Positions 1 to 64,000 of a stretch of DNA of 64,000 nucleotides are shown here, piece after piece. The translations under genes were made by a program, and so were the position numbers. Below the pieces are notes generated by a model that was given only the letters and a program-made list of their open reading frames with translations, was not told the DNA's origin and ran no database searches. This DNA comes from Scytolyngbya sp. HA4215-MV1. Its GTDB lineage: Bacteria; Cyanobacteriota; Cyanobacteriia; Leptolyngbyales; Leptolyngbyaceae. The stretch is from positions 1-64,000 of the forward strand of contig JAHHIA010000010.1 in NCBI GenBank assembly GCA_019359045.1, read 5' to 3'. Position 1 is the first letter of the stretch; every line of letters begins with the position of its first letter.

Positions 1-85
1 CATCCATCCCGAACTGAGATGTGAAACGCAACTGCGGCGAAGATAGTTGGGGGGTTGCTCCCTGCAAAAATAGCTCGATGCCAGG
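1..85 (+). rRNA. rrf: 5S ribosomal RNA, 3' part
   Basis: The first 85 bases match the 3' two thirds of a cyanobacterial 5S rRNA: CATCCCGAACT near the start, GTGAAACGC, GGCGAAGATAGTTGG, and the closing GATGCCAGG that pairs with the missing 5' CCTGG end. The 5' end lies outside the window. This marks the end of an rRNA operon read on the plus strand. The exact 3' end is estimated from the expected terminal helix. Confidence 0.9.
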
Positions 86-95
86 TTGATTCTCC

Positions 96-134
96 ATACA
101 GTCCACTATTGGTATTTGCCATGGTGGACTGTAT
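96..134 (+). terminator. Hairpin after 5S rRNA, rRNA operon terminator
   Basis: ATACAGTCCAC at 96-106 pairs perfectly with GTGGACTGTAT at 124-134 across a 17-base loop, about 10 bases beyond the 5S end. A mixed T-rich tract (CTGTTTGAAAATTT) follows. Position and stem strength fit the terminator of the rRNA operon. Confidence 0.75.
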
Positions 135-354
135 CTGTTTGAAAATTTGCATTTTCAAGATTTGAACAATCTTTTTTACTCCTCGGAAAATATGGTCGGT
201 AGAGATAAGCGATGTCATAATGAGTGAGTTCAATTGTTTATTGACTGACCCTCTTCAGCGCTCCAGCATTTCACTATTCTAGTTGTAGAAATGTTACTTT
301 CGGAGATGTGAGAAGTATCGGGGTAATGTTCAACTCAACATTGGTTAGAAGGCT

Positions 355-699
355 ATGTCACAAGGACAGGGATTTGGCTTCGGTTTAGGTAAGATGAAGG
401 AATTGACTGAAGCTTTTAAAAAGGCGCAGCAAGTTCAAGAAGGGGCTAAGCGACTTCAGGAAGAGCTAGAAGTTATGGAGCTTGAGGGTGAAGCAGGCGG
501 TGGTCTGGTTAAGGTAGTACTGAGTGGCAATCAAGAACCTCGTCGGGTTGAGATTTCTGCTGATGCCCTGAATGAAGGAGCAGATGTGCTCTCCGATTTG
601 GTTTGTACGGCTATGAAGAACGCTTATGAGAAGTCTACTGCAACGATGCGGCAGCGGATGGAAGAACTAACAGGTGGTTTGAATTTGCCAGGTCTTTAA
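355..699 (+). CDS. ebfC: EbfC/YbaB-family nucleoid-associated protein
   Basis: This 114-residue protein is the YbaB/EbfC type: a Gly/Phe-rich N-terminus, a long helix (about residues 13-45, [17 protein letters not shown]), then the beta segment with the family core [18 protein letters not shown], and a C-terminal helix ending in GGLNLPGL. The family forms homodimers that bind DNA and can affect nucleoid organisation and gene expression. Length is normal for the family. ATG at 355 is preceded by GAAGG. It lies between the rRNA operon end and a tyrosine phosphatase gene on the same strand, a neighbour pair common in cyanobacteria. The target genes here are unknown. Confidence 0.93.
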
Positions 700-797
700 G
701 ATGTGATTGTTTGAAAGTTTTGAGTTTTTGTACTAGACCCTAGGCTTCTAAATTATTCGGGAGTCTGGGGTTTTGTTGTTAGATATCTGATGTCTCT

Positions 798-1289
798 ATG
801 TCTTACAAGCTTTTGTTTGTTTGCCTTGGAAATATTTGCCGCTCACCGGCAGCGGAAAACATTATGAATCATTTGATTGAACAGAAGGGATTCGGAGATT
901 CAATTATTTGTGATTCTGCGGGAACTTCTAGTTATCACATTGGCAGTTTACCTGATCGTCGTATGATGGCGGCGGCTAAGCAGCGAGGTCTTCTGATGCA
1001 AGGTCGAGCACGGCAATTTTCGGAAATGGATTTCGATGAATTTGATTTGATTTTGGCAATGGATCGGGATAATTATCGGAGTATTTGTAGCCTGGATCAA
1101 GGCGGAAAATATCGGGATAAAGTGAAATTAATGTGCGACTTTTGTAGTCAGTATAGTGAGCGAGAGGTACCTGATCCTTATTATGGTGGTTCTGAGGGAT
1201 TTAACTATGTGATTGACTTGTTAGAAGATGCTTGCCAAGGGTTGTTGCAGTCTATTCTAGATCAGCAACAATTGCGAATGCATAGCTAA
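798..1289 (+). CDS. Low-molecular-weight protein-tyrosine phosphatase
   Basis: The 163-residue protein carries the LMW-PTP signature near its N-terminus: C9-LGNIC-R15-S (CX5R phosphate loop). The general-acid Asp is in VPDPYYGG in the C-terminal third. The family removes phosphate from tyrosine through a cysteinyl-phosphate intermediate and acts in the cytoplasm, often on exopolysaccharide tyrosine kinases. Length is typical. The gene follows ebfC by about 100 bases and ends 3 bases from the stop codon of the convergent peroxiredoxin-like gene. No cognate tyrosine kinase is in this window. Confidence 0.92.
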   Translation: MSYKLLFVCLGNICRSPAAENIMNHLIEQKGFGDSIICDSAGTSSYHIGSLPDRRMMAAAKQRGLLMQGRARQFSEMDFDEFDLILAMDRDNYRSICSLDQGGKYRDKVKLMCDFCSQYSEREVPDPYYGGSEGFNYVIDLLEDACQGLLQSILDQQQLRMHS

Positions 1290-1292
1290 GAG

Positions 1293-1832
1293 CTACGGTT
1301 CAGTAACAGATAAGAGTTTTTCAATATTTGCATTGTGATCGAGAAATGAGAATAGGTGTTTATAGCGAAGCGTGCCTTGTTGATTCAGGACAAATTGGGC
1401 TGGAAGGGGTGCACCTAATGCTTGCCCGGTTCGGTAGGTTTGAAACGTGTGACAAGCTGGATCACTGAGTAAAGGCATCTGGAGGGCTAAATCGCGTACT
1501 ACTGTTTGGCTTTGACGATCATCAGTGCTGGTAATTAGGAGAATTTCGATCCCTTTTTCGAGGAAGCGATCGTAATTTTCGTTTAAAGCTTTGATATGAG
1601 GAAAGCAAAAAGGACAATATTGTTTCTCAGTGAAGATGCGTGTGAAGGCGATGATGACGGACTGTTTGCCGCGATAGTCGGATAGCCTGATTGGTTGGTT
1701 AGTCGCAACATTGATCAGGGAAAAGTCGGGGGGAAAAGAGCCGATTTTGAGCTGGTTGCTGGCTGGGATGGGAAAGAAGTTCTTAAAAAAGCGCTGATTG
1801 AGAAGACCGCTAAAATCTGTGAAATTCAGCAT
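1293..1832 (-). CDS. Peroxiredoxin/AhpC-TSA-like thiol protein
   Basis: The 179-residue protein has a thioredoxin-like redoxin fold: FPPDFSLINVATNQPIRLSDYRGKQSVIIAFTR in the N-terminal half, followed by a YCPFC motif, then helix and strand blocks typical of AhpC/TSA relatives. The CPFC pair could act as peroxidatic or disulfide-exchange cysteines. It differs from the classical FVCPTE motif, so this is a peroxiredoxin-like protein rather than a canonical AhpC. A near-C-terminal motif (QFVLNQQGTLRYKHLF) matches the redoxin sheet. The gene is convergent with the phosphatase gene. Substrate and electron donor are unknown. Confidence 0.75.
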   Translation of the reverse strand: MLNFTDFSGLLNQRFFKNFFPIPASNQLKIGSFPPDFSLINVATNQPIRLSDYRGKQSVIIAFTRIFTEKQYCPFCFPHIKALNENYDRFLEKGIEILLITSTDDRQSQTVVRDLALQMPLLSDPACHTFQTYRTGQALGAPLPAQFVLNQQGTLRYKHLFSFLDHNANIEKLLSVTEP

Positions 1833-1988
1833 AGAACAGTTAGGAAATTGTTTGTAGATGCGGGATATTGGTTTGATTTTAGAGGAAAGGTCTGAACTTT
1901 TAGCTAGAGATAGCGTTACGGAATCTTTGATTAGGAATTCATCTGGTGAAAGGTTCTTGAAATCTTGAGGAGAAAAGAGATCGAACTC

Positions 1989-2735
1989 TTACAGGAAATC
2001 AAAGTGTTCTAGTCCTTCCAGAATGCCACCTGCACAGTGGGCTATTGCCAGGTAGCGATTTGAATTTGGATTCATGTAATGCCACTGGAGTAGTTCCGGT
2101 TGGGCATTGCCGACGATGATGCCGCATTCTAGCCCACTTTGGAAGAGGGCTAGATCGTTGCCAGAGTCGCCACAGGCAACAGTGCAAGTGGGTTCAATTT
2201 GCCAGTTTTGGCGCAGAAACGTCATTGCCATGCCTTTGTCTGCTTGAGTGGGCAGGATATCGAGATCTTGACTGCTACTGTAAATGAGTTTTGCCTCTAA
2301 TCCTTGGGCTTGGAGTTGTTGTTTGAGTTGAGGCAGAGTTGATTTGGCTGATTCTGGGGTCAGGAAATAGCTGGCTTTGAAGGCACCTTGTTCGGATTCT
2401 GGCTGAGGAACGAGATCTGCGAAATGGTTCGTGATGGCGATGATTTGTTCTAGATTCCAGTTGCTAGAAAGTTTGTCGGACCAGGCTTGATCAGGAGTTT
2501 TGCTTCCTTCTAAATAAATCTCTGTTCCTACGGAGGTGATTAGAGCGTCAGGTGCTAATAGGGACTTCTCAGTAGCTAGCTCATGATAGAGGGTCAGCGA
2601 TCGTCCGGTGGCATAGACAATCTGTGTGTTGTATTGTTCTCGATGCTGAATCAGGCACTGATTCAGTTTTGCCAGGGCAAGATCATCTCCTACTAAGGTG
2701 TTATCTAAGTCGGTGACTAGCAGAAATTTTTTCAC
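1989..2735 (-). CDS. spp: Sucrose-phosphate phosphatase-like HAD hydrolase
   Basis: The 248-residue protein opens with LLVTDLDNTLVGDD, the HAD motif I form of cyanobacterial and plant sucrose-6-phosphate phosphatases. It also has SVGTEIY and the acidic motif CGDSGNDLALF near residue 190. The enzyme dephosphorylates sucrose-6-phosphate, the last step of sucrose synthesis, important for osmotic tolerance. Length is typical for the short bacterial enzyme. Sucrose-phosphate synthase is not in this window, so assignment rests on sequence alone. A generic HAD phosphatase cannot be fully excluded. Confidence 0.85.
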   Translation of the reverse strand: MKKFLLVTDLDNTLVGDDLALAKLNQCLIQHREQYNTQIVYATGRSLTLYHELATEKSLLAPDALITSVGTEIYLEGSKTPDQAWSDKLSSNWNLEQIIAITNHFADLVPQPESEQGAFKASYFLTPESAKSTLPQLKQQLQAQGLEAKLIYSSSQDLDILPTQADKGMAMTFLRQNWQIEPTCTVACGDSGNDLALFQSGLECGIIVGNAQPELLQWHYMNPNSNRYLAIAHCAGGILEGLEHFDFL

Positions 2736-2875
2736 GATGGCTCACTTGGATACTTTTTACTGAGAGTGTAACGTTAGAGGGTTTGGGTTGCATACTTTCT
2801 CAAGATATAAGCTGCTGCTGCTTTATCCCAAGTAAACTAGGGCTTTACGGCGGTTTATTGTCAGTTAATGGCTGC

Positions 2876-4162
2876 ATGAAAATTTTTCAAAAACGATTGC
2901 TTGCCTGGTTGCCTCGATTGGTTTACCAGGTTTGGATTTTGGCTTCAGGACGTTTGTTATCTCAGATGGGGTCGGGTTTTACGTTGTTTTATGCGCCCAT
3001 TTTTTTCACCGATGGGGTGGGGTTGAGTCGGACAGCTGTAGGACTGGGGTTGGGGAGTGCGGCGATTTCGGGGGTGGTGGGACGATTACTGGGTGGTTCG
3101 TTTGCGGATTCTGCTTATTGGGGGCGTAGGCGGACTTTGTTACTTTCAGCGATTATTTCGGCGATCGCGAGTTTTGTGTTGGCGATCGCCAATGATTTCC
3201 CAATCTTTGTCCTAGGCAATTTATTAATGGGTTTGGGGATTGGGTTTTACTGGCCCGCCAATGAGGCAGCAGTGGCGGATTTAACCCAACCGGAACAGCG
3301 AAATGAGGCATATGCCATTACTCGTCTAGCGGATACGGTGGGATTGGGGTTGGGGGTCGTACTGGCAGGCTGGTTTATTAGTGTGACAGGTGCTTATCGA
3401 ATGCTGTTTGTGATTGATGGCATCTCGTTTTTAATATTTTTTGCTGTTATTTATTGGGCAATCTCGGAAACGTTGCGGTCAAGTGAATATCCGATACGAT
3501 CGCTGAATGGGTGGTGGATGGCATTGACTGATCGGGCTTTGTTGGTCTATGCGCTGGTGAATGTGTTGCTAACGACTTACTTGATTCAGGTTAGTAGCAC
3601 AATGCCACTTTACTTCAGTGATTTTGTGCCCAATCGAGCGGCAGGGATCGGGTTGCCGAATGGTGTGATTAGTGGGTTGTTTACCTGGCACATTGTGTTA
3701 TCCGTTGTGTTGCAGATTCCGATCGCGCGATGGCTAAATCGTTTAAGTCGAGCGCAAGCTCTAACGATTTCATCAGGTTTTTGGGGCATTGGGTTTGCCA
3801 TGATCTGGTTAGCAGGGGTGATGCCGATTGGCAATTTGCTTTGGGCGATCGTGGGTTTAGCGGTATTGGCGATTGCAACGGCTGCTTATATGCCGGCAGC
3901 TTCATCCCTGGTGGTGGAATTGGCTCCAGAATCTTTGCGGGGCATTTATCTGGGAGTCAACTCTCAATGCTGGGCGATCGGGTACTTTATTGGTCCACCT
4001 CTAGGTGGATGGGCTTTAGATCAACCGCGACCCTGGGCAGATTTGTTTTGGCTAGGCATGGCGGCGAGTGTTGGTGCAGCGATTTTAATTTTGCAGGTTT
4101 TGCGGCGATTGGTTGTGGAACGACAGACTTTGGCAAGGGAGGAGCAAAGGGCGGAAGGGTGA
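2876..4162 (+). CDS. MFS transporter
   Basis: This is a 428-residue major facilitator protein of about 12 hydrophobic helices. The loop between helices 2 and 3 has the MFS motif form GGSFADSAYWGRRRTLL, and helix 4 contains GNLLMGLGIGFYWPANEAAVADL. The reading frame is open from 2783, but the 31 extra upstream residues are not membrane-protein-like, so I start at the ATG at 2876 (MKIFQKRLLAW). The family moves small molecules by proton antiport or facilitated transport. The overall look is that of a drug or metabolite exporter, but the substrate is not readable. It is convergent with hisIE. Confidence 0.85.
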   Translation: MKIFQKRLLAWLPRLVYQVWILASGRLLSQMGSGFTLFYAPIFFTDGVGLSRTAVGLGLGSAAISGVVGRLLGGSFADSAYWGRRRTLLLSAIISAIASFVLAIANDFPIFVLGNLLMGLGIGFYWPANEAAVADLTQPEQRNEAYAITRLADTVGLGLGVVLAGWFISVTGAYRMLFVIDGISFLIFFAVIYWAISETLRSSEYPIRSLNGWWMALTDRALLVYALVNVLLTTYLIQVSSTMPLYFSDFVPNRAAGIGLPNGVISGLFTWHIVLSVVLQIPIARWLNRLSRAQALTISSGFWGIGFAMIWLAGVMPIGNLLWAIVGLAVLAIATAAYMPAASSLVVELAPESLRGIYLGVNSQCWAIGYFIGPPLGGWALDQPRPWADLFWLGMAASVGAAILILQVLRRLVVERQTLAREEQRAEG

Positions 4163-4181
4163 GGGTGATGATTTTTCCCAA

Positions 4182-4856
4182 CTACTTTTTTCGTTCTTGG
4201 AGTTTGCGATAAACGGCTTTGAGATCAACGTGGTGGTGTGCCAGAGCAACCAAGGTATGGTAAAAGAGGTCAGCAACTTCTCCAGCGATCGCATCGGGGT
4301 GGTCGTCTTTACATGCCATGACGACTTCAGCGGATTCTTCGCCAATTTTTTTGAGGATTTTGTTGTCGCCGCCTTCAAAGAGTTTGCAGGTGTAGGAGTT
4401 GGGCGAGGGATGGGTACGTCGCTCGAGGATGGTGGTGAACACTTGGGAGAGGGTGTCGGCGGGAGGAGGCAGAATTGTGCCATCAATTTGATGAAAGCAA
4501 CTGCGTTCGCCTGTGTGGCAGGCAATGTCTCCAATTTGCTCGACACTGATCAGTAGGGCATCGCTGTCACAATCGTAGCGGAGTGTATGGATTTTTTGAG
4601 TGTGCCCGGAAGTTGCTCCTTTGTGCCAAAGTTCCTGACGCGATCGGCTCCAAAACCAGGTCTCGCCAGTTTCCAGAGTTTTTTGCAGGGATTCTCGATT
4701 CATCCATGCCATCATCAAGATGGTGCCATCGAGATAATCTTGAACGATCGCAGGAACCAGCCCTTGCTCGTTATAGACAATTTTGTTAACGGGAATAGAT
4801 TGAAGAAAAGAAGAGTTTTCCACAGGTATTGGTGATATCGCGTTTGGATGACTCAT
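4182..4856 (-). CDS. hisIE: Bifunctional phosphoribosyl-AMP cyclohydrolase / phosphoribosyl-ATP pyrophosphatase
   Basis: The 224-residue protein fuses HisI and HisE, the second and third steps of histidine synthesis. The N-terminal HisI half contains [17 protein letters not shown], the metal-binding DCDSDALLI, and the cysteine/histidine block [10 protein letters not shown]. The C-terminal HisE half (from about residue 125) has [19 protein letters not shown] and [12 protein letters not shown], the pyrophosphatase helices. Fusion is usual in cyanobacteria. A small coiled-coil gene ends 8 bases upstream on the same strand, so the two may be co-transcribed. No other his gene is in the window. Confidence 0.95.
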
Positions 4857-4864
4857 CCCATTTT

Positions 4865-5104
4865 CTAACGTTGGATCAATGTTTCAACAATGCCGACGAG
4901 ACGATCGGTGGTGGCTGCTTGCTGCCGGCTGATTTCTGCTTGGGCTTGAATCATGCTTTTGAGTTCTGCCAGGTCGGCTCGGAATTCGGCTCTACTGCGT
5001 TGCATTTCCAGCTTGAATTCGGTGATTCCTTCTGTCATTCTGCCGACTTGGTCGGTCAAAGCTTCAATTTTGAGATCGAGATTGCTTTGTGACGGTTGGT
5101 TCAT
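4865..5104 (-). CDS. Small coiled-coil hypothetical protein
   Basis: This 79-residue protein is almost entirely predicted helix, with heptad-like spacing ([37 protein letters not shown]) and many Glu, Arg and Gln residues. I recognise no domain. The form resembles small cyanobacterial proteins that oligomerise as coiled coils. It lies 8 bases upstream of hisIE in the same direction, which supports it being a real, co-transcribed gene. Function unknown. Confidence 0.6.
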
Positions 5105-5232
5105 TGGTCAAGGCGTCTGGGTGACTAGGGAATTTTAGCAGAGGACGAAGCTGAGCGATCGTAGGTGTAACAATACCCACATTGCTGACTCTGTCATCTA
5201 TTACCAGTGAAAGTTACCCCAAAAGATTTACA

Positions 5233-5499
5233 TTAACTGGCGAATGCCATTTCAGTGTGAACAGATTCTGGGTATGGATTTGGATGGATGCGATTTTCCA
5301 GATAGCTGTATAGCCCTTCGCACGCCTGGAAGTAAATTTCTACTGTGTGCAGGTTTTGTTCTGCAAAGATGACCTGAGCATCGTAGTGAGGAGATGTCAG
5401 GAAGTTGATCCACTGAGCAATTTGGGAGTAGGGAATGGCTAATTTCCCTAGGCGATAGCCATCGACAGTTTCAAGCGAGAATCGGAGTCCAGCGTACAT
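5233..5499 (-). CDS. Hypothetical protein, 88 residues
   Basis: The 88-residue product (MYAGLRFSLETVDGYRLG...) looks like a small soluble mixed alpha/beta protein. It has aromatic-rich segments (SQIAQWINFL, EGLYSYLENRI), no membrane helix and no signal peptide. I do not recognise the family. Coding-like composition and a clear ATG support a genuine gene, lying alone between hisIE and sat on the same strand. Nothing in the neighbours indicates a role. Confidence 0.55.
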   Translation of the reverse strand: MYAGLRFSLETVDGYRLGKLAIPYSQIAQWINFLTSPHYDAQVIFAEQNLHTVEIYFQACEGLYSYLENRIHPNPYPESVHTEMAFAS

Positions 5500-5604
5500 T
5501 TTGATAACCTCAAAGTGCTGCTGGCAGTATCCTACCGCAACTTTAGTTCAAATGTACTAAAAATCAGAATTTCTTGATAAATTTGTGTCGATGGTTGATG
5601 CTGT

Positions 5605-5635
5605 AGAGACTTAAGGCGCAAAGTCTTAAGTCTCT
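5605..5635 (-). terminator. Inverted repeat downstream of sat
   Basis: AGAGACTTAAG at 5605-5615 and CTTAAGTCTCT at 5625-5635 form a perfect 11-bp stem with a 9-base loop, 18 bases past the sat stop codon. There is no T-run on the minus strand, so it could be a weak terminator or an mRNA 3'-end stabiliser. Confidence 0.45.
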
Positions 5636-5653
5636 CACAGAGGATGGGTTGGA

Positions 5654-6853
5654 TTAAATGACATAATCGCCGACTTGTTGTTCGTAAATTGCCCGCATGG
5701 CTCGTGCCAGTTCGGCGGCAACTTCGGGGCGAGAAAATTCGGGGGGAGGAAGCTCGCCTCGACGGAGCATTTCTCGCACTTTGGTGCCAGAGAGGTGAAC
5801 CCGTTCTTCGCGGGTACTGGGACTGGTTTTGGTGGTTGCCATCTGTTGTGTGCGCAGGCAGTAGAAGGCGTGCTCAAATTTCATCGGAGTGATGCCCAAT
5901 TCTTCTGGCGTAAATTCGTCGAAGATATGCTGAGCGTCGTAAGTGCCGTAATAGTCGCCGACTCCAGCATGGTCACGTCCGACGATGAAGTGGGTGCAGC
6001 CGTAATTTTTACGCAGGAGGGCATGGAAGATGGCTTCGCGAGGTCCGGCATAACGCATGGCAGCAGGGTTGATTGCCAGAATGACCCGCTCTCTTGGGAA
6101 GTAGTGCTCCAGCATGATTTCGTAGCAATTCATCCGCACATCTGCGGGGATGTCGTCTTCTTTGGTGGCACCCACGAGTGGATGGAGAAATAGCCCATCG
6201 ACGATTTCTAGAGCACATTTGATAATGTATTCGTGAGCACGATGGATGGGGTTACGGGTTTGGAAGCCGACGATCGTCTTCCAGCCTTTGTCACGAAAGA
6301 GGGCGCGCGATTCTGCTGGATCAATCTGGTAAGTAGGAAAGAAAGGATGTGTATCTCGTTGCAAAAGCCAGATGGGACCTGCCAGGTTGACCGAACCTTG
6401 ACGATAAACGACTGCAACACCGGGATGCTTTTCTTCGTTGGTGCGATAGACGAGTAGCGCTTCGTGGCGTTTGTCGTAGTGATATTTCTGAGTGAGTTGC
6501 AGGATGCCGATGAATCGTCCTGAGGGGTTATCCAGACGAACCAGGGTGCCTTCTTTCAGCGAAGCAGCGGTTTCTTCATCAACAGATAACGTGACAGGAA
6601 TTGCCCAGGGCAGCCCGTTTGCCAGGTGCATTTCGTTGACGACGCGATCGTAATCTGCCTGTTCCATGAAGCCGGTCAGAGGGCTAAAGCCACCGATCGC
6701 AATCAATTCCAGGTCAGAAACTGCCCGTTCGTCCAGTTGGACTCTGGGTAAATATTCTGCTTTGTCGAGAAATTCTTCTCGCTGAGCTTGAGGGGTGATG
6801 CGGTTGATGAGTTGCCCACCGTGAGGTGCGATGCTATCCGGATGATGAGTCAT
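5654..6853 (-). CDS. sat: Sulfate adenylyltransferase (ATP sulfurylase)
   Basis: The 399-residue enzyme is a monofunctional ATP sulfurylase, which makes adenosine 5'-phosphosulfate from ATP and sulfate, the first step of sulfate assimilation. Diagnostic motifs are [12 protein letters not shown] (nucleotide-binding HxxH type, around residue 198), [12 protein letters not shown], and [13 protein letters not shown] near the C-terminus. There is no APS-kinase extension, and the length is usual for the bacterial homo-oligomeric form. ATG at 6853 fits the family start ([13 protein letters not shown]). It stands alone, with no transporter or kinase partner nearby. Confidence 0.97.
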
Positions 6854-7093
6854 GGGAACGGGGAAATTAGTAGAATTTCAGATTTTTTTAAGACTTGAGT
6901 CAACTGCTTCATCCTACCAGAGCCGGGTGGCGATCGTAGCCTTGCTTGAGTTTTGTCTGTCGCTGAGGTCGTGAACCTGTCAACTAAAATTCGCGACTCA
7001 AATCCAAAATTCTTCTGTGATCTGTCTTCTATCCCCTGGTTCCGCTGCTCAGAGAATGGCAGAATAGTCCATACAATTTTGGAGCAGGCTATC

Positions 7094-7843
7094 ATGACCA
7101 TTCATCCCACCTTGCGGAGTGCATTCGATCGCGGAAATCCTCTAAAAGTTATTAGTGGTCTAAATAATTTTGATGCAGAACGGGTCTCTGCAACCGTGAA
7201 AGCGGCTGATCTGGGTGGTGCAACGTTTGTGGATATTGCTGCCGATGTTGATTTGGTGCGACTGACACGCCAACTGACCCATCTCCCCATCTGTGTTTCT
7301 GCGGTTGAGCCAGCGCGGTTTGTGGCTGCGGTTGAGGCAGGGGCAGATTTGATTGAAATCGGGAACTTTGACAGTTTTTACGCTCAGGGGCGGCGGTTTG
7401 AGGCTGCCGAGGTTTTGGCGTTGACTCAGGCAACGCGATCGCTGCTACCAGGCATCACGCTTTCGGTCACGGTCCCCCATATTCTAGAACTGGATCAGCA
7501 GGTACAGTTGGCAGAAGAACTAGTGAAAGCTGGGGCAGATATTATCCAGACTGAAGGCGGCACCAGCAGCCAGCCGAGCCATGCTGGCACCCTGGGCTTG
7601 ATTGAAAAAGCGGCTCCCACCCTGGCTGCTGCCTACGAAATTTCGCGGGCAGTTTCAGTGCCAGTGCTGTGTGCGTCTGGCTTGTCAAGTGTAACGGCTC
7701 CATTGGCGATCGCGGCAGGCGCGGCGGGAATTGGGGTTGGTTCTGCCATTCACCAACTCAATAGCGAAGTGGCAATGATTGCTGCTGTTCGTAGTTTGGT
7801 GGAAGCACTGGCGACTGTGCAGCGGTCTGAGGCGCGAGTTTGA
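7094..7843 (+). CDS. DUF561-family TIM-barrel-like protein
   Basis: From the ATG at 7094 the product is 249 residues beginning MTIHPTLRSAFDRGNPLKV. The frame is open for 47 codons further upstream, but that part is not family-like. The sequence reads as a beta/alpha barrel with repeated segments such as GGATFVDIAADVDLV, GADLIEIGNFDSFY, GADIIQTEGGTSSQPS and VLCASGLSSVTAPLAIAAGAAGIGVGSAI. The last is a phosphate-binding-like end. DUF561 proteins are near-universal in cyanobacteria and also found in plastid-bearing eukaryotes. The reaction is not established to my knowledge. The gene is followed by a perfect hairpin. Confidence 0.88.
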   Translation: MTIHPTLRSAFDRGNPLKVISGLNNFDAERVSATVKAADLGGATFVDIAADVDLVRLTRQLTHLPICVSAVEPARFVAAVEAGADLIEIGNFDSFYAQGRRFEAAEVLALTQATRSLLPGITLSVTVPHILELDQQVQLAEELVKAGADIIQTEGGTSSQPSHAGTLGLIEKAAPTLAAAYEISRAVSVPVLCASGLSSVTAPLAIAAGAAGIGVGSAIHQLNSEVAMIAAVRSLVEALATVQRSEARV

Positions 7844-7847
7844 TGCG

Positions 7848-7890
7848 GTGAAGGGGCACGGATAAACAAAGTTTATCCGTGCCCCTTCAC
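7848..7890 (+). terminator. Perfect 20-bp hairpin after DUF561 gene
   Basis: Bases 7848-7867 and 7871-7890 are perfect reverse complements with a 3-base AAA loop, starting 5 bases after the DUF561 stop. It is followed by TTCTCC rather than a T-run. A stem this long should stop RNA polymerase or stabilise the transcript. It separates DUF561 from clpP. Confidence 0.65.
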
Positions 7891-7956
7891 TTCTCCACCC
7901 CCCCATCTCTCTTCTCCAGTCGCTAAAATTAGGATTAAAGTCACGAGAGCAGAATC

Positions 7957-8562
7957 ATGATTCCTACCGTTATTGAACAATCTGGTCGCGGTGAGCGCGC
8001 GTTTGATATCTACTCTCGGTTGTTGCGGGAGCGTATTGTATTTCTGGGGCAGGCGATCGATTCGGATGTTGCCAACCTGGTGGTCGCTCAACTGCTCTTT
8101 TTGGATGCTGAAGATCCAGAAAAAGAAATTTATCTCTACATCAACTCGCCCGGTGGTTCAGTTCATGCTGGGATGGGAATTTACGACACGATCAAGCAAA
8201 TCCGTCCCGATGTTTGTACGATTTGCGTGGGGCTTGCTGCCAGTATGGGCGCGTTTTTGCTGAGTTCGGGCACAAAAGGCAAACGGATGAGTTTGCCTCA
8301 TTCCCGCATCATGATTCACCAACCCTTAGGGGGCGCGCAGGGGCAGGCAACTGATATTGAAATTCAGGCGAAAGAAATTCTCTATCACAAGCAACGGTTG
8401 AATCAGATGCTGGCGGACCATACAGGGCAACCGATCGAACGGATTGAACTGGATACGGAACGAGATTTTTTCATGTCTGCAGAAGAGTCAAAGGAATATG
8501 GGTTGATTGATCAGGTGATCGATCGTCGTCCTTCGGCTGTTCGTCCTGTGGTTGTAAAGTAA
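7957..8562 (+). CDS. clpP: ATP-dependent Clp protease proteolytic subunit
   Basis: The 201-residue serine peptidase has the full catalytic triad: S96 in [12 protein letters not shown]121 in [10 protein letters not shown], and D170 in [23 protein letters not shown] forms the oxyanion/substrate loop. ClpP assembles into heptameric rings that degrade proteins fed by ClpA/C/X ATPases. Cyanobacteria have several ClpP paralogues, and which one this is cannot be fixed here because no clpX or clpR neighbour is present. ATG at 7957 gives the normal N-terminus. Confidence 0.96.
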
Positions 8563-8577
8563 TCGTCCGGCCAAAGT

Positions 8578-8619
8578 AAAGGGTGGATGGCGGATATCTG
8601 CTATCCACCCTTTGCTTTT
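8578..8619 (+). terminator. Rho-independent terminator of clpP
   Basis: AAAGGGTGGAT at 8578-8588 pairs perfectly with ATCCACCCTTT at 8603-8613 and is followed by GCTTTT. It lies 16 bases past the clpP stop and just before the convergent gene's stop, so it may serve both strands. Confidence 0.75.
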
Positions 8620-8629
8620 GGATTGTGTT

Positions 8630-9709
8630 TTAGAAAGGAGTTTGACTACTGGAAGGAAGCGATTTCAAATGGCTGAGGAAATCAAGCAATTCCTCGTCAC
8701 TGAGTTGCTGACGCGATCGCTTCTTGTAGGTTTTCTTCAGATGGTCGCGTCCTTGTTCTTTTGTCCATCCTACCCGCATCATTTCTGTATCGATCTGGGC
8801 GATCGGGTCAGAAAAATCTACGGGTTCTTGGTTGGAAGCGGGTTCGGGAGAGGGCGATTTTTCTGCGCCTGCTTTTTGTGAACGGGAGACTGGCTTGCCA
8901 TTACCCGCAGACGTCTTTGGGGGAGTAACGACAGCAGCCTCAACATTGTTATGCCACGCTGGCGTCTGACTAGTTTCTAAATCTGGCTTTTGATCAGCTG
9001 CAAAGTCTGGGGTCAAGTTTGACTCCAAATCAGAATCCCAGTTGGGTGACCAATCGGACTCTAAGTCAGATGGCAAAGCTTCAGCGATCGGAAGTGCCTC
9101 ATCTAGACTAGGAGGTGCTACTTTATCTGGCTTAGGGCTCAAAGTATCTGGCTCTGGAACTGGTAAGTTCGGGGTTGGTAGGGGAGAGGCAGTGACGGAT
9201 GGTAGGAGCACCTCAGGCGCAATTGATGGGGAAGGGACGATCGCAGGTAAGGGCGTTGCAATCGGCTTCTCAGTTTTAGTTAAGTTCGTTAAGATGGCCT
9301 CCGCCGTAGGCAACACTGCTTCTACCGGGGCTTGGGTTGAGACAAGAGGGATAACAGGTAATAAAGCCTGTGTTGCCAATTCAGGCTGAATACCAACCAC
9401 TGCCAGCGCGCGCAACCTTGCCTGGTCTTCAGCTAGTTCAATTTGATTTGCGGCTGCCATGCCACTTGCGATTGTTAGCCCCCCAACCTGCACTTCTGCC
9501 CGAACCACATAATGATTTGTATGAATTTGCAATAATTCGGCAGTAAGGCTGCCTGTAGGATAGCGTGCCCGAAACTGAGCCAGGGCAGACTGAAGTTCCA
9601 ACCGCTGTCTTAAAGGAGCAGTCGTGACTGCTGCGGAACTGGAGTCTGGAACAAAAGCAGAGACCTCTGCTTGCGTTGATAAACTATCTTCAAAAGCAAA
9701 TGAGGGCAT
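8630..9709 (-). CDS. Cyanobacterial hypothetical protein with conserved ends and Pro-rich linker
   Basis: I start at the ATG at 9709 (MPSFAFEDSL), giving 359 residues. The frame opens 8 codons earlier. Residues about 32-105 form a compact domain (RARYPTGSLTAELLQIHTNH, VVRAEVQVGGLTIASGMAAA, IELAEDQARLRALAVVGI). This reads like a small alpha/beta module of the kind seen in Rad52-like annealing proteins of cyanobacteria, but I am unsure. About 180 residues of Pro/Ser/Asp-rich low complexity follow. The C-terminus is again ordered (IDTEMMRVGWTKEQGRDHL, KRSRQQLSDEELLDFLSHL), a helical motif I associate with the same proteins. Function not established. Confidence 0.6.
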   Translation of the reverse strand: MPSFAFEDSLSTQAEVSAFVPDSSSAAVTTAPLRQRLELQSALAQFRARYPTGSLTAELLQIHTNHYVVRAEVQVGGLTIASGMAAANQIELAEDQARLRALAVVGIQPELATQALLPVIPLVSTQAPVEAVLPTAEAILTNLTKTEKPIATPLPAIVPSPSIAPEVLLPSVTASPLPTPNLPVPEPDTLSPKPDKVAPPSLDEALPIAEALPSDLESDWSPNWDSDLESNLTPDFAADQKPDLETSQTPAWHNNVEAAVVTPPKTSAGNGKPVSRSQKAGAEKSPSPEPASNQEPVDFSDPIAQIDTEMMRVGWTKEQGRDHLKKTYKKRSRQQLSDEELLDFLSHLKSLPSSSQTPF

Positions 9710-10044
9710 AGTAGCAAGGGACTTTACGCACACAAACTATCCAAAATTGCTAGTCCAAGACCCAAGATGGTATTTGGATGCGGGGAGAAGATAAGAGGAG
9801 CTTCCAGAGAAAGTCTCTCTTACAAGTCCTATAACATTGGGATAGATTTGTTCATTGTAGTCATCTGTGAGCTGTGGAAGGTGTTATTTTTAAGCGTTGG
9901 GTTTGAATTGGCTACCGATTGATTTCGGTCTATCGTATTTTGGGAGACTGCATTACCTCTGAACGAAGTGGTTATACTTAGGAATAATTTTCTAGGCTTG
10001 GTTACTCTATAATCCGCAAAATTTTAAGTTTGGAGTTTGAATGA
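9710..10044. other. Intergenic region before phoU
   Basis: About 335 bases between divergent genes. It must hold the promoters of the hypothetical gene (minus) and phoU (plus). I see no convincing Pho box (tandem CTTAACCT-like repeats), no RNA gene and no strong hairpin. The last part is A/T-rich (ATACTTAGGAATAATTTT), as expected for a promoter. Confidence 0.4.
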
Positions 10045-10710
10045 GTGAGCGCTCCGTTGGAAGATTCAAGAGCCGTTAGAACAAATTTTGAGCGCCAAAT
10101 CAAGCATCTACAACGGGATGTTCTACGGATGGGGGCATTGGTCGAGAATTCTTGCTGGTTAGCGCGTCAGGCTTTATTCGAAAGAGATTTGGATGCACCT
10201 GGTCGCATTGCTCGCCAAGATAAGCAAATCGATCGCTTCTACCGTCAAATTGAGATGGAGTGCGTCAGTTTAATTGCCTTACAATCTCCTGTTGCTCAGG
10301 ATTTGCGGTTGCTCAGTGCCTTGATGCAGTTGGTACGCGATCTGGAACGCATTGGAGACTATGCTGAAGATCTGGGTGAAATTGCCGTTCGGCTGTTTCC
10401 TTATCCCGTTTCGTCGCATATGGGGCAGGTGCAATTAATGTTCGATCGCTGTCGGGCAATGTTAGCAATGAGTTTGGTGGCACTTTCTGACCTCGATGCA
10501 GAATCAGGTCTAGATATTAAGGACAAGGATGATGCGGTCGATTCTGACTACGATACGCTCTACAATTTACTGGCTCAACAGAACAATGTTCAGGGTGCTG
10601 TGGAACCGATCGTCCTGTTGGTTTTAGTGATTCGGCATCTTGAACGTATGGCTGATCACGCTACCAACATCGGTAAGCGAGTAGCTTATATTGTCACAGG
10701 GCAACGGTGA
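10045..10710 (+). CDS. phoU: PhoU-family phosphate regulatory protein
   Basis: The 221-residue all-helical protein consists of two PhoU repeats. Each carries the metal-binding signature E/DxxxD: residues about 85-105 (LVRDLERIGDYAEDLGEIA) and about 195-212 (LVIRHLERMADHATNIGKR). PhoU represses the PhoR/PhoB-type response when phosphate is sufficient and influences the Pst transporter. The start is GTG at 10045. The ATG at 10041, four bases upstream, is out of frame and stops after 12 codons. No pst or pho genes are adjacent, so this is a stand-alone phoU. Confidence 0.93.
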   Translation: MSAPLEDSRAVRTNFERQIKHLQRDVLRMGALVENSCWLARQALFERDLDAPGRIARQDKQIDRFYRQIEMECVSLIALQSPVAQDLRLLSALMQLVRDLERIGDYAEDLGEIAVRLFPYPVSSHMGQVQLMFDRCRAMLAMSLVALSDLDAESGLDIKDKDDAVDSDYDTLYNLLAQQNNVQGAVEPIVLLVLVIRHLERMADHATNIGKRVAYIVTGQR

Positions 10711-11019
10711 GTCAAAGTAACTTCACTAATTTGTTTGACAGGTCTGTGTGCAATACGAAAGGATAAACTAAACTGTAACCGTGCAAAATGAACTGAGAGT
10801 TTGTCATCCGGATATCTGCGACCAAAGCTGGTTCTAGCCGTCTTAACTTCTCGATCTCTTCTATCTGTGGTGGCTTCTGTCGCTCGACTGTTATGTCAGG
10901 GAATCACAGGTTCTTCTGTTGTCGGAGGCAAACAAAAGTAGAGAAAGAAGTAAAGTCGTCCTAGAAACTGTCATTTTTTAAGCATATTCTGGTTGTTTGG
11001 ATAAACTTTCAGCAGGTGA

Positions 11020-11082
11020 CCTCTGATTCAGTACACAGGCAGCCACATAGATTGGCTTAGATTAAGTTCTGTGAATCAGAGG
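11020..11082 (+). promoter_or_regulatory. Long-range hairpin in the leader of the RNB gene
   Basis: CCTCTGATTCA at 11020-11030 is the exact reverse complement of TGAATCAGAGG at 11072-11082. The 41-base interior holds a second small stem (AGCC 11041-11044 with GGCT 11054-11057). No T-run follows. The downstream arm runs straight into GGGAGACTCGGAG, the most purine-rich ribosome-binding-like stretch before the gene, so folding could mask or present it. The rest of 10711-11129 shows no gene. Confidence 0.45.
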
Positions 11083-11098
11083 GGAGACTCGGAGAACG

Positions 11099-11173
11099 AT
11101 GAATTAAGACATGAGGATTGAATCGCTACATGGAATTTTCGATCGCAACGCTGCTGGCAAACTTCACAGATGA
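11099..11173 (+). promoter_or_regulatory. Two short upstream reading frames overlapping the RNB start
   Basis: Behind the GGAG at 11091 lies ATG AAT TAA (11099-11107), a two-codon frame. An ATG at 11111 then opens a 20-codon frame ending at 11173, which overlaps the beginning of the RNB gene (ATG 11130) in another frame. Either may be accidental, but they sit exactly where initiation should occur. Confidence 0.3.
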
Positions 11174-13499
11174 CAAACTGGTTGCTCCCAAAGTTCTGGA
11201 AAAAAAGCTTGGGTGTGAAGATGAAACCAGCTTACGAAAACTGCAAATTGCGCTGGATGCACTGGAAAAAATTGGTATCTTGACCAAAGATCGGGGCAAG
11301 TACAAGCGCATCTTTGAAGAGGGACTGGTAGAGGGCAAGCTGCGCTGTTCGAGCAAAGGCTTTTGTTTCGCTATTCAAGATATTGAAGGCTCAGAGGATA
11401 TTTATATCCGGGAAAGCCAGTTGAATAATGCTTGGAATGGCGATCGCGTTTTGGTCAAGGTCACCAAAGAAGGTAGCCGTAAACGTAGCCCTGAGGGTGA
11501 AGTGCGTTTGATTTTAGAACGCTCCAATCCATCAGTCTTGGCACGCATCAAACAAACAGAAAAGGGCTATCGAGCTGTACCACTGGATGATCGGTTACTG
11601 TTCGAGCTAGATCTCGCCATCAATGGGCAACCAGTTGAAGATGCGATCGACAATCTGGTTCATATTGAGGTACTGCGCTATCCTCTGGGGCAGCACCTGC
11701 CGCTTGGCAAGGTTGCCCAAATTCTTGGCAGCGATTCCGATGCTGCCGATACCGATATTGTTTTTTGTAAACATTACCTGCCGCGGGCTTTTCCCAACAA
11801 TGTGCTGGAAGAAGCCGACGCGCTCCCCAAAAAAATTCTGAAAGCTGACCTGAAAAAACGGTTGGATTTACGGGAGGTTTTAACGGTTGCGATCGAAGGA
11901 TTCGGTGACCAGCCTGCTGCTACGGTAGATGATGCGCTCACCCTCGAAAAGACGCAAGAAGGAAACTGGCGACTGGGGGTTCACATTACCGATGCCTCTT
12001 ACTATGTAGCTTCAGATTCTGCCCTTGATCGAGAAGCTCAAAAACGTGGATTTTCGGTCTATTTGGGCGATACCATCTTACCCATGTTGCCAGAAAAACT
12101 GTCTGATAACCTTTGCTCTCTCCAGGCAGGCAAAGACCATCTAACTATCTCCATCTTGTTTAGCTTTTCAGATCAGGGAGAATTGTTAGAGTTTGAGCTT
12201 CAGCCAGCTGTGATTCAGGTGGATTATTGTCTGAGCTATCAACAGGCGCAGTCAATTTTGCATCGGCAAGAACTTGAGGTAAATAGCCCTGAGCGTAAAG
12301 AAATCCAGGAATTTAAGCCTGCGTTTGAACTGTTAGATCAATTATTTGCCCTGAGCCAATCACTCAAAGCCCAACGACAACTCCGGGGAGCCTTTGAACT
12401 GAACTTACCCGAAAAAAGCTTGCCAGGCAGCGAAGGGAGTCCGTTAGGACAACCTATGTTCACTCGCTTCCACTATAAAGATGAGGGCGCCTTAGGGGCA
12501 ATGGTTGTTTCCTCTGCCTTACCTGTGCGATCCATGGTGGCAGAGTTTATGCTGCTTGCCAACCAAAGCGTGGCTGCCCATTTGCGGGCGCTCAATGTGC
12601 CGGCGATCTACCGCGTTCATCCTACCCCCGATCCGGATGATGTGCAAGAATTGATCAAGTTAGCTGGCAACATGGGCATTGATCTGCACTTAGAACAAGA
12701 GGATGTGGTTCATGCGCAAGATTATCAACGATTTACCCACAAGTTTGCCGAATCTGATACTGAGCGGGTTCTCACCTATTTGCTGTTAGAAACTCTAAAA
12801 CCTGCTTTTTATAGCACCACTGCCAAGCCGCACTTTGGTCTTGCGTTGGCTCAGGGCTATACGCACTTTACTGCGCCACTCCGCCGCTATCCAGATCTCC
12901 TAGTGCATCGGGTTCTACATGCCGTTTTTGCTGAGGGGCGCGATCGCAAATCCAGTCGCTCGAAAGAAGCGGTCGATCTACGGCACAATTCCTGTCATGA
13001 CAAAATTAGCTGGAATGTTTTGCCCAGTGAAGTTCAACAAGAATTGGAAATCCACTTTGCCTCTGTCGTTATTCATTTGAGTGAGCGAGAAAAAGTTGCT
13101 CAGGAAGCGGAAGAAGACTTGGAAGGTTTGAAGAAAGCCGAATTGATGCGAGAACGCACCGGGCAAATTTTCCATGGCTTAATTACGGGAGTTCAATCCT
13201 ATGGTTTATTTGTCGAAATTGAAGAACTCTTGGTAGAAGGGTTGGTGCATGTTAGCTCTCTCAAAGATGACTGGTACGAATATCGATCGCGCCAGCAAAC
13301 TCTGGTCGGACGTAAAAACCGCAAGCAATATCGCCTGGGCGATCGCATTGAAGTGCAAGTCAAAAGCGTTGATTACTATCGCCAACAAATTGACTTGATT
13401 GCCGTAGGGGGTGGGAGCGAAGCGACCGAAGAGGATGGTGAAGATCTTCCCTTTGCCAACGCGGCTTCGCGTTTTGATGATGAAGGCAACGGTCGCTAA
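11130..13499 (+). CDS. rnb: RNB-family exoribonuclease (RNase II/R)
   Basis: From ATG 11130 the protein is 789 residues (MEFSIATLLANF). A TTG four codons earlier is possible. It has an N-terminal winged-helix-like and cold-shock region, the RNB domain in the middle (RLGVHITDASYYV, SVYLGDTILPMLPEKLSDNLCSLQ, YTHFTAPLRRYPDLLVHR), and an S1 domain at about residues 690-765 (GLITGVQSYGLFVEIEELLVEGLVHVSSL). The enzyme degrades RNA 3' to 5' in mRNA turnover and RNA quality control. RNase II and RNase R cannot be told apart by eye. The first Asp cluster reads QPAATVDDAL, with fewer acidic residues than usual. Confidence 0.92.
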   Translation: MEFSIATLLANFTDDKLVAPKVLEKKLGCEDETSLRKLQIALDALEKIGILTKDRGKYKRIFEEGLVEGKLRCSSKGFCFAIQDIEGSEDIYIRESQLNNAWNGDRVLVKVTKEGSRKRSPEGEVRLILERSNPSVLARIKQTEKGYRAVPLDDRLLFELDLAINGQPVEDAIDNLVHIEVLRYPLGQHLPLGKVAQILGSDSDAADTDIVFCKHYLPRAFPNNVLEEADALPKKILKADLKKRLDLREVLTVAIEGFGDQPAATVDDALTLEKTQEGNWRLGVHITDASYYVASDSALDREAQKRGFSVYLGDTILPMLPEKLSDNLCSLQAGKDHLTISILFSFSDQGELLEFELQPAVIQVDYCLSYQQAQSILHRQELEVNSPERKEIQEFKPAFELLDQLFALSQSLKAQRQLRGAFELNLPEKSLPGSEGSPLGQPMFTRFHYKDEGALGAMVVSSALPVRSMVAEFMLLANQSVAAHLRALNVPAIYRVHPTPDPDDVQELIKLAGNMGIDLHLEQEDVVHAQDYQRFTHKFAESDTERVLTYLLLETLKPAFYSTTAKPHFGLALAQGYTHFTAPLRRYPDLLVHRVLHAVFAEGRDRKSSRSKEAVDLRHNSCHDKISWNVLPSEVQQELEIHFASVVIHLSEREKVAQEAEEDLEGLKKAELMRERTGQIFHGLITGVQSYGLFVEIEELLVEGLVHVSSLKDDWYEYRSRQQTLVGRKNRKQYRLGDRIEVQVKSVDYYRQQIDLIAVGGGSEATEEDGEDLPFANAASRFDDEGNGR

Positions 13500-13592
13500 A
13501 TCTATCAAAAGTAAGACAATCGACTGCTCTCAAGGCACTAAATTGACTTTGTACAACTCACTTCTCATTCACCTGTTCCCCACCCAAATCCA

Positions 13593-14207
13593 GTGATTCC
13601 TTCTCGCCCCTTGATTCTTGGTGTTTCCGGTGCATCTGGTCTAATCTATGCTGTGCGCGCGCTCAAGTTTTTGTTAGCAGCTGATTACAAAATTGAATTG
13701 GTGGCTTCCAAGGCTGTCTATATAGTCTGGCAGGCAGAACAAGGGATTCGGATGCCTCCGGATCCGACCCAGCAAGAACAGTTTTGGCGACAGCTGGCAG
13801 GGGAAGAATCGAGCGGCAAGCTGACTTGTCATCCCTGGAGTGATGTGGGTGCCACGATCGCCAGTGGTTCGTTTCGGACGCTGGGCATGGTGGTGATTCC
13901 CTGTAGCATGAACACGATCGCAAAATTGGCGACAGGCGTCAGCTCCGATTTATTAGAACGCGCCGCTGATGTGCAAATCAAAGAGGGGCGTAAGCTCGTG
14001 CTTGTGCCCCGCGAAACCCCCTTTAGCCTAATTCACTTGCGAAATTTGACGACGCTTGCCGAAGCCGGAGCTAAGATCGTCCCTGCGATCCCCGCCTGGT
14101 ATCACAACCCGCAGACCGTAGAAGATCTGGTCGATTTTGTAGTGGCCCGAACGCTGGATCAAATGGACATTGATTGTGTGCCAATCGATCGCTGGCAGGG
14201 ACATTGA
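13593..14207 (+). CDS. ubiX: Flavin prenyltransferase UbiX
   Basis: The 204-residue flavoprotein has LILGVSGASGLIYAVRAL at the N-terminus, VVIPCSMNTIAKLATGVSSDLL in the middle, and LVLVPRETPFSLIHLRNL followed by PAIPAWYHNPQT. All are hallmarks of UbiX/Pad1 enzymes, which prenylate FMN to make the cofactor of UbiD decarboxylases. In cyanobacteria this supports quinone (plastoquinone) synthesis. The start is GTG at 13593. It follows the RNB gene by 93 bases on the same strand and is convergent with the ABC ATPase gene. No ubiD is in the window. Confidence 0.94.
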   Translation: MIPSRPLILGVSGASGLIYAVRALKFLLAADYKIELVASKAVYIVWQAEQGIRMPPDPTQQEQFWRQLAGEESSGKLTCHPWSDVGATIASGSFRTLGMVVIPCSMNTIAKLATGVSSDLLERAADVQIKEGRKLVLVPRETPFSLIHLRNLTTLAEAGAKIVPAIPAWYHNPQTVEDLVDFVVARTLDQMDIDCVPIDRWQGH

Positions 14208-14220
14208 CTCCACTCTTAAC

Positions 14221-15549
14221 TCATTGGCGAATGGCTTGTTCGGTTTTCGGGTCAAATAGATGGATTTTGTCCGAAGCGATCGCTAACCACAGTTTTTCAC
14301 CCAACGCAACCGATCGATCGGGTTCAACTCGCGCCTGAATGAACCCACCTGGTTCAACGGCTTCCATCAAACTTGCTGCAATCACCGTCTCACTACCTAA
14401 TGCCTCCACCAGTTCTACCTGAACGGGTATGTTTTTGGGAGCGGGTGCACTAATGCTGAGATGTTCTGGACGAATCCCTAAAATCAGGCTTTGCCCATCA
14501 TACGGCTGCAAGGCAGTTTCCCACGTTTGTGGTAAAGTCAGCCGAAATTGGGAATGGCTAATTAATAAAGGTACTTTAACCTGAACAGGCAAAAAATTCA
14601 TGGGCGGGGAACCAATAAATTCTGCAACAAAACAGTTTGCTGGATAGTTATATAGCTCCAATGGAGATCCTATTTGTTGGATCTGACCAGCATTCAACAC
14701 AGTGATGCGATCGCCCATCGTCATTGCTTCGGTCTGGTCATGTGTCACATAAATTGTGGTCGTTCCCAACTGTCGCTGTAACTTGACAATCTGGGCTCGG
14801 GTTTCGGCGCGCAACTTTGCATCTAAGTTAGAAAGAGGCTCATCCATCAAAAAAACTTGGGGATTCCGCGCCATCGCACGCCCCAGTGCCACCCGTTGTT
14901 TTTGTCCGCCCGAAAGCTGTTTAGGCAATCGATTGAGCAACGTCTCAATCTGTAGGATCTGAGCGACTTCACGAACTTGCTGATCCACTGCTCGTTCTTG
15001 CTCAGACACATATCGCAGCCCTTTGGGAAGTTTCCGGGTCGCCCCTCCCAATAAATTCTCCGACCAGGCTGTCACGATCGCTTTTAGGGTCGGTTCTAAC
15101 GATTGCTCCCCCAGGATCAAAGGTTGATTGCTGAACTTCGTTCGCCTTAACCCAAACGCCAAATTGTCATAGACCGTCATATGAGGATAGAGCGCATAGT
15201 TTTGAAACACCATGGCAATATCCCGATCTTTGGGAGGTAACTCATTCACCAACTCATCCCCAACCCAAATATTGCCTGCAGTTAGCTCCTCTAATCCAGC
15301 AATCAAGCGCAAGAGCGTACTTTTGCCGCAACCTGACGGCCCCACCAGCACCATAAATTCGCCATCTTGCACGGTTAGGTTAATTGCCCTCAACACACTG
15401 ACACTGGTTGAGCGATGCGATCCTTTACTCGAGATTGGCGACGTTGCATCCAGAGAAGCAACCACCGATTCTTCAACTCCTGGGGTCGCTCGATCGCCCC
15501 CTCGCCCCGAAAAACTCTTGTAGACGTTCTCTAGAACAACCCGCGCCAC
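14221..15549 (-). CDS. Sugar-type ABC transporter ATPase (MalK/UgpC-like) with insertions
   Basis: The 442-residue ATPase has Walker A GPSGCGKST, the Q-loop MVFQNYALYPHMTVYDN, signature LSGGQKQRVALGRAMARNP, Walker B VFLMDEPLSNLDAKLRAETR and switch His in YVTHDQTEAMTMGD. A C-terminal TOBE/OB regulatory region of about 120 residues (LILGIRPEHLSI) follows, as in MalK, UgpC and GgtA, which energise uptake of sugars or compatible solutes. Two insertions are unusual: about 30 Ser/Gly-rich residues after the first beta strand, and about 45 residues between the Q-loop and the signature. No permease or binding-protein gene is adjacent, so it probably serves permeases encoded elsewhere. Confidence 0.88.
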   Translation of the reverse strand: MARVVLENVYKSFSGRGGDRATPGVEESVVASLDATSPISSKGSHRSTSVSVLRAINLTVQDGEFMVLVGPSGCGKSTLLRLIAGLEELTAGNIWVGDELVNELPPKDRDIAMVFQNYALYPHMTVYDNLAFGLRRTKFSNQPLILGEQSLEPTLKAIVTAWSENLLGGATRKLPKGLRYVSEQERAVDQQVREVAQILQIETLLNRLPKQLSGGQKQRVALGRAMARNPQVFLMDEPLSNLDAKLRAETRAQIVKLQRQLGTTTIYVTHDQTEAMTMGDRITVLNAGQIQQIGSPLELYNYPANCFVAEFIGSPPMNFLPVQVKVPLLISHSQFRLTLPQTWETALQPYDGQSLILGIRPEHLSISAPAPKNIPVQVELVEALGSETVIAASLMEAVEPGGFIQARVEPDRSVALGEKLWLAIASDKIHLFDPKTEQAIRQ

Positions 15550-15897
15550 AGTAGTTACTACTTCCTGTAAATCTTCAGACGACTAGCATACTATTATCTT
15601 TCGCTTGATGACGAAGACCTCATCAGGGATTTTTGTACTTAATCAAATAATTCTCAACTTTAGAACAAAATCTCGTTGGTCTGATTACAAATCAAAATGT
15701 AATTCTAAGAAAGATTTCAAACTCTGCTTTTAAAGACATCAAAAACAAAAAAAAATGGAAGCTAACTTATGCGGTTTAAAGGGGTGAAAGTCTCTTTGAG
15801 AAAGGATGTAAGTGGTTTTTGTCCTATCCTTTACGTTCCTTTCTGATGAGCTATATTAACTGAGCTATATTAACTCGGTAGCTTGCTGAGTTTCGCT
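15550..15897. other. Intergenic region between divergent ABC ATPase and receiver-like genes
   Basis: About 348 A/T-rich bases with promoters expected in both directions. It includes a run of nine A residues near 15751 and a perfect tandem duplication at 15847-15874. No gene or RNA was recognised. Confidence 0.4.
15847..15874 (+). repeat. Perfect 14-bp tandem duplication
   Basis: TGAGCTATATTAAC occurs twice in immediate succession (15847-15860 and 15861-15874), 23 bases before the receiver-like gene. It contains TATATTAA, so the duplication may double a promoter -10 or an operator. Confidence 0.8.
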
Positions 15898-16299
15898 ATG
15901 AAAATCACGCCAAACTATGTTTTGATCCTGGCTCGGAAGTCAGACGACTTAGCACCATTAAAATTTCTGCTGACGCGATTAAGCTATTCGGTGACAGTTG
16001 CCACTTCAGAAGAACAGGCGATCTCAGAAGTCACAAAAAGCATCCCTTGTTTAGTCATTCTTACAGGGAGCTACTCCACTTGGTCCCAACCCTTTGTGAC
16101 AAAATTGCGTGATAGCACTTATGCCCATGGCACTACTATCGTAGCACTCACAGATTGCCATGCCCCTAGCTGGCTACCCCAAGAAGATAACCCTGGTCTC
16201 GATGGATTTTTAGTAAAACCGATTAGTATCGATATCCTTTCCTCTCTCGTTCAATCTGCCTTTGTCAAGCAGCTCTGTTGTTCCACTTCCTACACCTAA
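15898..16299 (+). CDS. Receiver-like protein lacking the phosphoacceptor Asp
   Basis: From ATG 15898 (MKITPNYVLILARK) the product is 133 residues and reads as a single CheY-like fold: beta-1 VLILAR, beta-3 CLVILTGSY, beta-4 IVALTDC with the conserved Thr (T85), and beta-5 GFLVKPIS with the conserved Lys (K107). The phosphorylated Asp at the end of beta-3 is replaced by Thr (T56), and the acidic pair after beta-1 is displaced (ARKSDD). It therefore probably acts without phosphorylation, or is a degenerate paralogue. No output domain is present. It precedes a deacetylase pseudogene, so the locus may be decaying. Confidence 0.65.
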   Translation: MKITPNYVLILARKSDDLAPLKFLLTRLSYSVTVATSEEQAISEVTKSIPCLVILTGSYSTWSQPFVTKLRDSTYAHGTTIVALTDCHAPSWLPQEDNPGLDGFLVKPISIDILSSLVQSAFVKQLCCSTSYT

Positions 16300-16306
16300 C
16301 GCCGCG

Positions 16307-16965
16307 ATATCCAATTTTTACAAAATCTTACAACCTGTTTTTCTAGAATGCCTTGAGCGTGTAAACTTTTACACCTCAAGGATTTTGCTCCCATTCGAGG
16401 GTGCCCCTCCTCAATACATCCCTCAATTGCTGAAGATGGTAGAACACTACAGGATTCATGCCAGTTTTTTTCTGTTGGGAGTTTGGGTTAACCGTAATCC
16501 TGCGATTGCCAAGTTGCCTTGTGAACAGGGACACTAGATGGGTCCGCATGGTTACACCCATCAGCCCTGTTGGTGTTTCTCTGCAATCGCCCTAAAGCAA
16601 AGTCGGGAATCAATCTAAACTGGAATGGCTCAAACTTGTTAACTTGCTTCCTAGCCAGATCTACAATATGCGCCTATCTTATTAGGTTGTTGACACCTCA
16701 AATTCTGAAGCGGCTGTATCGATGAGCATACTGTACCGAGATGTAGATCGTAGTGCTGAAAGATTGCGCATCTCTTGGGACACATAGTCCAGTAAGTACT
16801 GCATCAAGTCACATCCGAATCGCTCGTTGTGTTACATGATGGTGATATGGGTGGTCAGAATATCGTTGAAATTACTGACCCGTTAATTCCTTTACACTTT
16901 GCTTCCAACTTACTCGGGGCTATCAGTTTGTGACGGTCAATCAATTTTGGGCTTTGTCCAGGTAG
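16307..16965 (+). pseudogene. Decayed polysaccharide deacetylase
   Basis: Four blocks in the order of cyanobacterial NodB-type deacetylases appear in different frames. At 16307-16600: FYKILQPVFLECL, LLPFEGAPPQYIPQLLKMV, HASFFLLGVWVNRNPAIAK, then an in-frame TAG at 16535 followed by GPHGYTHQ. At 16684: RLLTPQILKRLYR, frame shifted by one. At 16796: VLHQVTSESLVVLHDGDMGG, back in the first frame. At 16921: YQFVTVNQFWALSR, shifted again. The catalytic TFDDGP motif has become PFEGAPP. Working enzymes remove acetyl groups from peptidoglycan or surface polysaccharide. With a stop, frameshifts and a lost active site, this copy is dead. Boundaries are estimates. Confidence 0.8.
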
Positions 16966-17098
16966 GGTTCGGTGTCAACCGATTGAGGCTATTTTTCAAC
17001 CCTCTCGTTGGCTAGGCTTTCAAAATGTTAGCAAGCCATGAAAAGAATCCTCTCAGGCATGTTTTTTATTCTACTCCAAACTTTCTGACGCCAAAAAG

Positions 17099-17434
17099 AT
17101 GGTGTTTCTTGTGTTACCTCTAGTCATTGACGAAAACCAAATATTTACCTTCAAATTCTGGTTTAATGATGCGGTTCAAATCGGGATGCATTACCGGGGG
17201 GAATTGTATTGCCGCCTTCATGTTTACGCGATTCATGATCGTAGCAAGGTTTACCATCTAGCCTGCAAGCTTGATCAATATGATGCAATCATTGTGCTTT
17301 CTGCCGATGCCGAGACCTGTAGTTTGTGGGGAAGTTTGCGTTCTCCCCTGATCAAAAAGCTGTTGTTAACGCCTTCGCTTTTGACCTTGTCTAATTTCGC
17401 TACGGTTGTGTTAGAGGATGTCTCACAAGGCTGA
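17099..17434 (+). CDS. Hypothetical protein, 111 residues
   Basis: This frame is 111 residues with a coding-like, non-repetitive sequence (FTFKFWFNDAVQIGMHYRG, LYCRLHVYAIHDRSKVYHLA, LDQYDAIIVLSADAETCSLW). It looks like a small alpha/beta protein, with no membrane segment. No family recognised. It lies just after a pseudogene and before about 1 kb without genes, so it may itself be intact or the best-preserved piece of a decaying gene. ATG at 17099 is assumed, and a GTG at 17110 is out of frame. Confidence 0.45.
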   Translation: MVFLVLPLVIDENQIFTFKFWFNDAVQIGMHYRGELYCRLHVYAIHDRSKVYHLACKLDQYDAIIVLSADAETCSLWGSLRSPLIKKLLLTPSLLTLSNFATVVLEDVSQG

Positions 17435-18510
17435 TATTCCAGTTTCCAAGCAGTTTTGGTCTGGTAAAGCTTTGTAACGAGATCGTATTGTCAGGTTCTC
17501 TTTTGCTAAATCCGTCAACCCAAAATTGGTAAACTCGCTTGTGGGAAAGCGATTTGGACATCCATAGAATTTCTGGGTACCGGTTAAGTTCATTGAAATG
17601 GCTGAAGGCAGTTACGCCATTTATCTAGAACCATAAAAACGGTTTTCACTAGCCTGGACGCAAACAGTAATTTAGTGTAACACTAGCTCTATCGGTTGAA
17701 GTTCAAGCTGATGTGGCATTAGAATCTCACTCTTAAGATGTATGAGTCCAGTTGATTGCTGGGACATCTTCTTAAGACTTGTCTGATGAGCATCTAGAGC
17801 CATTTGTCAAAATCGGTTTTGTGTTTCGGATTAAACACCTATCTGAATGTTTGCCTATGGATTAGATTCTTAGAGCAGGTTAAAAGAGATTCTGTTTCCA
17901 ATCTGGTGCTGTACTTAAGGCTTCAGCGTTTTAAGTTTGGAATCAATGTCCTTCAATGCCTTTCTGATTGAAAAATCCCGAAAGAAAGTTATTCAAGCTC
18001 CTGCATCTTCAGATTTTCCGGATATATACTATAGTCTTGCACTAGTTAACAGAGCAGTTCTCTGCTCTGGATTGCTATTTTTGCAGCGAGAATCAGAATG
18101 GTGCAATTTCTGTAAGAAAAGCTACAATCGGGTAGATCTTTAAATGATCCAATGTTCATAACACCCAGGTTGGTGCCTCTACCGAACGCTGCTGTCTTGG
18201 AGAGGCTATCTGTTTTTTGTTAGATGGTGGCAGTTCGTTTGCATTGCAGCGATTAGTGCCAATCCCTTAAATTCTTTCCTTCAGGAAGTGACTTTATAAA
18301 GTAGCTTAATGATCCGCCGTTTGAAGTAAACGAGGCAGTCTAGTTTGAAGAGGCAAATGCTTCTCAAGATAGAATCCATTGTTGCTAAAAGCAGGAGCGT
18401 TTGTTTCTTTAGAGAGCCTTGCTGATGGTCAGCTTTTCTGAAGTGGGCTTTATTGCATACTTCAGCGATCGATTCGCTAATTTCTGATTAAGGAGCATGA
18501 GGAACGCGGC
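17435..18510. other. 1.1-kb region without a convincing gene, upstream of the sigma factor
   Basis: Nothing coding-like persists here. Short stretches such as 17530-17640 (RFGHP / FWVPVKFIEMAEG-like in one frame) are interrupted by stops and may be remnants. A 68-codon frame at 17937-18143 lacks family resemblance. Principal sigma factor genes of cyanobacteria often have long leaders with several promoters, and the region most likely carries those. TATACTATAGT near 18028 is a possible -10 area. No RNA gene recognised. Confidence 0.4.
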
Positions 18511-19656
18511 ATGACCCAGGCCAATAAAGTACTCGAAGCGATGGAGTTGTTAGGTGACGCTTCTGGTGAACCACCTGAGAGCGATTTAGAACTCTTCATT
18601 GACGAGGAAGACGATCAGGATGATGCTTTGGATGTGAGTCCTGACGAAGGTGGTGGCAAAACTGGTCGTACCCGGTCTAATCGCCGCCGGGTGCAAACGA
18701 AGAAGAAGCACTACACCGAAGATTCGATTCGGTTGTATTTGCAGGAGATTGGTCGGATTCGTCTGCTGAGAGCGGATGAAGAGATTGAGTTGGCTCGTAA
18801 AATCGCAGATTTATTGGAGCTAGAACGGATCAGAGAAAATCTGTTTCGTAAACTAGAGCGTGACCCTCAAGACAGAGAGTGGGCAAATGAAGTCAATATG
18901 GCGCTGCCTGCTTTCCGTCATCGTCTGCATGTGGGCAGAAGAGCCAAAGATAAGATGGTCCAGTCGAACCTGCGATTGGTGGTCTCAATTGCCAAGAAGT
19001 ATATGAATCGGGGATTATCCTTCCAGGATCTGATTCAGGAAGGTAGTCTGGGTCTGATTCGTGCGGCTGAAAAGTTTGATCACGAGAAGGGCTATAAGTT
19101 TTCTACTTATGCAACTTGGTGGATTCGGCAGGCAATTACTCGGGCGATCGCTGACCAGTCTCGGACGATTCGACTTCCGGTTCACCTTTATGAAACCATT
19201 TCTCGGATTAAAAAGACAACCAAGTTGCTTTCTCAAGAAATGGGGCGTAAGCCAACTGAGGAAGAGATTGCAACTCGGATGGAGATGACGATCGAGAAGT
19301 TGCGCTTTATTGCCAAGTCGGCTCAACTGCCGATTTCTTTGGAAACGCCGATCGGGAAAGAAGAAGATTCTCGCTTGGGCGACTTTATTGAGTCTGATGG
19401 TGAAACACCGGAAGATCAAGTTTCCAAGAATTTGCTGCGAGAAGATCTAGAAAGTGTGCTGGATACGCTCAGTCCTCGTGAACGCGATGTGCTACGTCTG
19501 CGCTATGGTCTAGATGATGGGCGCATGAAGACATTGGAAGAGATCGGTCAGATTTTCAACGTAACTCGTGAGCGCATTCGGCAAATTGAAGCCAAGGCTC
19601 TACGGAAGTTGCGTCATCCTAACCGGAATAGTGTTCTGAAAGAATACATTCGTTAA
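18511..19656 (+). CDS. sigA: Principal RNA polymerase sigma factor SigA (group 1)
   Basis: The 381-residue sigma-70 factor starts with an acidic region ([14 protein letters not shown]) and a basic linker. Then come region 1.2 ([25 protein letters not shown]), region 2 with the core- and -10-binding helices ([50 protein letters not shown]), region 3 ([15 protein letters not shown]) and region 4 ([38 protein letters not shown]). These directly read -10 and -35 elements at housekeeping promoters. The short acidic N-terminus and full regions are those of cyanobacterial RpoD1/SigA rather than group 2 factors. A terminator follows. Confidence 0.93.
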
Positions 19657-19709
19657 GATTGATTCCGGTCTTTTCTAGTCAATTGATTGTTTTCCAGTCA
19701 AATTTATTG

Positions 19710-19745
19710 GGGTTGGTAGGATAATTTCCACCAACCCTCTTTGTT
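19710..19745 (+). terminator. Rho-independent terminator of sigA
   Basis: GGGTTGGT (19710-19717) pairs with ACCAACCC (19730-19737) around a 12-base loop and is followed by TCTTTGTTT, 53 bases after the sigA stop. Confidence 0.75.
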
Positions 19746-19807
19746 TAAGGATGTTTTATGAGGGATGGGATTGTCCTGTTGGGGTTGTTGTGGCTGTTAA
19801 AGTCTGT

Positions 19808-19832
19808 AAAAAAGGAACCCTTTAGGGTTCCT
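19808..19832 (-). terminator. Rho-independent terminator of the hlip gene
   Basis: On the minus strand AGGAACCC-TAAA-GGGTTCCT forms a perfect 8-bp stem (19813-19820 with 19825-19832), directly followed by six T residues (AAAAAA at 19808-19813 on the plus strand). It is the textbook form, about 50 bases beyond the hlip stop. Confidence 0.88.
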
Positions 19833-19883
19833 AAGATTGATTTGAGATTGCTTGAGGTTAATAGAGGTTTTGCGAACTAGAAC

Positions 19884-20060
19884 TTATAGCAGTCCTAGAA
19901 AGCTGAGAACACCCTGTCCAGTCACAAATTCAGTGATTAGGGCGGCTGCAAAACCAATCATGGCAAATCGTCCGTTCCAAATTTCTGCTTGAGGAGTAAA
20001 GCCGAACTTCCAAGCGTTCCGATCTTCGGTCACAGAAGTAACTTTTTGAGTATCTTGCAT
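19884..20060 (-). CDS. hli: High-light-inducible (HLIP/Scp) one-helix protein
   Basis: This 58-residue protein begins [13 protein letters not shown] and contains the HLIP/LHC-like helix [20 protein letters not shown]. The chlorophyll-ligand Glu and Asn and the Arg of the ExxNGRxAMxG motif are all present, followed by [11 protein letters not shown]. HLIPs sit in the thylakoid membrane, bind chlorophyll and carotenoid, and dissipate energy or help photosystem II assembly under stress. The size is normal for the single-helix form. It is divergent from the amine permease and has its own strong terminator. Expression under high light is expected from the family but not visible in the sequence. Confidence 0.95.
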
Positions 20061-20243
20061 AACTGGCTCTCTAAGTCTAGGACTATTAATTAATGTAAAC
20101 CATTTTGAAGTGAAGTGTCAAATTGTGTATGAAAATTTTCGAAAAAGTTGAAGCTGAGCTAATTGTTTAAGAGTATCTAGAACATCGAAATTTTGGTGCT
20201 GGGTGTGTTATGTACTACTGCATGACTCAGCGGTGATGGTTGT

Positions 20244-21764
20244 ATGACTGAACAAAAAACGAAAGGAATTGTCCGCTACGAAAGTGTTGATGATGGCTAT
20301 TTAGAGAAACGTCAGCTCAAGAGAAGTGCTGGTTGGATCTTACTCTGGGCATTAGGGGTAGGAGCTGTAATTTCGGGTGACTTTTCTGGGTGGAACTTTG
20401 GGCTGGCAGTGGGTGGATTTGGTGGGTTGGCGATCGGTACGTTTTTGATGGCAGCTATGTATGTCTGCATGGTCTATAGCATTGCAGAGCTGTCGGCAGC
20501 ACTACCTCATACAGGTGGCTTTTATTCCTTTACTCGCAATGCGTTTGGTCCGGTGGGGGGCTTTATCTGCGGGGTTACAGACACCATTGAATATGTGATC
20601 ACGCCTGCGGTTGTGGTCTTTTTCATCGGCAGCTATATGAACACCTTGCTGCCGAGTGTGCCCCTGGCTGTCTGGTGGGTATTGTTCTATGCGGTGTTTG
20701 TGTTTATCAATATTAGAGGGGTGGAGCTGACCTTAAAGGCAGGGCTGGTTGTGACTGCGCTGGCAGCAGCGATTCTGGTGATTTTTTTCGTTGCTGCTAT
20801 TTTTTCAGGCAAGTTTCAACCAGAGTTACTGTTCAATATTCCCCCTGAGGGTACCAATCCCAAGTGGCTACCTTTTGGTTGGGGAGGGGTGTTTAAGTCC
20901 TTACCTTATGCTATCTGGTTTTATCTGGCGATCGAACAACTGCCTCTGGCAGCCGAAGAAGCTCACGATACCGTACGAGATATTCCTAAGGCTTTGAACT
21001 GGGGGATTATTACCCTACTGTTGCTTTCGCTGTTTGTGTTGATCCTCAATCCGGGTCTGTCAACATCGTTTACCGATCCTACGACAAAAGAGGTATTTAC
21101 AGGGGCGGCAGCCATTAGTAAAACCGGTGCCCCGATTGCTGATGGGTTTAAAGCCATCTTTGGTGAGGGGGCTGTTTTTACCACCTTAACGACCTTAGCA
21201 GTGGCGGGTCTGATTGCCAGTTTCCACACGATTATCTATGCCTATGGACGGGTATTATTTTCTCTGTCCCGCGCAGGTTATTATCCACGCTGGATTTCAA
21301 TTACCAGTCGATGGCACACTCCGGCGATCGCCTTGATTGTGGGGGCAGTGATTGGCTTGGCTTGTATCTTTATTCTGGACAAGATAGGTCAAACAGCCCT
21401 GATTGGCAGCACCCTGATTAATATGGCAGTGCTGGGTGCGGTGATTTCTTATGCGACCGTGATGATTAGTTATATCAAGCTCAAAGTTGATCGCCCCGAT
21501 CTCGAACGTCCCTATCGCAGTCCCTTAGGAATTGGGGGCGCAGCGGTGGGGGCATCGCTTGCGATTGTTGCCCTGCTTGCCTGCTTTGCTGACCCAACTT
21601 ATCAACCTGCTGTGATATGGGTTGTCATTTTTCTAGCTGTCATGCTTGTCTATTTCTTTGGTTACTCGCGCAATAAACTGGTGGCTCGTGCCCCAGAGGA
21701 GGAAGAAGCACTGCTGCAAAGGGCTTTGCAAGAAATTGAACAACCTGAAGTGTTAGGCAAGTAA
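20244..21764 (+). CDS. APC-family amine/amino-acid permease (ethanolamine permease-like)
   Basis: The 506-residue protein has about 12 membrane helices. Its N-terminal half closely follows ethanolamine permeases: LKRSAGWILLWALGVGAV, SGDFSGWNFGLAVGGFGGL, MVYSIAELSAALPHTGGFYS and FGPVGGFICGVTDTIEYV. It should carry an amine or amino acid into the cell by proton or ion coupling. It is the first gene of an operon with an aldehyde dehydrogenase (3 bases downstream) and a glutamine-synthetase-like ligase. That context supports an amine such as ethanolamine over a standard amino acid. Substrate is inferred. Confidence 0.85.
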   Translation: MTEQKTKGIVRYESVDDGYLEKRQLKRSAGWILLWALGVGAVISGDFSGWNFGLAVGGFGGLAIGTFLMAAMYVCMVYSIAELSAALPHTGGFYSFTRNAFGPVGGFICGVTDTIEYVITPAVVVFFIGSYMNTLLPSVPLAVWWVLFYAVFVFINIRGVELTLKAGLVVTALAAAILVIFFVAAIFSGKFQPELLFNIPPEGTNPKWLPFGWGGVFKSLPYAIWFYLAIEQLPLAAEEAHDTVRDIPKALNWGIITLLLLSLFVLILNPGLSTSFTDPTTKEVFTGAAAISKTGAPIADGFKAIFGEGAVFTTLTTLAVAGLIASFHTIIYAYGRVLFSLSRAGYYPRWISITSRWHTPAIALIVGAVIGLACIFILDKIGQTALIGSTLINMAVLGAVISYATVMISYIKLKVDRPDLERPYRSPLGIGGAAVGASLAIVALLACFADPTYQPAVIWVVIFLAVMLVYFFGYSRNKLVARAPEEEEALLQRALQEIEQPEVLGK

Positions 21765-21767
21765 GAC

Positions 21768-23213
21768 ATGGGTTCGCATCTTCAAGAATTGCTGCTGATT
21801 GGGGGCGATCTCGTCCCCGCTGCTTCTGGTCTGCAGGCCGATTTGGTTGATCCCGCAACAGGAGAAATCTGGGCAGCAGTGGCGGCAGGTGGGGTAGAAG
21901 ACATTGATCGCGCTGTTCAGGTGGCGGATCAGGCTCGCGCTAGTTGGCGTAAAGTCAACAGTCACGATCGCACCCGCATTCTGTTGAATTTGGCAAATTT
22001 AATTCGAGCGCAGGGGGAAGCGCTGGCTCAACTAGAAAGCCGTAATGTGGGTAAGCCGATCCGAGAAGCCAGAGAGGAAGTAGGACTGGCAGCAGATTGT
22101 TTTGAATACTATGCCGGAGCCATTAATAAAATTGGCGGACAGACGATTCCGGTCGCAGCGGCTGGGATCAGTATGACGTTGCGGGAGCCTGTAGGGGTCT
22201 GTGGCTTAATTGCTCCCTGGAATTTTCCGATCGCCATTACAGCCTGGAAGGTTGCTCCAGCGCTGGCAATGGGAAACACGATCGTTCTCAAACCAGCATC
22301 CCAAACCCCATTGACTGCTTTACGGTTGGGAGAATTGGCGCTTCAGGCGGGAGTCCCCGCTGGCGTGTTTAACGTTATACCCGGCGTTGGGAATGTTGCC
22401 GGAGCGGCGTTAGCCAGCCATCCCTTGGTGCGAAAAGTTTCCTTTACCGGCTCAACCGAAATTGGCTCAGCGGTTATGAAGCTGGCAGCAGAGGACATTA
22501 AACGGATTACTTTGGAGCTGGGAGGAAAATCTGCTAACCTGGTTTTTGTCGATGCTGATCTGGACAAGGCGGTGCTCAAAGCGCTGTGGAGTGTTCTCGG
22601 CAATGCGGGACAGGATTGTTGTGCCCGATCTCGCCTCTTGCTAGAACGTCCTCTCTACGAAGAGTTTCTTTACCGCCTCAGCCACGAGTTTAAAAAGCTC
22701 AAGATCGGATTACCGCTGCAAGAAGAAACAGAGATCGGTGCTTTGATCTCGCTGGCGCATCGTGATCGGGTACAACATTACATTGAACTGGGCAAGCAAG
22801 AAGGGGCAACTTTGGTTTGTGGGGGCATGATCCCTTCTCAAGATGAATTTAGAGGTGGCGCGTTTCTGCAACCCACGCTCTTTGCGGATGTTGATCCCAA
22901 CATGAAAATTGCCCAGGAAGAAATTTTTGGTCCTGTGCTCTGCGCTATTCCGTTTGATACCGAGGAAGAAGCGATCGCGATTGCCAACCAGAGCTTGTAT
23001 GGATTATCTGGCTCCATTTGGACGCGAGATATGGGGCGGGCATTGCGTGTGGCACGGGCGATCGAGACAGGGGTGCTCTCCATCAACACTGGGCACAGTG
23101 TTCACCTGGAAGCGCCCTTTGGCGGAGTCAAACGCAGTGGCTTAGGACGAGAACTTGGCTTAGCAGTGCTCGATCACTACAGCGAACTCAAAAGTATCTT
23201 TATTGCTGAATAA
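21768..23213 (+). CDS. NAD(P)-dependent aldehyde dehydrogenase
   Basis: The 481-residue enzyme has all ALDH landmarks: PWNFPIAITAWKVAPALAMG (cofactor), SFTGSTEIGSAV, ELGGKSANLVF with the general-base Glu, the catalytic Cys in NAGQDCCARSR, and EEIFGPVLCAIPF. It is closest in look to betaine-aldehyde / gamma-glutamyl-aminoaldehyde dehydrogenases. It starts 3 bases after the permease stop and is followed 30 bases later by a glutamine-synthetase-like ligase, so the three are almost certainly one transcript. The likely substrate is the aldehyde of a gamma-glutamylated amine. Betaine aldehyde is an alternative. Confidence 0.9.
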   Translation: MGSHLQELLLIGGDLVPAASGLQADLVDPATGEIWAAVAAGGVEDIDRAVQVADQARASWRKVNSHDRTRILLNLANLIRAQGEALAQLESRNVGKPIREAREEVGLAADCFEYYAGAINKIGGQTIPVAAAGISMTLREPVGVCGLIAPWNFPIAITAWKVAPALAMGNTIVLKPASQTPLTALRLGELALQAGVPAGVFNVIPGVGNVAGAALASHPLVRKVSFTGSTEIGSAVMKLAAEDIKRITLELGGKSANLVFVDADLDKAVLKALWSVLGNAGQDCCARSRLLLERPLYEEFLYRLSHEFKKLKIGLPLQEETEIGALISLAHRDRVQHYIELGKQEGATLVCGGMIPSQDEFRGGAFLQPTLFADVDPNMKIAQEEIFGPVLCAIPFDTEEEAIAIANQSLYGLSGSIWTRDMGRALRVARAIETGVLSINTGHSVHLEAPFGGVKRSGLGRELGLAVLDHYSELKSIFIAE

Positions 23214-23243
23214 TCGCCGAATAAGCCTTTTCGAGGAATCAAT

Positions 23244-24629
23244 ATGGCAAACTCTATTCGCGGTCTGCTCGATGTTGCTACCCTCACACAGATGATTGAG
23301 GATGAACAAATTGAAACTGTCCTAACAGTCATGCCCGACATGTATGGGCGGCTAATGGGCAAGCGTATTACCGGGCATTACTTTATCCAAGATGTCTTAG
23401 CGCAAAATATTCATGCTTGCGATTATTTACTCGCTTGCGATATGGAAATGGACCCTGTTCCTGGCTATGCCTTTACTAGCTGGGCAAGCGGGTATGGTGA
23501 TTTTCGCTTGATTCCGGATCTCAAAACGCTTCGAGTTGCTTCCTGGTTAGAAAAAACAGCGATTATCCTCTGTGATGTTTACAACGAGGAAGAAGACATT
23601 CCCATCAGCGTTGCTCCCCGCAATATCCTGCTCAAGCAATTAGATGCAGCAAAAGCCCAAGGCTACTATCCCATGGGGGCGTCAGAACTGGAGCTTTATA
23701 TCTTTGCAGATTCCTATGAATCTGCTCGTCGTAAGCACTATCACGATTTAGAAACGATCGGGCACTATATTGAGGACTACCATATCTTCCAGGGCACCAA
23801 AGAAGAATTTCTCGTCGGTGCGATTCGCAAACATTTAGATCGCTCAGGGATTCCGGTCGAATTTTCCAAAGGAGAATGGGGACCCGGACAGCAAGAGATT
23901 AACTTGCGCTACGCTGACTTTCTCGAAATGTGCGATCGGCATGTTCTCTACAAACACGTTGCCAAAGAGATTGCCTGGCAAAACGACGTTGCCATTACCT
24001 TCATGGCAAAGTGGGATGAGCGCTTTGCAGGTTCTAGTATGCATGTACATGCTAGCCTTTGGGATAAGGCAGGCAAAGCCTTGTTCCCAGGCAATGAAGC
24101 CTTTGGTCCGGTGCAATGTTCCCCGTTATTCCGCTGGTTTTTGGGGGGATGGATGACCCACATTCGGGAAATTTTTGCTTTCTACGCACCTTATCCCAGT
24201 TCTTATAAGCGCTACGTGGCAGGCTCTTTTGCCCCCACTGGCATTGCCTGGTCTTACGACAATCGAACAGCTGGCTTTCGGATCTTAGGGCATGGCTCTT
24301 CCCTGCGGCTAGAATGTCGTGCACCTGGTGCAGATGCCAATCCCTATCTCGCATATGCAGCAACCTTAGCAGCCGGGCTCGATGGTATCAAGAACCAAAT
24401 CGAACCCCCTGCGATGTTTGAGGGGGATGTCTACGAGGCTCGTGACTTACCCCAAGTTCCTTTCAGTCTCAACGAAGCGATTCATGAGCTAGAAAAAAGC
24501 GTATGGGCACGGGAAGCCTTTGGTGAGGGGGTGATCAATCACTACTTGCATTTCTTTCGCGTAGAGCAGCGCAAGTTTGATGAGGTCGTTACCAGTTGGG
24601 AGCGAGCACGCTATTTTGAACGAGCTTGA
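23244..24629 (+). CDS. Glutamine-synthetase-like gamma-glutamylamine ligase
   Basis: The 461-residue protein has the glutamine synthetase fold: DMYGRLMGKRITGHYF at the N-terminus, the metal-binding Glu motif GASELELYIF, WGPGQQEINLRY, SSMHVHASLWD (ATP/ammonia His region) and GSSLRLECRAPGADANPYL. It differs from housekeeping GlnA and resembles the GlnA4/PuuA group, which joins glutamate to ethanolamine or polyamines using ATP instead of making glutamine. The C-terminal Tyr-adenylylation motif (NLYDLP) is not preserved (VYEARDLPQVP instead). Position behind an amine permease and an ALDH supports an amine substrate. Which amine is not readable. Confidence 0.87.
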   Translation: MANSIRGLLDVATLTQMIEDEQIETVLTVMPDMYGRLMGKRITGHYFIQDVLAQNIHACDYLLACDMEMDPVPGYAFTSWASGYGDFRLIPDLKTLRVASWLEKTAIILCDVYNEEEDIPISVAPRNILLKQLDAAKAQGYYPMGASELELYIFADSYESARRKHYHDLETIGHYIEDYHIFQGTKEEFLVGAIRKHLDRSGIPVEFSKGEWGPGQQEINLRYADFLEMCDRHVLYKHVAKEIAWQNDVAITFMAKWDERFAGSSMHVHASLWDKAGKALFPGNEAFGPVQCSPLFRWFLGGWMTHIREIFAFYAPYPSSYKRYVAGSFAPTGIAWSYDNRTAGFRILGHGSSLRLECRAPGADANPYLAYAATLAAGLDGIKNQIEPPAMFEGDVYEARDLPQVPFSLNEAIHELEKSVWAREAFGEGVINHYLHFFRVEQRKFDEVVTSWERARYFERA

Positions 24630-24813
24630 GAGACTTATCTCACCTTAGATTACAGGTCTTGAGTTGCAGATTGCCAAAGCTTTAAGAAGTTAGCTTTTCA
24701 ATCAGTCTTTCGCTGTATAAATTTCTGAGGCTTATAAGAGTTCCAGCTTTAATCTTGGAGTGAGGCTGACGCCCCGTCATCCCCAGCTTCTTTCCGCTCA
24801 GGAACAAAGCAAG

Positions 24814-24851
24814 AGATAGAGGTCGTCCCCTACTCAAGGGAAGCTCTATCT
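24814..24851 (-). terminator. Inverted repeat between the ligase and nblA
   Basis: AGATAGAG (24814-24821) and CTCTATCT (24844-24851) pair, with an inner CCCT/AGGG stem, 14 bases past the nblA stop. No T-run on either strand. It is a probable shared end structure for the convergent transcripts. Confidence 0.5.
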
Positions 24852-24865
24852 AAGAGACACAAGCA

Positions 24866-25060
24866 TTAAAGATTAGGTCCTGCCTCCAGTCCCCACTGAT
24901 ACTTCAGAAAATGCTTGTACATTGCTTCACGCAGCATCATCTGCTCGTAGAGCTTGACCAGGAAGTCTTGAGCCTGTTCATGGCTCATCCTTTGAACCTG
25001 GGTCTCGAACGACCGGATACTGAATTGCTGCTCCAGAGAGAGTTCAATTGGTCGATCCAT
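24866..25060 (-). CDS. nblA: Phycobilisome degradation protein NblA
   Basis: The 64-residue protein is a clear NblA: IELSLEQQFSIRSFETQVQ followed by MSHEQAQDFLVKLYEQMMLRE and KHFLKYQWGL. NblA forms a helical-hairpin dimer that binds phycobiliprotein and Clp chaperone, and drives breakdown of the light-harvesting antenna when nitrogen or sulfur is short. It is preceded by AGGAG six bases from the ATG. It faces an operon apparently for amine nitrogen use, fitting a nitrogen-stress theme, though convergent transcription does not prove co-regulation. Confidence 0.97.
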   Translation of the reverse strand: MDRPIELSLEQQFSIRSFETQVQRMSHEQAQDFLVKLYEQMMLREAMYKHFLKYQWGLEAGPNL

Positions 25061-25085
25061 AGCTAACTCCTATTTGAGAGAGTAG

Positions 25086-25115
25086 GGATTACGAGGGTAA
25101 AACACTGATTGTCAA
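25086..25115 (-). promoter_or_regulatory. Possible nblA promoter
   Basis: On the minus strand TTGACA (25115-25110) is followed after 18 bases by TAATCC (25091-25086), about 25 bases before the nblA start codon. The -35 is perfect and the -10 weak. No clear GTA-N8-TAC NtcA site in the expected place was found by eye. Confidence 0.35.
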
Positions 25116-26326
25116 GTATTTGATTGTCACGTGTCTTAACCTGCAATTTGCTGGGTTACTCTAGGGTTCCCCTCACAAGGAATTTTGAGCAACCACTTGA
25201 TATTACAAAAGATAACAACCATTTGACAAAATGCCCATACCCCCCTGGTGTACTTTTCGAGAGTTTCATCTTACATCCGGAGATAGAACTTAGAAGAAAC
25301 CTGATATAGACTGGCTTTGAGGATGATTGACTGAAATTGCTTACTTTTTGAATTTTCAAGATTTGGAGAGATTTAATCGATTTGGTTTCATACACTACAA
25401 AACATCATCCTGCTCATTTTTAGGACGTTTTGCAGGGTTTATGTTCTCCGTTTATACGATAGAGAATAAGTTTCTGCCGTGCAGAATAACGACAAATTGG
25501 TACGTTGGATATGCTTTCGGGTGGCAGGCATTATTGGTGATCAATCAAGTATCTTGAGGGTTCTACATCATCCGAAAAAGCCATTCCGCTTATTTTGCTA
25601 TGAACTCTACCAAACTACCAGTATGTTTAGATACAAGTTAGATAGTTGAGTTTTAAAAAGCCTGAACTCCTTTTCCCAAGAGGATCTTGGTTGAAGTAGT
25701 TCCTTGTTAAGATCTTACAAATTCAGATTAATATAATAGGTTTAAATTTTTTGTGAAAACCGATGAGTAGGGGATTAAGGTTCTTACTAGAAAATTTTCT
25801 GATAATTTAGGGTCGATCGTAATTCGCGATGGAAGTGTTTGAATTTCTAGAAAATCTTTAATAGATTTAAACAGGGATTTATCCAAAAATCTACCTACTT
25901 GCCATGAACGCGAATCAATTAGGAAAGACCAGATTCGTCGCGATTGTCTGATCTTTAAAAAGACGAATCTAAGCTAAAAGAATTACTTATATAATCCGGT
26001 TTTAAAGCTGCTCGTACTGAGCCAGGTTGAGGTTTTTAGAGGATATCAATGTGAGTCTGAATGAGCTAAATAAAGCGCAAATTTAGATGCGGAAACCCTG
26101 CTGCCCTCGGTTCCTGATTGGTTGGGCATGACTATGGGGTAAGAGCTCCTACCAATCGCTCATACCAATATTGCAGGCTTCAAACTGTAAAATCTTGTGC
26201 CCTTTTGTTGTGGCAGAGAGATTGGAATGAGGGAAGTTTAAGAAGAAACTGCTCACCAAAGCCCCAGCTCAGATAATTGATGCTTTGAGAAGGGGACAAC
26301 CTATTCCTGCTAAGGTATCTAAATTC
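25116..26326. other. 1.2-kb A/T-rich region without a supported gene
   Basis: No gene or RNA is recognised between nblA and the PP2C gene. The middle (25560-26000) is strongly A/T-rich with frequent stops. A 76-codon frame at 25327-25557 has no family resemblance. Around 26240-26330 one plus-strand frame reads KKLLTKAPAQIIDALRRGQP, which looks coding-like but is short and may be a gene remnant. The region could hold a long nblA leader or a small RNA. Confidence 0.35.
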
Positions 26327-27076
26327 TTAATGGAAATCACTGCGAATCATGCCGTCAATACTGACGATCACAACCGTAATATTGTCGCGACCTCCCTTAT
26401 CTTTTGCTGCGTTTACCAACGAGATCGCTGCTTTTTCGCAAGCCCGAATCGATTTGAGATGGGAGGCAATGATTTGATCAGAAAGCTCTTCAGTTAAGCC
26501 ATCGCTACAGAGCAAGAGACGATCGCCCGGTTGGGTATGCAGAGATTGCACATCAACCTGTCGTAGGTCTTCGCGCCCCAAACACTGTGCCAAAACATGA
26601 CGTAAGGGATGCATTCTTGCTTGGTCAGGGGTAATTTCTCCTACCTTCATAGCACGAGCTACCCAGGTGTGATCTTCCGTAATCTGCTCTAACTTGGAAC
26701 CTCTTAGGCGGTAAAGGCGCGAATCGCCGATATGAGCACACCAAGGTTGGGTTTCTTCCCGAAACATAATCGCCACCGCAGTGGTTCCCATATCAGAGCG
26801 TTCGGGATGCTGGCGCTGATCTTGCAAGATCGCTTGATTAGCTTTTAGAAATGCTTGCTCCAACATCAAGTGCGATGGCTCAGCAGTTGCCCAGTTCTCT
26901 TCTAGATAGGTTTGAATTATTTGGGTTGCGATTCTGCTGGCTTCCTGCCCTCCCGCATGCCCCCCCATGCCATCTGCCACCACAAAAAAGCGACCTTCAG
27001 GATCGATGTAATAAGCATCCTGATTAGTTGAGCGCAATAAACCCGGATCACTCAGACCCGTGAAGAGGCGTTTCAT
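26327..27076 (-). CDS. PP2C-family Ser/Thr protein phosphatase
   Basis: From ATG 27076 the product is 249 residues beginning MKRLFTGLSDPGLLRSTNQD. The frame is open 29 codons further, but without family sequence. PP2C metal-binding motifs are all present: FVVADGMGGHAGGQEASR, HIGDSRLYRLR, LLLCSDGLTEELSD and DNITVVIVSI. The enzyme is a Mn/Mg-dependent phosphatase removing phosphate from Ser and Thr. It sits 61 bases after the UbiB-type gene on the same strand and downstream of a Ser/Thr pseudokinase, so the three may belong together. Confidence 0.93.
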   Translation of the reverse strand: MKRLFTGLSDPGLLRSTNQDAYYIDPEGRFFVVADGMGGHAGGQEASRIATQIIQTYLEENWATAEPSHLMLEQAFLKANQAILQDQRQHPERSDMGTTAVAIMFREETQPWCAHIGDSRLYRLRGSKLEQITEDHTWVARAMKVGEITPDQARMHPLRHVLAQCLGREDLRQVDVQSLHTQPGDRLLLCSDGLTEELSDQIIASHLKSIRACEKAAISLVNAAKDKGGRDNITVVIVSIDGMIRSDFH

Positions 27077-27137
27077 AGGTGAAGCGTTCGCGTCAATAAC
27101 ACAGAGAACAAGAGCACAGGGAGTAAGACTAGAAAAA

Positions 27138-29135
27138 CTATGGCATCCGCTCGTAGCGGTCAAGCCGAATGAGTAGACGAATTAAGGCGATCGCTGCAAC
27201 TCCAGCCGCCAAAGCAGCCAGCAATGCCAGGACGACTTTACTATAGACAAACAAAATCGTGGCGCATAATGTGAAGGCACAAACCAACAAGGTATAGTTA
27301 GTACCCATATTAACGCCACTGAGGCGACGGAGCACACGATCTGTTTCAGTAGAGCGGACTCGAACCCGCAGATCCCCACGTTCAATCTTGTCGAGGGTAT
27401 CTTCGATGCGGCGGGGGAGCGCAAGCGCTGTGCTACTGACCTGAGCTGCCTGACGACCTAACTCGTCTAAAATGCTACTTCCGTCAGTTGAACTTCCATT
27501 TGCCATAATCTGCATTGCAAAAGGCTTTGCAACCTCCATAAAATTGAACTCCGGATCCAAACCCTTACCTACGCCTTCCAGAGTAGAAAAAGCACGCATC
27601 ACAAAAGTAAAGGTAGCAGGAAACCGAAAAGGATTGTTATACGCGATCTCGTAAAGATCATCGCTAATTTCACTAACCGATTGATTCTCGAAGGGTTTGT
27701 CCATAAAGTTGTCCAGCATATACTGAACCGACCGACGGATGGGACCCATATCTTCAACTTCAGTTAATGCACCTAATTCAACCAGCGACTGCACAACGCG
27801 ATCAGCATCTTTTTGGGCAATTCCAAAAAATGTTTCTAACAACCTTTCGCGAGTCACTGGCTTGACCAGACCCATCATACCAAAGTCGTAGAAAATTAAA
27901 GAACCTTCTGGACTGACAGCAATATTCCCTGGATGCGGATCTGCATGGAAAAACCCATCGTTGAGTAATTGGTGCATATAAGCCTTGGCTCCAAGGCATG
28001 CTAGCATTTTGCGATCGAGTCCAGCTGCCTCCAGTGCCTCATAATGGCTGATTTTGATACCAGGCAAATAGCTCAATGTTAGAACCCGAGGCGAGGCGTA
28101 TCGCCAATAAACTCTTGGCACTTGCACCCAGTCTTCATCCCGAAAGTTACGCCGAAATGTATCGGCGTTGCGTCCTTCATTCAAGTAATCAATCTCTTCA
28201 TATAGAATGCGACAGCACTCTTCATAGATCCCTAGCCAATCGCGTCCTCGTCCCCAATCAGGGTGATTTTGAAAATATCGAGCAATGCCTTTGAGAATAT
28301 CCAAGTCAATTTTGAACAGCTTCCGTAAACCGGGACGCTGTACTTTAACGACCACTTCTTCATCTGAATGAAGTTGGGCACGGTGGACTTGTCCCAAACT
28401 TGCTGCTGCTAGCGGAATCGGATCAAAGCTACGAAAGAGCTTATGAATTGGCTTACCCAAATCTTGCTCAATGATATTTTCTACTTGCTCGTAGCTGAAG
28501 GCAGGAACGCGGTCTTGGAGTTTGGAAAGCTCTTCGACATATTCATTTGGAAAGAGATCTGCTCGAGTTGAAAACAGTTGCCCCACTTTAATAAAAGTGG
28601 GTCCTAATTCCAATAAAGTTTCCCGAATCCAGATGGCTTGTGCTTTTCGTCGGTAAGCCTTTTTTTCTTCGGTGATACCACCCCGATAGCTCCAGGCTTT
28701 TTCGTTTGCCCAAAGGGCAGTGAGCAACATCAGGACAAATGTCCAAATGTCGATGAAGCGGCGGGGATGAGAGTAACTTTCACGGCTCCAACGGTAAGCC
28801 TTTTCACGCTGCCCTTTACGAATCATGAGAGGGAGAACTTTCGACATTGATTGCTGAACGTCTGCGGTTTGCCCAAATAAGTTAGAAATCGGAGCAATGG
28901 GAGCTTTTTCCGCTACCTCATCATCGTAAGCACGATGCGATGCTGGAATAAAATCTTTGCCTGCGGTAAAAGATTTTGAATAGGCAGAAGAAGAATGGGT
29001 TGATTGACTGACAGAAATACCACTCTGTTTGACAGATGAATGCTGAAGCGTAGAATCGGTCTGACTCTGATCGGCAGGCAGAACAGGATCGACATACTGC
29101 TTAGAAGAGCCGGATTGATCGGGAAAAGCAGACAC
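27138..29135 (-). CDS. UbiB/ABC1 (ADCK) kinase-like protein
   Basis: The 665-residue protein has a Ser-rich N-terminal extension of about 120 residues, then the ABC1/UbiB atypical-kinase core: LLELGPTFIKVGQLFSTRADL (KxGQ motif), PLAAASLGQVHRAQL (A-rich loop), VVKVQRPGL, DGFFHADPHPGNIAV and FYDFGMMG. Two hydrophobic helices close the C-terminus (about residues 610-655: LLVCAFTLCATILFVYSKVV, LALLAALAAGVAAIALI). Relatives support isoprenoid-quinone synthesis or lipid homeostasis as membrane-bound ATPases. In cyanobacteria and plastids several paralogues exist, and the target of this one is not known. Confidence 0.9.
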   Translation of the reverse strand: MSAFPDQSGSSKQYVDPVLPADQSQTDSTLQHSSVKQSGISVSQSTHSSSAYSKSFTAGKDFIPASHRAYDDEVAEKAPIAPISNLFGQTADVQQSMSKVLPLMIRKGQREKAYRWSRESYSHPRRFIDIWTFVLMLLTALWANEKAWSYRGGITEEKKAYRRKAQAIWIRETLLELGPTFIKVGQLFSTRADLFPNEYVEELSKLQDRVPAFSYEQVENIIEQDLGKPIHKLFRSFDPIPLAAASLGQVHRAQLHSDEEVVVKVQRPGLRKLFKIDLDILKGIARYFQNHPDWGRGRDWLGIYEECCRILYEEIDYLNEGRNADTFRRNFRDEDWVQVPRVYWRYASPRVLTLSYLPGIKISHYEALEAAGLDRKMLACLGAKAYMHQLLNDGFFHADPHPGNIAVSPEGSLIFYDFGMMGLVKPVTRERLLETFFGIAQKDADRVVQSLVELGALTEVEDMGPIRRSVQYMLDNFMDKPFENQSVSEISDDLYEIAYNNPFRFPATFTFVMRAFSTLEGVGKGLDPEFNFMEVAKPFAMQIMANGSSTDGSSILDELGRQAAQVSSTALALPRRIEDTLDKIERGDLRVRVRSTETDRVLRRLSGVNMGTNYTLLVCAFTLCATILFVYSKVVLALLAALAAGVAAIALIRLLIRLDRYERMP

Positions 29136-29203
29136 AAATTTTCCTAAAAAGGTTGTTAAAGAATCTTTTTAAACCAGCGAAAGTAAAAGAGATGAATGCA
29201 GAA

Positions 29204-29530
29204 CTAGATTGAGCGACTACGGTATTGCTGGAGTTCGAATCGGAGTTGGGCGATTTCCGATCGCAGTTCATCCAGGGTTGCCTGCAAGTCAACTGAAGCA
29301 GACCCCGTCCGCCCACCTGTTGCTGCGGTTCGCCCTTGCATCGCTGTTTGTTCTTCGCGGGCTGCCCGTTCGATGACTTGTTCCGTGAATTGTCTCAGGC
29401 GTTCACGCTGCTCGGCATCAAACCGTCCGAGGTCACTCAACGCATGAGTCACATCACTTTCCAATTGCTCGTACAGCGTTTGAGCAACGGCTCTGCCGAC
29501 GAAAAAAGCATGAACTAAAGGATTGGTCAT
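29204..29530 (-). CDS. Small coiled-coil protein of cyanobacteria
   Basis: The 108-residue protein starts MTNPLVHAFFVGRAVAQTLY, continues with an amphipathic helix rich in Glu and Arg, a Gly/Thr-rich linker (GRTAATGGRTGSAS), and a C-terminal coiled coil (LQATLDELRSEIAQLRFELQ). This two-helix layout recurs in cyanobacterial proteins of unknown function, which I believe are annotated DUF6825. It lies 68 bases upstream of the UbiB-type gene in the same direction, and may be co-transcribed. Function not established. Confidence 0.7.
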   Translation of the reverse strand: MTNPLVHAFFVGRAVAQTLYEQLESDVTHALSDLGRFDAEQRERLRQFTEQVIERAAREEQTAMQGRTAATGGRTGSASVDLQATLDELRSEIAQLRFELQQYRSRSI

Positions 29531-29655
29531 AGCAATATCTTTGGACTTTGCAAAAATTATAACTTGCTTCTCCTTGATCCCGCTTGCGCGATATGGGAGG
29601 CATTACAGACAATTCTGTGGTTCCGAAAAATGAGTCTTACGTAAATTTACGCATT

Positions 29656-31179
29656 TCAAATCGGAGGATTAGATGGATTGGCGATCGGTCGATTAGTATT
29701 AGAGGGTTGCCCCGCAGGTAAAGGATCGACCGGAGGTGTCGACGTAGGAGCTGGTGTGGGCTGGGTTGCTGCGGGCTGAGTTGTCTGGGCAGGAGACGGA
29801 GAGGGAGCAGGGTTGGTACTGGCAGGAGAGGTGAGTGGTTCTGGCGCCGTTGGTTCTTCAGCTGCTGGGGAATTTTCGGGCACAGGTGCAGATGATTGCC
29901 GCCTTGGAACTGGAGAAAGGATAGGTTGCGGGGGGACGATCTGGCTAGAAGAGCGGGTTGTTCTGGGGGGGGGAGCCGGGACATTGACTGCTGGCTGGAA
30001 GTTATCGGCAGCTTTGGTTCCGGGCCATTGAGTGGAGGGTGGAAAAGACTGCTCTGCATTGAAAAGCTTCGCACCGGGTGAATTTGCATCGCTTATACGG
30101 ATTGCTAAACCGACCCCGACGCCAGCCAAGATTGCCAGCATGGAAGCGAGCCCTAAGGTTGATCCCCAACCTTTAGTAGCGCGTGGAGCAATTTGGGCGG
30201 CTGAAACACTTGCTGGTGTATGGGACTGAGCTACTGCTGGCGCAACAGCCAGCGTGGGTGAGTGGGTAACAATAACTGGGACTGAGGGCGCTGCATGAGC
30301 GTGAGCGAACTGCGGTGGAATCGTAACAATTGATTCGTGCGATCGCGTTGCACCATTGACTGAAGGGGTTGTCAGTGTTCCTGGTAAGAGCTGTAGCCAT
30401 GCCTGAATATTGCGAGGACGCAGCTTTGGCTCGATAGCCATGCCTTGTAAAACAGCCTGTTCTGTAGACAGACTCAGACTGGGTTGAAATTGGCGTGGTT
30501 CAGTCAGGGGGAGTCGATCGCGCAGTGGGGCACTAGTCGGTGTTTTCCCGGTGAGTAAAAAATAAAGTGTTGCCGCTAACCCATATACATCAGTGACAGA
30601 AGTAATTCCCTTGGAGGGAAAATATTGCTCTATGGCAGCGTATCCGGCTGCGATCGCGTTCGATTCGGGGGGAGTGGTAGTGGCTCGCTGGGCAATACCG
30701 AACCCAGTCAGCACTGCAAAACTAGTGCGATCGCAACGAAGTAATGTCTGTGGGCTAATGTTGCCATGAACCAACCCATGCTGGTGAAGCACTTGGAGAG
30801 CGGCTCCTACCTGTCGAATGGCATGAATTGCCTCTGCCTCTGGCAGGGCACCCTTCATTTGCACCCGAGTGGCAAAGGACTGCCCCAGCACATCATTCAT
30901 TACCAGAAACGGCAATCCTGTTTCCTCAAAACAGTCTAAAGCATTGGCAAGATTGGGGTGCTGGCATCTGAGTAATTGACGTGCTTCTTCTAAGAATCGT
31001 TGGTAAAGCTTTGCCTGTTCATTACGATCGCGACTGAACTGACTCAGCGTTTTGATAATGACGGATTGGTGAGTTTGGGTGGCAGTGGCTCGATAGGTCA
31101 CGCTCCAACGAGTTTGCCCTAGGGCTGTGTCCAGGATATACTTACCATTCTGAAGAACTGTGCCAACCGTCAAGCTCAT
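29656..31179 (-). CDS. Ser/Thr kinase-fold protein, probable pseudokinase, with membrane helix
   Basis: From ATG 31179 the product is 507 residues. The N-terminal 270 residues are a protein-kinase fold: VIIK (K43), EEA helix C (about 64-66), then HGN-ISPQTLL (138-147) where kinases have HRDLKPEN, GFG (159-161) where they have DFG, and AAIEQY instead of APEQY. The glycine loop (GQTRWSVT) also lacks its glycines. Thus the catalytic Asp and the Mg-binding Asp are both absent. A membrane helix near residue 350 (LGLASMLAILAGVGVGLAI) is followed by a 130-residue Pro/Ser/Thr-rich outer tail. It could be a membrane sensor or scaffold. It precedes the 108-residue protein, UbiB and PP2C genes. Confidence 0.85.
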   Translation of the reverse strand: MSLTVGTVLQNGKYILDTALGQTRWSVTYRATATQTHQSVIIKTLSQFSRDRNEQAKLYQRFLEEARQLLRCQHPNLANALDCFEETGLPFLVMNDVLGQSFATRVQMKGALPEAEAIHAIRQVGAALQVLHQHGLVHGNISPQTLLRCDRTSFAVLTGFGIAQRATTTPPESNAIAAGYAAIEQYFPSKGITSVTDVYGLAATLYFLLTGKTPTSAPLRDRLPLTEPRQFQPSLSLSTEQAVLQGMAIEPKLRPRNIQAWLQLLPGTLTTPSVNGATRSHESIVTIPPQFAHAHAAPSVPVIVTHSPTLAVAPAVAQSHTPASVSAAQIAPRATKGWGSTLGLASMLAILAGVGVGLAIRISDANSPGAKLFNAEQSFPPSTQWPGTKAADNFQPAVNVPAPPPRTTRSSSQIVPPQPILSPVPRRQSSAPVPENSPAAEEPTAPEPLTSPASTNPAPSPSPAQTTQPAATQPTPAPTSTPPVDPLPAGQPSNTNRPIANPSNPPI

Positions 31180-31402
31180 AGAGGATACCAGTCTGTGGAT
31201 TGGATTAACGGGGATGCATTGAGAGGCGTAACCTGCCTTTCTCATCTTCGCAAAAACTAAGTTGAGATCCGGTTCGCCTGACTCAGTTTTAGCGAAAAAT
31301 GATTGATTGGAGACCTGTTCGCACCAGGTTGAAATTCGTTACACTACTTTACAATAAAACGGTTCAAGATACCTTTTCTAAACTGGCGATCAGGTCATTC
31401 CT

Positions 31403-32485
31403 ATGACTGAAACTTTAACTAGGCTAGCTTATCAGGCTTTCCAACAGAGCAAGATTTCCTTCGGTCTCGCTCATAAGACCCTCAGTTATCGATTAAGAGA
31501 TTTAATCGCTCCGCTCAAAGAATCCAGCATCAAACCCATTGCCAATGAGGTGCTATCAAAACTTCGGGCAAAGCTTGCTCAACTCATTGAGACTGATTGG
31601 CAAGATGCAGAACGTGGTATCTATCCTGTTAGCCTCCTGTTCGATAATCCCTGGGAAGACTTTTTCCGCTACTATCCAATGATTTGGCTGGATATGCCTC
31701 AAATTTGGGAGCGAGCCAAACAGAAGCAGCATCAGGATTTTTCGTCTAACCTTGATACCAGCGGGTATCCCAGCTATTATTTGCAAAATTTTCATTATCA
31801 GACGAATGGGTATCTAAGTGATCTATCGGCAAATCTCTACGATTTGCAGGTAGAAATCTTGTTTAATGGGTCTGCGGATGCCATGCGGCGACGCATTTTA
31901 GCTCCGCTCAAGCGAGGGCTTCAGTCCTTTGTGACGATACCACTCAAGCAAATTCGGATTCTGGATGTTGCCTGTGGTACAGGGCGAACATTAAAGCTAA
32001 TAAGCAGTGCTGTACCAGAAGTTGCTTTGTTTGGGACTGATCTCTCTCCAGCTTATTTACGCAAAGCAAATCAATTGCTCTCGCTAGGACCGATCGATTT
32101 GCCCCAACTTTTGCAAGCAAACGCTGAAGAGTTGCCTTATATAGACAACTATTTTCATGCAGTTACTTCAGTTTTCTTGTTTCATGAACTGCCACCAGAT
32201 GCGCGTCAGAATGTGATTGAGCAGTGCTTTCGAGTGACGCAACCAGGGGGATTGTTCATTATTTGTGATTCAATTCAAATGAGTGATTCGCCCGAAATGG
32301 CTCCGATGATGGAAAATTTCCCTGCGATGTTTCACGAACCCTACTATCGCCATTATGTAACAGATGATTTGGTCGAACGTTTACATCGTGCTGGGTTCGA
32401 GCAGGTCACCACTGAAATGCATTTTATGAGCAAGTACTGGATTGCCCATAAACCCAAAATTTCCTTAAGTTCTGTAAATTCTTAA
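31403..32485 (+). CDS. Class I SAM-dependent methyltransferase
   Basis: In this 360-residue protein the C-terminal half is a Rossmann methyltransferase: motif I ILDVACGTGRTLKLI, then LFGTDLSPAYLRKANQLL, ANAEELPYIDNYFHAVTSVF and CFRVTQPGGLFIICDSIQM. This is the UbiE/MenG-like order. The N-terminal 170 residues are a less common helical region with several Trp and Tyr (YPMIWLDMPQIW, YPSYYLQNFHYQ). A quinone or small-lipid substrate is plausible by similarity but unproven. It is divergent from the pseudokinase and convergent, 16 bases apart, with the SLOG operon. Confidence 0.85.
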   Translation: MTETLTRLAYQAFQQSKISFGLAHKTLSYRLRDLIAPLKESSIKPIANEVLSKLRAKLAQLIETDWQDAERGIYPVSLLFDNPWEDFFRYYPMIWLDMPQIWERAKQKQHQDFSSNLDTSGYPSYYLQNFHYQTNGYLSDLSANLYDLQVEILFNGSADAMRRRILAPLKRGLQSFVTIPLKQIRILDVACGTGRTLKLISSAVPEVALFGTDLSPAYLRKANQLLSLGPIDLPQLLQANAEELPYIDNYFHAVTSVFLFHELPPDARQNVIEQCFRVTQPGGLFIICDSIQMSDSPEMAPMMENFPAMFHEPYYRHYVTDDLVERLHRAGFEQVTTEMHFMSKYWIAHKPKISLSSVNS

Positions 32486-32501
32486 ATTGGGCGATCGCTG
32501 C

Positions 32502-33266
32502 TTAAGGCAGAATCAGGAAGCTTTGAATGAGATCGTGAACTTGGTTTAATCCGGTTTCTAAATCACTGATAAACAAGAACCCTGATCGGGTCAAAACGGA
32601 AGCTTGTTCATCGGAAGGTTTGTTCCCACGTACCATCGCTGCCAGGGTGTCGGCAGTGCGTCCACTGCCCGCCATGACCACCACGGGCCGATGCGACCTC
32701 ACACTATTGGTCACATCTATCCAGGCAATTTTGCCGCCGTTGATGAGGAGTGTCACTGAGGTCGCTTTCTGTGAGAGTGCATCGGCGACACGGGCGATCC
32801 AGGGCGATTCGTCACCCCATTGGCGACCGGGAACCAACACAAAGTGGCTATGATTAGTTTCTAGGGGAGCTGCATCAGATGACGGGGAGGAACGACCGAG
32901 ATTTGGCAAGATTACAGTCCCGATCGCGGCGACACCCACTAAAGGAAAAGTTGCCGATGCTTCAGCTCTGGCTTGCCCAATTAACTGCATGATGCCTGCA
33001 TCGGTGCCCCCATCGATAACAAAAGCCCCCATGTTTTCCGCCAAAGGCACCAGCGTTTCGACAAAAAGTGCGCGTAACTGTTGCATAGAATGCTCGCTAA
33101 TGCCGCTAGCCCCGCCAACCAGTACCAGGGTGGGTTGAGGATTGGATAAGCCAATTTGACTCAAAGCATCAGGAACTTCTGCTGGATAATTCACCTGAAT
33201 GGCTTCCGCTGTGGCTCCATTCGGAAATCGCAGTTTAAAGGGTTTGAGCGTAGAGAATTGTGTCAT
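32502..33266 (-). CDS. LSDAT-type SLOG domain protein, distal copy
   Basis: This 254-residue protein is a Rossmann-like SLOG of the LSDAT (TRPM-N) type: LVLVGGASGISEHSM (48-61), VIDGGTDAGIMQLIGQAR (83-100), NHSHFVLVPG (138-147), WGDESPWIARV, LLINGGKIAW and MAGSGRTADTLAAM. The DGGTxxGIM and HxHFxLV motifs are those of the nucleotide-binding TRPM homology region, which senses NAD-derived or ADP-ribose-type ligands. The start overlaps the SLATT stop by four bases (ATGA), so translation is coupled. It is about 40-50% like the proximal copy by eye. It is the likely ligand sensor of a three-gene system. The ligand is unknown. Confidence 0.82.
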   Translation of the reverse strand: MTQFSTLKPFKLRFPNGATAEAIQVNYPAEVPDALSQIGLSNPQPTLVLVGGASGISEHSMQQLRALFVETLVPLAENMGAFVIDGGTDAGIMQLIGQARAEASATFPLVGVAAIGTVILPNLGRSSPSSDAAPLETNHSHFVLVPGRQWGDESPWIARVADALSQKATSVTLLINGGKIAWIDVTNSVRSHRPVVVMAGSGRTADTLAAMVRGNKPSDEQASVLTRSGFLFISDLETGLNQVHDLIQSFLILP

Positions 33267-33964
33267 CCTGCTTCAGGTGCCGATTCTTCAGCCGATTGAG
33301 GGGTGGATTTCGTTGGGGATTGGGATTGGCTATCTGCTTTTTGGTGGGGGGCTTGAGCAACTTGAGTTGAATAAGCCTCGACATCTTTTTGAATAATTTC
33401 TTCAACTTGGGTTGCAAAGAGATTAAAGGCTTGCCGATGACCTTCTGCAACATAGTCAGCATACAGTCCACTTAGCTGAAAGAACTGCCAGCCTTGGATT
33501 TTGAGCGATTCTGCTGATCGACGGTAGTGCCGCCAACGTTCGCCATAGTTGAAAAACTCTTCCACAGCAGATGACACCGCCACGATCGCTCCAAGAGAAA
33601 TGGTGGTATAACGAATAGCTCCAGCAATTCTAGGATTATTGGGAGGGGTCAAGCTAATCAAAATCGGAATAATGACACCGCCAATAATCGTTGTCAAGCG
33701 TAAACGCTTATACCAAGTTTGGGAGCGACCGGCGCGTCCTTCCATCCACAGAATCTGATCGAGCCAGCGAGACTGCAAATATTTTTTTTGTAGCTCAGTA
33801 ATCTCTAGAACATCAAAAATTGCGTTGTATTCCTTTTTTAACTGCTCGTTATAACTGAGGGATTTGGTCGGGGTTGACTGGCTGGTTGGCTGGGATGCTG
33901 AGGATATAGCTGTACTTACAGCGATCGATGGATCAGAAGCGCCCTCAGAACCTCCAACAACCAT
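33263..33964 (-). CDS. SLATT/DUF4231-type two-helix membrane effector
   Basis: The 233-residue protein has a Ser/Thr-rich N-terminus (1-35), a helical region (YNEQLKKEYNAIFDVLEI, about 38-55), two hydrophobic helices (LTTIIGGVIIPILISL, about 90-105, and TTISLGAIVAVSSAVEEF, about 120-137), then the hallmark ERWRHYRRSAESLKIQGW (142-159) and a Gln/Ser-rich tail. This layout is the SLATT/DUF4231 family, predicted to form membrane pores when a partner SLOG or cGAS-like protein senses a nucleotide. It starts 6 bases after the first SLOG gene and overlaps the second by four bases. A pore or toxin role is inference. Confidence 0.8.
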   Translation of the reverse strand: MVVGGSEGASDPSIAVSTAISSASQPTSQSTPTKSLSYNEQLKKEYNAIFDVLEITELQKKYLQSRWLDQILWMEGRAGRSQTWYKRLRLTTIIGGVIIPILISLTPPNNPRIAGAIRYTTISLGAIVAVSSAVEEFFNYGERWRHYRRSAESLKIQGWQFFQLSGLYADYVAEGHRQAFNLFATQVEEIIQKDVEAYSTQVAQAPHQKADSQSQSPTKSTPQSAEESAPEAG

Positions 33965-33970
33965 AGGAAT

Positions 33971-34780
33971 TTACCCTTTGCTAGATAAAGTTTGTTTAAT
34001 TACTTTAGCAAGCCCTTCGGAATTGTCGAGATCGATCGTCTGAAGAAATCCAGATGCAGCAATTTGCTCGGCTCTTTTGTCCCTAATTTCGCCTTGTAAT
34101 GCAGCTGCAAGTGCATCGGCTGCTCGTCCGGTGCCATTGATGGCAATCACAGTCCGCCCAACCTGGATGTTTTGTACGGTGTCTTTCCAAGTCACTTCAC
34201 CCCCATTGATGACGACCGCGATCGACGCAGTGGGGATAGTTAATAAATTCGCGATTTGAGCGATCCAAGCAGATTCATCTCCCCATTGGGAACCAGTGCC
34301 CGGCTCCGCTTCGGGAACTAGGATGAAATGAGTATGGTGAGTTTCTAGAGATGTGGCATCGCTGGCAGAAGAAGAAAATTCAGGAAATGTGATCTTTCCG
34401 ATCGGTGCAACGCCAATCAGAGGAAAAGAGGCTTTAATCCGATGTCGTGCCTGCCCCATAAGTTGCATGATGCCGGAGTCTGTACCACCATCAATGACAT
34501 AAGCGTTGAGGCTTTCTGCGATCGGGGCTAACACTTTGGTAAAGATCCGATGCAATTTGGCAAAGTGGTAATGCCTTAAACCAGCGGCTCCGCCGATGAG
34601 GACTAAGGTTGGACGAGGACTTTGCAGTCCGAGCTGTCGTAGAGTCGAGGGCAATTCTTGGTTGGAACTGGCAAGGATTGCTTTGGCGATCCCTTCTGGA
34701 AAAGTGATATCGAAGGGCTTTTCCATCGAGCTGTGTTGAGAGGGGTAAGTTGTACTCTGCACCTGGGGGATCGCAAACAT
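33971..34780 (-). CDS. LSDAT-type SLOG domain protein, proximal copy
   Basis: I start at the ATG at 34780 (MFAIPQVQ), which has GAGGA nine bases upstream. The frame opens at 34816. The 269-residue product has the same SLOG order as the distal copy: LVLIGGAAGLRHYHF, VIDGGTDSGIMQLMGQAR, HHTHFILVPEAEPG, WGDESAWIAQI, VVINGGEVTW and INGTGRAADALAAAL. The two copies differ throughout, so they are old paralogues, probably forming a heteromeric sensor or binding different ligands. It is the first gene of the tight minus-strand operon. Confidence 0.82.
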   Translation of the reverse strand: MFAIPQVQSTTYPSQHSSMEKPFDITFPEGIAKAILASSNQELPSTLRQLGLQSPRPTLVLIGGAAGLRHYHFAKLHRIFTKVLAPIAESLNAYVIDGGTDSGIMQLMGQARHRIKASFPLIGVAPIGKITFPEFSSSASDATSLETHHTHFILVPEAEPGTGSQWGDESAWIAQIANLLTIPTASIAVVINGGEVTWKDTVQNIQVGRTVIAINGTGRAADALAAALQGEIRDKRAEQIAASGFLQTIDLDNSEGLAKVIKQTLSSKG

Positions 34781-35214
34781 TAATAGATTCCTCAAAGATT
34801 TGCTGGTTGCCTTCAAAAGAAGTCCCTTTTGATTAAAGCTCTGTTCTGGAATTGCGACTCAACAGCCGCAGACTAGAGCCTATCGGTTCACATAAAGCCT
34901 GACCCGATCGCCCTAAAATTTCCTGCAATTACAGAGAACAGATCATTAATCATCGCTGTCAATCAGATTGCACCCTCTTCAAAGCCCTGAAAGTCTTGCC
35001 AGTTGCACGATTTTATTTGTTGAAAATTTTAAGGGAATTGATAACGATTAAAACCAGAAAAATTTAAAACTTCAAAATTATAGATTAGAAACTAGGCGGG
35101 CTGACACCTGATAACTCTTCTGTTCCCTTTGGCATAAGTGTTCCAGGATGATGATGAAACTTTGTCTTTTGAAATAGTCAGGATGCCTAACAGGGGGACG
35201 GTGAACATTCTGTG
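34781..35214. other. Leader region upstream of the SLOG-SLATT operon
   Basis: About 434 bases between the nnr stop and the first SLOG start. No gene is seen. It is A/T-rich around 35010-35080 (TTTTATTTGTTGAAAATTTT) and should hold the operon promoter on the minus strand. I see no clear palindromic operator. The gap separates nnr from the SLOG operon, so they may be transcribed independently. Confidence 0.4.
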
Positions 35215-36810
35215 TTAGATGTTGCAAAGTTGTTGCTGCAAAGTCGGGGATAGAAACTGAGTCAGGGTAAACGCATCGACCCCCAGTTCCGTTCGTGCTT
35301 GCATTGCTAGAATGCCCGTTTGTGCGTGCCACCAAACAGCACTCTGAACAATTTCAATCAAGTCGTTGTCTTTCCCAGTAGCGACTGCTTGTGCCAAGAG
35401 TCCACCAATTAATCCGGTTAAAACATCACCACTCCCCCCGCGTGCCAAAGCAGGGGTGCTTTCGGGGTTAATTCGGACTTCACCTTGAGGATTGGCAATA
35501 ATGACTCTGGCTCCTTTGAGCAAGACGATCGCACCAGACGCTTGTGCCGCTCTCTGTGTAGCCGTTATGCGGCAGGTCATTGACCCAGCTAAATCTGCAA
35601 ATAATCGCCTGAATTCTCCCAGGTGAGGCGTGAGAAGAGTGGAAGCGTGACGTTCAGCCAGGGTGGGCAAGGTGCCCTGTTGTGCCAGCAGATTCAACCC
35701 ATCCGCATCCAGAATTAACGGCAAGGGACTCTGGAGACAATTTTGCACAACCGTTTGAGCCTCCAGGGTGAGACCAGGACCACAAGCGATCGCATCAAAA
35801 GCTGAGGGATCAATGGGCAAAGAGACCTCTGCTGGAAAATGTGCAATCGCTCCCGATGGCGTTTCTGGACATCCAATGATTAGGGCTTCCGGCAATTGAG
35901 CTGTCAGAATAGGTTTCAAAGATTCTGGAACTGCAATTGAGAGCATCCCCACTCCACTCGCACGTGCCCCTAGTGCAGTCAGCAGCGATCCTCCGGCATA
36001 ACGACGCGAACCACACACCAGCAATAAATGCCCCATTTTGTATTTATGGGTGGTGAGGGGACGGGCGAGGGGTAAGTGGGCGATTGCGGTCTTGGCGGTT
36101 GTTCGTTGAATGAGGGGAGGATCTCCGATCACGGTCAACACATCTGCGAGTGGTAGATCGAAGTCAATCAGTTCTGCATTCCCTACATACTCTAATGCGT
36201 GATCTTGCAACAGTCCTTGCTTCCATAACCCCAGGCAGAGGGTGAGATCGGCGTGGATAGCAGTACCCAGCACACAGCCCGTATCGGTATGTAAACCAGA
36301 TGGCAGATCAATACTGACGACTGGAGTTGACCATTGATTGATCTGTTCGATCAGGGGCGCAATTTCTCCTGACAGGGTTCGTTCTAATCCAAAACCAAAC
36401 AAGCCATCAATGAACAGATCACAGGTTTGCAGGGCTGGCACTGTTTCGATTACTGGAATCCCCAGACTCGTAGCATACTGAGCATGGCTGGCAGTCAAGG
36501 CTTTTAGCTGGGCGATCGGTCGGTAAATCGTGATCTCGTATCCCCGGAAATGTAACTCCCGCGCTACTACCAGCGCATCTCCGCCATTATGCCCTGGACC
36601 TACCAGCACCCCGACCCGACCGGGCTGCGGATAAAGCGCCTGAATCCGACGCGCCACTAACCCTGCGACTTTTTCCATGAGCGCTGCGACTGGCATTCCC
36701 CCAGTCAATACTCGCGCCTCAATCTCACGCATTTGTTGCGCGGTGACCACAATGCGGGGGATGAGTTGAGATCGCGGGACTGATCTACCGCCCGTAATAA
36801 ACTCTGGCAT
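35215..36810 (-). CDS. nnr: Bifunctional NAD(P)H-hydrate epimerase / dehydratase
   Basis: The 531-residue protein joins an N-terminal epimerase (YjeF-N; VLVGPGHNGGDALVVAREL, SIDLPSGLHTDTG) and a C-terminal ADP/ATP-dependent dehydratase (HKYKMGHLLLVCGSRRYAGG, ILDADGLNLLA, LLTPHLGEFRRLF, LARGGSGDVLTGLIGGLLA). It repairs hydrated NADH and NADPH. The start overlaps the SPOR gene by 26 bases. Fusion is normal in bacteria. It is upstream of a SLOG-SLATT operon whose sensors belong to a family recognising NAD-related molecules. This adjacency may be coincidental. Confidence 0.95.
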   Translation of the reverse strand: MPEFITGGRSVPRSQLIPRIVVTAQQMREIEARVLTGGMPVAALMEKVAGLVARRIQALYPQPGRVGVLVGPGHNGGDALVVARELHFRGYEITIYRPIAQLKALTASHAQYATSLGIPVIETVPALQTCDLFIDGLFGFGLERTLSGEIAPLIEQINQWSTPVVSIDLPSGLHTDTGCVLGTAIHADLTLCLGLWKQGLLQDHALEYVGNAELIDFDLPLADVLTVIGDPPLIQRTTAKTAIAHLPLARPLTTHKYKMGHLLLVCGSRRYAGGSLLTALGARASGVGMLSIAVPESLKPILTAQLPEALIIGCPETPSGAIAHFPAEVSLPIDPSAFDAIACGPGLTLEAQTVVQNCLQSPLPLILDADGLNLLAQQGTLPTLAERHASTLLTPHLGEFRRLFADLAGSMTCRITATQRAAQASGAIVLLKGARVIIANPQGEVRINPESTPALARGGSGDVLTGLIGGLLAQAVATGKDNDLIEIVQSAVWWHAQTGILAMQARTELGVDAFTLTQFLSPTLQQQLCNI

Positions 36811-37540
36811 TGGCGAGTCCCGCGTTTAGCAACATTCGATTCCAAGCTTCGGCAGTTTGCCGATCGCTAAAGGGACCCACTTGCACGTAAGTGCCCAAAT
36901 GGGAATCTTTTTCCAAAACATTCTGTGCATTTACACCCAATTTCACAACTTGGGTGCGGATAGTAGGGAGTTCTGCTTGTCCGCCAGGGATGACGATAAG
37001 ATAGCCGCGATCGGGACTACTGACTGATTGAGAGCCTGAACCAACCACTTCGGATTGAATACCCCGTGCTTTTAGCATTTCGGCTTGCCAGTGAGCACTG
37101 TCTTTGTTGGTAAATGCTCCCGCTTGGATGACTGATCGTCCCTGGTATTGAGTCACGAACGCCTTGGATTCTACCTGCTGGATCTGTTCCAAAAGAGAGG
37201 GGCTATTGCCACTGACAATTACTTTGTACGCGATCGTCGATCGAGGGGCGACTGAATTGGCTGGGTTTTGGGGGGCTTCATATACTTTATCTACTGGAAC
37301 GAGTGGCAAATCACGATTGCCAGTCGTTCCATCAGGTGGATTCAGACGGCTGGTATTAAAATCTTGCAACGGAGGTGGGGGTGGCAAGGCTTGCTGTGCG
37401 ATCGCAGGCAAAACCAGGCTTAAATTCGCGGCGATTGTCAGTATCCCTAATACGGGGGCGATCGCCAGAGTTCTTATGCCAAAATCAGTTGGCTGATAGA
37501 TCCGAGATGGTTGGGGCAACCCTGAAACACGGTGCATCAT
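36785..37540 (-). CDS. Membrane-anchored SPOR-domain-like protein
   Basis: The 251-residue protein has one N-terminal hydrophobic helix (AIAPVLGILTIAANLSLVLPAI, about 26-48) that is a signal anchor or signal peptide, a Pro-rich linker, and a C-terminal region with two repeats of SPOR type: SVIQAGAFTNKDSAHWQAEML...RGIQSEVVG and YVQVGPFSDRQTAEAWNRML...GLANARVYY. SPOR domains bind denuded peptidoglycan at division sites. It overlaps nnr by 26 bases, so the two are co-transcribed. Confidence 0.8.
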   Translation of the reverse strand: MMHRVSGLPQPSRIYQPTDFGIRTLAIAPVLGILTIAANLSLVLPAIAQQALPPPPPLQDFNTSRLNPPDGTTGNRDLPLVPVDKVYEAPQNPANSVAPRSTIAYKVIVSGNSPSLLEQIQQVESKAFVTQYQGRSVIQAGAFTNKDSAHWQAEMLKARGIQSEVVGSGSQSVSSPDRGYLIVIPGGQAELPTIRTQVVKLGVNAQNVLEKDSHLGTYVQVGPFSDRQTAEAWNRMLLNAGLANARVYYGR

Positions 37541-37911
37541 GGCTTATGCTCTAAATAGAAAATATTGGAGGCAGCAGCCCCCCGGAAGTCCCTCCCAAGT
37601 GGGGTATGAGCACGGAGAGCGCATCAAATTTTATGATTGAGGGCGAACGCCAATCATGAGAGGCTGCTTGGCAAGCAAAGGGCAGAAATTTTGCAGTCAA
37701 TGTAACACGTAGATTAAGTGTTGATTACGTTTGTTTTTGAATTAATACTTTGAACGGCTGGACATCTTTGTTTCTCCTGTCTTTCCCATCTCTGCGTCCT
37801 CCTCTTTGCTAATGCTCAGAGACACCCGTGTTAGCCTAGAGGTTGGAATGTCGAATCCAAGATAAAAAGTCCTTTTGGACAGCAATATTTGAATAATTGA
37901 TTGAGCGGTTC
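37541..37911. other. Intergenic region between divergent SPOR and mnmA genes
   Basis: Holds promoters for both directions. No RNA gene or strong hairpin was noticed. The stretch 37690-37745 is A/T-rich with a TTGATTACG-like element. Nothing else of note. Confidence 0.35.
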
Positions 37912-38988
37912 ATGAAAAAAGTTGTAGTCGGACTCTCCGGTGGAGTCGATAGTTCTACAGCAGCTGCGATTCTGCGCCAACGGAGTTACGAAGTGGTGGG
38001 GTTAACTCTATGGCTCATGAAAGGTAAAGGGCAGTGTTGCTCGGAAGGGATGGTGGATGCTGCCAAAATTTGTGAGCAACTAGACATTCCTCACCATATT
38101 GTAGATAGTCGTGAGGTGTTTGAAAAAAACATTGTGGATTATCTCGTAGCCGGTTATGGTGCGGGGATTACACCACTGCCTTGTTCGCAGTGTAACAAAG
38201 CGGTAAAGTTTGGACCGATGTTGCATTATGCCCGTACTGACTTGGGCATTGAGACGATCGCGACAGGGCATTATGCGCAAACCACCTATGATGCATCAAC
38301 GGGGCGTTATCAATTATTGAGGGCGATCGATCGCGGCAAAGATCAGTCCTATTTTCTTTATGATCTGGATCAGGATGTACTTGCGAATGTTCTCTTTCCC
38401 TTAGGCAGCCAACCCAAAACTGAAACTCGACGGATTGCTGCTGAGTTTGGTCTCTCCACAGCAGATAAACCCGAAAGCCAAGATCTCTGCCTGATCGAAG
38501 CGCATGGTTCAATGAGAACTTTTCTGGATAAATACATCACTCCCCAAAAAGGCGACATTGTAGACCAGCAGGGGCAGGTGTTGGGTCAGCACGAAGGGGT
38601 TCATCACTACACTATTGGTCAGCGTAAGGGGCTGGGTATTGCCCACAGTGAACCGTTGTATGTGATTGGGTTGGATGCAATGCAAAATCGCGTGATTGTG
38701 GGAGAAAGAACGGAGGCATTGCAAGCAGAGTGTACGGTGCAGCAGGTCAACTGGGTATCGATCGTCGCTCCGGTTGCTCCGATTCATGCAGAAGTTCAGA
38801 TTCGCTATCGATCTCCCGCAGTTCCAGCGACCCTCATTCCGTTGGAGCACGATCGCGTCCGCATTGTGTTTGATGAACCCCAATTCAGCATTACCCCTGG
38901 ACAAGCAGCTGTCTTCTACAGTGGCGAGATTTTATTGGGCGGTGGCATTATTGAAACTCAACCATCCCGCCCCGATGGCGAAGCCTGA
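37912..38988 (+). CDS. mnmA: tRNA-specific 2-thiouridylase MnmA
   Basis: From ATG 37912 ([15 protein letters not shown]) the enzyme is 358 residues. A TTG five codons earlier is unlikely. It shows the ATP-pyrophosphatase P-loop SGGVDSS, the catalytic Cys region [13 protein letters not shown], the second Cys region SQDLCLIE, the GHYAQT motif and [11 protein letters not shown]. MnmA thiolates U34 of tRNA-Lys, -Glu and -Gln with sulfur relayed by a carrier. Length is normal. It is isolated in this window, with no sulfur-relay partner nearby. Confidence 0.96.
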
Positions 38989-39333
38989 TCGATTCCCAAT
39001 CTGAATCCATCATCCTAAAGTCCAAGCTGACCTTTCCAAGGTTTAGAGTCTACTGTTTATGCCAGTTATGCCAGTTGGTGAAGACTAGTAATTCGTCAGG
39101 ATAGATTTGAGGGGCACTCAAATCTACAAAAAACATTTTGAAATGTTTTGAGGGGTTGACCCCCCTCAAAACAGTCTTGACAGCCTACTCGGTGCAGGGT
39201 GGAACTCTTGGTTGGGGGCGAAGTCCCGCACATATCCTATTTGATTCCAGTGTTCTAAGCCACTCGGCAGTTATAAACTCTGATTTGGCTGTATTTTTTG
39301 TGAAACACAAGAAGCAGATGGGAGCACAACACT
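38989..39333. other. Intergenic region with two hairpins between mnmA and a hydrolase gene
   Basis: No gene supported. Two inverted repeats lie at its centre: ACATTT/AAATGT (39133-39146), then TGTTTTGAGGGG (39144-39155) with CCCCTCAAAACA (39162-39173). The second is a 12-bp perfect stem, likely a terminator for mnmA although no long T-run follows. Confidence 0.5.
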
Positions 39334-40077
39334 ATGGCAAGTTTTGAGATTCGAACCGCTCACGTTCAGGTTGCCAATGGCGATCTGAGGCTTGATGCCT
39401 ATTTGGCTGAACCGCTGGGGGCAACTCTTTTTCCCGCAGTCATCGTCATTCAAGAAATTTTTGGAGTGAATATTCACATTCGAGACGTGACGGAACGGTT
39501 TGCGAAAGCAGGCTATGTCGCGATTGCCCCTGCCATTTTTCAACGTACGGCTCCCGGTTTTGAAGTGGGTTACAGTGAGGCAGAGCTCCTTGTAGGCAGG
39601 CAGCACAAAGAGCAAACTAAGGCTGCGGAATTGCTGAGTGACATCCACGCGACGATTGCCTATCTCAAAACACTGTCTACTGTCAAAGGCAATGGATTTG
39701 GCTGCATTGGCTTTTGTTTTGGAGGACATGTTGCTTACCTCGCTGCTACCCTATCAGACATTAAAGCCACTGCTTCTTTCTATGGAGCGGGCATTGCGAC
39801 GCTGACTCCGGGCGGTGGTCTCCCCACAGTCATGCGCACTCCCGAAATTCAAGGAACTCTCTATGCCTTCTTTGGCACGCAAGATCCGCTGATCCCGAAT
39901 GAGCAGATTGACCAAATCGAGGCAGCGTTGCACCAAGCTCAGGCTGCCCATCGGGTATTTCGGTATGAAGCAGGACATGGTTTCTTTTGCGATCTACGGG
40001 CTGACTATAACCCCGAAGCGGCTGCCGACGCCTGGGAGAAGGTTAAGCAGTTGTTTGCAGAGACATTGGGGGGATAG
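39334..40077 (+). CDS. Dienelactone hydrolase family protein
   Basis: The 247-residue alpha/beta hydrolase has the dienelactone hydrolase triad in order: Cys in GCIGFCFGGHVAYL, Asp in FGTQDPLIP, and His in YEAGHGFFCD. The N-terminal motif PAVIVIQEIFGVNIHIRD is typical (carboxymethylenebutenolidase class). In organisms without aromatic-ring pathways such proteins act on unknown esters or lactones. Nothing in the neighbourhood suggests a degradation pathway, so the substrate is left open. Confidence 0.9.
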   Translation: MASFEIRTAHVQVANGDLRLDAYLAEPLGATLFPAVIVIQEIFGVNIHIRDVTERFAKAGYVAIAPAIFQRTAPGFEVGYSEAELLVGRQHKEQTKAAELLSDIHATIAYLKTLSTVKGNGFGCIGFCFGGHVAYLAATLSDIKATASFYGAGIATLTPGGGLPTVMRTPEIQGTLYAFFGTQDPLIPNEQIDQIEAALHQAQAAHRVFRYEAGHGFFCDLRADYNPEAAADAWEKVKQLFAETLGG

Positions 40078-40329
40078 GCGGGGTGAAGAGGCGAAGGAGT
40101 GCAAGGAGGAGAACGGGAAGAGAGGAAAGTTTAGCGATGCTCGATAATCAAAGGCTGAAAGTTGGCTGTTCAACGACCAATCACCAAAAATCTACAGTTC
40201 CTGATCCTGGATCGGGTTATCTCCTTCGCTGATTTCAAATCTGTCTTATAGTGGGAAGACCCGCGTGATGAAAGTCTGGTATCGATTAGGCGCGCATCAC
40301 CACAATCTGTCTCTTTTCTTGAAGTAGAT

Positions 40330-41238
40330 ATGGACACAAAATCTAATCGTTCTCGTGATACTAATCCCTCTTTTTCAATGGAGGATTTTGCCAAAGCACT
40401 AGAGCAACATGATTATCAGTTTCAAAAAGGGCAGGTGGTTCGGGGACGGGTAGCTGGCTACGACAGCATGGGTGCCTATGTGGACATTGGAGGAAAATCG
40501 GCAGCATTTTTGCCCAAAGAAGAGGCGAGTTTAAGGCAAGTTGCGGATTTGGTAGATGTTTTGCCTTTGGAAGAGGAACGAGATTTTCTCATTACTCGCG
40601 AACAGGATGAAGATGGGCAGGTGACGCTCTCAGTCCGCCAGTTGGAAATCAAAAAAATATGGACAAAATTAGCAGAATTACAGGAGGCAAACCAGACGGT
40701 GCAGGTGCGAGTCACAGGCACGAACAAAGGGGGGGTAACGGTCAATGTCAAAGGTTTGCGAGGATTTATTCCACGATCTCATCTGGTGGAGCGTAATGAT
40801 CTAGAAGGGTTGGTAGGACAGACGCTCGCCGCCAGTTTCCTGGAAGTTGATCCAGAACGCAAAAAAATTGTTCTTTCTAATCGGTTAGCCACCCGTGCTG
40901 CCAGCTTCAGCGGCTTAGAAATTGGTCAACTCGTAGTCGGTACTATTGCGAGTATTAAACCCTTCGGCATTTTTGTGGAATTTGGTGGGACGACGGGGTT
41001 GCTACACATCAATCAAGTCAGCAAAAACTATATCGAATCATTGACTACGCTCTTTCAGATTGGGCAACCTATCAAGGCAATTATCCTGGACTTGGATGAG
41101 GGCAAAGGACGGATCTCGCTCTCTACAAAGCTGTTGGAAAACTATCCCGGTGAAATGATTGAAAATCCAGCCGAGGTCATCGCAGAAGCAGAATCCCGAC
41201 AAGAGCGTGCCCAAAAATCGCTGAAAATTGAAGGATAG
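40330..41238 (+). CDS. rps1: 30S ribosomal protein S1-type protein, three S1 domains
   Basis: The 302-residue protein has three S1 RNA-binding domains: VVRGRVAGYDSMGAYVDIGG (about 36-105), a middle one (VQVRVTGTNKGGVTVNV, about 122-185), and GTIASIKPFGIFVEFGGTTG (about 200-270), with a Glu-rich tail. Cyanobacteria and plastids use short S1 proteins (Rps1A/Rps1B) with two to four domains instead of the six-domain enterobacterial S1. They bind mRNA leaders on the 30S subunit. Start at ATG 40330 (MDTKSNRSRD). Which paralogue it is cannot be settled here. Confidence 0.88.
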   Translation: MDTKSNRSRDTNPSFSMEDFAKALEQHDYQFQKGQVVRGRVAGYDSMGAYVDIGGKSAAFLPKEEASLRQVADLVDVLPLEEERDFLITREQDEDGQVTLSVRQLEIKKIWTKLAELQEANQTVQVRVTGTNKGGVTVNVKGLRGFIPRSHLVERNDLEGLVGQTLAASFLEVDPERKKIVLSNRLATRAASFSGLEIGQLVVGTIASIKPFGIFVEFGGTTGLLHINQVSKNYIESLTTLFQIGQPIKAIILDLDEGKGRISLSTKLLENYPGEMIENPAEVIAEAESRQERAQKSLKIEG

Positions 41239-41896
41239 GGGGTCTTTACCCGTTGGCAAAGCAGGAAAACCTATGTTTATATCCCATTGAACAGGCTTTT
41301 GGGTGATTTTTCTGTGTAAATAAATTTAAACATCCTCAAATTTAGAGACTGCCTGTTTAAATGATGAGGAATATGGATTGCTGAAATCATGGGGACTCAT
41401 TGCCAGTGGACAAGAATTTTCATAAAGAGGGTTGGTGTTTTTGAGTTGATTTTCAGTCATTGAATGACCTAAAACACAGACTTGTCTACAAACGGATGGT
41501 TAAAAAGTGGTGGGTGATTAAAATTGCCCTATAAAAATCTAAGGAGATTTCTATTCAAGAATTTCCCAGTTTAAATCCGTAGCGTGAGCGTCTCACTTAG
41601 ATTGCGAGCAAGATGCCCGCTCTACATCGGGTAGATTTCCTCATAAAAATCACCTGAGTTCACGTATGCGAACTTACGAAAAATTAGGGGTTTCAATAAC
41701 TGTGCTTAGCAAATCCTTTATGATCCCGTATTCCTTCTGAGGATGTTTTTATTTGAACTGGGCAGACTTGAATCATGAAAGTCAGTGGTATGAAACTTGG
41801 ACTTTTACAGATTTATTGTTCGGGCTTTGAGGAGTGTCGTGTCCCGTAGAAGACTTTCGCTAGATAGCATTCATCGTTTAGAAGGTCTGGTGGCAA
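41239..41896. other. Intergenic region between the S1 and histidine kinase genes
   Basis: About 658 bases with no gene or RNA recognised. A small dispersed-repeat-like palindrome (GCGAGCAAGATGCCCGC) is at 41608-41624, preceded by the phrase GTAGCGTGAGCGTCTCAC. Both look like short dispersed elements found in many cyanobacteria. The rest is A/T-rich and presumably holds the kinase promoter. Confidence 0.35.
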
Positions 41897-43666
41897 GTGA
41901 TAAATCAAGAAATTGTATCCAAGCTGGTGGAAGTTGATATCCCAACCTCTGAGATTGAGCTTCAGGCACTTTTTGCTGCAATGGATAATTTTATCTTTGT
42001 CTTTGATAGGCAAGGACATCACCTTAAAACGGTCGCAACAAATCCTGCTTTGTTGGAGGGGCTAGCTCCTGAAGAGAGAAGGCAAGCCTTGCGAAAATTT
42101 TTGCCGCTTGCCCATGAGCAACCCTTTCTTAGTAATGTTAAAACAGCACTTCGAACCAAGCAGACGATTGAAATTGAATACAGTTTAGTAGTGGATCAGA
42201 AAGAGGTTTTCTTTGAGGCGAGTCTTTCGCCAGTGCAGCGAAATTCGGTGATCTGGATGGCACGCGATGTCACTGAACGCAAACAAGCAGAGCTTTCTTT
42301 GAAAGAAAGTGAAGAGCGATTCCGAAGTTACTTCAATTTGCCCCTAGTTGGCATTGCGATTACATCCCCCGAAAAAGGCTGGTTAGATGTCAATACCAAA
42401 GCTTGTGAAATGTTGGGCTATACCCGGCAAGAATTGACCCAATTGACCTGGTCAGAATTAACCCATCCCGAAGATTTGATTTTAGATATTGAACTATTTG
42501 ACAAAATCATGTCGGGCGAGATTGAACAGTATTCGATGGACAAGCGCTATTTTCGGAAAGATGGCGTGATGATTTATACAAATCTGGGAGTCGGTTGTGT
42601 TCGTAAGTCGGATGGTAGTGTTGATTATACGGTTGCGCTGATGCAGGATATTACTGAGCGCAAACAGGCAGAAGACGCACTCCGTCGATCAGAAGAAGAA
42701 TTGAGGAAAAAAGCTAAAGAATTGGAGCAAACATTGCGATCGCTTCGACAAACTCAGGCGCAATTGATTCAAACTGAAAAGATGTCTAGTTTGGGACAAT
42801 TGGTTGCAGGAATTGCTCATGAAATTAATAATCCTGTTAACTTTATCAATGGAAATATTAACCATGTTGATGAATATGTTGCTGATTTGACAGGCGTTTT
42901 GCAACGCTATCAAGAAAGCTTTCAGCCAACTCCTGAAATTCAAGCTGAAATGGAGGAAATTGAGCTGAATTTTCTTTTAGAAGATTTGCCAAAAGTCCTA
43001 AATTCAATGAAAATTGGAGTAGATCGCATCCGGCAAATTGTGTTGTCATTGCGTAATTTTTCGCGGCTGGATGAAGCAGAAATTAAGTCTGTCGATATTC
43101 ATGAGGGGATTGATAGTACGCTTTTAATTTTACAAAGCCGCCTCAAAGCTAAACCTGACTGTCGTGGCATTCAAATCGTTAAAGAGTATGGTCATTTGCC
43201 TAAAATTGAATGCTATCCAGGGCAACTGAATCAGGTTTTTATGAACCTATTAACCAATGCGATCGATACGCTAGAAGACTCTAGCCAACGAGCTGTAAAA
43301 GAAGCACGGGATACCGAGCTACAGTTCCATCAGCCAACTATCTGGATTCAGACTAAACCTGTTAACGATCGCTCAATTAGCGTACACATTGTTGATAACG
43401 GATTGGGCATGACTGAAGAAACTAGACGACGATTGTTTGAACCATTTTTTACCACGAAACCCGTAGGTAAAGGTACAGGTTTAGGTCTCAGTATTAGCTA
43501 CCAAATTATTGTAGAAAAACACGGTGGTAAGTTAGAGTGCTTCTCTATCCCAGGCAAAGGCACCGAATTTATTATTCACTTACCAATTTTGCAACAAGAT
43601 CAGCAACCCAATGCCATCTTGCCGACTCTCAAGGAAGCAGACTGCTCCGTGGAAAGCTGTAATTAA
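41897..43666 (+). CDS. PAS-domain sensor histidine kinase
   Basis: The 589-residue cytoplasmic kinase starts at GTG 41897. Two PAS domains (about residues 20-135 and 140-255, the second starting ERFRSYFNLPLVGIAITSP) each end in a TERKQAE linker. They are followed by a coiled coil and the HisKA helix with the phosphorylated His in VAGIAHEINNPVNFINGNI, then the N-box NQVFMNLLTNAIDTLEDS, G1 HIVDNGLGM, F-box FEPFFTTKPVGKG and G2 GTGLGLSISY. No membrane helix and no receiver. The signal sensed by the PAS domains is unknown. No response regulator is adjacent. Confidence 0.92.
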   Translation: MINQEIVSKLVEVDIPTSEIELQALFAAMDNFIFVFDRQGHHLKTVATNPALLEGLAPEERRQALRKFLPLAHEQPFLSNVKTALRTKQTIEIEYSLVVDQKEVFFEASLSPVQRNSVIWMARDVTERKQAELSLKESEERFRSYFNLPLVGIAITSPEKGWLDVNTKACEMLGYTRQELTQLTWSELTHPEDLILDIELFDKIMSGEIEQYSMDKRYFRKDGVMIYTNLGVGCVRKSDGSVDYTVALMQDITERKQAEDALRRSEEELRKKAKELEQTLRSLRQTQAQLIQTEKMSSLGQLVAGIAHEINNPVNFINGNINHVDEYVADLTGVLQRYQESFQPTPEIQAEMEEIELNFLLEDLPKVLNSMKIGVDRIRQIVLSLRNFSRLDEAEIKSVDIHEGIDSTLLILQSRLKAKPDCRGIQIVKEYGHLPKIECYPGQLNQVFMNLLTNAIDTLEDSSQRAVKEARDTELQFHQPTIWIQTKPVNDRSISVHIVDNGLGMTEETRRRLFEPFFTTKPVGKGTGLGLSISYQIIVEKHGGKLECFSIPGKGTEFIIHLPILQQDQQPNAILPTLKEADCSVESCN

Positions 43667-43695
43667 ATTGAATGGACAGAGAAGACAGAGAAGAC

Positions 43696-43728
43696 GGAGA
43701 GAGCCGTTTGCTCAAAATTTCTCTCTCC
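43696..43728. terminator. Hairpin between convergent kinase and SDR genes
   Basis: GGAGAGAG (43696-43703) pairs with CTCTCTCC (43721-43728) around a 17-base loop in the 86-base gap between two convergent genes. It is a plausible weak bidirectional terminator. Confidence 0.4.
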
Positions 43729-43752
43729 ATCTCGACAGGAGGGCGAGTGTCC

Positions 43753-44526
43753 TTATTCGGGCGTGACATACGCAGCCGTAATGCCGCCATCTACAACAAA
43801 GGTGGAACCGTTAACGAACGAGGACTCATCACTGGCTAAAAACAGGGCAGCATTCGCCATTTCTTGTGCCTTACCAAAGCGTCCTAGCGGGATGTGCACT
43901 AGCCGACGCTGACGACGATCTGGATCTGCTAACAATTCTGCCAGCAATGGGGTTTCCACCGGACCCGGACAGAGGGCATTGACGCGGATGTTCTGGCGAG
44001 CAAATTCAACAGAAATTTCTCTTGTGAGTGAGAGCACCCCCCCTTTGCTAGCGGTGTAGGCGGATTGCGAAGTCGCTGCTCCTAGCAATGCCACAAATGA
44101 GGCTGTGTTAATTACAGAGCCGCCTCCCGCTCTGAGCAAGGCGGGAATGCCGTATTTACAGCCCAAAAACACCCCTTTCAAGTTGATGTTAATAGTGAGA
44201 TCCCAAATGGCTTCTTCAGTATCGACTACTGAGCCGTCATCTGCGTGAAAAATGCCTGCATTGTTAAACAGAATGTGCAGCCGATCGTATGTCGCTTCTG
44301 CAAACTCAATCATGTGCTGCACATCTGCCGCTTTAGAGACATCCCCTCCTACAAAAGCTGCTTCGCCCCCAGACGATCGAATCATCGTCACTGTTTCTTC
44401 CCCAGCTTGGCCATTCAAATCGCAAACCACAACCTTTGCTCCTTCTTTAGCAAATAGCAAAGCAGATTCACGACCAATTCCACTGCCTGCACCCGTGATA
44501 AGAGCAACTTTGTTCCCTAGACGCAT
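43753..44526 (-). CDS. Short-chain dehydrogenase/reductase
   Basis: The 257-residue SDR has the classical Rossmann motif ALITGAGSGIGRESA, NNAG in LHILFNNAGIF, catalytic Ser in NTASFVALLG and YTASK (Y157, K161), ending FVNGSTFVVDGGITAAYV. C-terminus and length fit the glucose-1-dehydrogenase/alcohol-dehydrogenase branch. Acidic D36 after beta-2 (VVCDLNG) suggests NAD rather than NADP. Its upstream neighbour is a PuuD-like gamma-glutamyl hydrolase on the same strand. Together they could finish an amine pathway begun at 20244-24629 by oxidising a gamma-glutamylated alcohol. That is inference. Confidence 0.9.
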   Translation of the reverse strand: MRLGNKVALITGAGSGIGRESALLFAKEGAKVVVCDLNGQAGEETVTMIRSSGGEAAFVGGDVSKAADVQHMIEFAEATYDRLHILFNNAGIFHADDGSVVDTEEAIWDLTININLKGVFLGCKYGIPALLRAGGGSVINTASFVALLGAATSQSAYTASKGGVLSLTREISVEFARQNIRVNALCPGPVETPLLAELLADPDRRQRRLVHIPLGRFGKAQEMANAALFLASDESSFVNGSTFVVDGGITAAYVTPE

Positions 44527-44747
44527 AGTTTTCTCCTAAGTGTTCTAAGAAGTTATCAGGAGAAGGGGGAGGATGGGGAGACGGAAAGGGGAGAAGAAGG
44601 GGAAATGACAGAAATTTTCAGGTAATGAAGTCACAGTTACAGGTGGATGGGGATGAGTGTTTGCTGATGCAAGTAGAAATCGCTTTAAGAGGATTTTGAG
44701 TTGTGAGGTGAAGTGAACCTCATTGGTTGCCTCCTATTTCCTGACTC

Positions 44748-45467
44748 TTATCTCCCTTCTTCGTTTCCCCCAGCCGCTTTGACCAGGGCTGCAAACAGAC
44801 GGGGGTGGATGGATTCGACGGAGGACAATTCTGGATGCCATTGAACCGCAATCAGCCAGGGGTGGTGGAGATGCTCGATCGCTTCGACTAAGCCATCGGC
44901 AGCTTGGGCAACTTGCCGCCAACCTTCTGGAACTGTTTGAACTGCCTGATGATGCCATGAGACAACGGTGAGTTCGGTGCCCAACCATTCTCCCAAACGG
45001 CTCTGGGGATTGATCTGAACCGGGTGTTCGATCGGCCGGCGCGGGTGATCGAGTCGATGGTGAATCTGATCGCCATACACCTCGGGAACATGAGTGATGA
45101 GTGCTCCCCCACTGGCAACTGTGAGAATTTGCATTCCTCGGCAAATTCCTAAGATAGGGATTTTGGAAGCCATCGCTTGTTTCGCTAGAGTCAGTTCAAA
45201 CTCATCCCGTTCTGCGTCCACCATGTAAATGGTGGGGTGATGGCTGCCCCCGTAGGCTTCAGGTGCAATATCTCCACCACCCGAAAAAACCAAACCATCA
45301 ATGATTTCTAGTAGACGAGCAGGTTCTGGTTGGTTCGGTGGAAATAAAATGGGAACGCCGCCTGCTGCCTGGATAGCATCCACGTAAGCACCCGGTAGCG
45401 TAAATTCTCCTGATTCACTGCGGCTGTAAGTTGTGATGCCGATAATAGGAAATTGCCGATCGTTCAA
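44748..45467 (-). CDS. PuuD-like gamma-glutamyl-amide hydrolase (class I amidotransferase fold)
   Basis: The 239-residue protein is a C26-type hydrolase: ITTYSRSESGEFTLPGAYVD at the N-terminus, GLVFSGGGDIAPEAYG, catalytic C109 in LGICRGMQI, and the pair H211/E213 in VQWHPE. Members split gamma-glutamyl-4-aminobutyrate (PuuD) or similar amides to glutamate plus the free acid. It precedes the SDR by 221 bases on the same strand. This is the hydrolase expected at the end of a gamma-glutamylated-amine pathway. The substrate here is uncertain. Confidence 0.88.
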   Translation of the reverse strand: MNDRQFPIIGITTYSRSESGEFTLPGAYVDAIQAAGGVPILFPPNQPEPARLLEIIDGLVFSGGGDIAPEAYGGSHHPTIYMVDAERDEFELTLAKQAMASKIPILGICRGMQILTVASGGALITHVPEVYGDQIHHRLDHPRRPIEHPVQINPQSRLGEWLGTELTVVSWHHQAVQTVPEGWRQVAQAADGLVEAIEHLHHPWLIAVQWHPELSSVESIHPRLFAALVKAAGGNEEGR

Positions 45468-45641
45468 ACCCTGATTCCTTTTGCTGTAACCTGCTCATCA
45501 AAAGTCTAAACGAATATTTCAGCCAGTTCTCAGCCCGCTCTCAAGTTTGGAAGGCAGCATGGAGTTAGGAATTCAGAGGTAAGTGATCTAACATAAAGTT
45601 AGGTAAAGAAAAACTTTTGAAAAGTAAAAAGAGTGGTTCTT

Positions 45642-46295
45642 ATGGGTTTATTTGGATTAGGTAAAAAACTCTCTCTACCAACACAAGCAGAGGCGCTACC
45701 TGGAAGGGCGGCGAAAATGTCAGTGCCCGATCGCCATTTTGTCAATGGCAATCCGCTTCAACCACCCTTTCCTGCGGGACTAGAAATGGCAATGTTTGGG
45801 TTGGGTTGTTTTTGGGGAGCAGAACGAAAATTCTGGCAACAGGAAGGTGTGTTTACCACTGCGGTGGGCTACGCGGCTGGGATGACTCCCAATCCGACCT
45901 ATCAGGAAGTTTGCTCTGGTATGACCGGTCACAATGAGGTCGTTTTGGTGATTTTTGATCCCAGTGTGATCAGCTACGAAACGTTGCTAAAAGTCTTTTG
46001 GGAAAGCCACGATCCCACTCAGGGAATGCGCCAAGGCAATGATGCAGGGACGCAATATCGTTCTGGAATTTATGTTTACTCGGCGGCGCAACGGCAGGCG
46101 GCTGAAGCTGCTCGCGATGCTTATCAGATGGCGCTGAAGGCAGGTGGCTATGGTGCGATTACGACGGAAATTCTGGATGCGCCAGAATTTTACTATGCCG
46201 AAGCTTACCACCAGCAATATTTGGCTAAAAATCCAGGGGGGTATTGTGGTCTAGGTGGTACCAAGGTTTGCTATCCCGAACCGGCACAGGCATAG
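45642..46295 (+). CDS. msrA: Peptide methionine-S-sulfoxide reductase
   Basis: From ATG 45642 ([12 protein letters not shown]) the protein is 217 residues. A GTG three codons earlier is possible. The catalytic Cys is C56 in [13 protein letters not shown]. Further signatures are [47 protein letters not shown] and a C-terminal GYCGLGG with resolving Cys. MsrA reduces the S epimer of oxidised methionine, a repair step against photo-oxidative damage. No msrB is adjacent. Confidence 0.96.
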
Positions 46296-46436
46296 GGTGG
46301 GGGCTCAGGGGATGGGGTGAATAAGCGAATGGGGAATCTGATCTTCAGAACTCAAAATCTGACCTTTTCTATCTTCTCTATTCGTTCTTTGTTCTCTAAC
46401 GCCTCCCCTGTGTTCGACGACTGAAAATGGAATTCC

Positions 46437-47021
46437 TCAGCTCTCGCTGTCTTGGCGAATCCATTTCTCGATCGTCGTGGGGCAATAGTCCGTTAGTAAA
46501 TCGAGCAAGACTTCTGGTTCGGTGGCTTCTAGCACCAGCGATCGATGGTCTGGGCGAACAAACCCCTCTGTGGTGGCTCTGTCGAAGAGTTGAATCAGGG
46601 GATTATAGTAGCCTTCGATATTGAGTAAGCCGCTGGGCTTTTGGTGTAAACCAAGTTGTGTCCAGGTCAGGATTTCGCAAAATTCTTCAAAGGTGCCATA
46701 GCCGCCGGGCATAGCGATGAAGGCATCTGACAGACTTGCCATTAGGGCTTTGCGCTCATGCATCGAACTCACGATATGTAATTGCGTAAGTCCCTGGTGG
46801 AAAAGTTCTTTGGCAGCTAGCATTTCTGGCATCACACCGATGACTTGTCCTCCATTGTTGAGGACGGCATCGGCGACCACCCCCATCAAACCAACATTGC
46901 CACCGCCATACACTAGCCCCAAACCCCGCTGGGCGATCGTCGTTCCCATCGATTGGGCGGCTTTTTTGTAGGCAGCCCTTGCTCCAAAGCTAGAACCACA
47001 GAACACACACACTTGCTTCAC
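46437..47021 (-). CDS. LOG-family phosphoribohydrolase
   Basis: The 194-residue protein has the family markers VCVFCGSSFGARAAY, GRGLVYGGGNVGLMG-type sequence (RGLGLVYGGGNVGLM), and PGGYGTFEEFCEILTWTQLG with the catalytic Glu and Arg (SMHERKALM). LOG proteins remove ribose-5-phosphate from cytokinin-type or AMP-like nucleotides. They belong to the SLOG superfamily, to which the proteins at 32502-34780 also belong. It is divergent from a larger LOG-like gene at 47201, so this is a tandem pair of related enzymes. Confidence 0.93.
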   Translation of the reverse strand: MKQVCVFCGSSFGARAAYKKAAQSMGTTIAQRGLGLVYGGGNVGLMGVVADAVLNNGGQVIGVMPEMLAAKELFHQGLTQLHIVSSMHERKALMASLSDAFIAMPGGYGTFEEFCEILTWTQLGLHQKPSGLLNIEGYYNPLIQLFDRATTEGFVRPDHRSLVLEATEPEVLLDLLTDYCPTTIEKWIRQDSES

Positions 47022-47200
47022 GGATTGTTTTCTCTCGCAACACTGAAAAGCTAAGTTAGCACATTGCGGGAGGTCGTTTTGTTTATAGGAAAAAATTCTC
47101 TCTTACCTATGCTTTAGGAAGGTATTGGGTGATCGAAAAGATTGGGCGATCGCTCCCCTCAAAACATTAGAATGGTGATCCTGCCAGTTCTAAGGAATGC

Positions 47201-48271
47201 ATGACTCAACTCTCTTCCTCTAAAGCGCTTGAGTCTCTTCGAGTAGACATCAATGAGCTAATTGATCAGCTACCCACTACAAAGCACGGAGAACTTATTC
47301 AACAGGCGCTTGCCACTGTGGTGCAGATGGCTGATGGCGACATCGATCGCTTGGATTGGAAAATCCTAAATGCTTCGCTACGCGATATGGAGCAAGCCTT
47401 TAAGGTTTTTTATCCTTATCGCCATGTGCGGAAAATTGCTATTTTTGGCTCCGCCCGGATTGCGCCCAATCAACCGGAATACCAACTGGCGATCGACTTT
47501 GCCCGCTGTGTAACCCAGCAAGGTTTTATGGTGATTACCGGGGCTGGCGGTGGCATCATGCAGGCAGGGAATGAGGGGGCAGGTGCAGAGAATTCATTTG
47601 GGCTAAATATTCAGCTTCCTTTTGAGCAAGGGGCAAATCCATTTATCGAGGGTGATCCCAAACTGGTTCCATTTAAGTATTTCTTTACCCGGAAACTATT
47701 TTTCTTGCGAGAAAGCGATGCGCTGGCGCTGTTTCCAGGGGGGTTTGGTACACAGGATGAGGCGTTTGAATGTTTGACGCTCACGCAAACTGGTAAATCG
47801 GCTCCGGTGCCATTGGTCTTGATCGACTGTCCCGGTGGTGATTACTGGCACGATTGGCACAACTATATTCACAAGCAATTACTGAGACGGGGCTTGATCA
47901 GTTCTCAAGATCCCAGTCTGTATACGATTACCGATCGCCTGGATGTGGCTTGCGAAGCAATTTCAGGTTTCTACCGGGTTTATCACTCCAGTCGCTATGT
48001 CGGTAGCAAATTGGTCATGCGGCTGAAGTCAGAACTTTCGGATATGCACCTAGAGAAGCTCAACGCTACATTTAGTGACATTTTAGTCAAAGGGCGGATT
48101 GAGAAAAGTCGCGCTTTGCCCCAGGAAAGCAGGGATGAGACGCTCGAATTACCCCGCCTGGTGCTGTACTTTAACCAGCGGGATTTGGGACGCTTGTACC
48201 AACTCATTGCTGCGATCAATGAATTGGGGACTCCTTCTCCAGAGATTTCTGCCCATCCAGAACGGAAGTGA
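47201..48271 (+). CDS. Large LOG-family protein
   Basis: This 356-residue protein has an N-terminal helical extension of about 75 residues and then a LOG/SLOG Rossmann domain: KIAIFGSARIAPNQPEYQLA, MVITGAGGGIMQAGNEGAG, FGLNIQLPFEQG, FFTRKLFFLRESDALALF and FPGGFGTQDEAFECLTLTQ. The catalytic Glu (DEAFE) is kept. The C-terminal 100 residues are a helix-rich extension. The long form is common in cyanobacteria and distinct from the short LOG next to it. The natural substrate is unknown. Confidence 0.88.
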   Translation: MTQLSSSKALESLRVDINELIDQLPTTKHGELIQQALATVVQMADGDIDRLDWKILNASLRDMEQAFKVFYPYRHVRKIAIFGSARIAPNQPEYQLAIDFARCVTQQGFMVITGAGGGIMQAGNEGAGAENSFGLNIQLPFEQGANPFIEGDPKLVPFKYFFTRKLFFLRESDALALFPGGFGTQDEAFECLTLTQTGKSAPVPLVLIDCPGGDYWHDWHNYIHKQLLRRGLISSQDPSLYTITDRLDVACEAISGFYRVYHSSRYVGSKLVMRLKSELSDMHLEKLNATFSDILVKGRIEKSRALPQESRDETLELPRLVLYFNQRDLGRLYQLIAAINELGTPSPEISAHPERK

Positions 48272-48287
48272 TGGGTGTGGAGACGAC

Positions 48288-48324
48288 AAAAGTGCCCCTA
48301 AGTCTTTAAATTAGGGGCACTTTT
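48288..48324. terminator. Bidirectional terminator between LOG and E2 genes
   Basis: AAAAGTGCCCCTAA (48288-48301) and TTAGGGGCACTTTT (48311-48324) form a perfect 14-bp stem with a 9-base loop. The arms provide T-runs in both directions. It lies between two convergent stops, 16 and 10 bases away. Confidence 0.9.
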
Positions 48325-48333
48325 CACCATTCC

Positions 48334-49623
48334 TTACATTGTTAACGACTGGACGTTTGTTTCAATTAGGATTGCTAAATCTTTAAGGAAAGCGGCGGCA
48401 TGGGCACCGTAAATAATTCGGTGATCGCTGGTCAGGTTGACTTGCATTTGTTGCTTCACACCCAACATGCCGTCGGCGGTGGCAACTACTTGGGGACGTG
48501 ATGCCCCGATCGCCAAAATAGCTCCCTGTCCAGGGGGCAAAATGGCATCGAAGCGATCGACCCCAAACATCCCCAAATTGGACAAAGTAAAGTTACCGGA
48601 GCTGTATTCCTCTGGTTGTAGTTGCTTGGAACGGGCACGATCGACCAAATCTTTCCAGGTACGAGACAAGGAATAAATATCGACCTGATCCGCATTCTGT
48701 AACACAGGGGTAATCAACCCACCATCATCCATCGCGACTGCAACTGAAACATTGATGGCAGTGCTGTAGCGAATGCCCTGGTCTACATAGCTGGCATAGA
48801 GCAAAGGATGCTTTTTCAGCGTGACTCCGACTGCCTTTGCCAACAGCGCTGTCATCGTCACGCCTTTAGATTTAATTTGCTTGTAGAGTTTATCTAGAGC
48901 ATCGGTTGTGATGGTATAGCCCACTCGATAGACAGGAGTTTGCAAACTGGCGACCATATTCCGCACAACCGCGTTTTGCAGAGTCGTCATTGGAACGACT
49001 TGCCCTGGGGTGACCGGAGCTGCAACTGGCGTGGGTGCAGGATGGGCTGGCGCAGCGATCGGTGCGATCGTGGGTGCTGGTGCAACTGGAGCGGGAGCTT
49101 TACCCTGATTGACAGCGGCTTCTACATCCTCGGCGACGATCCGCCCGTGCGGCCCCGAACCCTGAAGGGTGCTCAGGTCAACTTTTAAGTCTTTCGCTAA
49201 ACGACGAGCACGGGGTGAAACAATGATCCGTCCGCTGCTTGCCCGACTTCCGTTTGATTTGGTTGTGACCGAGGCTACGACAGGTTCAGCCACAGTCGCT
49301 GTGGGGGCTGTGGCAGTTGTGGGGACAGGCGCAGATGCGGATGCAGTGGAAGCTGCTTGCTGTTGAGCGGTGGCGATTTCTGCTTCACTTTCTGCCAGGA
49401 GGGCAATCGCCGCTCCCACGGTTGCCACGTCGCCTGCTGCAACTACGATCGTTGCCAAGTAGCCTTCATAAAAAGACTCAACATCCATGTCTGCCTTATC
49501 AGACTCAACCACCACCACGGTTTCGCCTTTTTCGACCTTATCACCCGGTGACTTTAGCCAGGAAACAATTTTTCCTTCGGTCATGGTGGAACTCAGAGCA
49601 GGCATGAAGATTTCGCGAATCAT
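48334..49623 (-). CDS. pdhC: Pyruvate dehydrogenase E2, dihydrolipoamide acetyltransferase
   Basis: The 429-residue protein has one lipoyl domain (1-77; lipoylated K43 in VVESDKADMDVES), an Ala/Pro-rich linker, an E3-binding domain (SPRARRLAKDLKVDLSTLQG, about 138-172), a second Ala/Pro linker, and a catalytic domain from about 215 ending with the active-site motif TSDHRIIYGAHAAAFL. It transfers acetyl from lipoamide to CoA. One lipoyl domain is the usual cyanobacterial and plastid form. Pyruvate rather than 2-oxoglutarate is favoured because cyanobacteria generally lack the latter complex. Confidence 0.93.
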   Translation of the reverse strand: MIREIFMPALSSTMTEGKIVSWLKSPGDKVEKGETVVVVESDKADMDVESFYEGYLATIVVAAGDVATVGAAIALLAESEAEIATAQQQAASTASASAPVPTTATAPTATVAEPVVASVTTKSNGSRASSGRIIVSPRARRLAKDLKVDLSTLQGSGPHGRIVAEDVEAAVNQGKAPAPVAPAPTIAPIAAPAHPAPTPVAAPVTPGQVVPMTTLQNAVVRNMVASLQTPVYRVGYTITTDALDKLYKQIKSKGVTMTALLAKAVGVTLKKHPLLYASYVDQGIRYSTAINVSVAVAMDDGGLITPVLQNADQVDIYSLSRTWKDLVDRARSKQLQPEEYSSGNFTLSNLGMFGVDRFDAILPPGQGAILAIGASRPQVVATADGMLGVKQQMQVNLTSDHRIIYGAHAAAFLKDLAILIETNVQSLTM

Positions 49624-49985
49624 GAGGCAGTTACAGAGTTAGATGGATGTGAAGTTCAAAGCAATTTAAACCCTATCGGATTTTATCGGATTCTGGGGAT
49701 GGGTGCTGAGTAAAGTTGCATTTTGCCATTGGACTCTCGGTGATCACACATAAACTCGCAGTGGTTCTATCTAAAAGACTGGGGAGTGAATCAGAGCTAC
49801 AGTGTTTTCTGGAGGGAGTAAACTGCGACTATCCGAACAAAATGTGCCTGCGCGGACTAAAAGAATCTTTCAACTCACGCAGGCAGTTTTACAATTATTG
49901 CCGTGATTTTAATCGCTAGGGAAATTCTCCACCATGAATAGCGACACTTGCCAATTGTCAATGAGACACTACGGAGGAGATTTCG
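49624..49985. other. Upstream region of the E2 gene
   Basis: About 362 bases between two minus-strand genes. No gene or RNA was recognised. It should hold the promoter of pdhC. A 67-codon plus-strand frame at 49716-49919 has no family resemblance. Confidence 0.35.
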
Positions 49986-50435
49986 TTAAACATTACCGCG
50001 AATTTCTTCTACCACACCATCACGCAGTAGAATTTCTACTTGCATTTTTTCGACCAGATTATCCCCCACTTCAACGCGGAAGAAACTATCCACTTGTCCT
50101 TGATTTACTTCTTGATCTAATTCCAGCAAATGAACCTGGTTCAACTGTTGCAAAATCTGGTTTTTTTGCTCCAACAAGCCACTTTTCTGCTGATTGACTT
50201 GTACCTGGAGGTTCTCAATTTGCTGTAGCGTCTCGGGCCCGGGCGGCTTCAAGCTTTGCTTTTGGATTTCAGCAATCATGCGCTGCCCCTGCATTTCAAG
50301 CTGTTGTAACTGGTTATCAAGCTGGTTAATTTGAGCTTGAAGTTGCTGTTGTGCTTCATCTTTCCATCGTGGTGTGACGATTGCTTTGACGTTCACAGCA
50401 CGCTTCAAAAGCAAATGGGAATTGGAGAGATCCAT
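49986..50435 (-). CDS. YlqD-family protein
   Basis: The 149-residue protein matches the YlqD layout: a short beta start (LLLKRAVNVKAIVTPRW), a long coiled coil rich in Gln (about 25-105: LQAQINQLDNQLQQLEMQGQ), and a C-terminal beta part (DSFFRVEVGDNLVEKMQVEI, LLRDGVVEEIRGNV). The role is not established. It lies 45 bases after the acyl-CoA synthetase start region's opposite end on the same strand, downstream of that gene, so co-transcription is possible. Confidence 0.85.
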   Translation of the reverse strand: MDLSNSHLLLKRAVNVKAIVTPRWKDEAQQQLQAQINQLDNQLQQLEMQGQRMIAEIQKQSLKPPGPETLQQIENLQVQVNQQKSGLLEQKNQILQQLNQVHLLELDQEVNQGQVDSFFRVEVGDNLVEKMQVEILLRDGVVEEIRGNV

Positions 50436-50480
50436 AGGGTTCTGTTAGACAAAAGGAGTGAGAAACGTTACGGGATGCGC

Positions 50481-52493
50481 TTAAGCAAACATCTCGTTGA
50501 TCATATCCTGGTAGCGATCCATCACGACATTCCGGCGAACTTTCAGTGTCTGGGTCATCAGCCCATTTTCGATCGAAAAGGGTTCTAAGATTAGGCGAAA
50601 TGGTCCAATCCGATCATCAGGTCGATAGCCAGGACGATCTTGTACCCGACGATTGAGTTCTTGCCGAATCAAATCTTGAATAGGTTTACTATCCAGAATG
50701 GGTGCAGTCGGCGCAGTGCCTTCTCCTCCTTTCTGGTTGGTTTCTCCCAGTTCCGGCAATTGCAGATTTAGATTTTCAGCCGCTATCCACTTTTTCAGTT
50801 CTTCCAAATTAGGCACAATCAGAGCACCCAACGATCGCTGATCCTGTCCCACCAGCATGATCTGGTCAATATAAGGGCAGCGCAGACAGGCATCTTCGAT
50901 CGGCTGCGGTTCAATGTTTTCGCCATTGGTGAGCACGATCGTATCCTTTGCCCGTCCCGTCAGCACCAGATCATTGGCTGGCGTTACCCAGCCCAAATCG
51001 CCTGAATCAAACCAACCTTCGGGGTCAATCGCTTTTGCGGTTGCTTGAGGATTATTGTAGTAGCCCTGCATCACTTGAGGACCGCGAATCAACACCAAGC
51101 CACGTTGCCCCTGCGGCAATGGTTTTCGGCTATCAGGATCGACGATTCTGATCTCTGTACCGGGGATGGGTTGTCCTGCTGACCCTCTCAGATTTCGCCA
51201 GGGGCGACGGGCATTGGTCACCGGAGCTGTTTCGGTCAAGCCATAGCCCACCAACACTTCGACCCCCACAATTTCAAAAAAGTCGTCTAGATGCTTAGCA
51301 AGGGAACCCCCACCGCTAATCACTTGTTTTAGCTGACCTCCGGTTGCCTCCCGCACTTTTTGGTAGACTAGCTTGTTCCCCAGCGCATGAACCGGCGCCA
51401 AAATTGCTGCTTGGAGCATTGCCCCCCCCCGTTCTGCCAGTGAAGGGGACAAATTTTCCAGGCTTAGTCCCTGTGCGATGCGACGAGCCAGAATGTAGCG
51501 CTGGCTATTGGTCAAAAAGAATTGAATTAATTTTTGTTTCTTAGCGGGTTGTTCACGAAATTGCTTCTGGATACCTTCATAAATTGACTCCCAAAGGCGT
51601 GGCACTCCTACCATATAGTTGGGTTGATAGTGCTTGATGTCTTTTTTGACCGATCGTAAATTGGTGTAAATCTGAGCACAGCCCTGAGAGAACAAGAAAT
51701 ATTCGATTGTCCGCTCGTAGGCGTGCCAAGTTGGCAAAATGCTGAGAACTCGGCTGCCCCCCTGCGGTTGCACTACCACCCCCAGGGTATTGACCTGGTG
51801 CATCAAATTGCCATGGGTGAGCATGACCCCTTTGGGTTTGCCCGTTGTGCCGGAGGTGTACAGCAAGGTCGCCAGATCCGATCGGGTTCGCTGTATCGGT
51901 TGGAGTGTCGAGGGTGCCCCTAACTCCATGACTTGCGAGAAGGTGAGAATTTTTAAGGTTTCATTGGCATCAGGCTTCTCTTCTGATAGCCAAATGACAA
52001 ACTCAATAGGCAAATCATCCAGTTGTACGCGAAGTTTCTGAAAGGTGGCGCGATCTTCGGTGACGATAGCCCTACTGCCACTATCGGCAATCATATACAG
52101 CAGTTCTTCGCGATCGGCTTGGGAACTCCGCACCACATTCACTGCGCCTGCCATCATCATCCCCTGATCCGCAATCAACCAACGGGGGCTATTGTCAGCA
52201 AACAAGGCAATCCGATCGCCCGGTTTGACTCCCAATAATTGCAACCCACTGGCAAAGTGCTGCAATTGCTCATAAAGCCCCCCAAAGGTCATCATCACTT
52301 CTGGTTTGGCATGAGGATCGTGAATCGCTACCTTATCCCGAAATCGTTGAGCGGTGAGTGCCCATAGCTCTGGCACCGTGGCGATCGCATTGTAATCCAC
52401 CATGTGCTTGAGATTATTGCGCTCAAGCTCGGTCATGGGGTAAGGAGAAGAGAAGGCGGAAGGGGGCATGGTCATCGACTTAATTAAGCTCAC
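50481..52493 (-). CDS. Long-chain acyl-CoA/acyl-ACP synthetase (AMP-binding)
   Basis: The 670-residue enzyme has the AMP-binding motif LLYTSGTTGKPKGVMLTH, VISGGGSLAKHLDDFF, LVGYGLTETAPV, and the adenylation core WFDSGDLGWVTPANDLVLTGR. Length and order match cyanobacterial acyl-ACP synthetase (Aas/FadD type), which reactivates free fatty acids with ATP for membrane lipid recycling. The first codons (MSLIKSMTMPPSAF) contain several possible starts. The C-terminal lid (RDNVVMDRYQDMI-like end) is complete. Confidence 0.92.
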   Translation of the reverse strand: MSLIKSMTMPPSAFSSPYPMTELERNNLKHMVDYNAIATVPELWALTAQRFRDKVAIHDPHAKPEVMMTFGGLYEQLQHFASGLQLLGVKPGDRIALFADNSPRWLIADQGMMMAGAVNVVRSSQADREELLYMIADSGSRAIVTEDRATFQKLRVQLDDLPIEFVIWLSEEKPDANETLKILTFSQVMELGAPSTLQPIQRTRSDLATLLYTSGTTGKPKGVMLTHGNLMHQVNTLGVVVQPQGGSRVLSILPTWHAYERTIEYFLFSQGCAQIYTNLRSVKKDIKHYQPNYMVGVPRLWESIYEGIQKQFREQPAKKQKLIQFFLTNSQRYILARRIAQGLSLENLSPSLAERGGAMLQAAILAPVHALGNKLVYQKVREATGGQLKQVISGGGSLAKHLDDFFEIVGVEVLVGYGLTETAPVTNARRPWRNLRGSAGQPIPGTEIRIVDPDSRKPLPQGQRGLVLIRGPQVMQGYYNNPQATAKAIDPEGWFDSGDLGWVTPANDLVLTGRAKDTIVLTNGENIEPQPIEDACLRCPYIDQIMLVGQDQRSLGALIVPNLEELKKWIAAENLNLQLPELGETNQKGGEGTAPTAPILDSKPIQDLIRQELNRRVQDRPGYRPDDRIGPFRLILEPFSIENGLMTQTLKVRRNVVMDRYQDMINEMFA

Positions 52494-53057
52494 TGCATAG
52501 GATTGCTATATTCAACCTTATCGTGATGAACCAAGCCCAATGATAGAAATGCAGCCAGAATAATTTCTGGCTGGAATTAGGCTGAAAGTTCACATTTCAG
52601 TCCGGTGATTTCTATTGTGTTTTCTCTACGAGTCGCTTAAACGAAATCTTCAAGATAGGTGAAAGGTCAATAACAAGGTTGTCGCCCGTCTCTGCTATTT
52701 CCGTAATATTACTGCGATATAAACCCCATTAAATGTAATTTTTATTGCCAAGATTTTTGGATCGTTGAGGGGGCTTGAGCGAAAAATGTTTGATTTTAGG
52801 TCATTCTATCCATCTACTAATGATGCTAATGAAAATTTATTCTTAAAGGCAAAAATAGACCTAAATACAGCCTGCATGTGGGTCTATAAAATTTCTCCGT
52901 GTTAGCAGAGATGATATTTTGATTTTTTCAAAAAAATGCCTATTGAGTTGAGGCAGAAACTCGGTAGCCCACCGATAAGGTGCTGCGATTCGGTGACCCC
53001 AAATATTTAGGGTCACAGGGTTAATTGCCCAGCAGGTTATGATTTATGCTGCTTGTT
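52494..53057. other. Intergenic region with two hairpins
   Basis: No gene recognised. AGCCAGAA-TAAT-TTCTGGCT (52553-52572) is a perfect 8-bp hairpin just upstream of the synthetase. GTGACCC (52993-52999) and GGGTCAC (53010-53016) form a 7-bp stem 42 bases past the stop of the next minus-strand gene, a possible terminator. The middle is A/T-rich (TAATTTTTATTGCC). Confidence 0.45.
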
Positions 53058-53489
53058 CTATGCCGATCGAAACCGTGGGTTCGCTCTCAAATCGCTTAAT
53101 TGGAAGTTTTGTACCCAGTCCACAAAAGATTCGCTGATTAAGTCTGCCTCTGACTGGCTGACGAGCAGGGCAGTATAGTGTGCTCTCTGTTTCACAATAA
53201 TGGCGCAATATTCAGCCCCGTAAATGGTGGCGTGGTGAAATCCTTCCAAACGCAAAGAAGACATCAGGAGCGATCGCAGTCCCAAAGCTTGAAAAATTGT
53301 TTGCACCCAACTCATGTTGCTACTTTCTGCGGTTGTGAAATATTCCTTTGGCAGGCCATTCAAATCAAAAATAGCTGCACCCATGACACGATCTGAATAA
53401 GAAGTTTGCCCATCCTGGGAACTCTCAGGATGAAGCAACTGGGAATCGGCATTGATAGGCATAGCTAGTTCTGAAAAGCCAACGGACAT
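53058..53489 (-). CDS. Roadblock/LC7-like hypothetical protein
   Basis: The 143-residue protein has a core of about 100 residues reading as alternating helix and strand (VMGAAIFDLNGLPKEYF, MSWVQTIFQALGLRSLL, FHHATIYGAEYCAIIVKQRA, YTALLVSQSEADLISESFV). This is the alpha-beta order of Roadblock/LC7 proteins such as MglB, which regulate small GTPases or serve as scaffold subunits. The N-terminal 30 residues are flexible. I am fairly but not fully sure of the fold. No GTPase gene is adjacent. Confidence 0.6.
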   Translation of the reverse strand: MSVGFSELAMPINADSQLLHPESSQDGQTSYSDRVMGAAIFDLNGLPKEYFTTAESSNMSWVQTIFQALGLRSLLMSSLRLEGFHHATIYGAEYCAIIVKQRAHYTALLVSQSEADLISESFVDWVQNFQLSDLRANPRFRSA

Positions 53490-54402
53490 GGATTTACATG
53501 GAAAAGATAGTGATTGGGATGCCTAGTAGCCAGGGATATGAGTAACCAAATTTCCCCAGTTACACCTTAAGTTAATCTTAAACCCGGATTCGCTTTTAAC
53601 CCTAAGGGGGAACAACCTCTGATCTTGGCTTTTAGTAATCAAACCACAGCAAGCGATCATTGCTTCGCTTGTCAGTATTGGTCTGGAGAAGCCATTGCGA
53701 AATATCCGAACCGACTTTGAAAATGCTAAAAATCCCGGAAGGCGTAAAAGAAAAATTATGATTCTTTTTTCCCATTCAGATGTACTGAATCGTAGCTGTT
53801 CAAGAACTTTGCGAATGCTCCGGAAATTTGATGATTTTGCTCTAGATATATTATTGACATCTTTAAAAACTATGGAACAAGTTTTTCAAAAATATCAATA
53901 ACGCCTCTAAAACCACATCAAAAATTTAATGATTTTTAGTGAATGAAAAAGGTATATGCTTCTCCCTGAAACGAATCCATCAAACTACTGACTCGGGAAT
54001 CAGACTTCAAAAACCTTTAATAACCTTCAAAAACCTTCAAAAGACTGCTTGTATTGAGTAAAGCTGTAGTGAGGACTTGAGGTTAAGTGATGGGGCGTAA
54101 AGCCAGGCATACAGACCTTTTTATCCCTAAAACCTGACATTTGCTACAGCAGTGACTCCAGGTGCACCCTAACAAACCTAACAAAAGAGCGACGACAGAC
54201 AAAACGTTCGCGAGTTTATGAAAGTCTTAATTCCTTCAGGGATAGATAGCTTTAATGGTTTCCTGGCTACTTGGCTCCTGCCTTAGTTTAGAAAAATCTA
54301 CTGGTTCTATGCGACCGTAAAATCGCGATGAATTATTCAGGATCACTTAATCAATTGCCCCAACCTGGGTAGAACTGCGGAGTTGGCTGGGGCAGAGAAA
54401 AG
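53490..54402. other. 913-bp region without a supported gene
   Basis: Nothing coding-like is seen. It contains a short tandem repeat of CCTTCAAAAA type at about 54007-54044 (three imperfect copies). A 68-codon frame at 53695-53901 lacks family resemblance. The final 40 bases include GGCAGAGAAAAG/TTTTTTCTGCC, which overlaps the amidohydrolase stop and could act as its terminator on the minus strand. Confidence 0.4.
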
Positions 54403-55581
54403 TTATTTTTTCTGCCAGTATTTATAGACAGCAGATGCCAGTGTAACGACACCTGTATAAATGGCAGACTCGTCTACATTAAATAAAGGATGATGCAGGG
54501 GATAGTTTTGACGATCCAAGAAACCAACTCCCAGGCGAAACATGGTGCCTGGAGCATGTTCGAGATACAGGGCAAAATCTTCTGCTCCAAGAGATGGCTC
54601 AGGAATGAGTTGGATGTGATTTTCTCCTAAGACTTCTTGAGCGGCAGTTTCAACAAGATGGGTCAGGATGGGATCGTTTTGGACAGAAGGAACCCCCCGA
54701 CGATAATTCAGCTCGTATCGTGCGCCATACGGTTGGCAAATGCTAGCGACAATTTGTTCGATCCAATGAGGTAAGTTGGCGCTAGTTTCGGGGTGAAGCG
54801 ATCTCACTGTTCCCAGGAGTTTGACTTGATCGGCGATGACATTGGGTGCGCGTCCGCCTGTAATTTTGCCGATCGTTAACACCACTGGGCGTAAGGGATT
54901 GTGGGTTCGACTAATTGCCTGCTGCAAAGTAGTGATTACCTGAGCTGCTAACCACACTGCATCGATTGCCTCATGGGGGCGTGCTCCATGCCCCGATTCT
55001 CCTAAAATTACGATTTCTAAATCATCAGCAGCGGCTGTGAGTGCCCCATAGCGGATGCCGATCGTTCCAACCGGAATGGAAGGAAAAACATGCAAAGAGA
55101 AGATGGCACTGGCATTTTCCATGGCTCCATCTTGAATCATCCAACTGGCTCCCTGGGCGATTTCTTCCGCTGGCTGAAAGATCAGGCGCAAATTGCCCGG
55201 CAAGCGTTGTTCAAGTCGCGATAATACCATTGCGACTCCCAACCCGACCGTAGTATGGACATCGTGACCACAGGCATGCATGATGCCTGGATAACGAGAG
55301 GCAAAATCTACTTGAGTTTGCTCATGGATGGGCAGAGCATCCATATCAGTGCGAATTGCTAATAGACGTGAATCGATTCCTTCACCTGCTAATTCACCGA
55401 TTACCCCAACCCTGCCAACGCCTTCTCGGATCTGTAGTCCACAAGAGGAAAGGACCCCGGCTACATAGGAAGCGGTTTGCCGTTCATTGCCACTTAGCTC
55501 CGGATGGCTGTGAAGATGACGACGGATTTCTATTAGACGGGGAGCTATGCTTGCTGCGATCTCTTGGATTTGGTTGAGCAT
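54403..55581 (-). CDS. M20-family amidohydrolase (N-acyl-amino-acid / IAA-amide hydrolase type)
   Basis: I start at ATG 55581 (MLNQIQEIAASIAPRLIEIR), giving 392 residues. The frame extends 76 codons upstream into the neighbouring gene without family sequence. Metal-binding motifs are MHACGHDVHTTVGLGVA (about 105-121) and SGHGARPHEAIDA, with EPSLGAEDFALYLEHAPG near the end. Members hydrolyse N-acyl amino acids or amide conjugates such as hippurate. The physiological substrate is unknown. It lies downstream of the DUF3352 gene on the same strand, 67 bases away. Confidence 0.92.
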   Translation of the reverse strand: MLNQIQEIAASIAPRLIEIRRHLHSHPELSGNERQTASYVAGVLSSCGLQIREGVGRVGVIGELAGEGIDSRLLAIRTDMDALPIHEQTQVDFASRYPGIMHACGHDVHTTVGLGVAMVLSRLEQRLPGNLRLIFQPAEEIAQGASWMIQDGAMENASAIFSLHVFPSIPVGTIGIRYGALTAAADDLEIVILGESGHGARPHEAIDAVWLAAQVITTLQQAISRTHNPLRPVVLTIGKITGGRAPNVIADQVKLLGTVRSLHPETSANLPHWIEQIVASICQPYGARYELNYRRGVPSVQNDPILTHLVETAAQEVLGENHIQLIPEPSLGAEDFALYLEHAPGTMFRLGVGFLDRQNYPLHHPLFNVDESAIYTGVVTLASAVYKYWQKK

Positions 55582-55648
55582 GGGCGAGTGTTTTCTTCGA
55601 TCATACTCCTGTAAAGAGTTGTTAAGGAAACCTGAGCGGCAGGGAGGA

Positions 55649-57805
55649 TTATGGCAAGGGTGTAGGACTGGGTTGGTTGGCAGGATTGCTATTCTTTGGC
55701 GGACTGGGAACGACTTGAGCCTCTCGTGGTGCTCCCAGTACCCAGAGGACATCGAATTGTTGTTTTTCCGCTGTGGCAGAGTTGGTGGTACTGATGCTGC
55801 GGAGCACACCTAAAAGGCGTTTAAACTCTCGATAATTGGGAGATTCGGCAGCGCCAGGGGCGCTAAACAGCCCGTACAGAAAGGCAAGAGAAGACCCCAT
55901 GTTGACATAGAAATAGCCTTCGTTGGGATGGGGGAGGCTTTGGGTCGCAGTTTTGAAGGTGTGATTTTGGTTCAGGGTGAGGTAGGGTTTGGGAGTGAGA
56001 TCTGCCATCGGTCCTGTGCCGGTGGTCAATATCAAGGTGTCGTTGTTTACCCAGCCATAAGAGAAAAAGCTGACTTTACGATTGCCATCGCGTCCTTCCC
56101 AGCTGACGACAGGTTGTCCCTGAACGGTCCGATCGACAATTTCAATCTGGCTACCTGGTTGTTTTTGGGCAAACTGGTTAAACTTTTTGAGCGCAACTTC
56201 CGCAGCAGGGCGATCGTGGGTCTGAATCATTAGCCCCAACCCTAGCTGAAATTTGGCATCAAAAAATGGAAATAGCCCCTGCCTGGTAGGAAACAGGAAG
56301 AAAACATACTGTTTGTCCATCCAGGGAATCAAATCTTTGTCCAGATCTAATCCTGTGCCATTGCGGATAAAATCTCGAATTCCTTTGGTAATAAATCGAG
56401 TGGTGGGATCAGCATCTATCTCGCTGGCAAAGGACTGCCACTGCTGCTTAAAGTTGCGACTGTTGGCTGACAGGTAGGTTGCAGCAGGTAAGCGTTCCAG
56501 GATTTGGTTGTCATCGGGGAAAGCGACAGTTGCCAAACTGGGCTGAGGGGTCGTGTAGTAGAGGTTGGATTGGCTGCGGAGCCCTTCAGGTTCTATCCAG
56601 GTTAAGCCATCGACTGAATTATAGGTTTGGGTTAGCTTCTCCAAATCTGGGTTTGCGATCGGAGGCAGTGGCAAAGGCACAGGGGATGAAGGCAGTTTGG
56701 AAAATGCCAGAGCGAATTGCATCAGTCCCTTCAGATCGCCATAGGCAACAAACAATGCCTGCCCAAATTTGGGGTGCTGCATGGTGCGCTGAAATCGGGG
56801 ATTTTGTGCCAGAGAGAGGTTCTCCTCCGTCGTGGAGGGACTTCCTAGTTGTGCCTGTGTATCCATGAATTGTTCTAGCGGTTGGGCAGTGCTTGAGACT
56901 GCTAGATAACCTGGCAGAACGGCGATCGCCAGACTATCCTTGGGAATCGGGTTGGCTGTTGGAGTGGGTGAAGGAGTCGGCGATGCTTGCCCTGGTGAAA
57001 GCGTGGGGCTGGGTTGTGGCAGTGGAGAACTGGTGGGTTGAGGACTGGGCAGCGGTGGTGTAGAGAAAACGGTTGGCTGCGGCAGTGGGGTGAGACTGGG
57101 AGAAGGTGATGTGGCGGGTTTGGGGAGAGAGGATTGAGCGATTAGCGTTGAGAATTTTCGCTGAGATTTGTCAAGGGACTGGTTGAAGCTGGTAACCCCT
57201 CCGGGCACTTCTGGGATGCAAGGGTTTGACGGATCGGATTTGCCAGGAAGTTGGCTGGGATTACCAGGGGAGGAAACTGGGCACTTCTTTGGGGCAGGCT
57301 TAGGTTTGGTGCCTTCCCATTCTAAAATCTTGGCTCCTTGATAGGTTCGCTCGATTTGGGGGTTACCTCGATTGGTTTTGACTTTGGTAATGAATGCATC
57401 GAGGCGACTGGCATCTTTGACCGGCACCAGAAGCAAGCTGTGGTTCTCAAAAGAGCTTGCCTTGGCGTCTGGGGGAATGGGTAGCAAGACCAGGGCGAGG
57501 CGATCGCCCAACCAGGGCTGAATATCGGTGGTGAAATCTAGCCACGGCGGCAAAAAGGGTAAGCCACCCACGCCAGGGGGAAGGTTGGGGTAGGGATTAA
57601 AGCGGCGTAACTGTGCCCATGCTTCTGGATTGGTGTTGACTAATACAACCGCTGGTGTATCGGCGCGTAAAACGGTTGTGACCTGAGGTGGAGGAGTTGT
57701 CTCATTGGGGGGGGCTGTAATATTCGCAGCATGCCCCGGAAGCACGGTCAGAACTGCCAAGATTGGCAACGAAATACGACGTAGCAAATCTCCTACCTCC
57801 ACCAA
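55649..57805 (-). CDS. DUF3352 secreted/periplasmic protein
   Basis: The 718-residue protein has an N-terminal hydrophobic segment (ISLPILAVLTVLPGHAA), probably a signal peptide, and then the DUF3352 pattern: LRADTPAVVLVNTNPEAWAQL, WLDFTTDIQPWLGDRLALVL, and later ATYLSANSRNFKQQW, FISKGIRD-type helices and LYGLFSAPGAAES. A 130-residue Pro/Ser/Thr-rich low-complexity insert (about 160-290) is unusual and may be extracellular linker. DUF3352 proteins are widespread in cyanobacteria; function unknown. The start is at GTG or ATG near 57805, before menD. Confidence 0.85.
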   Translation of the reverse strand: MVEVGDLLRRISLPILAVLTVLPGHAANITAPPNETTPPPQVTTVLRADTPAVVLVNTNPEAWAQLRRFNPYPNLPPGVGGLPFLPPWLDFTTDIQPWLGDRLALVLLPIPPDAKASSFENHSLLLVPVKDASRLDAFITKVKTNRGNPQIERTYQGAKILEWEGTKPKPAPKKCPVSSPGNPSQLPGKSDPSNPCIPEVPGGVTSFNQSLDKSQRKFSTLIAQSSLPKPATSPSPSLTPLPQPTVFSTPPLPSPQPTSSPLPQPSPTLSPGQASPTPSPTPTANPIPKDSLAIAVLPGYLAVSSTAQPLEQFMDTQAQLGSPSTTEENLSLAQNPRFQRTMQHPKFGQALFVAYGDLKGLMQFALAFSKLPSSPVPLPLPPIANPDLEKLTQTYNSVDGLTWIEPEGLRSQSNLYYTTPQPSLATVAFPDDNQILERLPAATYLSANSRNFKQQWQSFASEIDADPTTRFITKGIRDFIRNGTGLDLDKDLIPWMDKQYVFFLFPTRQGLFPFFDAKFQLGLGLMIQTHDRPAAEVALKKFNQFAQKQPGSQIEIVDRTVQGQPVVSWEGRDGNRKVSFFSYGWVNNDTLILTTGTGPMADLTPKPYLTLNQNHTFKTATQSLPHPNEGYFYVNMGSSLAFLYGLFSAPGAAESPNYREFKRLLGVLRSISTTNSATAEKQQFDVLWVLGAPREAQVVPSPPKNSNPANQPSPTPLP

Positions 57806-57873
57806 TGGAATTTACAGCCAGCCTAGCCGATCGATTCAGTTCTGAATCAAAAAAACTCGTAAAAAATCCGGTT

Positions 57874-59622
57874 TTATAGAGTGCTTCTGCCCAATTTGCT
57901 TAAATTCATTTGCCGCCATTGGGCATCGCGTTTGCGATCGGTTTGGACTTCTAGCACCCGAATCCCAGTTTCGGGTAAGGGGTTGAGTCGTTGCTTTAGT
58001 TGCTGCCAGTCAGTGATCTGTTCATGCTGGATGTGATAGGTCTTACAGAGATCAGCAAAGTTGATATTTTGAGGTGTGGCAAAAAAACTTTCAAAGGGCG
58101 GATCAAAGCCAGAGATGGGCAACATCTCAAAAATTCCTCCACCGTTGTTATTGATCAGGACGATCGTCAAGTGTCCAGTAAAGTGATTTCGCAGCAGAAA
58201 GCCATTGGTGTCATGTAAAAGTGCCAAATCGCCTGTCAGCATGACGCCACTTTGGTTACGGTGAGCCATGCCTAATGCAGTTGAAAGACTGCCATCAATG
58301 CCATTGGCACCGCGATTGAAAAAAGGTGAAATCTGACGATCGTTGCTTGTCCAAAAGAACTCGACATCTCGCACTGGCATACTGCTAGAAATAAACAGAG
58401 GCGTTTGGGGGGGCAAAACTTGTGACAGCAACCAGGCGATTTTTCCTTCAAACAGATAATCGAGATCGGTCATGACTCGATCGACCTGTTGACGAGTTTG
58501 TTGTTCTGCGGTGAGCCAGATGTTCAAATAGGTGAAATCACGATCGACGACTGGAACGACCTGCTCAGCGACCTGTTCAACCGTTAAGCGCAAGTGCAGC
58601 GTATTGCCATGCAGTGGGTCAAGATTGCGCCCGGTTGGGTCGATGATCCATTGTTGGGGCTGGGTTACCTCCAGCCAGGAGCGCAGTTCTTTGCTGGTGG
58701 GCATTTCTCCGATCCGAATGACCCATTCCGGTTGCAAAGATTCTGCCAGGACATGATTTCGCAGCAGCAAATCATAAGTGGAAATCAGATAGGGGTTGAG
58801 GCTGGCGTAGTTTCTTAACGGCGACAAGCCATCTGCCAGAACGGGCAAGCCCAAGGTTTTGGAGAGGTGGGCGATTGCATGACAATAGGTCTTGGCGCAA
58901 AGGGGTTGGGCGGTGCCAGCGATGAGGATGCCGCGAGGCGAGGCGGGCAAGGCGACAGGGGGGAAGGAGGATGAGGGGAGTGGGAAAAGGGAGAAGGGGA
59001 AAGGGGGAGAAAGATGGGAGAAAAAAGTTTCGGGATGGAAATGGGGGGCGAGGCTTTGGGCTTCGGGTTGACGAATCGGAATCAGAGGATCGCGAAAAGG
59101 GATGTTGAGGTGGACAGGTCCAGGAACAGGATAAAGGGTTTGTTCCCAGGACTGGATGAGGGTTTGCCGCAGGTACGCCAACATGCCCGCTTCTAGGGAA
59201 GGGAGGGCAAGTTCGGCGTAGCGATTAGGAAAGGACCCAAACATTTTTTGCTGGTCGATCGTTTGTCCAGCATTGCAGTGGCGCAGTTCAGGGGGGCGAT
59301 CGGCGGTGAGGATCAGCAACGGCACCCGACTTTCGCGCGCTTCGATGATGGCAGGGTAGAAGTTGGCGCCTGCGGTGCCAGATGTACAAACCAGGGCAAC
59401 CGGCGCGTGGGTTTGGCGAGCCAGACCCAGCGCAAAAAAAGCTGCCGATCGCTCATCTAAAACCGGAATTGCCTCAACCCCTTCTAGCTGGGCAAAGGCA
59501 ACTGCGAGTGGGGCAGAGCGTGAGCCGGGACAAATGATCACGGTTGCCAAGCCTAACCGCTTGAGCGTTTCTGCCAGAATGGAAGCCCAGACTGTGTTGG
59601 TATTACTGAAATCAATCGGCAT
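57874..59622 (-). CDS. menD: 2-succinyl-5-enolpyruvyl-6-hydroxy-3-cyclohexene-1-carboxylate synthase (MenD)
   Basis: The 582-residue ThDP enzyme begins with [20 protein letters not shown] and the MenD motif [18 protein letters not shown]. It has [43 protein letters not shown]-type sequence ([18 protein letters not shown]), and the ThDP-binding [17 protein letters not shown]. It combines 2-oxoglutarate and isochorismate in phylloquinone synthesis. A Ser/Pro/Phe-rich run ([14 protein letters not shown], about residues 195-225) is an in-frame low-complexity insert. It lies upstream of DUF3352 and downstream of menF on the same strand. Confidence 0.95.
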   Translation of the reverse strand: [582 protein letters not shown]

Positions 59623-59636
59623 GTAGAAATCTTAGA

Positions 59637-59756
59637 TTTTAGAGTGCAGATTTTTAGAGTCCAACCTGAAATCTGTACTCTAAAACTTACAAGGCGTTGC
59701 TGATTCTGGGTATGAATTTGGAGTTGTATGAATTGAAACTTCGTTCCAATTCATAC
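59637..59756 (-). promoter_or_regulatory. Two hairpins in the menF-menD gap
   Basis: TTTTAGAGT-g-CAGATTT (59637-59653) pairs with AAATCTG-t-ACTCTAAAA (59669-59685), 17 bases with one mismatch. GTATGAATTG (59726-59735) pairs with CAATTCATAC (59747-59756), a perfect 10-bp stem. The gap is 177 bases between menF stop and menD start on the minus strand. One may end menF transcripts and the other may fold in the menD leader. Confidence 0.5.
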
Positions 59757-59799
59757 TGCTATTCAGTACCACCCTTACAATCAACCAATCTACAATCAA

Positions 59800-61245
59800 T
59801 CAAACCAGCGCTCCTAACAATGCCCGCAGTTTTAGCTGCACTTCTGCCATTTCGCGTTCTGGATCTGACCCAGCGACGATGCCTGCTCCGGCATAAAGAC
59901 GGGCATGACAGCCTTCGACCAGTGCTGATCGAATGCCAACCACAAATTCACCATTGCCCTGATGATCCACCCAACCGATTGGGGCAGCATAGAGCGATCG
60001 CTCAAAATTTTCGTAGCGACGAATCTGTTCACAGGCAAGGCGGCGAGGGGTCCCTGCTACGGCAGGGGTGGGATGGAGTTCTGCGACGACATCAAGCAGG
60101 TGCACGGCAGGGGGCAGTACTGCTTGGACAGGGGTTTGTAAGTGCTGAATGTTAGAAAGTTGTAACAATCGACGGGGGGAAAGATGAGGACGTAGCCCTA
60201 GTTCCACCAATCGTTGGGTGATGAAGTCGATGACGACTTGATGCTCGTGCAATTCTTTTTGGCTACTTAATAAACCATCTGCCAGTCGTGCGTCTTCGGT
60301 GGGGGTTTTGCCACGGGGGGCAGAACCTGCCAGCGCATCTGTTGCCAGTTGCCGATTGTGTAAGCTCACTAATCGCTCTGGGCTAGCTCCGATAAAACTT
60401 TGCCCCCGACCATTGCCGATCGAAAATACATAACAGTCGGGATGCAGTTGTCGCAAGTGATGGAGCGAATCGACTGGATGGAGAGGCATCGGGGAAACGA
60501 CATCCAGCGCATGGGCGAGAACGATCTTATTTAAGTGTTTGGATTGGATCGAGACCAGGGCTGATGCGACGGCAGCCTGAAAACTCTCTGTATCTTTGAT
60601 AGTTTTTTGTTGTAGAGGGGATGGGCTATCGATGCCCAAACTAAACCAATCATATTTAATTGCGGTAATTGCTTGGAATTGGTGGCATAAAGTTTCACTA
60701 ATTAAATTGAGATTTAAGCCAGAATCTACCAGGATATTCGCAACCACAGTCGAACGATTTTTTTTGCGAGAAATTTGCCAACAGGGTAAGAAAACAGTAG
60801 CACCTGGGAAAGGGGCATTTTGTTCGGAATTCTGATCAAAAAAGGTAAAGCCACAAAAGAAATGGGGACCTGCAAAAGCAGAATTGGAAGTCTCAGCGGT
60901 AATTAGGCTAGACAGGGATGATCGAATAAAATTTTTGACTTGTAAAAAACGATCATCTCCTTCAATTTCTTGGCTTAGGGCTGTGCCGATCGCGGCGATC
61001 GCAACCGTCTCATTTTCCGAAGAAAAGCTGCTATTTTGATCGCCTTTTTCAAGATAGAAATGAAGCTGATCAGGCTTTCCAAATTGGCGCAAAATCGCGA
61101 GTGGATCGATCGATGGAATTTCTACGGAAATACTAACAATATGAGATTTTGCTCTCTCAATTGAGACTTGTTTACAGGCTAAAAGAAACTGGTATAAGTC
61201 CTTGCAGTCCTGGAAGAGATTTGTGCAACCCGGTATAACTGGCAT
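59800..61245 (-). CDS. menF: Isochorismate synthase MenF
   Basis: The 481-residue chorismate-binding enzyme contains SIGNGRGQSFIGASPERLV, the catalytic core LATDALAGSAPRGKTPTEDA, LHPTPAVAGTPRRLACEQIR, and the terminal YAGAGIVAGSDPEREMAE. It converts chorismate to isochorismate, the first step of phylloquinone synthesis. The first 200 residues are less conserved, as usual. ATG at 61245 (MPVIPGCTNL). It is divergent from menA across a 272-base gap with heptameric repeats. Trp- and salicylate-type paralogues are less likely given men neighbours. Confidence 0.93.
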   Translation of the reverse strand: MPVIPGCTNLFQDCKDLYQFLLACKQVSIERAKSHIVSISVEIPSIDPLAILRQFGKPDQLHFYLEKGDQNSSFSSENETVAIAAIGTALSQEIEGDDRFLQVKNFIRSSLSSLITAETSNSAFAGPHFFCGFTFFDQNSEQNAPFPGATVFLPCWQISRKKNRSTVVANILVDSGLNLNLISETLCHQFQAITAIKYDWFSLGIDSPSPLQQKTIKDTESFQAAVASALVSIQSKHLNKIVLAHALDVVSPMPLHPVDSLHHLRQLHPDCYVFSIGNGRGQSFIGASPERLVSLHNRQLATDALAGSAPRGKTPTEDARLADGLLSSQKELHEHQVVIDFITQRLVELGLRPHLSPRRLLQLSNIQHLQTPVQAVLPPAVHLLDVVAELHPTPAVAGTPRRLACEQIRRYENFERSLYAAPIGWVDHQGNGEFVVGIRSALVEGCHARLYAGAGIVAGSDPEREMAEVQLKLRALLGALV

Positions 61246-61391
61246 GTATCGGCAGATAACAAATTTTCTCAGGTTGAATTTCTAGTACTCTTTATCTAAT
61301 CACTGAAGCGATCGCAAATCCTGCATAGCCGATTGGTCATGTTATAGGCTGCGTCCAAAGCTCCTTCTAAACCAGAATAACCCTTTATTTG

Positions 61392-61427
61392 CAGTCAGCG
61401 GTCAGCAGTCGTTAGTCAGCGGTCAGC
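61392..61427. repeat. Short tandem heptamer repeats (STRR-like) in the menF/menA promoter region
   Basis: CAGTCAGCGGTCAGCAGTCG and the following GTTAGTCAGCGGTCAGC form about five imperfect copies of a heptamer AGC-N-GTC. Such heptamers are a typical intergenic repeat class in cyanobacteria. Lies in the gap between divergent menF and menA. Confidence 0.8.
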
Positions 61428-61517
61428 TTTCCATTGGGATTGATTGGCACAAGAGGGGTAAAGACCTGAGAACATGGGAAAAAGGAAATTACTGTTGATA
61501 TCGATAGATTTTATCCA

Positions 61518-62432
61518 ATGACAATCAAAGCAATCGATCGCCCCAAGCGTAAATTGTGGCTGGCGGCACTCAAACCCCCAATGTATAGCGTTGCTATCAT
61601 GCCGATTTGGGTGGGAACCGCTGTTGCTTTTGCAGAAACGGGCAAGCTGAATGCTAGCATTTTTGCGACTTTCCTGGCTTCTGCCATTTTGATTCTCGCT
61701 TGGGAGAACTTGAGCAATGATGTGTTTGACTCAGAAACGGGGGTGGATGTCAATAAGGCAAATTCACTGGTCAATTTGACAGGCAACAAAGGGCTGATTT
61801 TCTGGCTGGGCAATCTGTGTTTGCTGGCTGGACTATTGGGGATTGGCACGATCGCCTTTTGGCAACAAGACTTAACAGTGATTGGGCTGATTTTGCTCTG
61901 CTGTGCATTGGGCTATCTTTACCAGGGACCTCCCTTTCGCCTCAGTTACCAGGGATTGGGCGAAATTCTTTGCTTTTTTGCCTTTGGTCCGGTTGCTTTT
62001 TCAGCTGTGTACTATAGCCAAACCCGATCCTGGTCTGTGTCCAATGTTGCGGCTTCAGTCGTGGTTGGGATTGCCACCAGTCTGATCTTGTTCTGCTCAC
62101 ATTTTAATCAGGTGCAAGATGATGCTTCAGTGGGCAAAAAATCTCCGGTCGTGCGTTTAGGGACTTGGCGATCGGCGAAACTTCTCCCCTGGGCTAGCGG
62201 TAGTCTGTACGGATTGACACTGCTCTTCGTCCTACTGAAGCTTTTCCCGGTCTGGACGTTACTGATTTTGGGCAGCTCACCTTATGCTATTAAGCTTTGT
62301 CGCTACATCCTGGCGCATCATGACCAGTCCGACAAGCTGCTCTATTGTCGCTTTATTGCCGTGGCGTTGCATTTTTGGAGTGGCTTGTTGTTCGGAGCAG
62401 GGTTTGTGGTGCCGATTTGGTTGGGGCGATGA
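61518..62432 (+). CDS. menA: 1,4-dihydroxy-2-naphthoate phytyl/prenyltransferase
   Basis: The 304-residue membrane prenyltransferase of the UbiA superfamily has about 8 helices. The Asp-rich substrate motif is NLSNDVFDSETGVD (about 74-87), with a second one HFNQVQDDASVGK (about 195-207). LYQGPPFRLSYQGLGEI is MenA-type. It attaches the phytyl chain to dihydroxynaphthoate in thylakoid membranes. ATG at 61518. The stop overlaps the menC start in ATGA, implying translational coupling. Confidence 0.95.
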   Translation: MTIKAIDRPKRKLWLAALKPPMYSVAIMPIWVGTAVAFAETGKLNASIFATFLASAILILAWENLSNDVFDSETGVDVNKANSLVNLTGNKGLIFWLGNLCLLAGLLGIGTIAFWQQDLTVIGLILLCCALGYLYQGPPFRLSYQGLGEILCFFAFGPVAFSAVYYSQTRSWSVSNVAASVVVGIATSLILFCSHFNQVQDDASVGKKSPVVRLGTWRSAKLLPWASGSLYGLTLLFVLLKLFPVWTLLILGSSPYAIKLCRYILAHHDQSDKLLYCRFIAVALHFWSGLLFGAGFVVPIWLGR

Positions 62433-63499
62433 GGAAGACGTGGGATGGGGCGATGAGGGGATGGGGAGAGGGGGCGGTTGGGTTTGGATTTAGTCTCTAT
62501 CGTCGTCGATTTAAGCGATCGTTACTGACACATCATGGCTTATGGTCTGTGCGAGAAGGGATTTTGATTCGCCTGGTTGCGCCGGATGGACAGGTTGGCT
62601 GGGGTGAAATTGCACCCCTGGATTGGTTTGGGTCTGAAACGTTGGCAGCTGCGCTGGAATTTTGTCGGCAGTTGCCTGAAAAAATCACAGCGGGGACGAT
62701 TGGAGCGATTCCAGAAAATTTGCCTGCTTGCCAGTTTGGGTTTGAGTCGGCATGGGAGGAGATCGGGAGTCAAGAGTTAGGAGCCGGCAGTCGGGAGCCG
62801 GGAGTCGGGAGTTGGGAGTCGGGAGTTGCCGAAATTTCACGCTGCCGCCATGTTGTTGCTTCTTCACTCTCCCACAGCACGCTTCTGCCTACCGCCAGTG
62901 CTGCACTCCACGCCTGGCAGGCTCACTGGGAACAGGGCGATCGCACGTTTAAGTGGAAGATTGGGGTGGCGACGATCGCGGAGGAACTGGGCTGGTTTAA
63001 GCAACTGATGGGGGCATTGCCTGCGGGGGCAAAGCTGCGGTTGGATGCCAATGGTGGACTAACTGAGGCGGAAGCGATACGCTGGCTGACTGTTTGCCAG
63101 GGGACGAATGTGGAATTTTTGGAGCAACCGCTGCCACGGGAACAGTTGACAGCGATGTTGGCGTTGAGTGAACGATTTGCTACCCCGATCGCCTTGGATG
63201 AGTCGGTAGCGACTCTAACGCAACTGCAAGCTTGTTATAACCAAGGATGGCGGGGAGTTTTTGTGGTGAAGCCTGCGATCGCAGGTTCTCCGGCTCGTCT
63301 GCGTCAATTTTGTCAACAATATCGACCGGATGTGGTGTTTTCTTCCGTGTTTGAGACTGAGGTGGGACGATCGGCAGCTTTGCGATTGGCAGCTGAGCTT
63401 TCGTTTCATAACAGGGCGGTTGGCTTTGGGGTGGGGCACTGGTTTGAAGAGGCGGGGGTTGGGGGGATGGAGTGGAGGCATGAAGAGGTGATGGGGTGA
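62429..63499 (+). CDS. menC: o-Succinylbenzoate synthase MenC
   Basis: I place the start at ATG 62429, which overlaps the menA stop by four bases; the frame extends further upstream into menA. The 356-residue enolase-superfamily enzyme has the Lys pair region FKWKIGVATIAEEL, LRLDANGGLTEAEA, VEFLEQPLPRE, ALDESVATL and VVKPAIAGSP, the metal ligands and general bases of OSBS. It dehydrates SHCHC to o-succinylbenzoate. An in-frame run of nine heptamers (62764-62826) adds about 21 residues (GSQELGAGSREPGVG...) in the middle, next to further insert-like residues. The stop overlaps menE's GTG. Confidence 0.93.
   Translation: MRKTWDGAMRGWGEGAVGFGFSLYRRRFKRSLLTHHGLWSVREGILIRLVAPDGQVGWGEIAPLDWFGSETLAAALEFCRQLPEKITAGTIGAIPENLPACQFGFESAWEEIGSQELGAGSREPGVGSWESGVAEISRCRHVVASSLSHSTLLPTASAALHAWQAHWEQGDRTFKWKIGVATIAEELGWFKQLMGALPAGAKLRLDANGGLTEAEAIRWLTVCQGTNVEFLEQPLPREQLTAMLALSERFATPIALDESVATLTQLQACYNQGWRGVFVVKPAIAGSPARLRQFCQQYRPDVVFSSVFETEVGRSAALRLAAELSFHNRAVGFGVGHWFEEAGVGGMEWRHEEVMG
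62764..62826 (+). repeat. Nine tandem heptamers inside menC
   Basis: Nine consecutive 7-base units of the form (C/T)GGGAGT, several exact (CGGGAGT), fill 63 bases, so the reading frame of menC is kept. They resemble cyanobacterial STRR elements, which normally lie between genes. Confidence 0.9.
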
Positions 63500-64000
63500 C
63501 GGGGGATTTGTTGTGGCAGATTTTACAGCAGCGACGCGGGGACGATTGGCTGGTGGGTGCCGACAGTCATGAGTTTGCGCGGCTGGTGGAAGCAAAATTG
63601 CTATCGCTGCGTCAATCCATTGAAAACGGCATTTTCCCAAAAATTCTATTAGCAGAGCGTGATCCAATTCGCTTTCTAGCAGGCTTTATTGCTGCTGGTG
63701 TGATGCAATGTCCAGTTTTTTTGGCAAATCCAGATTGGGCAGAGGCCGAGTGGCAACAGGTGTTGGTGTTGGTGCAGCCTGATTGGGTGTGGGGAGCGGA
63801 GCGGACGCCAAGATGGAGGGACGAGGGGCGGTGGCGAGGAGGAGATGGGGAAGATACTTTTCTACCGCTTTCCCCCCTCACTTCCTCGGCTCACATTTTC
63901 ATCCCGACCGGTGGTTCATCGGGGCGAGTGCGGTTCGCGATGCATTCTTGGCAGTCGCTTGGGGCATCGGTGCAGGGGTTTTGCCAATATTTTGGCATCG
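63496..64000 (+). CDS. menE: o-Succinylbenzoate-CoA ligase MenE, 5' part
   Basis: A GTG at 63496 overlaps the menC stop (GTGA) and opens a frame to the window end (168 codons, incomplete). Recognisable parts are FLAGFIAAGVMQCPVFLANP (AMP-ligase N-domain) and the phosphate-binding loop IFIPTGGSSGRVRFAMHSW, of MenE type. It activates o-succinylbenzoate with CoA. Residues about 100-140 (WGAERTPRWRDEGRWRGGDG, then LPLSPLTSS) are a low-complexity insert like those in menC and menD. The 3' end lies outside the window. Confidence 0.88.
   Translation, partial: MTGDLLWQILQQRRGDDWLVGADSHEFARLVEAKLLSLRQSIENGIFPKILLAERDPIRFLAGFIAAGVMQCPVFLANPDWAEAEWQQVLVLVQPDWVWGAERTPRWRDEGRWRGGDGEDTFLPLSPLTSSAHIFIPTGGSSGRVRFAMHSWQSLGASVQGFCQYFGI

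What the first reader, a model, noticed from the sequence alone, without database searches (positions are those of the whole stretch)
20244..24629. Three-gene amine-use operon with a GlnA4/PuuA-type ligase in a cyanobacterium
Seen: an ethanolamine-permease-like APC transporter, an ALDH and a glutamine-synthetase-like ligase, with 3- and 30-base gaps. Known: GlnA4-type ligases gamma-glutamylate ethanolamine in Streptomyces, and PuuA does so for putrescine. Cyanobacteria are not generally known for ethanolamine use by this route. Substrate is inferred.
Basis: partly seen in the sequence, partly recalled or inferred. Interest (0 to 1): 0.65.

Follow-up and report, generated by a model that had tools for sequence, protein, structure and literature searches.

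The report
Cyanobacterial ethanolamine-use pathway, gamma-glutamyl route
A cyanobacterium carries, in two nearby gene groups, a complete predicted set of genes to import ethanolamine (a piece of other organisms' membrane fats) and turn it into glycine, by a pathway known from Streptomyces and marine bacteria.

Summary
The three-gene operon is real and at the stated coordinates: APC permease, aldehyde dehydrogenase, glutamine-synthetase-like ligase, gaps 3 and 30 bases. The ligase is not a glutamine synthetase and not PuuA. It falls in a strongly supported clade with C. salexigens Csal_0679, a Ruegeria ligase beside TRAP genes in the Eto order, and an Embleya (Streptomycetaceae) ligase in a GlnA4-type cluster. 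In three other cyanobacterial loci the five genes plus a GntR regulator form one cluster with the same six parts as Embleya's. Most likely mechanism: ethanolamine is imported, gamma-glutamylated, oxidised twice to gamma-glutamylglycine, and hydrolysed to glycine and glutamate. An alcohol dehydrogenase partner points to an amino alcohol, not putrescine. EutB was not found in the genome. The ligase is in 20 of 388 sampled cyanobacterial genomes, and the partner genes co-occur with it. Substrate, activity and joint expression are inferred. Verdict: a complete member of a known pathway kind, in a phylum where my searches of open-licence papers showed no report.

The parts
20244..21764 (+). APC-family ethanolamine permease (TIGR00908 type), 506 aa
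   Evidence: ORF; TIGR00908 397.8 bits, above cut-off 381.75; 61% identical to the Thermomicrobium permease annotated 'eat' that lies beside that record's ligase and SDR
21768..23213 (+). Aldehyde dehydrogenase, predicted gamma-glutamyl-aminoacetaldehyde dehydrogenase, 481 aa
   Evidence: PF00171 584 bits; motifs ELGGK and GQDC found (their catalytic role recalled); 48% identical to the ALDH beside the Arthrobacter ligase, 41% to E. coli PuuC
23244..24629 (+). GlnA4-type gamma-glutamylethanolamide synthetase (glutamine-synthetase fold), 461 aa
   Evidence: PF00120; clade with Csal_0679/5dm3, the TRAP-linked Ruegeria ligase and Embleya, 100* and 100/99*; 12 of 13 tested metal, glutamate and ATP residues kept, D50 and E327 equivalents replaced by P73 and F329; model pLDDT 86.3, best PDB match 5dm3 Z 51.1, rmsd 1.5, 375 aligned
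43753..44526 (-). Short-chain dehydrogenase, predicted gamma-glutamylethanolamide (alcohol) dehydrogenase, 257 aa
   Evidence: 79% identical to the SDR of the single cluster in Elainella L018; the other own-genome matches listed are 44% or less; PF13561; YTASK and GAGSGIG motifs (roles recalled)
44748..45467 (-). Class-I glutamine-amidotransferase-like peptidase C26, predicted gamma-glutamylglycine hydrolase, 239 aa
   Evidence: 71% identical to the C26 of L018, only match in the genome at E<=0.001; PF07722 202 bits; GICRG and QWHPE motifs (roles recalled)

Best explanation
The window holds a complete GlnA4-type pathway for using ethanolamine, split into two groups 19 kb apart. The permease brings in ethanolamine; the ligase joins it to the gamma-carboxyl of glutamate with ATP, giving gamma-glutamylethanolamide; the short-chain dehydrogenase oxidises the alcohol to an aldehyde; the aldehyde dehydrogenase oxidises that to gamma-glutamylglycine; the C26 hydrolase releases glycine and regenerates glutamate. 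The net result is nitrogen and two carbons delivered as glycine without free acetaldehyde, cobalamin or a microcompartment. Shown here: gene presence, families, kinship, conserved residues, co-occurrence and co-location in relatives. Inferred: substrate, reaction order, flux and regulation.
For: Permease passes the curated ethanolamine-permease cut-off. The ligase clade excludes GlnA and PuuA and includes 5dm3, whose PDB title names it C. salexigens Csal_0679, the gene numbered next to Csal_0678, which PMC10132767 uses as a reference for the ethanolamine-binding protein EtoX (passages). It also includes the Ruegeria B32 ligase, whose neighbours (RpiR, amidohydrolase, three TRAP genes, ALDH, Fe-ADH) follow the order given there for Phaeobacter. 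The Embleya ligase has counterparts of all five partners (ALDH, SDR, C26, permease, GntR) within about 3 kb, in the layout described for Streptomyces in PMC6529630. SDR and C26 are in the same window. Among 388 cyanobacterial genomes the ligase occurs in 20; SDR in 18 of those 20 against 6 of 368 others, C26 18 of 20 against 51 of 368, permease 15 of 20 against 13 of 368. EutB not found. In Anaerolineales L085 the gene beside the ligase is an aldehyde ferredoxin oxidoreductase, with homologues beside the ligase in L072, L078 and L081 and further off in L034, which fits an aldehyde intermediate.
Against: No activity, growth or expression data. S. coelicolor GlnA4 itself was not in my collections; Embleya stands in for it. 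At the GSI N264 site PMC6529630 gives Glu for GlnA4, as in Embleya and Nonomuraea, but the window has Ala, like 5dm3 and PuuA. That paper also says the Streptomyces permeases lack similarity to EutH and Eat; the window's TIGR00908-type permease is 41% identical to Embleya's. The GntR regulator of related clusters has no ortholog, no GTA-N8-TAC site lies upstream of the operon, and nothing shows that the two gene groups are co-expressed. Identity to ligases in clusters like the studied ones is 43-50%, far enough for a shift of specificity. Cyanobacterial loci L015, L022, L027 and L056 show none of the partners in the stretch held, and L031 only the permease. Two ligase-positive genomes lack SDR and C26 at the thresholds used and five lack the permease. 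Y179 of GSI aligns with a conserved Tyr here, whereas PMC6529630 reports a replacement in GlnA4. The co-occurrence test is not corrected for shared ancestry.
Confidence: 0.8

Rival explanations
1. The same enzymes act on another small amino alcohol or monoamine (for example a propanolamine or alaninol-like compound), with ethanolamine a minor substrate.
For: The ligase clade is broad (104 rows) and neighbours vary: Allomeiothermus has a PLP-aminotransferase-family gene and a distant ALDH, Paraburkholderia has a C26-type hydrolase but no SDR or ALDH among the features annotated nearby. GS-like ligases elsewhere act on diverse amines (1-naphthylamine ligase, PMC11335346, abstract start in a listing).
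Against: Permease passes the ethanolamine-permease cut-off; the clusters of studied or proposed function that it resembles are for ethanolamine.
Confidence: 0.14
2. A PuuA-type putrescine pathway.
For: Same ligase family, an ALDH and a C26 hydrolase as in the puu operon.
Against: Ligase 27% identical to PuuA and outside it in the trees; 193.9 bits against 650 for the PuuA model; permease 23% to PuuP; an SDR, not a PuuB-like oxidase, is the recurrent partner (65 of 90 loci).
Confidence: 0.03
3. A true glutamine synthetase or a general amine-detoxifying ligase placed by chance beside transport genes.
For: GlnA is the best-scoring NCBIfam model, though at 244 bits against a 429 cut-off.
Against: The genome has its own GlnA (L001, grouping with cyanobacterial and E. 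coli GlnA) and two more PF00120 matches; the residues aligned with D50 and E327 are replaced; partners co-occur.
Confidence: 0.03

Closest known systems
GlnA4 ethanolamine cluster of Streptomyces (SCO1611-SCO1615; PMC6529630)
   Same: SDR, ALDH, GS-like ligase, APC-type permease and glutamine-amidotransferase-like hydrolase; same six-part set in Embleya L120 and in cyanobacteria L017-L019
   Different: In the window the five genes are in two groups and the divergent GntR regulator is missing; identities to the Embleya parts are 36-54%; Ala instead of Glu at the N264 site
Eto pathway of Phaeobacter / Csal_0678-0679 of Chromohalobacter (PMC10132767; PDB 5dm3)
   Same: Homologous gamma-glutamylating ligase (45% to Ruegeria B32) and the same four predicted reactions
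   Different: The relatives seen here, Ruegeria B32 and S. meliloti, have an iron-containing alcohol dehydrogenase and an N-formylglutamate-amidohydrolase-type hydrolase with an RpiR regulator, and TRAP transport in Ruegeria; here SDR, C26 and an APC permease
E. coli Puu pathway
   Same: Logic of gamma-glutamylation, ALDH, C26 hydrolase
   Different: PuuB oxidase instead of SDR; ligase only 27% identical and outside the clade
Eut (EutBC ammonia-lyase) pathway
   Same: Substrate, and an Eat transporter in short eut operons (PMC6529630 passage)
   Different: No EutB match in the genome

Membership tests
GlnA4-type gamma-glutamylethanolamide pathway | Ligase groups with known or proposed ethanolamine ligases, apart from GlnA and PuuA | tested here: met
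   100*; 100/99*; SCO1613 itself not available, Embleya used
GlnA4-type gamma-glutamylethanolamide pathway | Metal, glutamate and ATP residues of GSI kept | tested here: met
   12 of the 13 such sites tested carry the GSI residue in all 102 clade rows; the 13th, N264 (glutamate), is A in 91 of 102, the window included, and E in Embleya and Nonomuraea
GlnA4-type gamma-glutamylethanolamide pathway | Ammonium-site residues D50 and E327 replaced | tested here: met
   Window P73 and F329; F or W at 327 in 102 of 102; at 50, P in 92 and D in 3 of 102. P73 lies in a low-confidence stretch of the model
GlnA4-type gamma-glutamylethanolamide pathway | Partner genes for alcohol oxidation, aldehyde oxidation, hydrolysis and uptake | tested here: met
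   All in the window, in two groups
GlnA4-type gamma-glutamylethanolamide pathway | Divergent EpuRI-like regulator | tested here: not met
   L018 GntR finds only a 30% identical partial match, E 7.5e-4, in the genome; present in L017-L019. Accessory, not a catalytic feature; EpuRI's own family is not stated in the passages seen
GlnA4-type gamma-glutamylethanolamide pathway | Ligase activity with ethanolamine, none with ammonia | not testable with these tools
   Needs enzyme assay
Ethanolamine permease (TIGR00908) | Score over curated cut-off | tested here: met
   397.8 against 381.75
PuuA / Puu pathway | Score over PuuA model cut-off | tested here: not met
   193.9 against 650
PuuA / Puu pathway | PuuB-type oxidase partner | tested here: inconclusive
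   None among the five genes; the genome was not searched for it
GlnA glutamine synthetase | Score over TIGR00653 cut-off | tested here: not met
   244.2 against 429.15
Eut pathway | EutB present | tested here: not met
   No match in the own genome at E<=0.001; the E. coli control rings

The most novel reading that the evidence does not exclude
Some oxygenic phototrophs that (from recalled knowledge) make no phosphatidylethanolamine of their own harvest ethanolamine from other organisms' membranes through this pathway, feeding glycine directly into their own glycine/photorespiratory metabolism as both nitrogen and carbon: a mixotrophic trade with eukaryotes and heterotrophs that my searches did not find described for cyanobacteria. 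The genes look horizontally mobile and are kept as separable modules (C26-SDR pair, ligase group).
Probability: 0.45. Interest if true: 0.55.

Novelty: new member of a known kind. Interest (0 to 1): 0.42.

Why it matters
If true, a patchy set of cyanobacteria (20 of 388 sampled genomes, 19 of them in two families) can use a major membrane-lipid head group as nitrogen and carbon source. It makes a plain prediction (growth on ethanolamine, gamma-glutamylethanolamide in extracts) testable in relatives such as Elainella or Leptolyngbya strains. It also suggests that the oxidation and hydrolysis steps were built from non-homologous enzymes in different phyla (SDR plus C26, or Fe-ADH plus formylglutamate-type amidohydrolase, with an aldehyde ferredoxin oxidoreductase beside the ligase in some Anaerolineales).

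Tried and rejected
PuuA and GlnA membership: rejected by scores and trees. EutBC: EutB not found. NtcA control: the pattern GTA-N8-TAC has 8 matches in the window against 4.0 expected (10 of 100 shuffles reach 8) and none between 18126 and the operon start; nothing to claim. The promoter scan gave nothing useful upstream of the permease: of 5 promoter-like sites the one in that intergenic stretch is on the other strand. Regulator: L018 GntR has no ortholog in the genome. Other neighbours of the ligase in distant loci (APS kinase, COX15/CtaA, UbiA, DUF1329, PilZ, response regulator; one protein without a family) looked unrelated to the pathway; my guess before that call that some were polyamine ABC transporters was wrong for the two tested, while L085 does have a solute-binding protein nearby. 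Fe-ADH and formylglutamate-type hydrolase homologues (S. meliloti queries, E<=1e-10) appear only in the 4 alphaproteobacterial loci L114, L115, L117 and L119 of the 90 scanned. Literature: seven searches; those on cyanobacteria and ethanolamine are (20 of 80 papers listed; 20 of 136; 2 of 2; 2 of 2; 9 of 9), and no listed title or abstract start reports ethanolamine use by this route in cyanobacteria. The review PMC9397018 mentions cyanobacteria 12 times; the passages shown concern GS/GOGAT, nitrogen control, polyamines and references. Subscription papers are not held. Papers seen as passages only: PMC6529630, PMC10132767, PMC9397018; as listing only: PMC11335346.
Full report
Observation. The window is G000:C13:1-64000 of a 6.6 Mb genome; the closest named ligase loci are from Leptolyngbya and other cyanobacteria. 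The permease passes the curated ethanolamine-permease model (397.8 over 381.75 bits); the ligase is PF00120 but fails the cut-offs for GlnA (244.2 of 429), type III (215.5 of 470) and PuuA (193.9 of 650); the ALDH fails the cut-offs of all 25 models listed of 41 matched.

Gene set in relatives. A scan of named genomes kept the best 80 of 172 loci with a ligase relative, all of 53% identity or more, in cyanobacteria, Acidobacteriota, Chloroflexota, Myxococcota, Binatota, Armatimonadota and others. In the cyanobacterial loci L017, L018, L019 and L023 the order is permease-ALDH-ligase with a C26 peptidase and a short-chain dehydrogenase downstream within 5.2 kb, and in the first three a divergent GntR/FCD regulator. 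Over 90 loci (the 80 plus 10 plasmid-collection regions), tblastn at E<=1e-10 finds the window's SDR in 65, C26 in 38, ALDH in 35, permease in 8 and the L018 regulator in 8 (L018 itself included); some loci are short, and a few SDR hits (L025, L067) are only 30% identical and probably paralogues. Against the pattern, cyanobacterial loci L015, L022, L027 and L056 show none of the partners in the stretch held, and L031 only the permease.

The missing genes. The window's operon has neither SDR nor C26 beside it. Searching the own genome with the L018 proteins found the C26 (71%, the only match) and the SDR (79%, the others 44% or less) at 44748-45467 and 43753-44526 of the same window, - strand, 221 bases apart, C26 first. 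The split is not unique: of the 18 ligase-positive genomes with both SDR and C26, 14 keep these two within 1.5 kb of each other, while in G003, G005, G019, G041, G057 and G234 the pair lies on another contig or hundreds of kb or more from the ligase (some contigs are short, so 'other contig' can reflect fragmentation). The regulator has no ortholog in the genome.

Distribution. In 388 genomes of the class, the ligase (E<=1e-100) occurs in 20, the window's included: 10 in family f1, 9 in f24, 1 in f8. SDR (E<=1e-80): 18 of these 20 and 6 of 368 others; C26 (E<=1e-50): 18 of 20 and 51 of 368; permease (E<=1e-100): 15 of 20 and 13 of 368; all four in 14 of 20. Fisher p values are 6e-24, 6e-13 and 1e-15 but ignore shared ancestry. 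At most a handful of candidates per genome were scored in these searches. The C26 family is clearly also used without the ligase, and one C26 match (G041) has stops inside.

Ligase kinship. In a 121-row tree the window ligase lies in a 25-row group (99*) of cyanobacterial ligases, inside a 104-row clade (100*) that also holds 5dm3, 11zs, the Ruegeria, S. meliloti, Aminobacter and actinobacterial ligases and the Thermomicrobium ligase near 'eat'; GlnA, the C25 paralogue and PuuA lie outside. A careful 33-row tree repeats this at 100/99*. PuuA has a very long branch, so its exact place is unsure. Spirulinaceae L031 groups, with weak support, with Acidobacteriota rather than with the other cyanobacteria, and MAG rows labelled KSB1, Anaerolineae and Nitrospinota sit just outside the cyanobacterial group; horizontal transfer is a fair inference, MAG contamination a caution.

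Active site. On the alignment, six metal ligands, the glutamate residues G265, R321 and R359, and H271, R339 and R344 are identical to E. coli GlnA in 102 of 102 clade rows. The D50 column holds P in 92, A in 3, D in 3 and G in 2 of the 102, two rows not shown (window P73), and the E327 column F in 95 and W in 7 (window F329; F331 in the GlnA4 model of PMC6529630) (site roles from that paper's passages, except R339, recalled). N264 is A in 91 of 102; the paper gives Glu for GlnA4, as in Embleya and Nonomuraea, so the window differs there. Y179 aligns with a conserved Tyr in all 102, unlike the paper's GlnA4 model. P73 and Y179 both lie in stretches of the model with pLDDT under 50. The predicted structure matches 5dm3 best (Z 51.1, rmsd 1.5, 375 aligned) and 11zs next (Z 47.6, rmsd 2.0, 421 aligned); all GS-like enzymes share the fold, so this alone shows no function.

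Function. PMC6529630 (passages) shows GlnA4 of S. coelicolor glutamylating ethanolamine and needed for growth on it, with a cluster of SDR, ALDH, glnA4, divergent repressor, permease (in other Streptomyces) and glutamine amidotransferase; the later steps are predicted there. The Embleya locus L120 shows that layout by tblastn: ALDH at +1.4 kb from the ligase, SDR at +3.0, divergent GntR at -0.1, permease at -1.0, C26 at -2.5 (the record is unannotated). PMC10132767 (passages) describes the Phaeobacter version with an ethanolamine-binding TRAP protein (Kd 7.9 uM) and proteomic induction on phosphorylethanolamine; Ruegeria B32 L119 has the same gene order and a homologous ligase. Thermomicrobium has ligase-SDR-'eat'. 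The SDR step implies a substrate with an alcohol group; gamma-glutamylputrescine needs an oxidase (PuuB, annotated in E. coli). The aldehyde ferredoxin oxidoreductase beside the Anaerolineales ligase L085, with homologues beside the ligase in L072, L078 and L081, fits an aldehyde intermediate. EutB was not found. Hence ethanolamine to glycine via gamma-glutamyl intermediates is the best reading; substrate, order and regulation are inferred.

Novelty. The pathway kind is known. Its presence as a complete set in cyanobacteria did not appear in the searches named, which cover open-licence papers only and were partly seen as capped lists. That cyanobacteria lack phosphatidylethanolamine is recalled, not looked up; it would make the substrate an outside resource. 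I therefore score it as a new member of a known kind, moderately interesting because it is readily testable and extends ethanolamine use to phototrophs.

Noticed in passing
window 32502-34816 (-): Two LSDAT_prok (SLOG-type) genes flank a DUF4231 gene with a weak, below-cut-off SLATT_3 match, a trio that resembles predicted nucleotide-signal effector systems (recalled).
   Followed up: no
window 19884-20060 (-): A 58-aa ORF that looks like a high-light-inducible (Hlip-type) protein sits divergent to the permease, about 180 bases away (identity recalled from its sequence, not searched).
   Followed up: no
G000:C25:19165-20163 (L002): A GS-like paralogue in the same genome scores 473.1 over the 469.6 cut-off of TIGR03105 type III GlnT (a 339-aa part of the ORF) and groups with S. 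meliloti and Elainella relatives.
   Followed up: partly
L072, L078, L081, L085 (and L034 further off): In Anaerolineales-type and Bipolaricaulota loci an aldehyde ferredoxin oxidoreductase homologue lies beside the ligase (Pfam run on the L085 copy only), a possible anaerobic version of the aldehyde step.
   Followed up: partly
L115:10986-15306: In Aminobacter plasmid pAA03 the ethanolamine-type cluster is followed directly by bhc genes of the beta-hydroxyaspartate cycle, which takes glyoxylate and glycine (recalled).
   Followed up: no
G128, G183, G271, G280: Four cyanobacterial genomes hold SDR and C26 at the thresholds used but no ligase; they may have lost the ligase or use the pair differently.
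   Followed up: no
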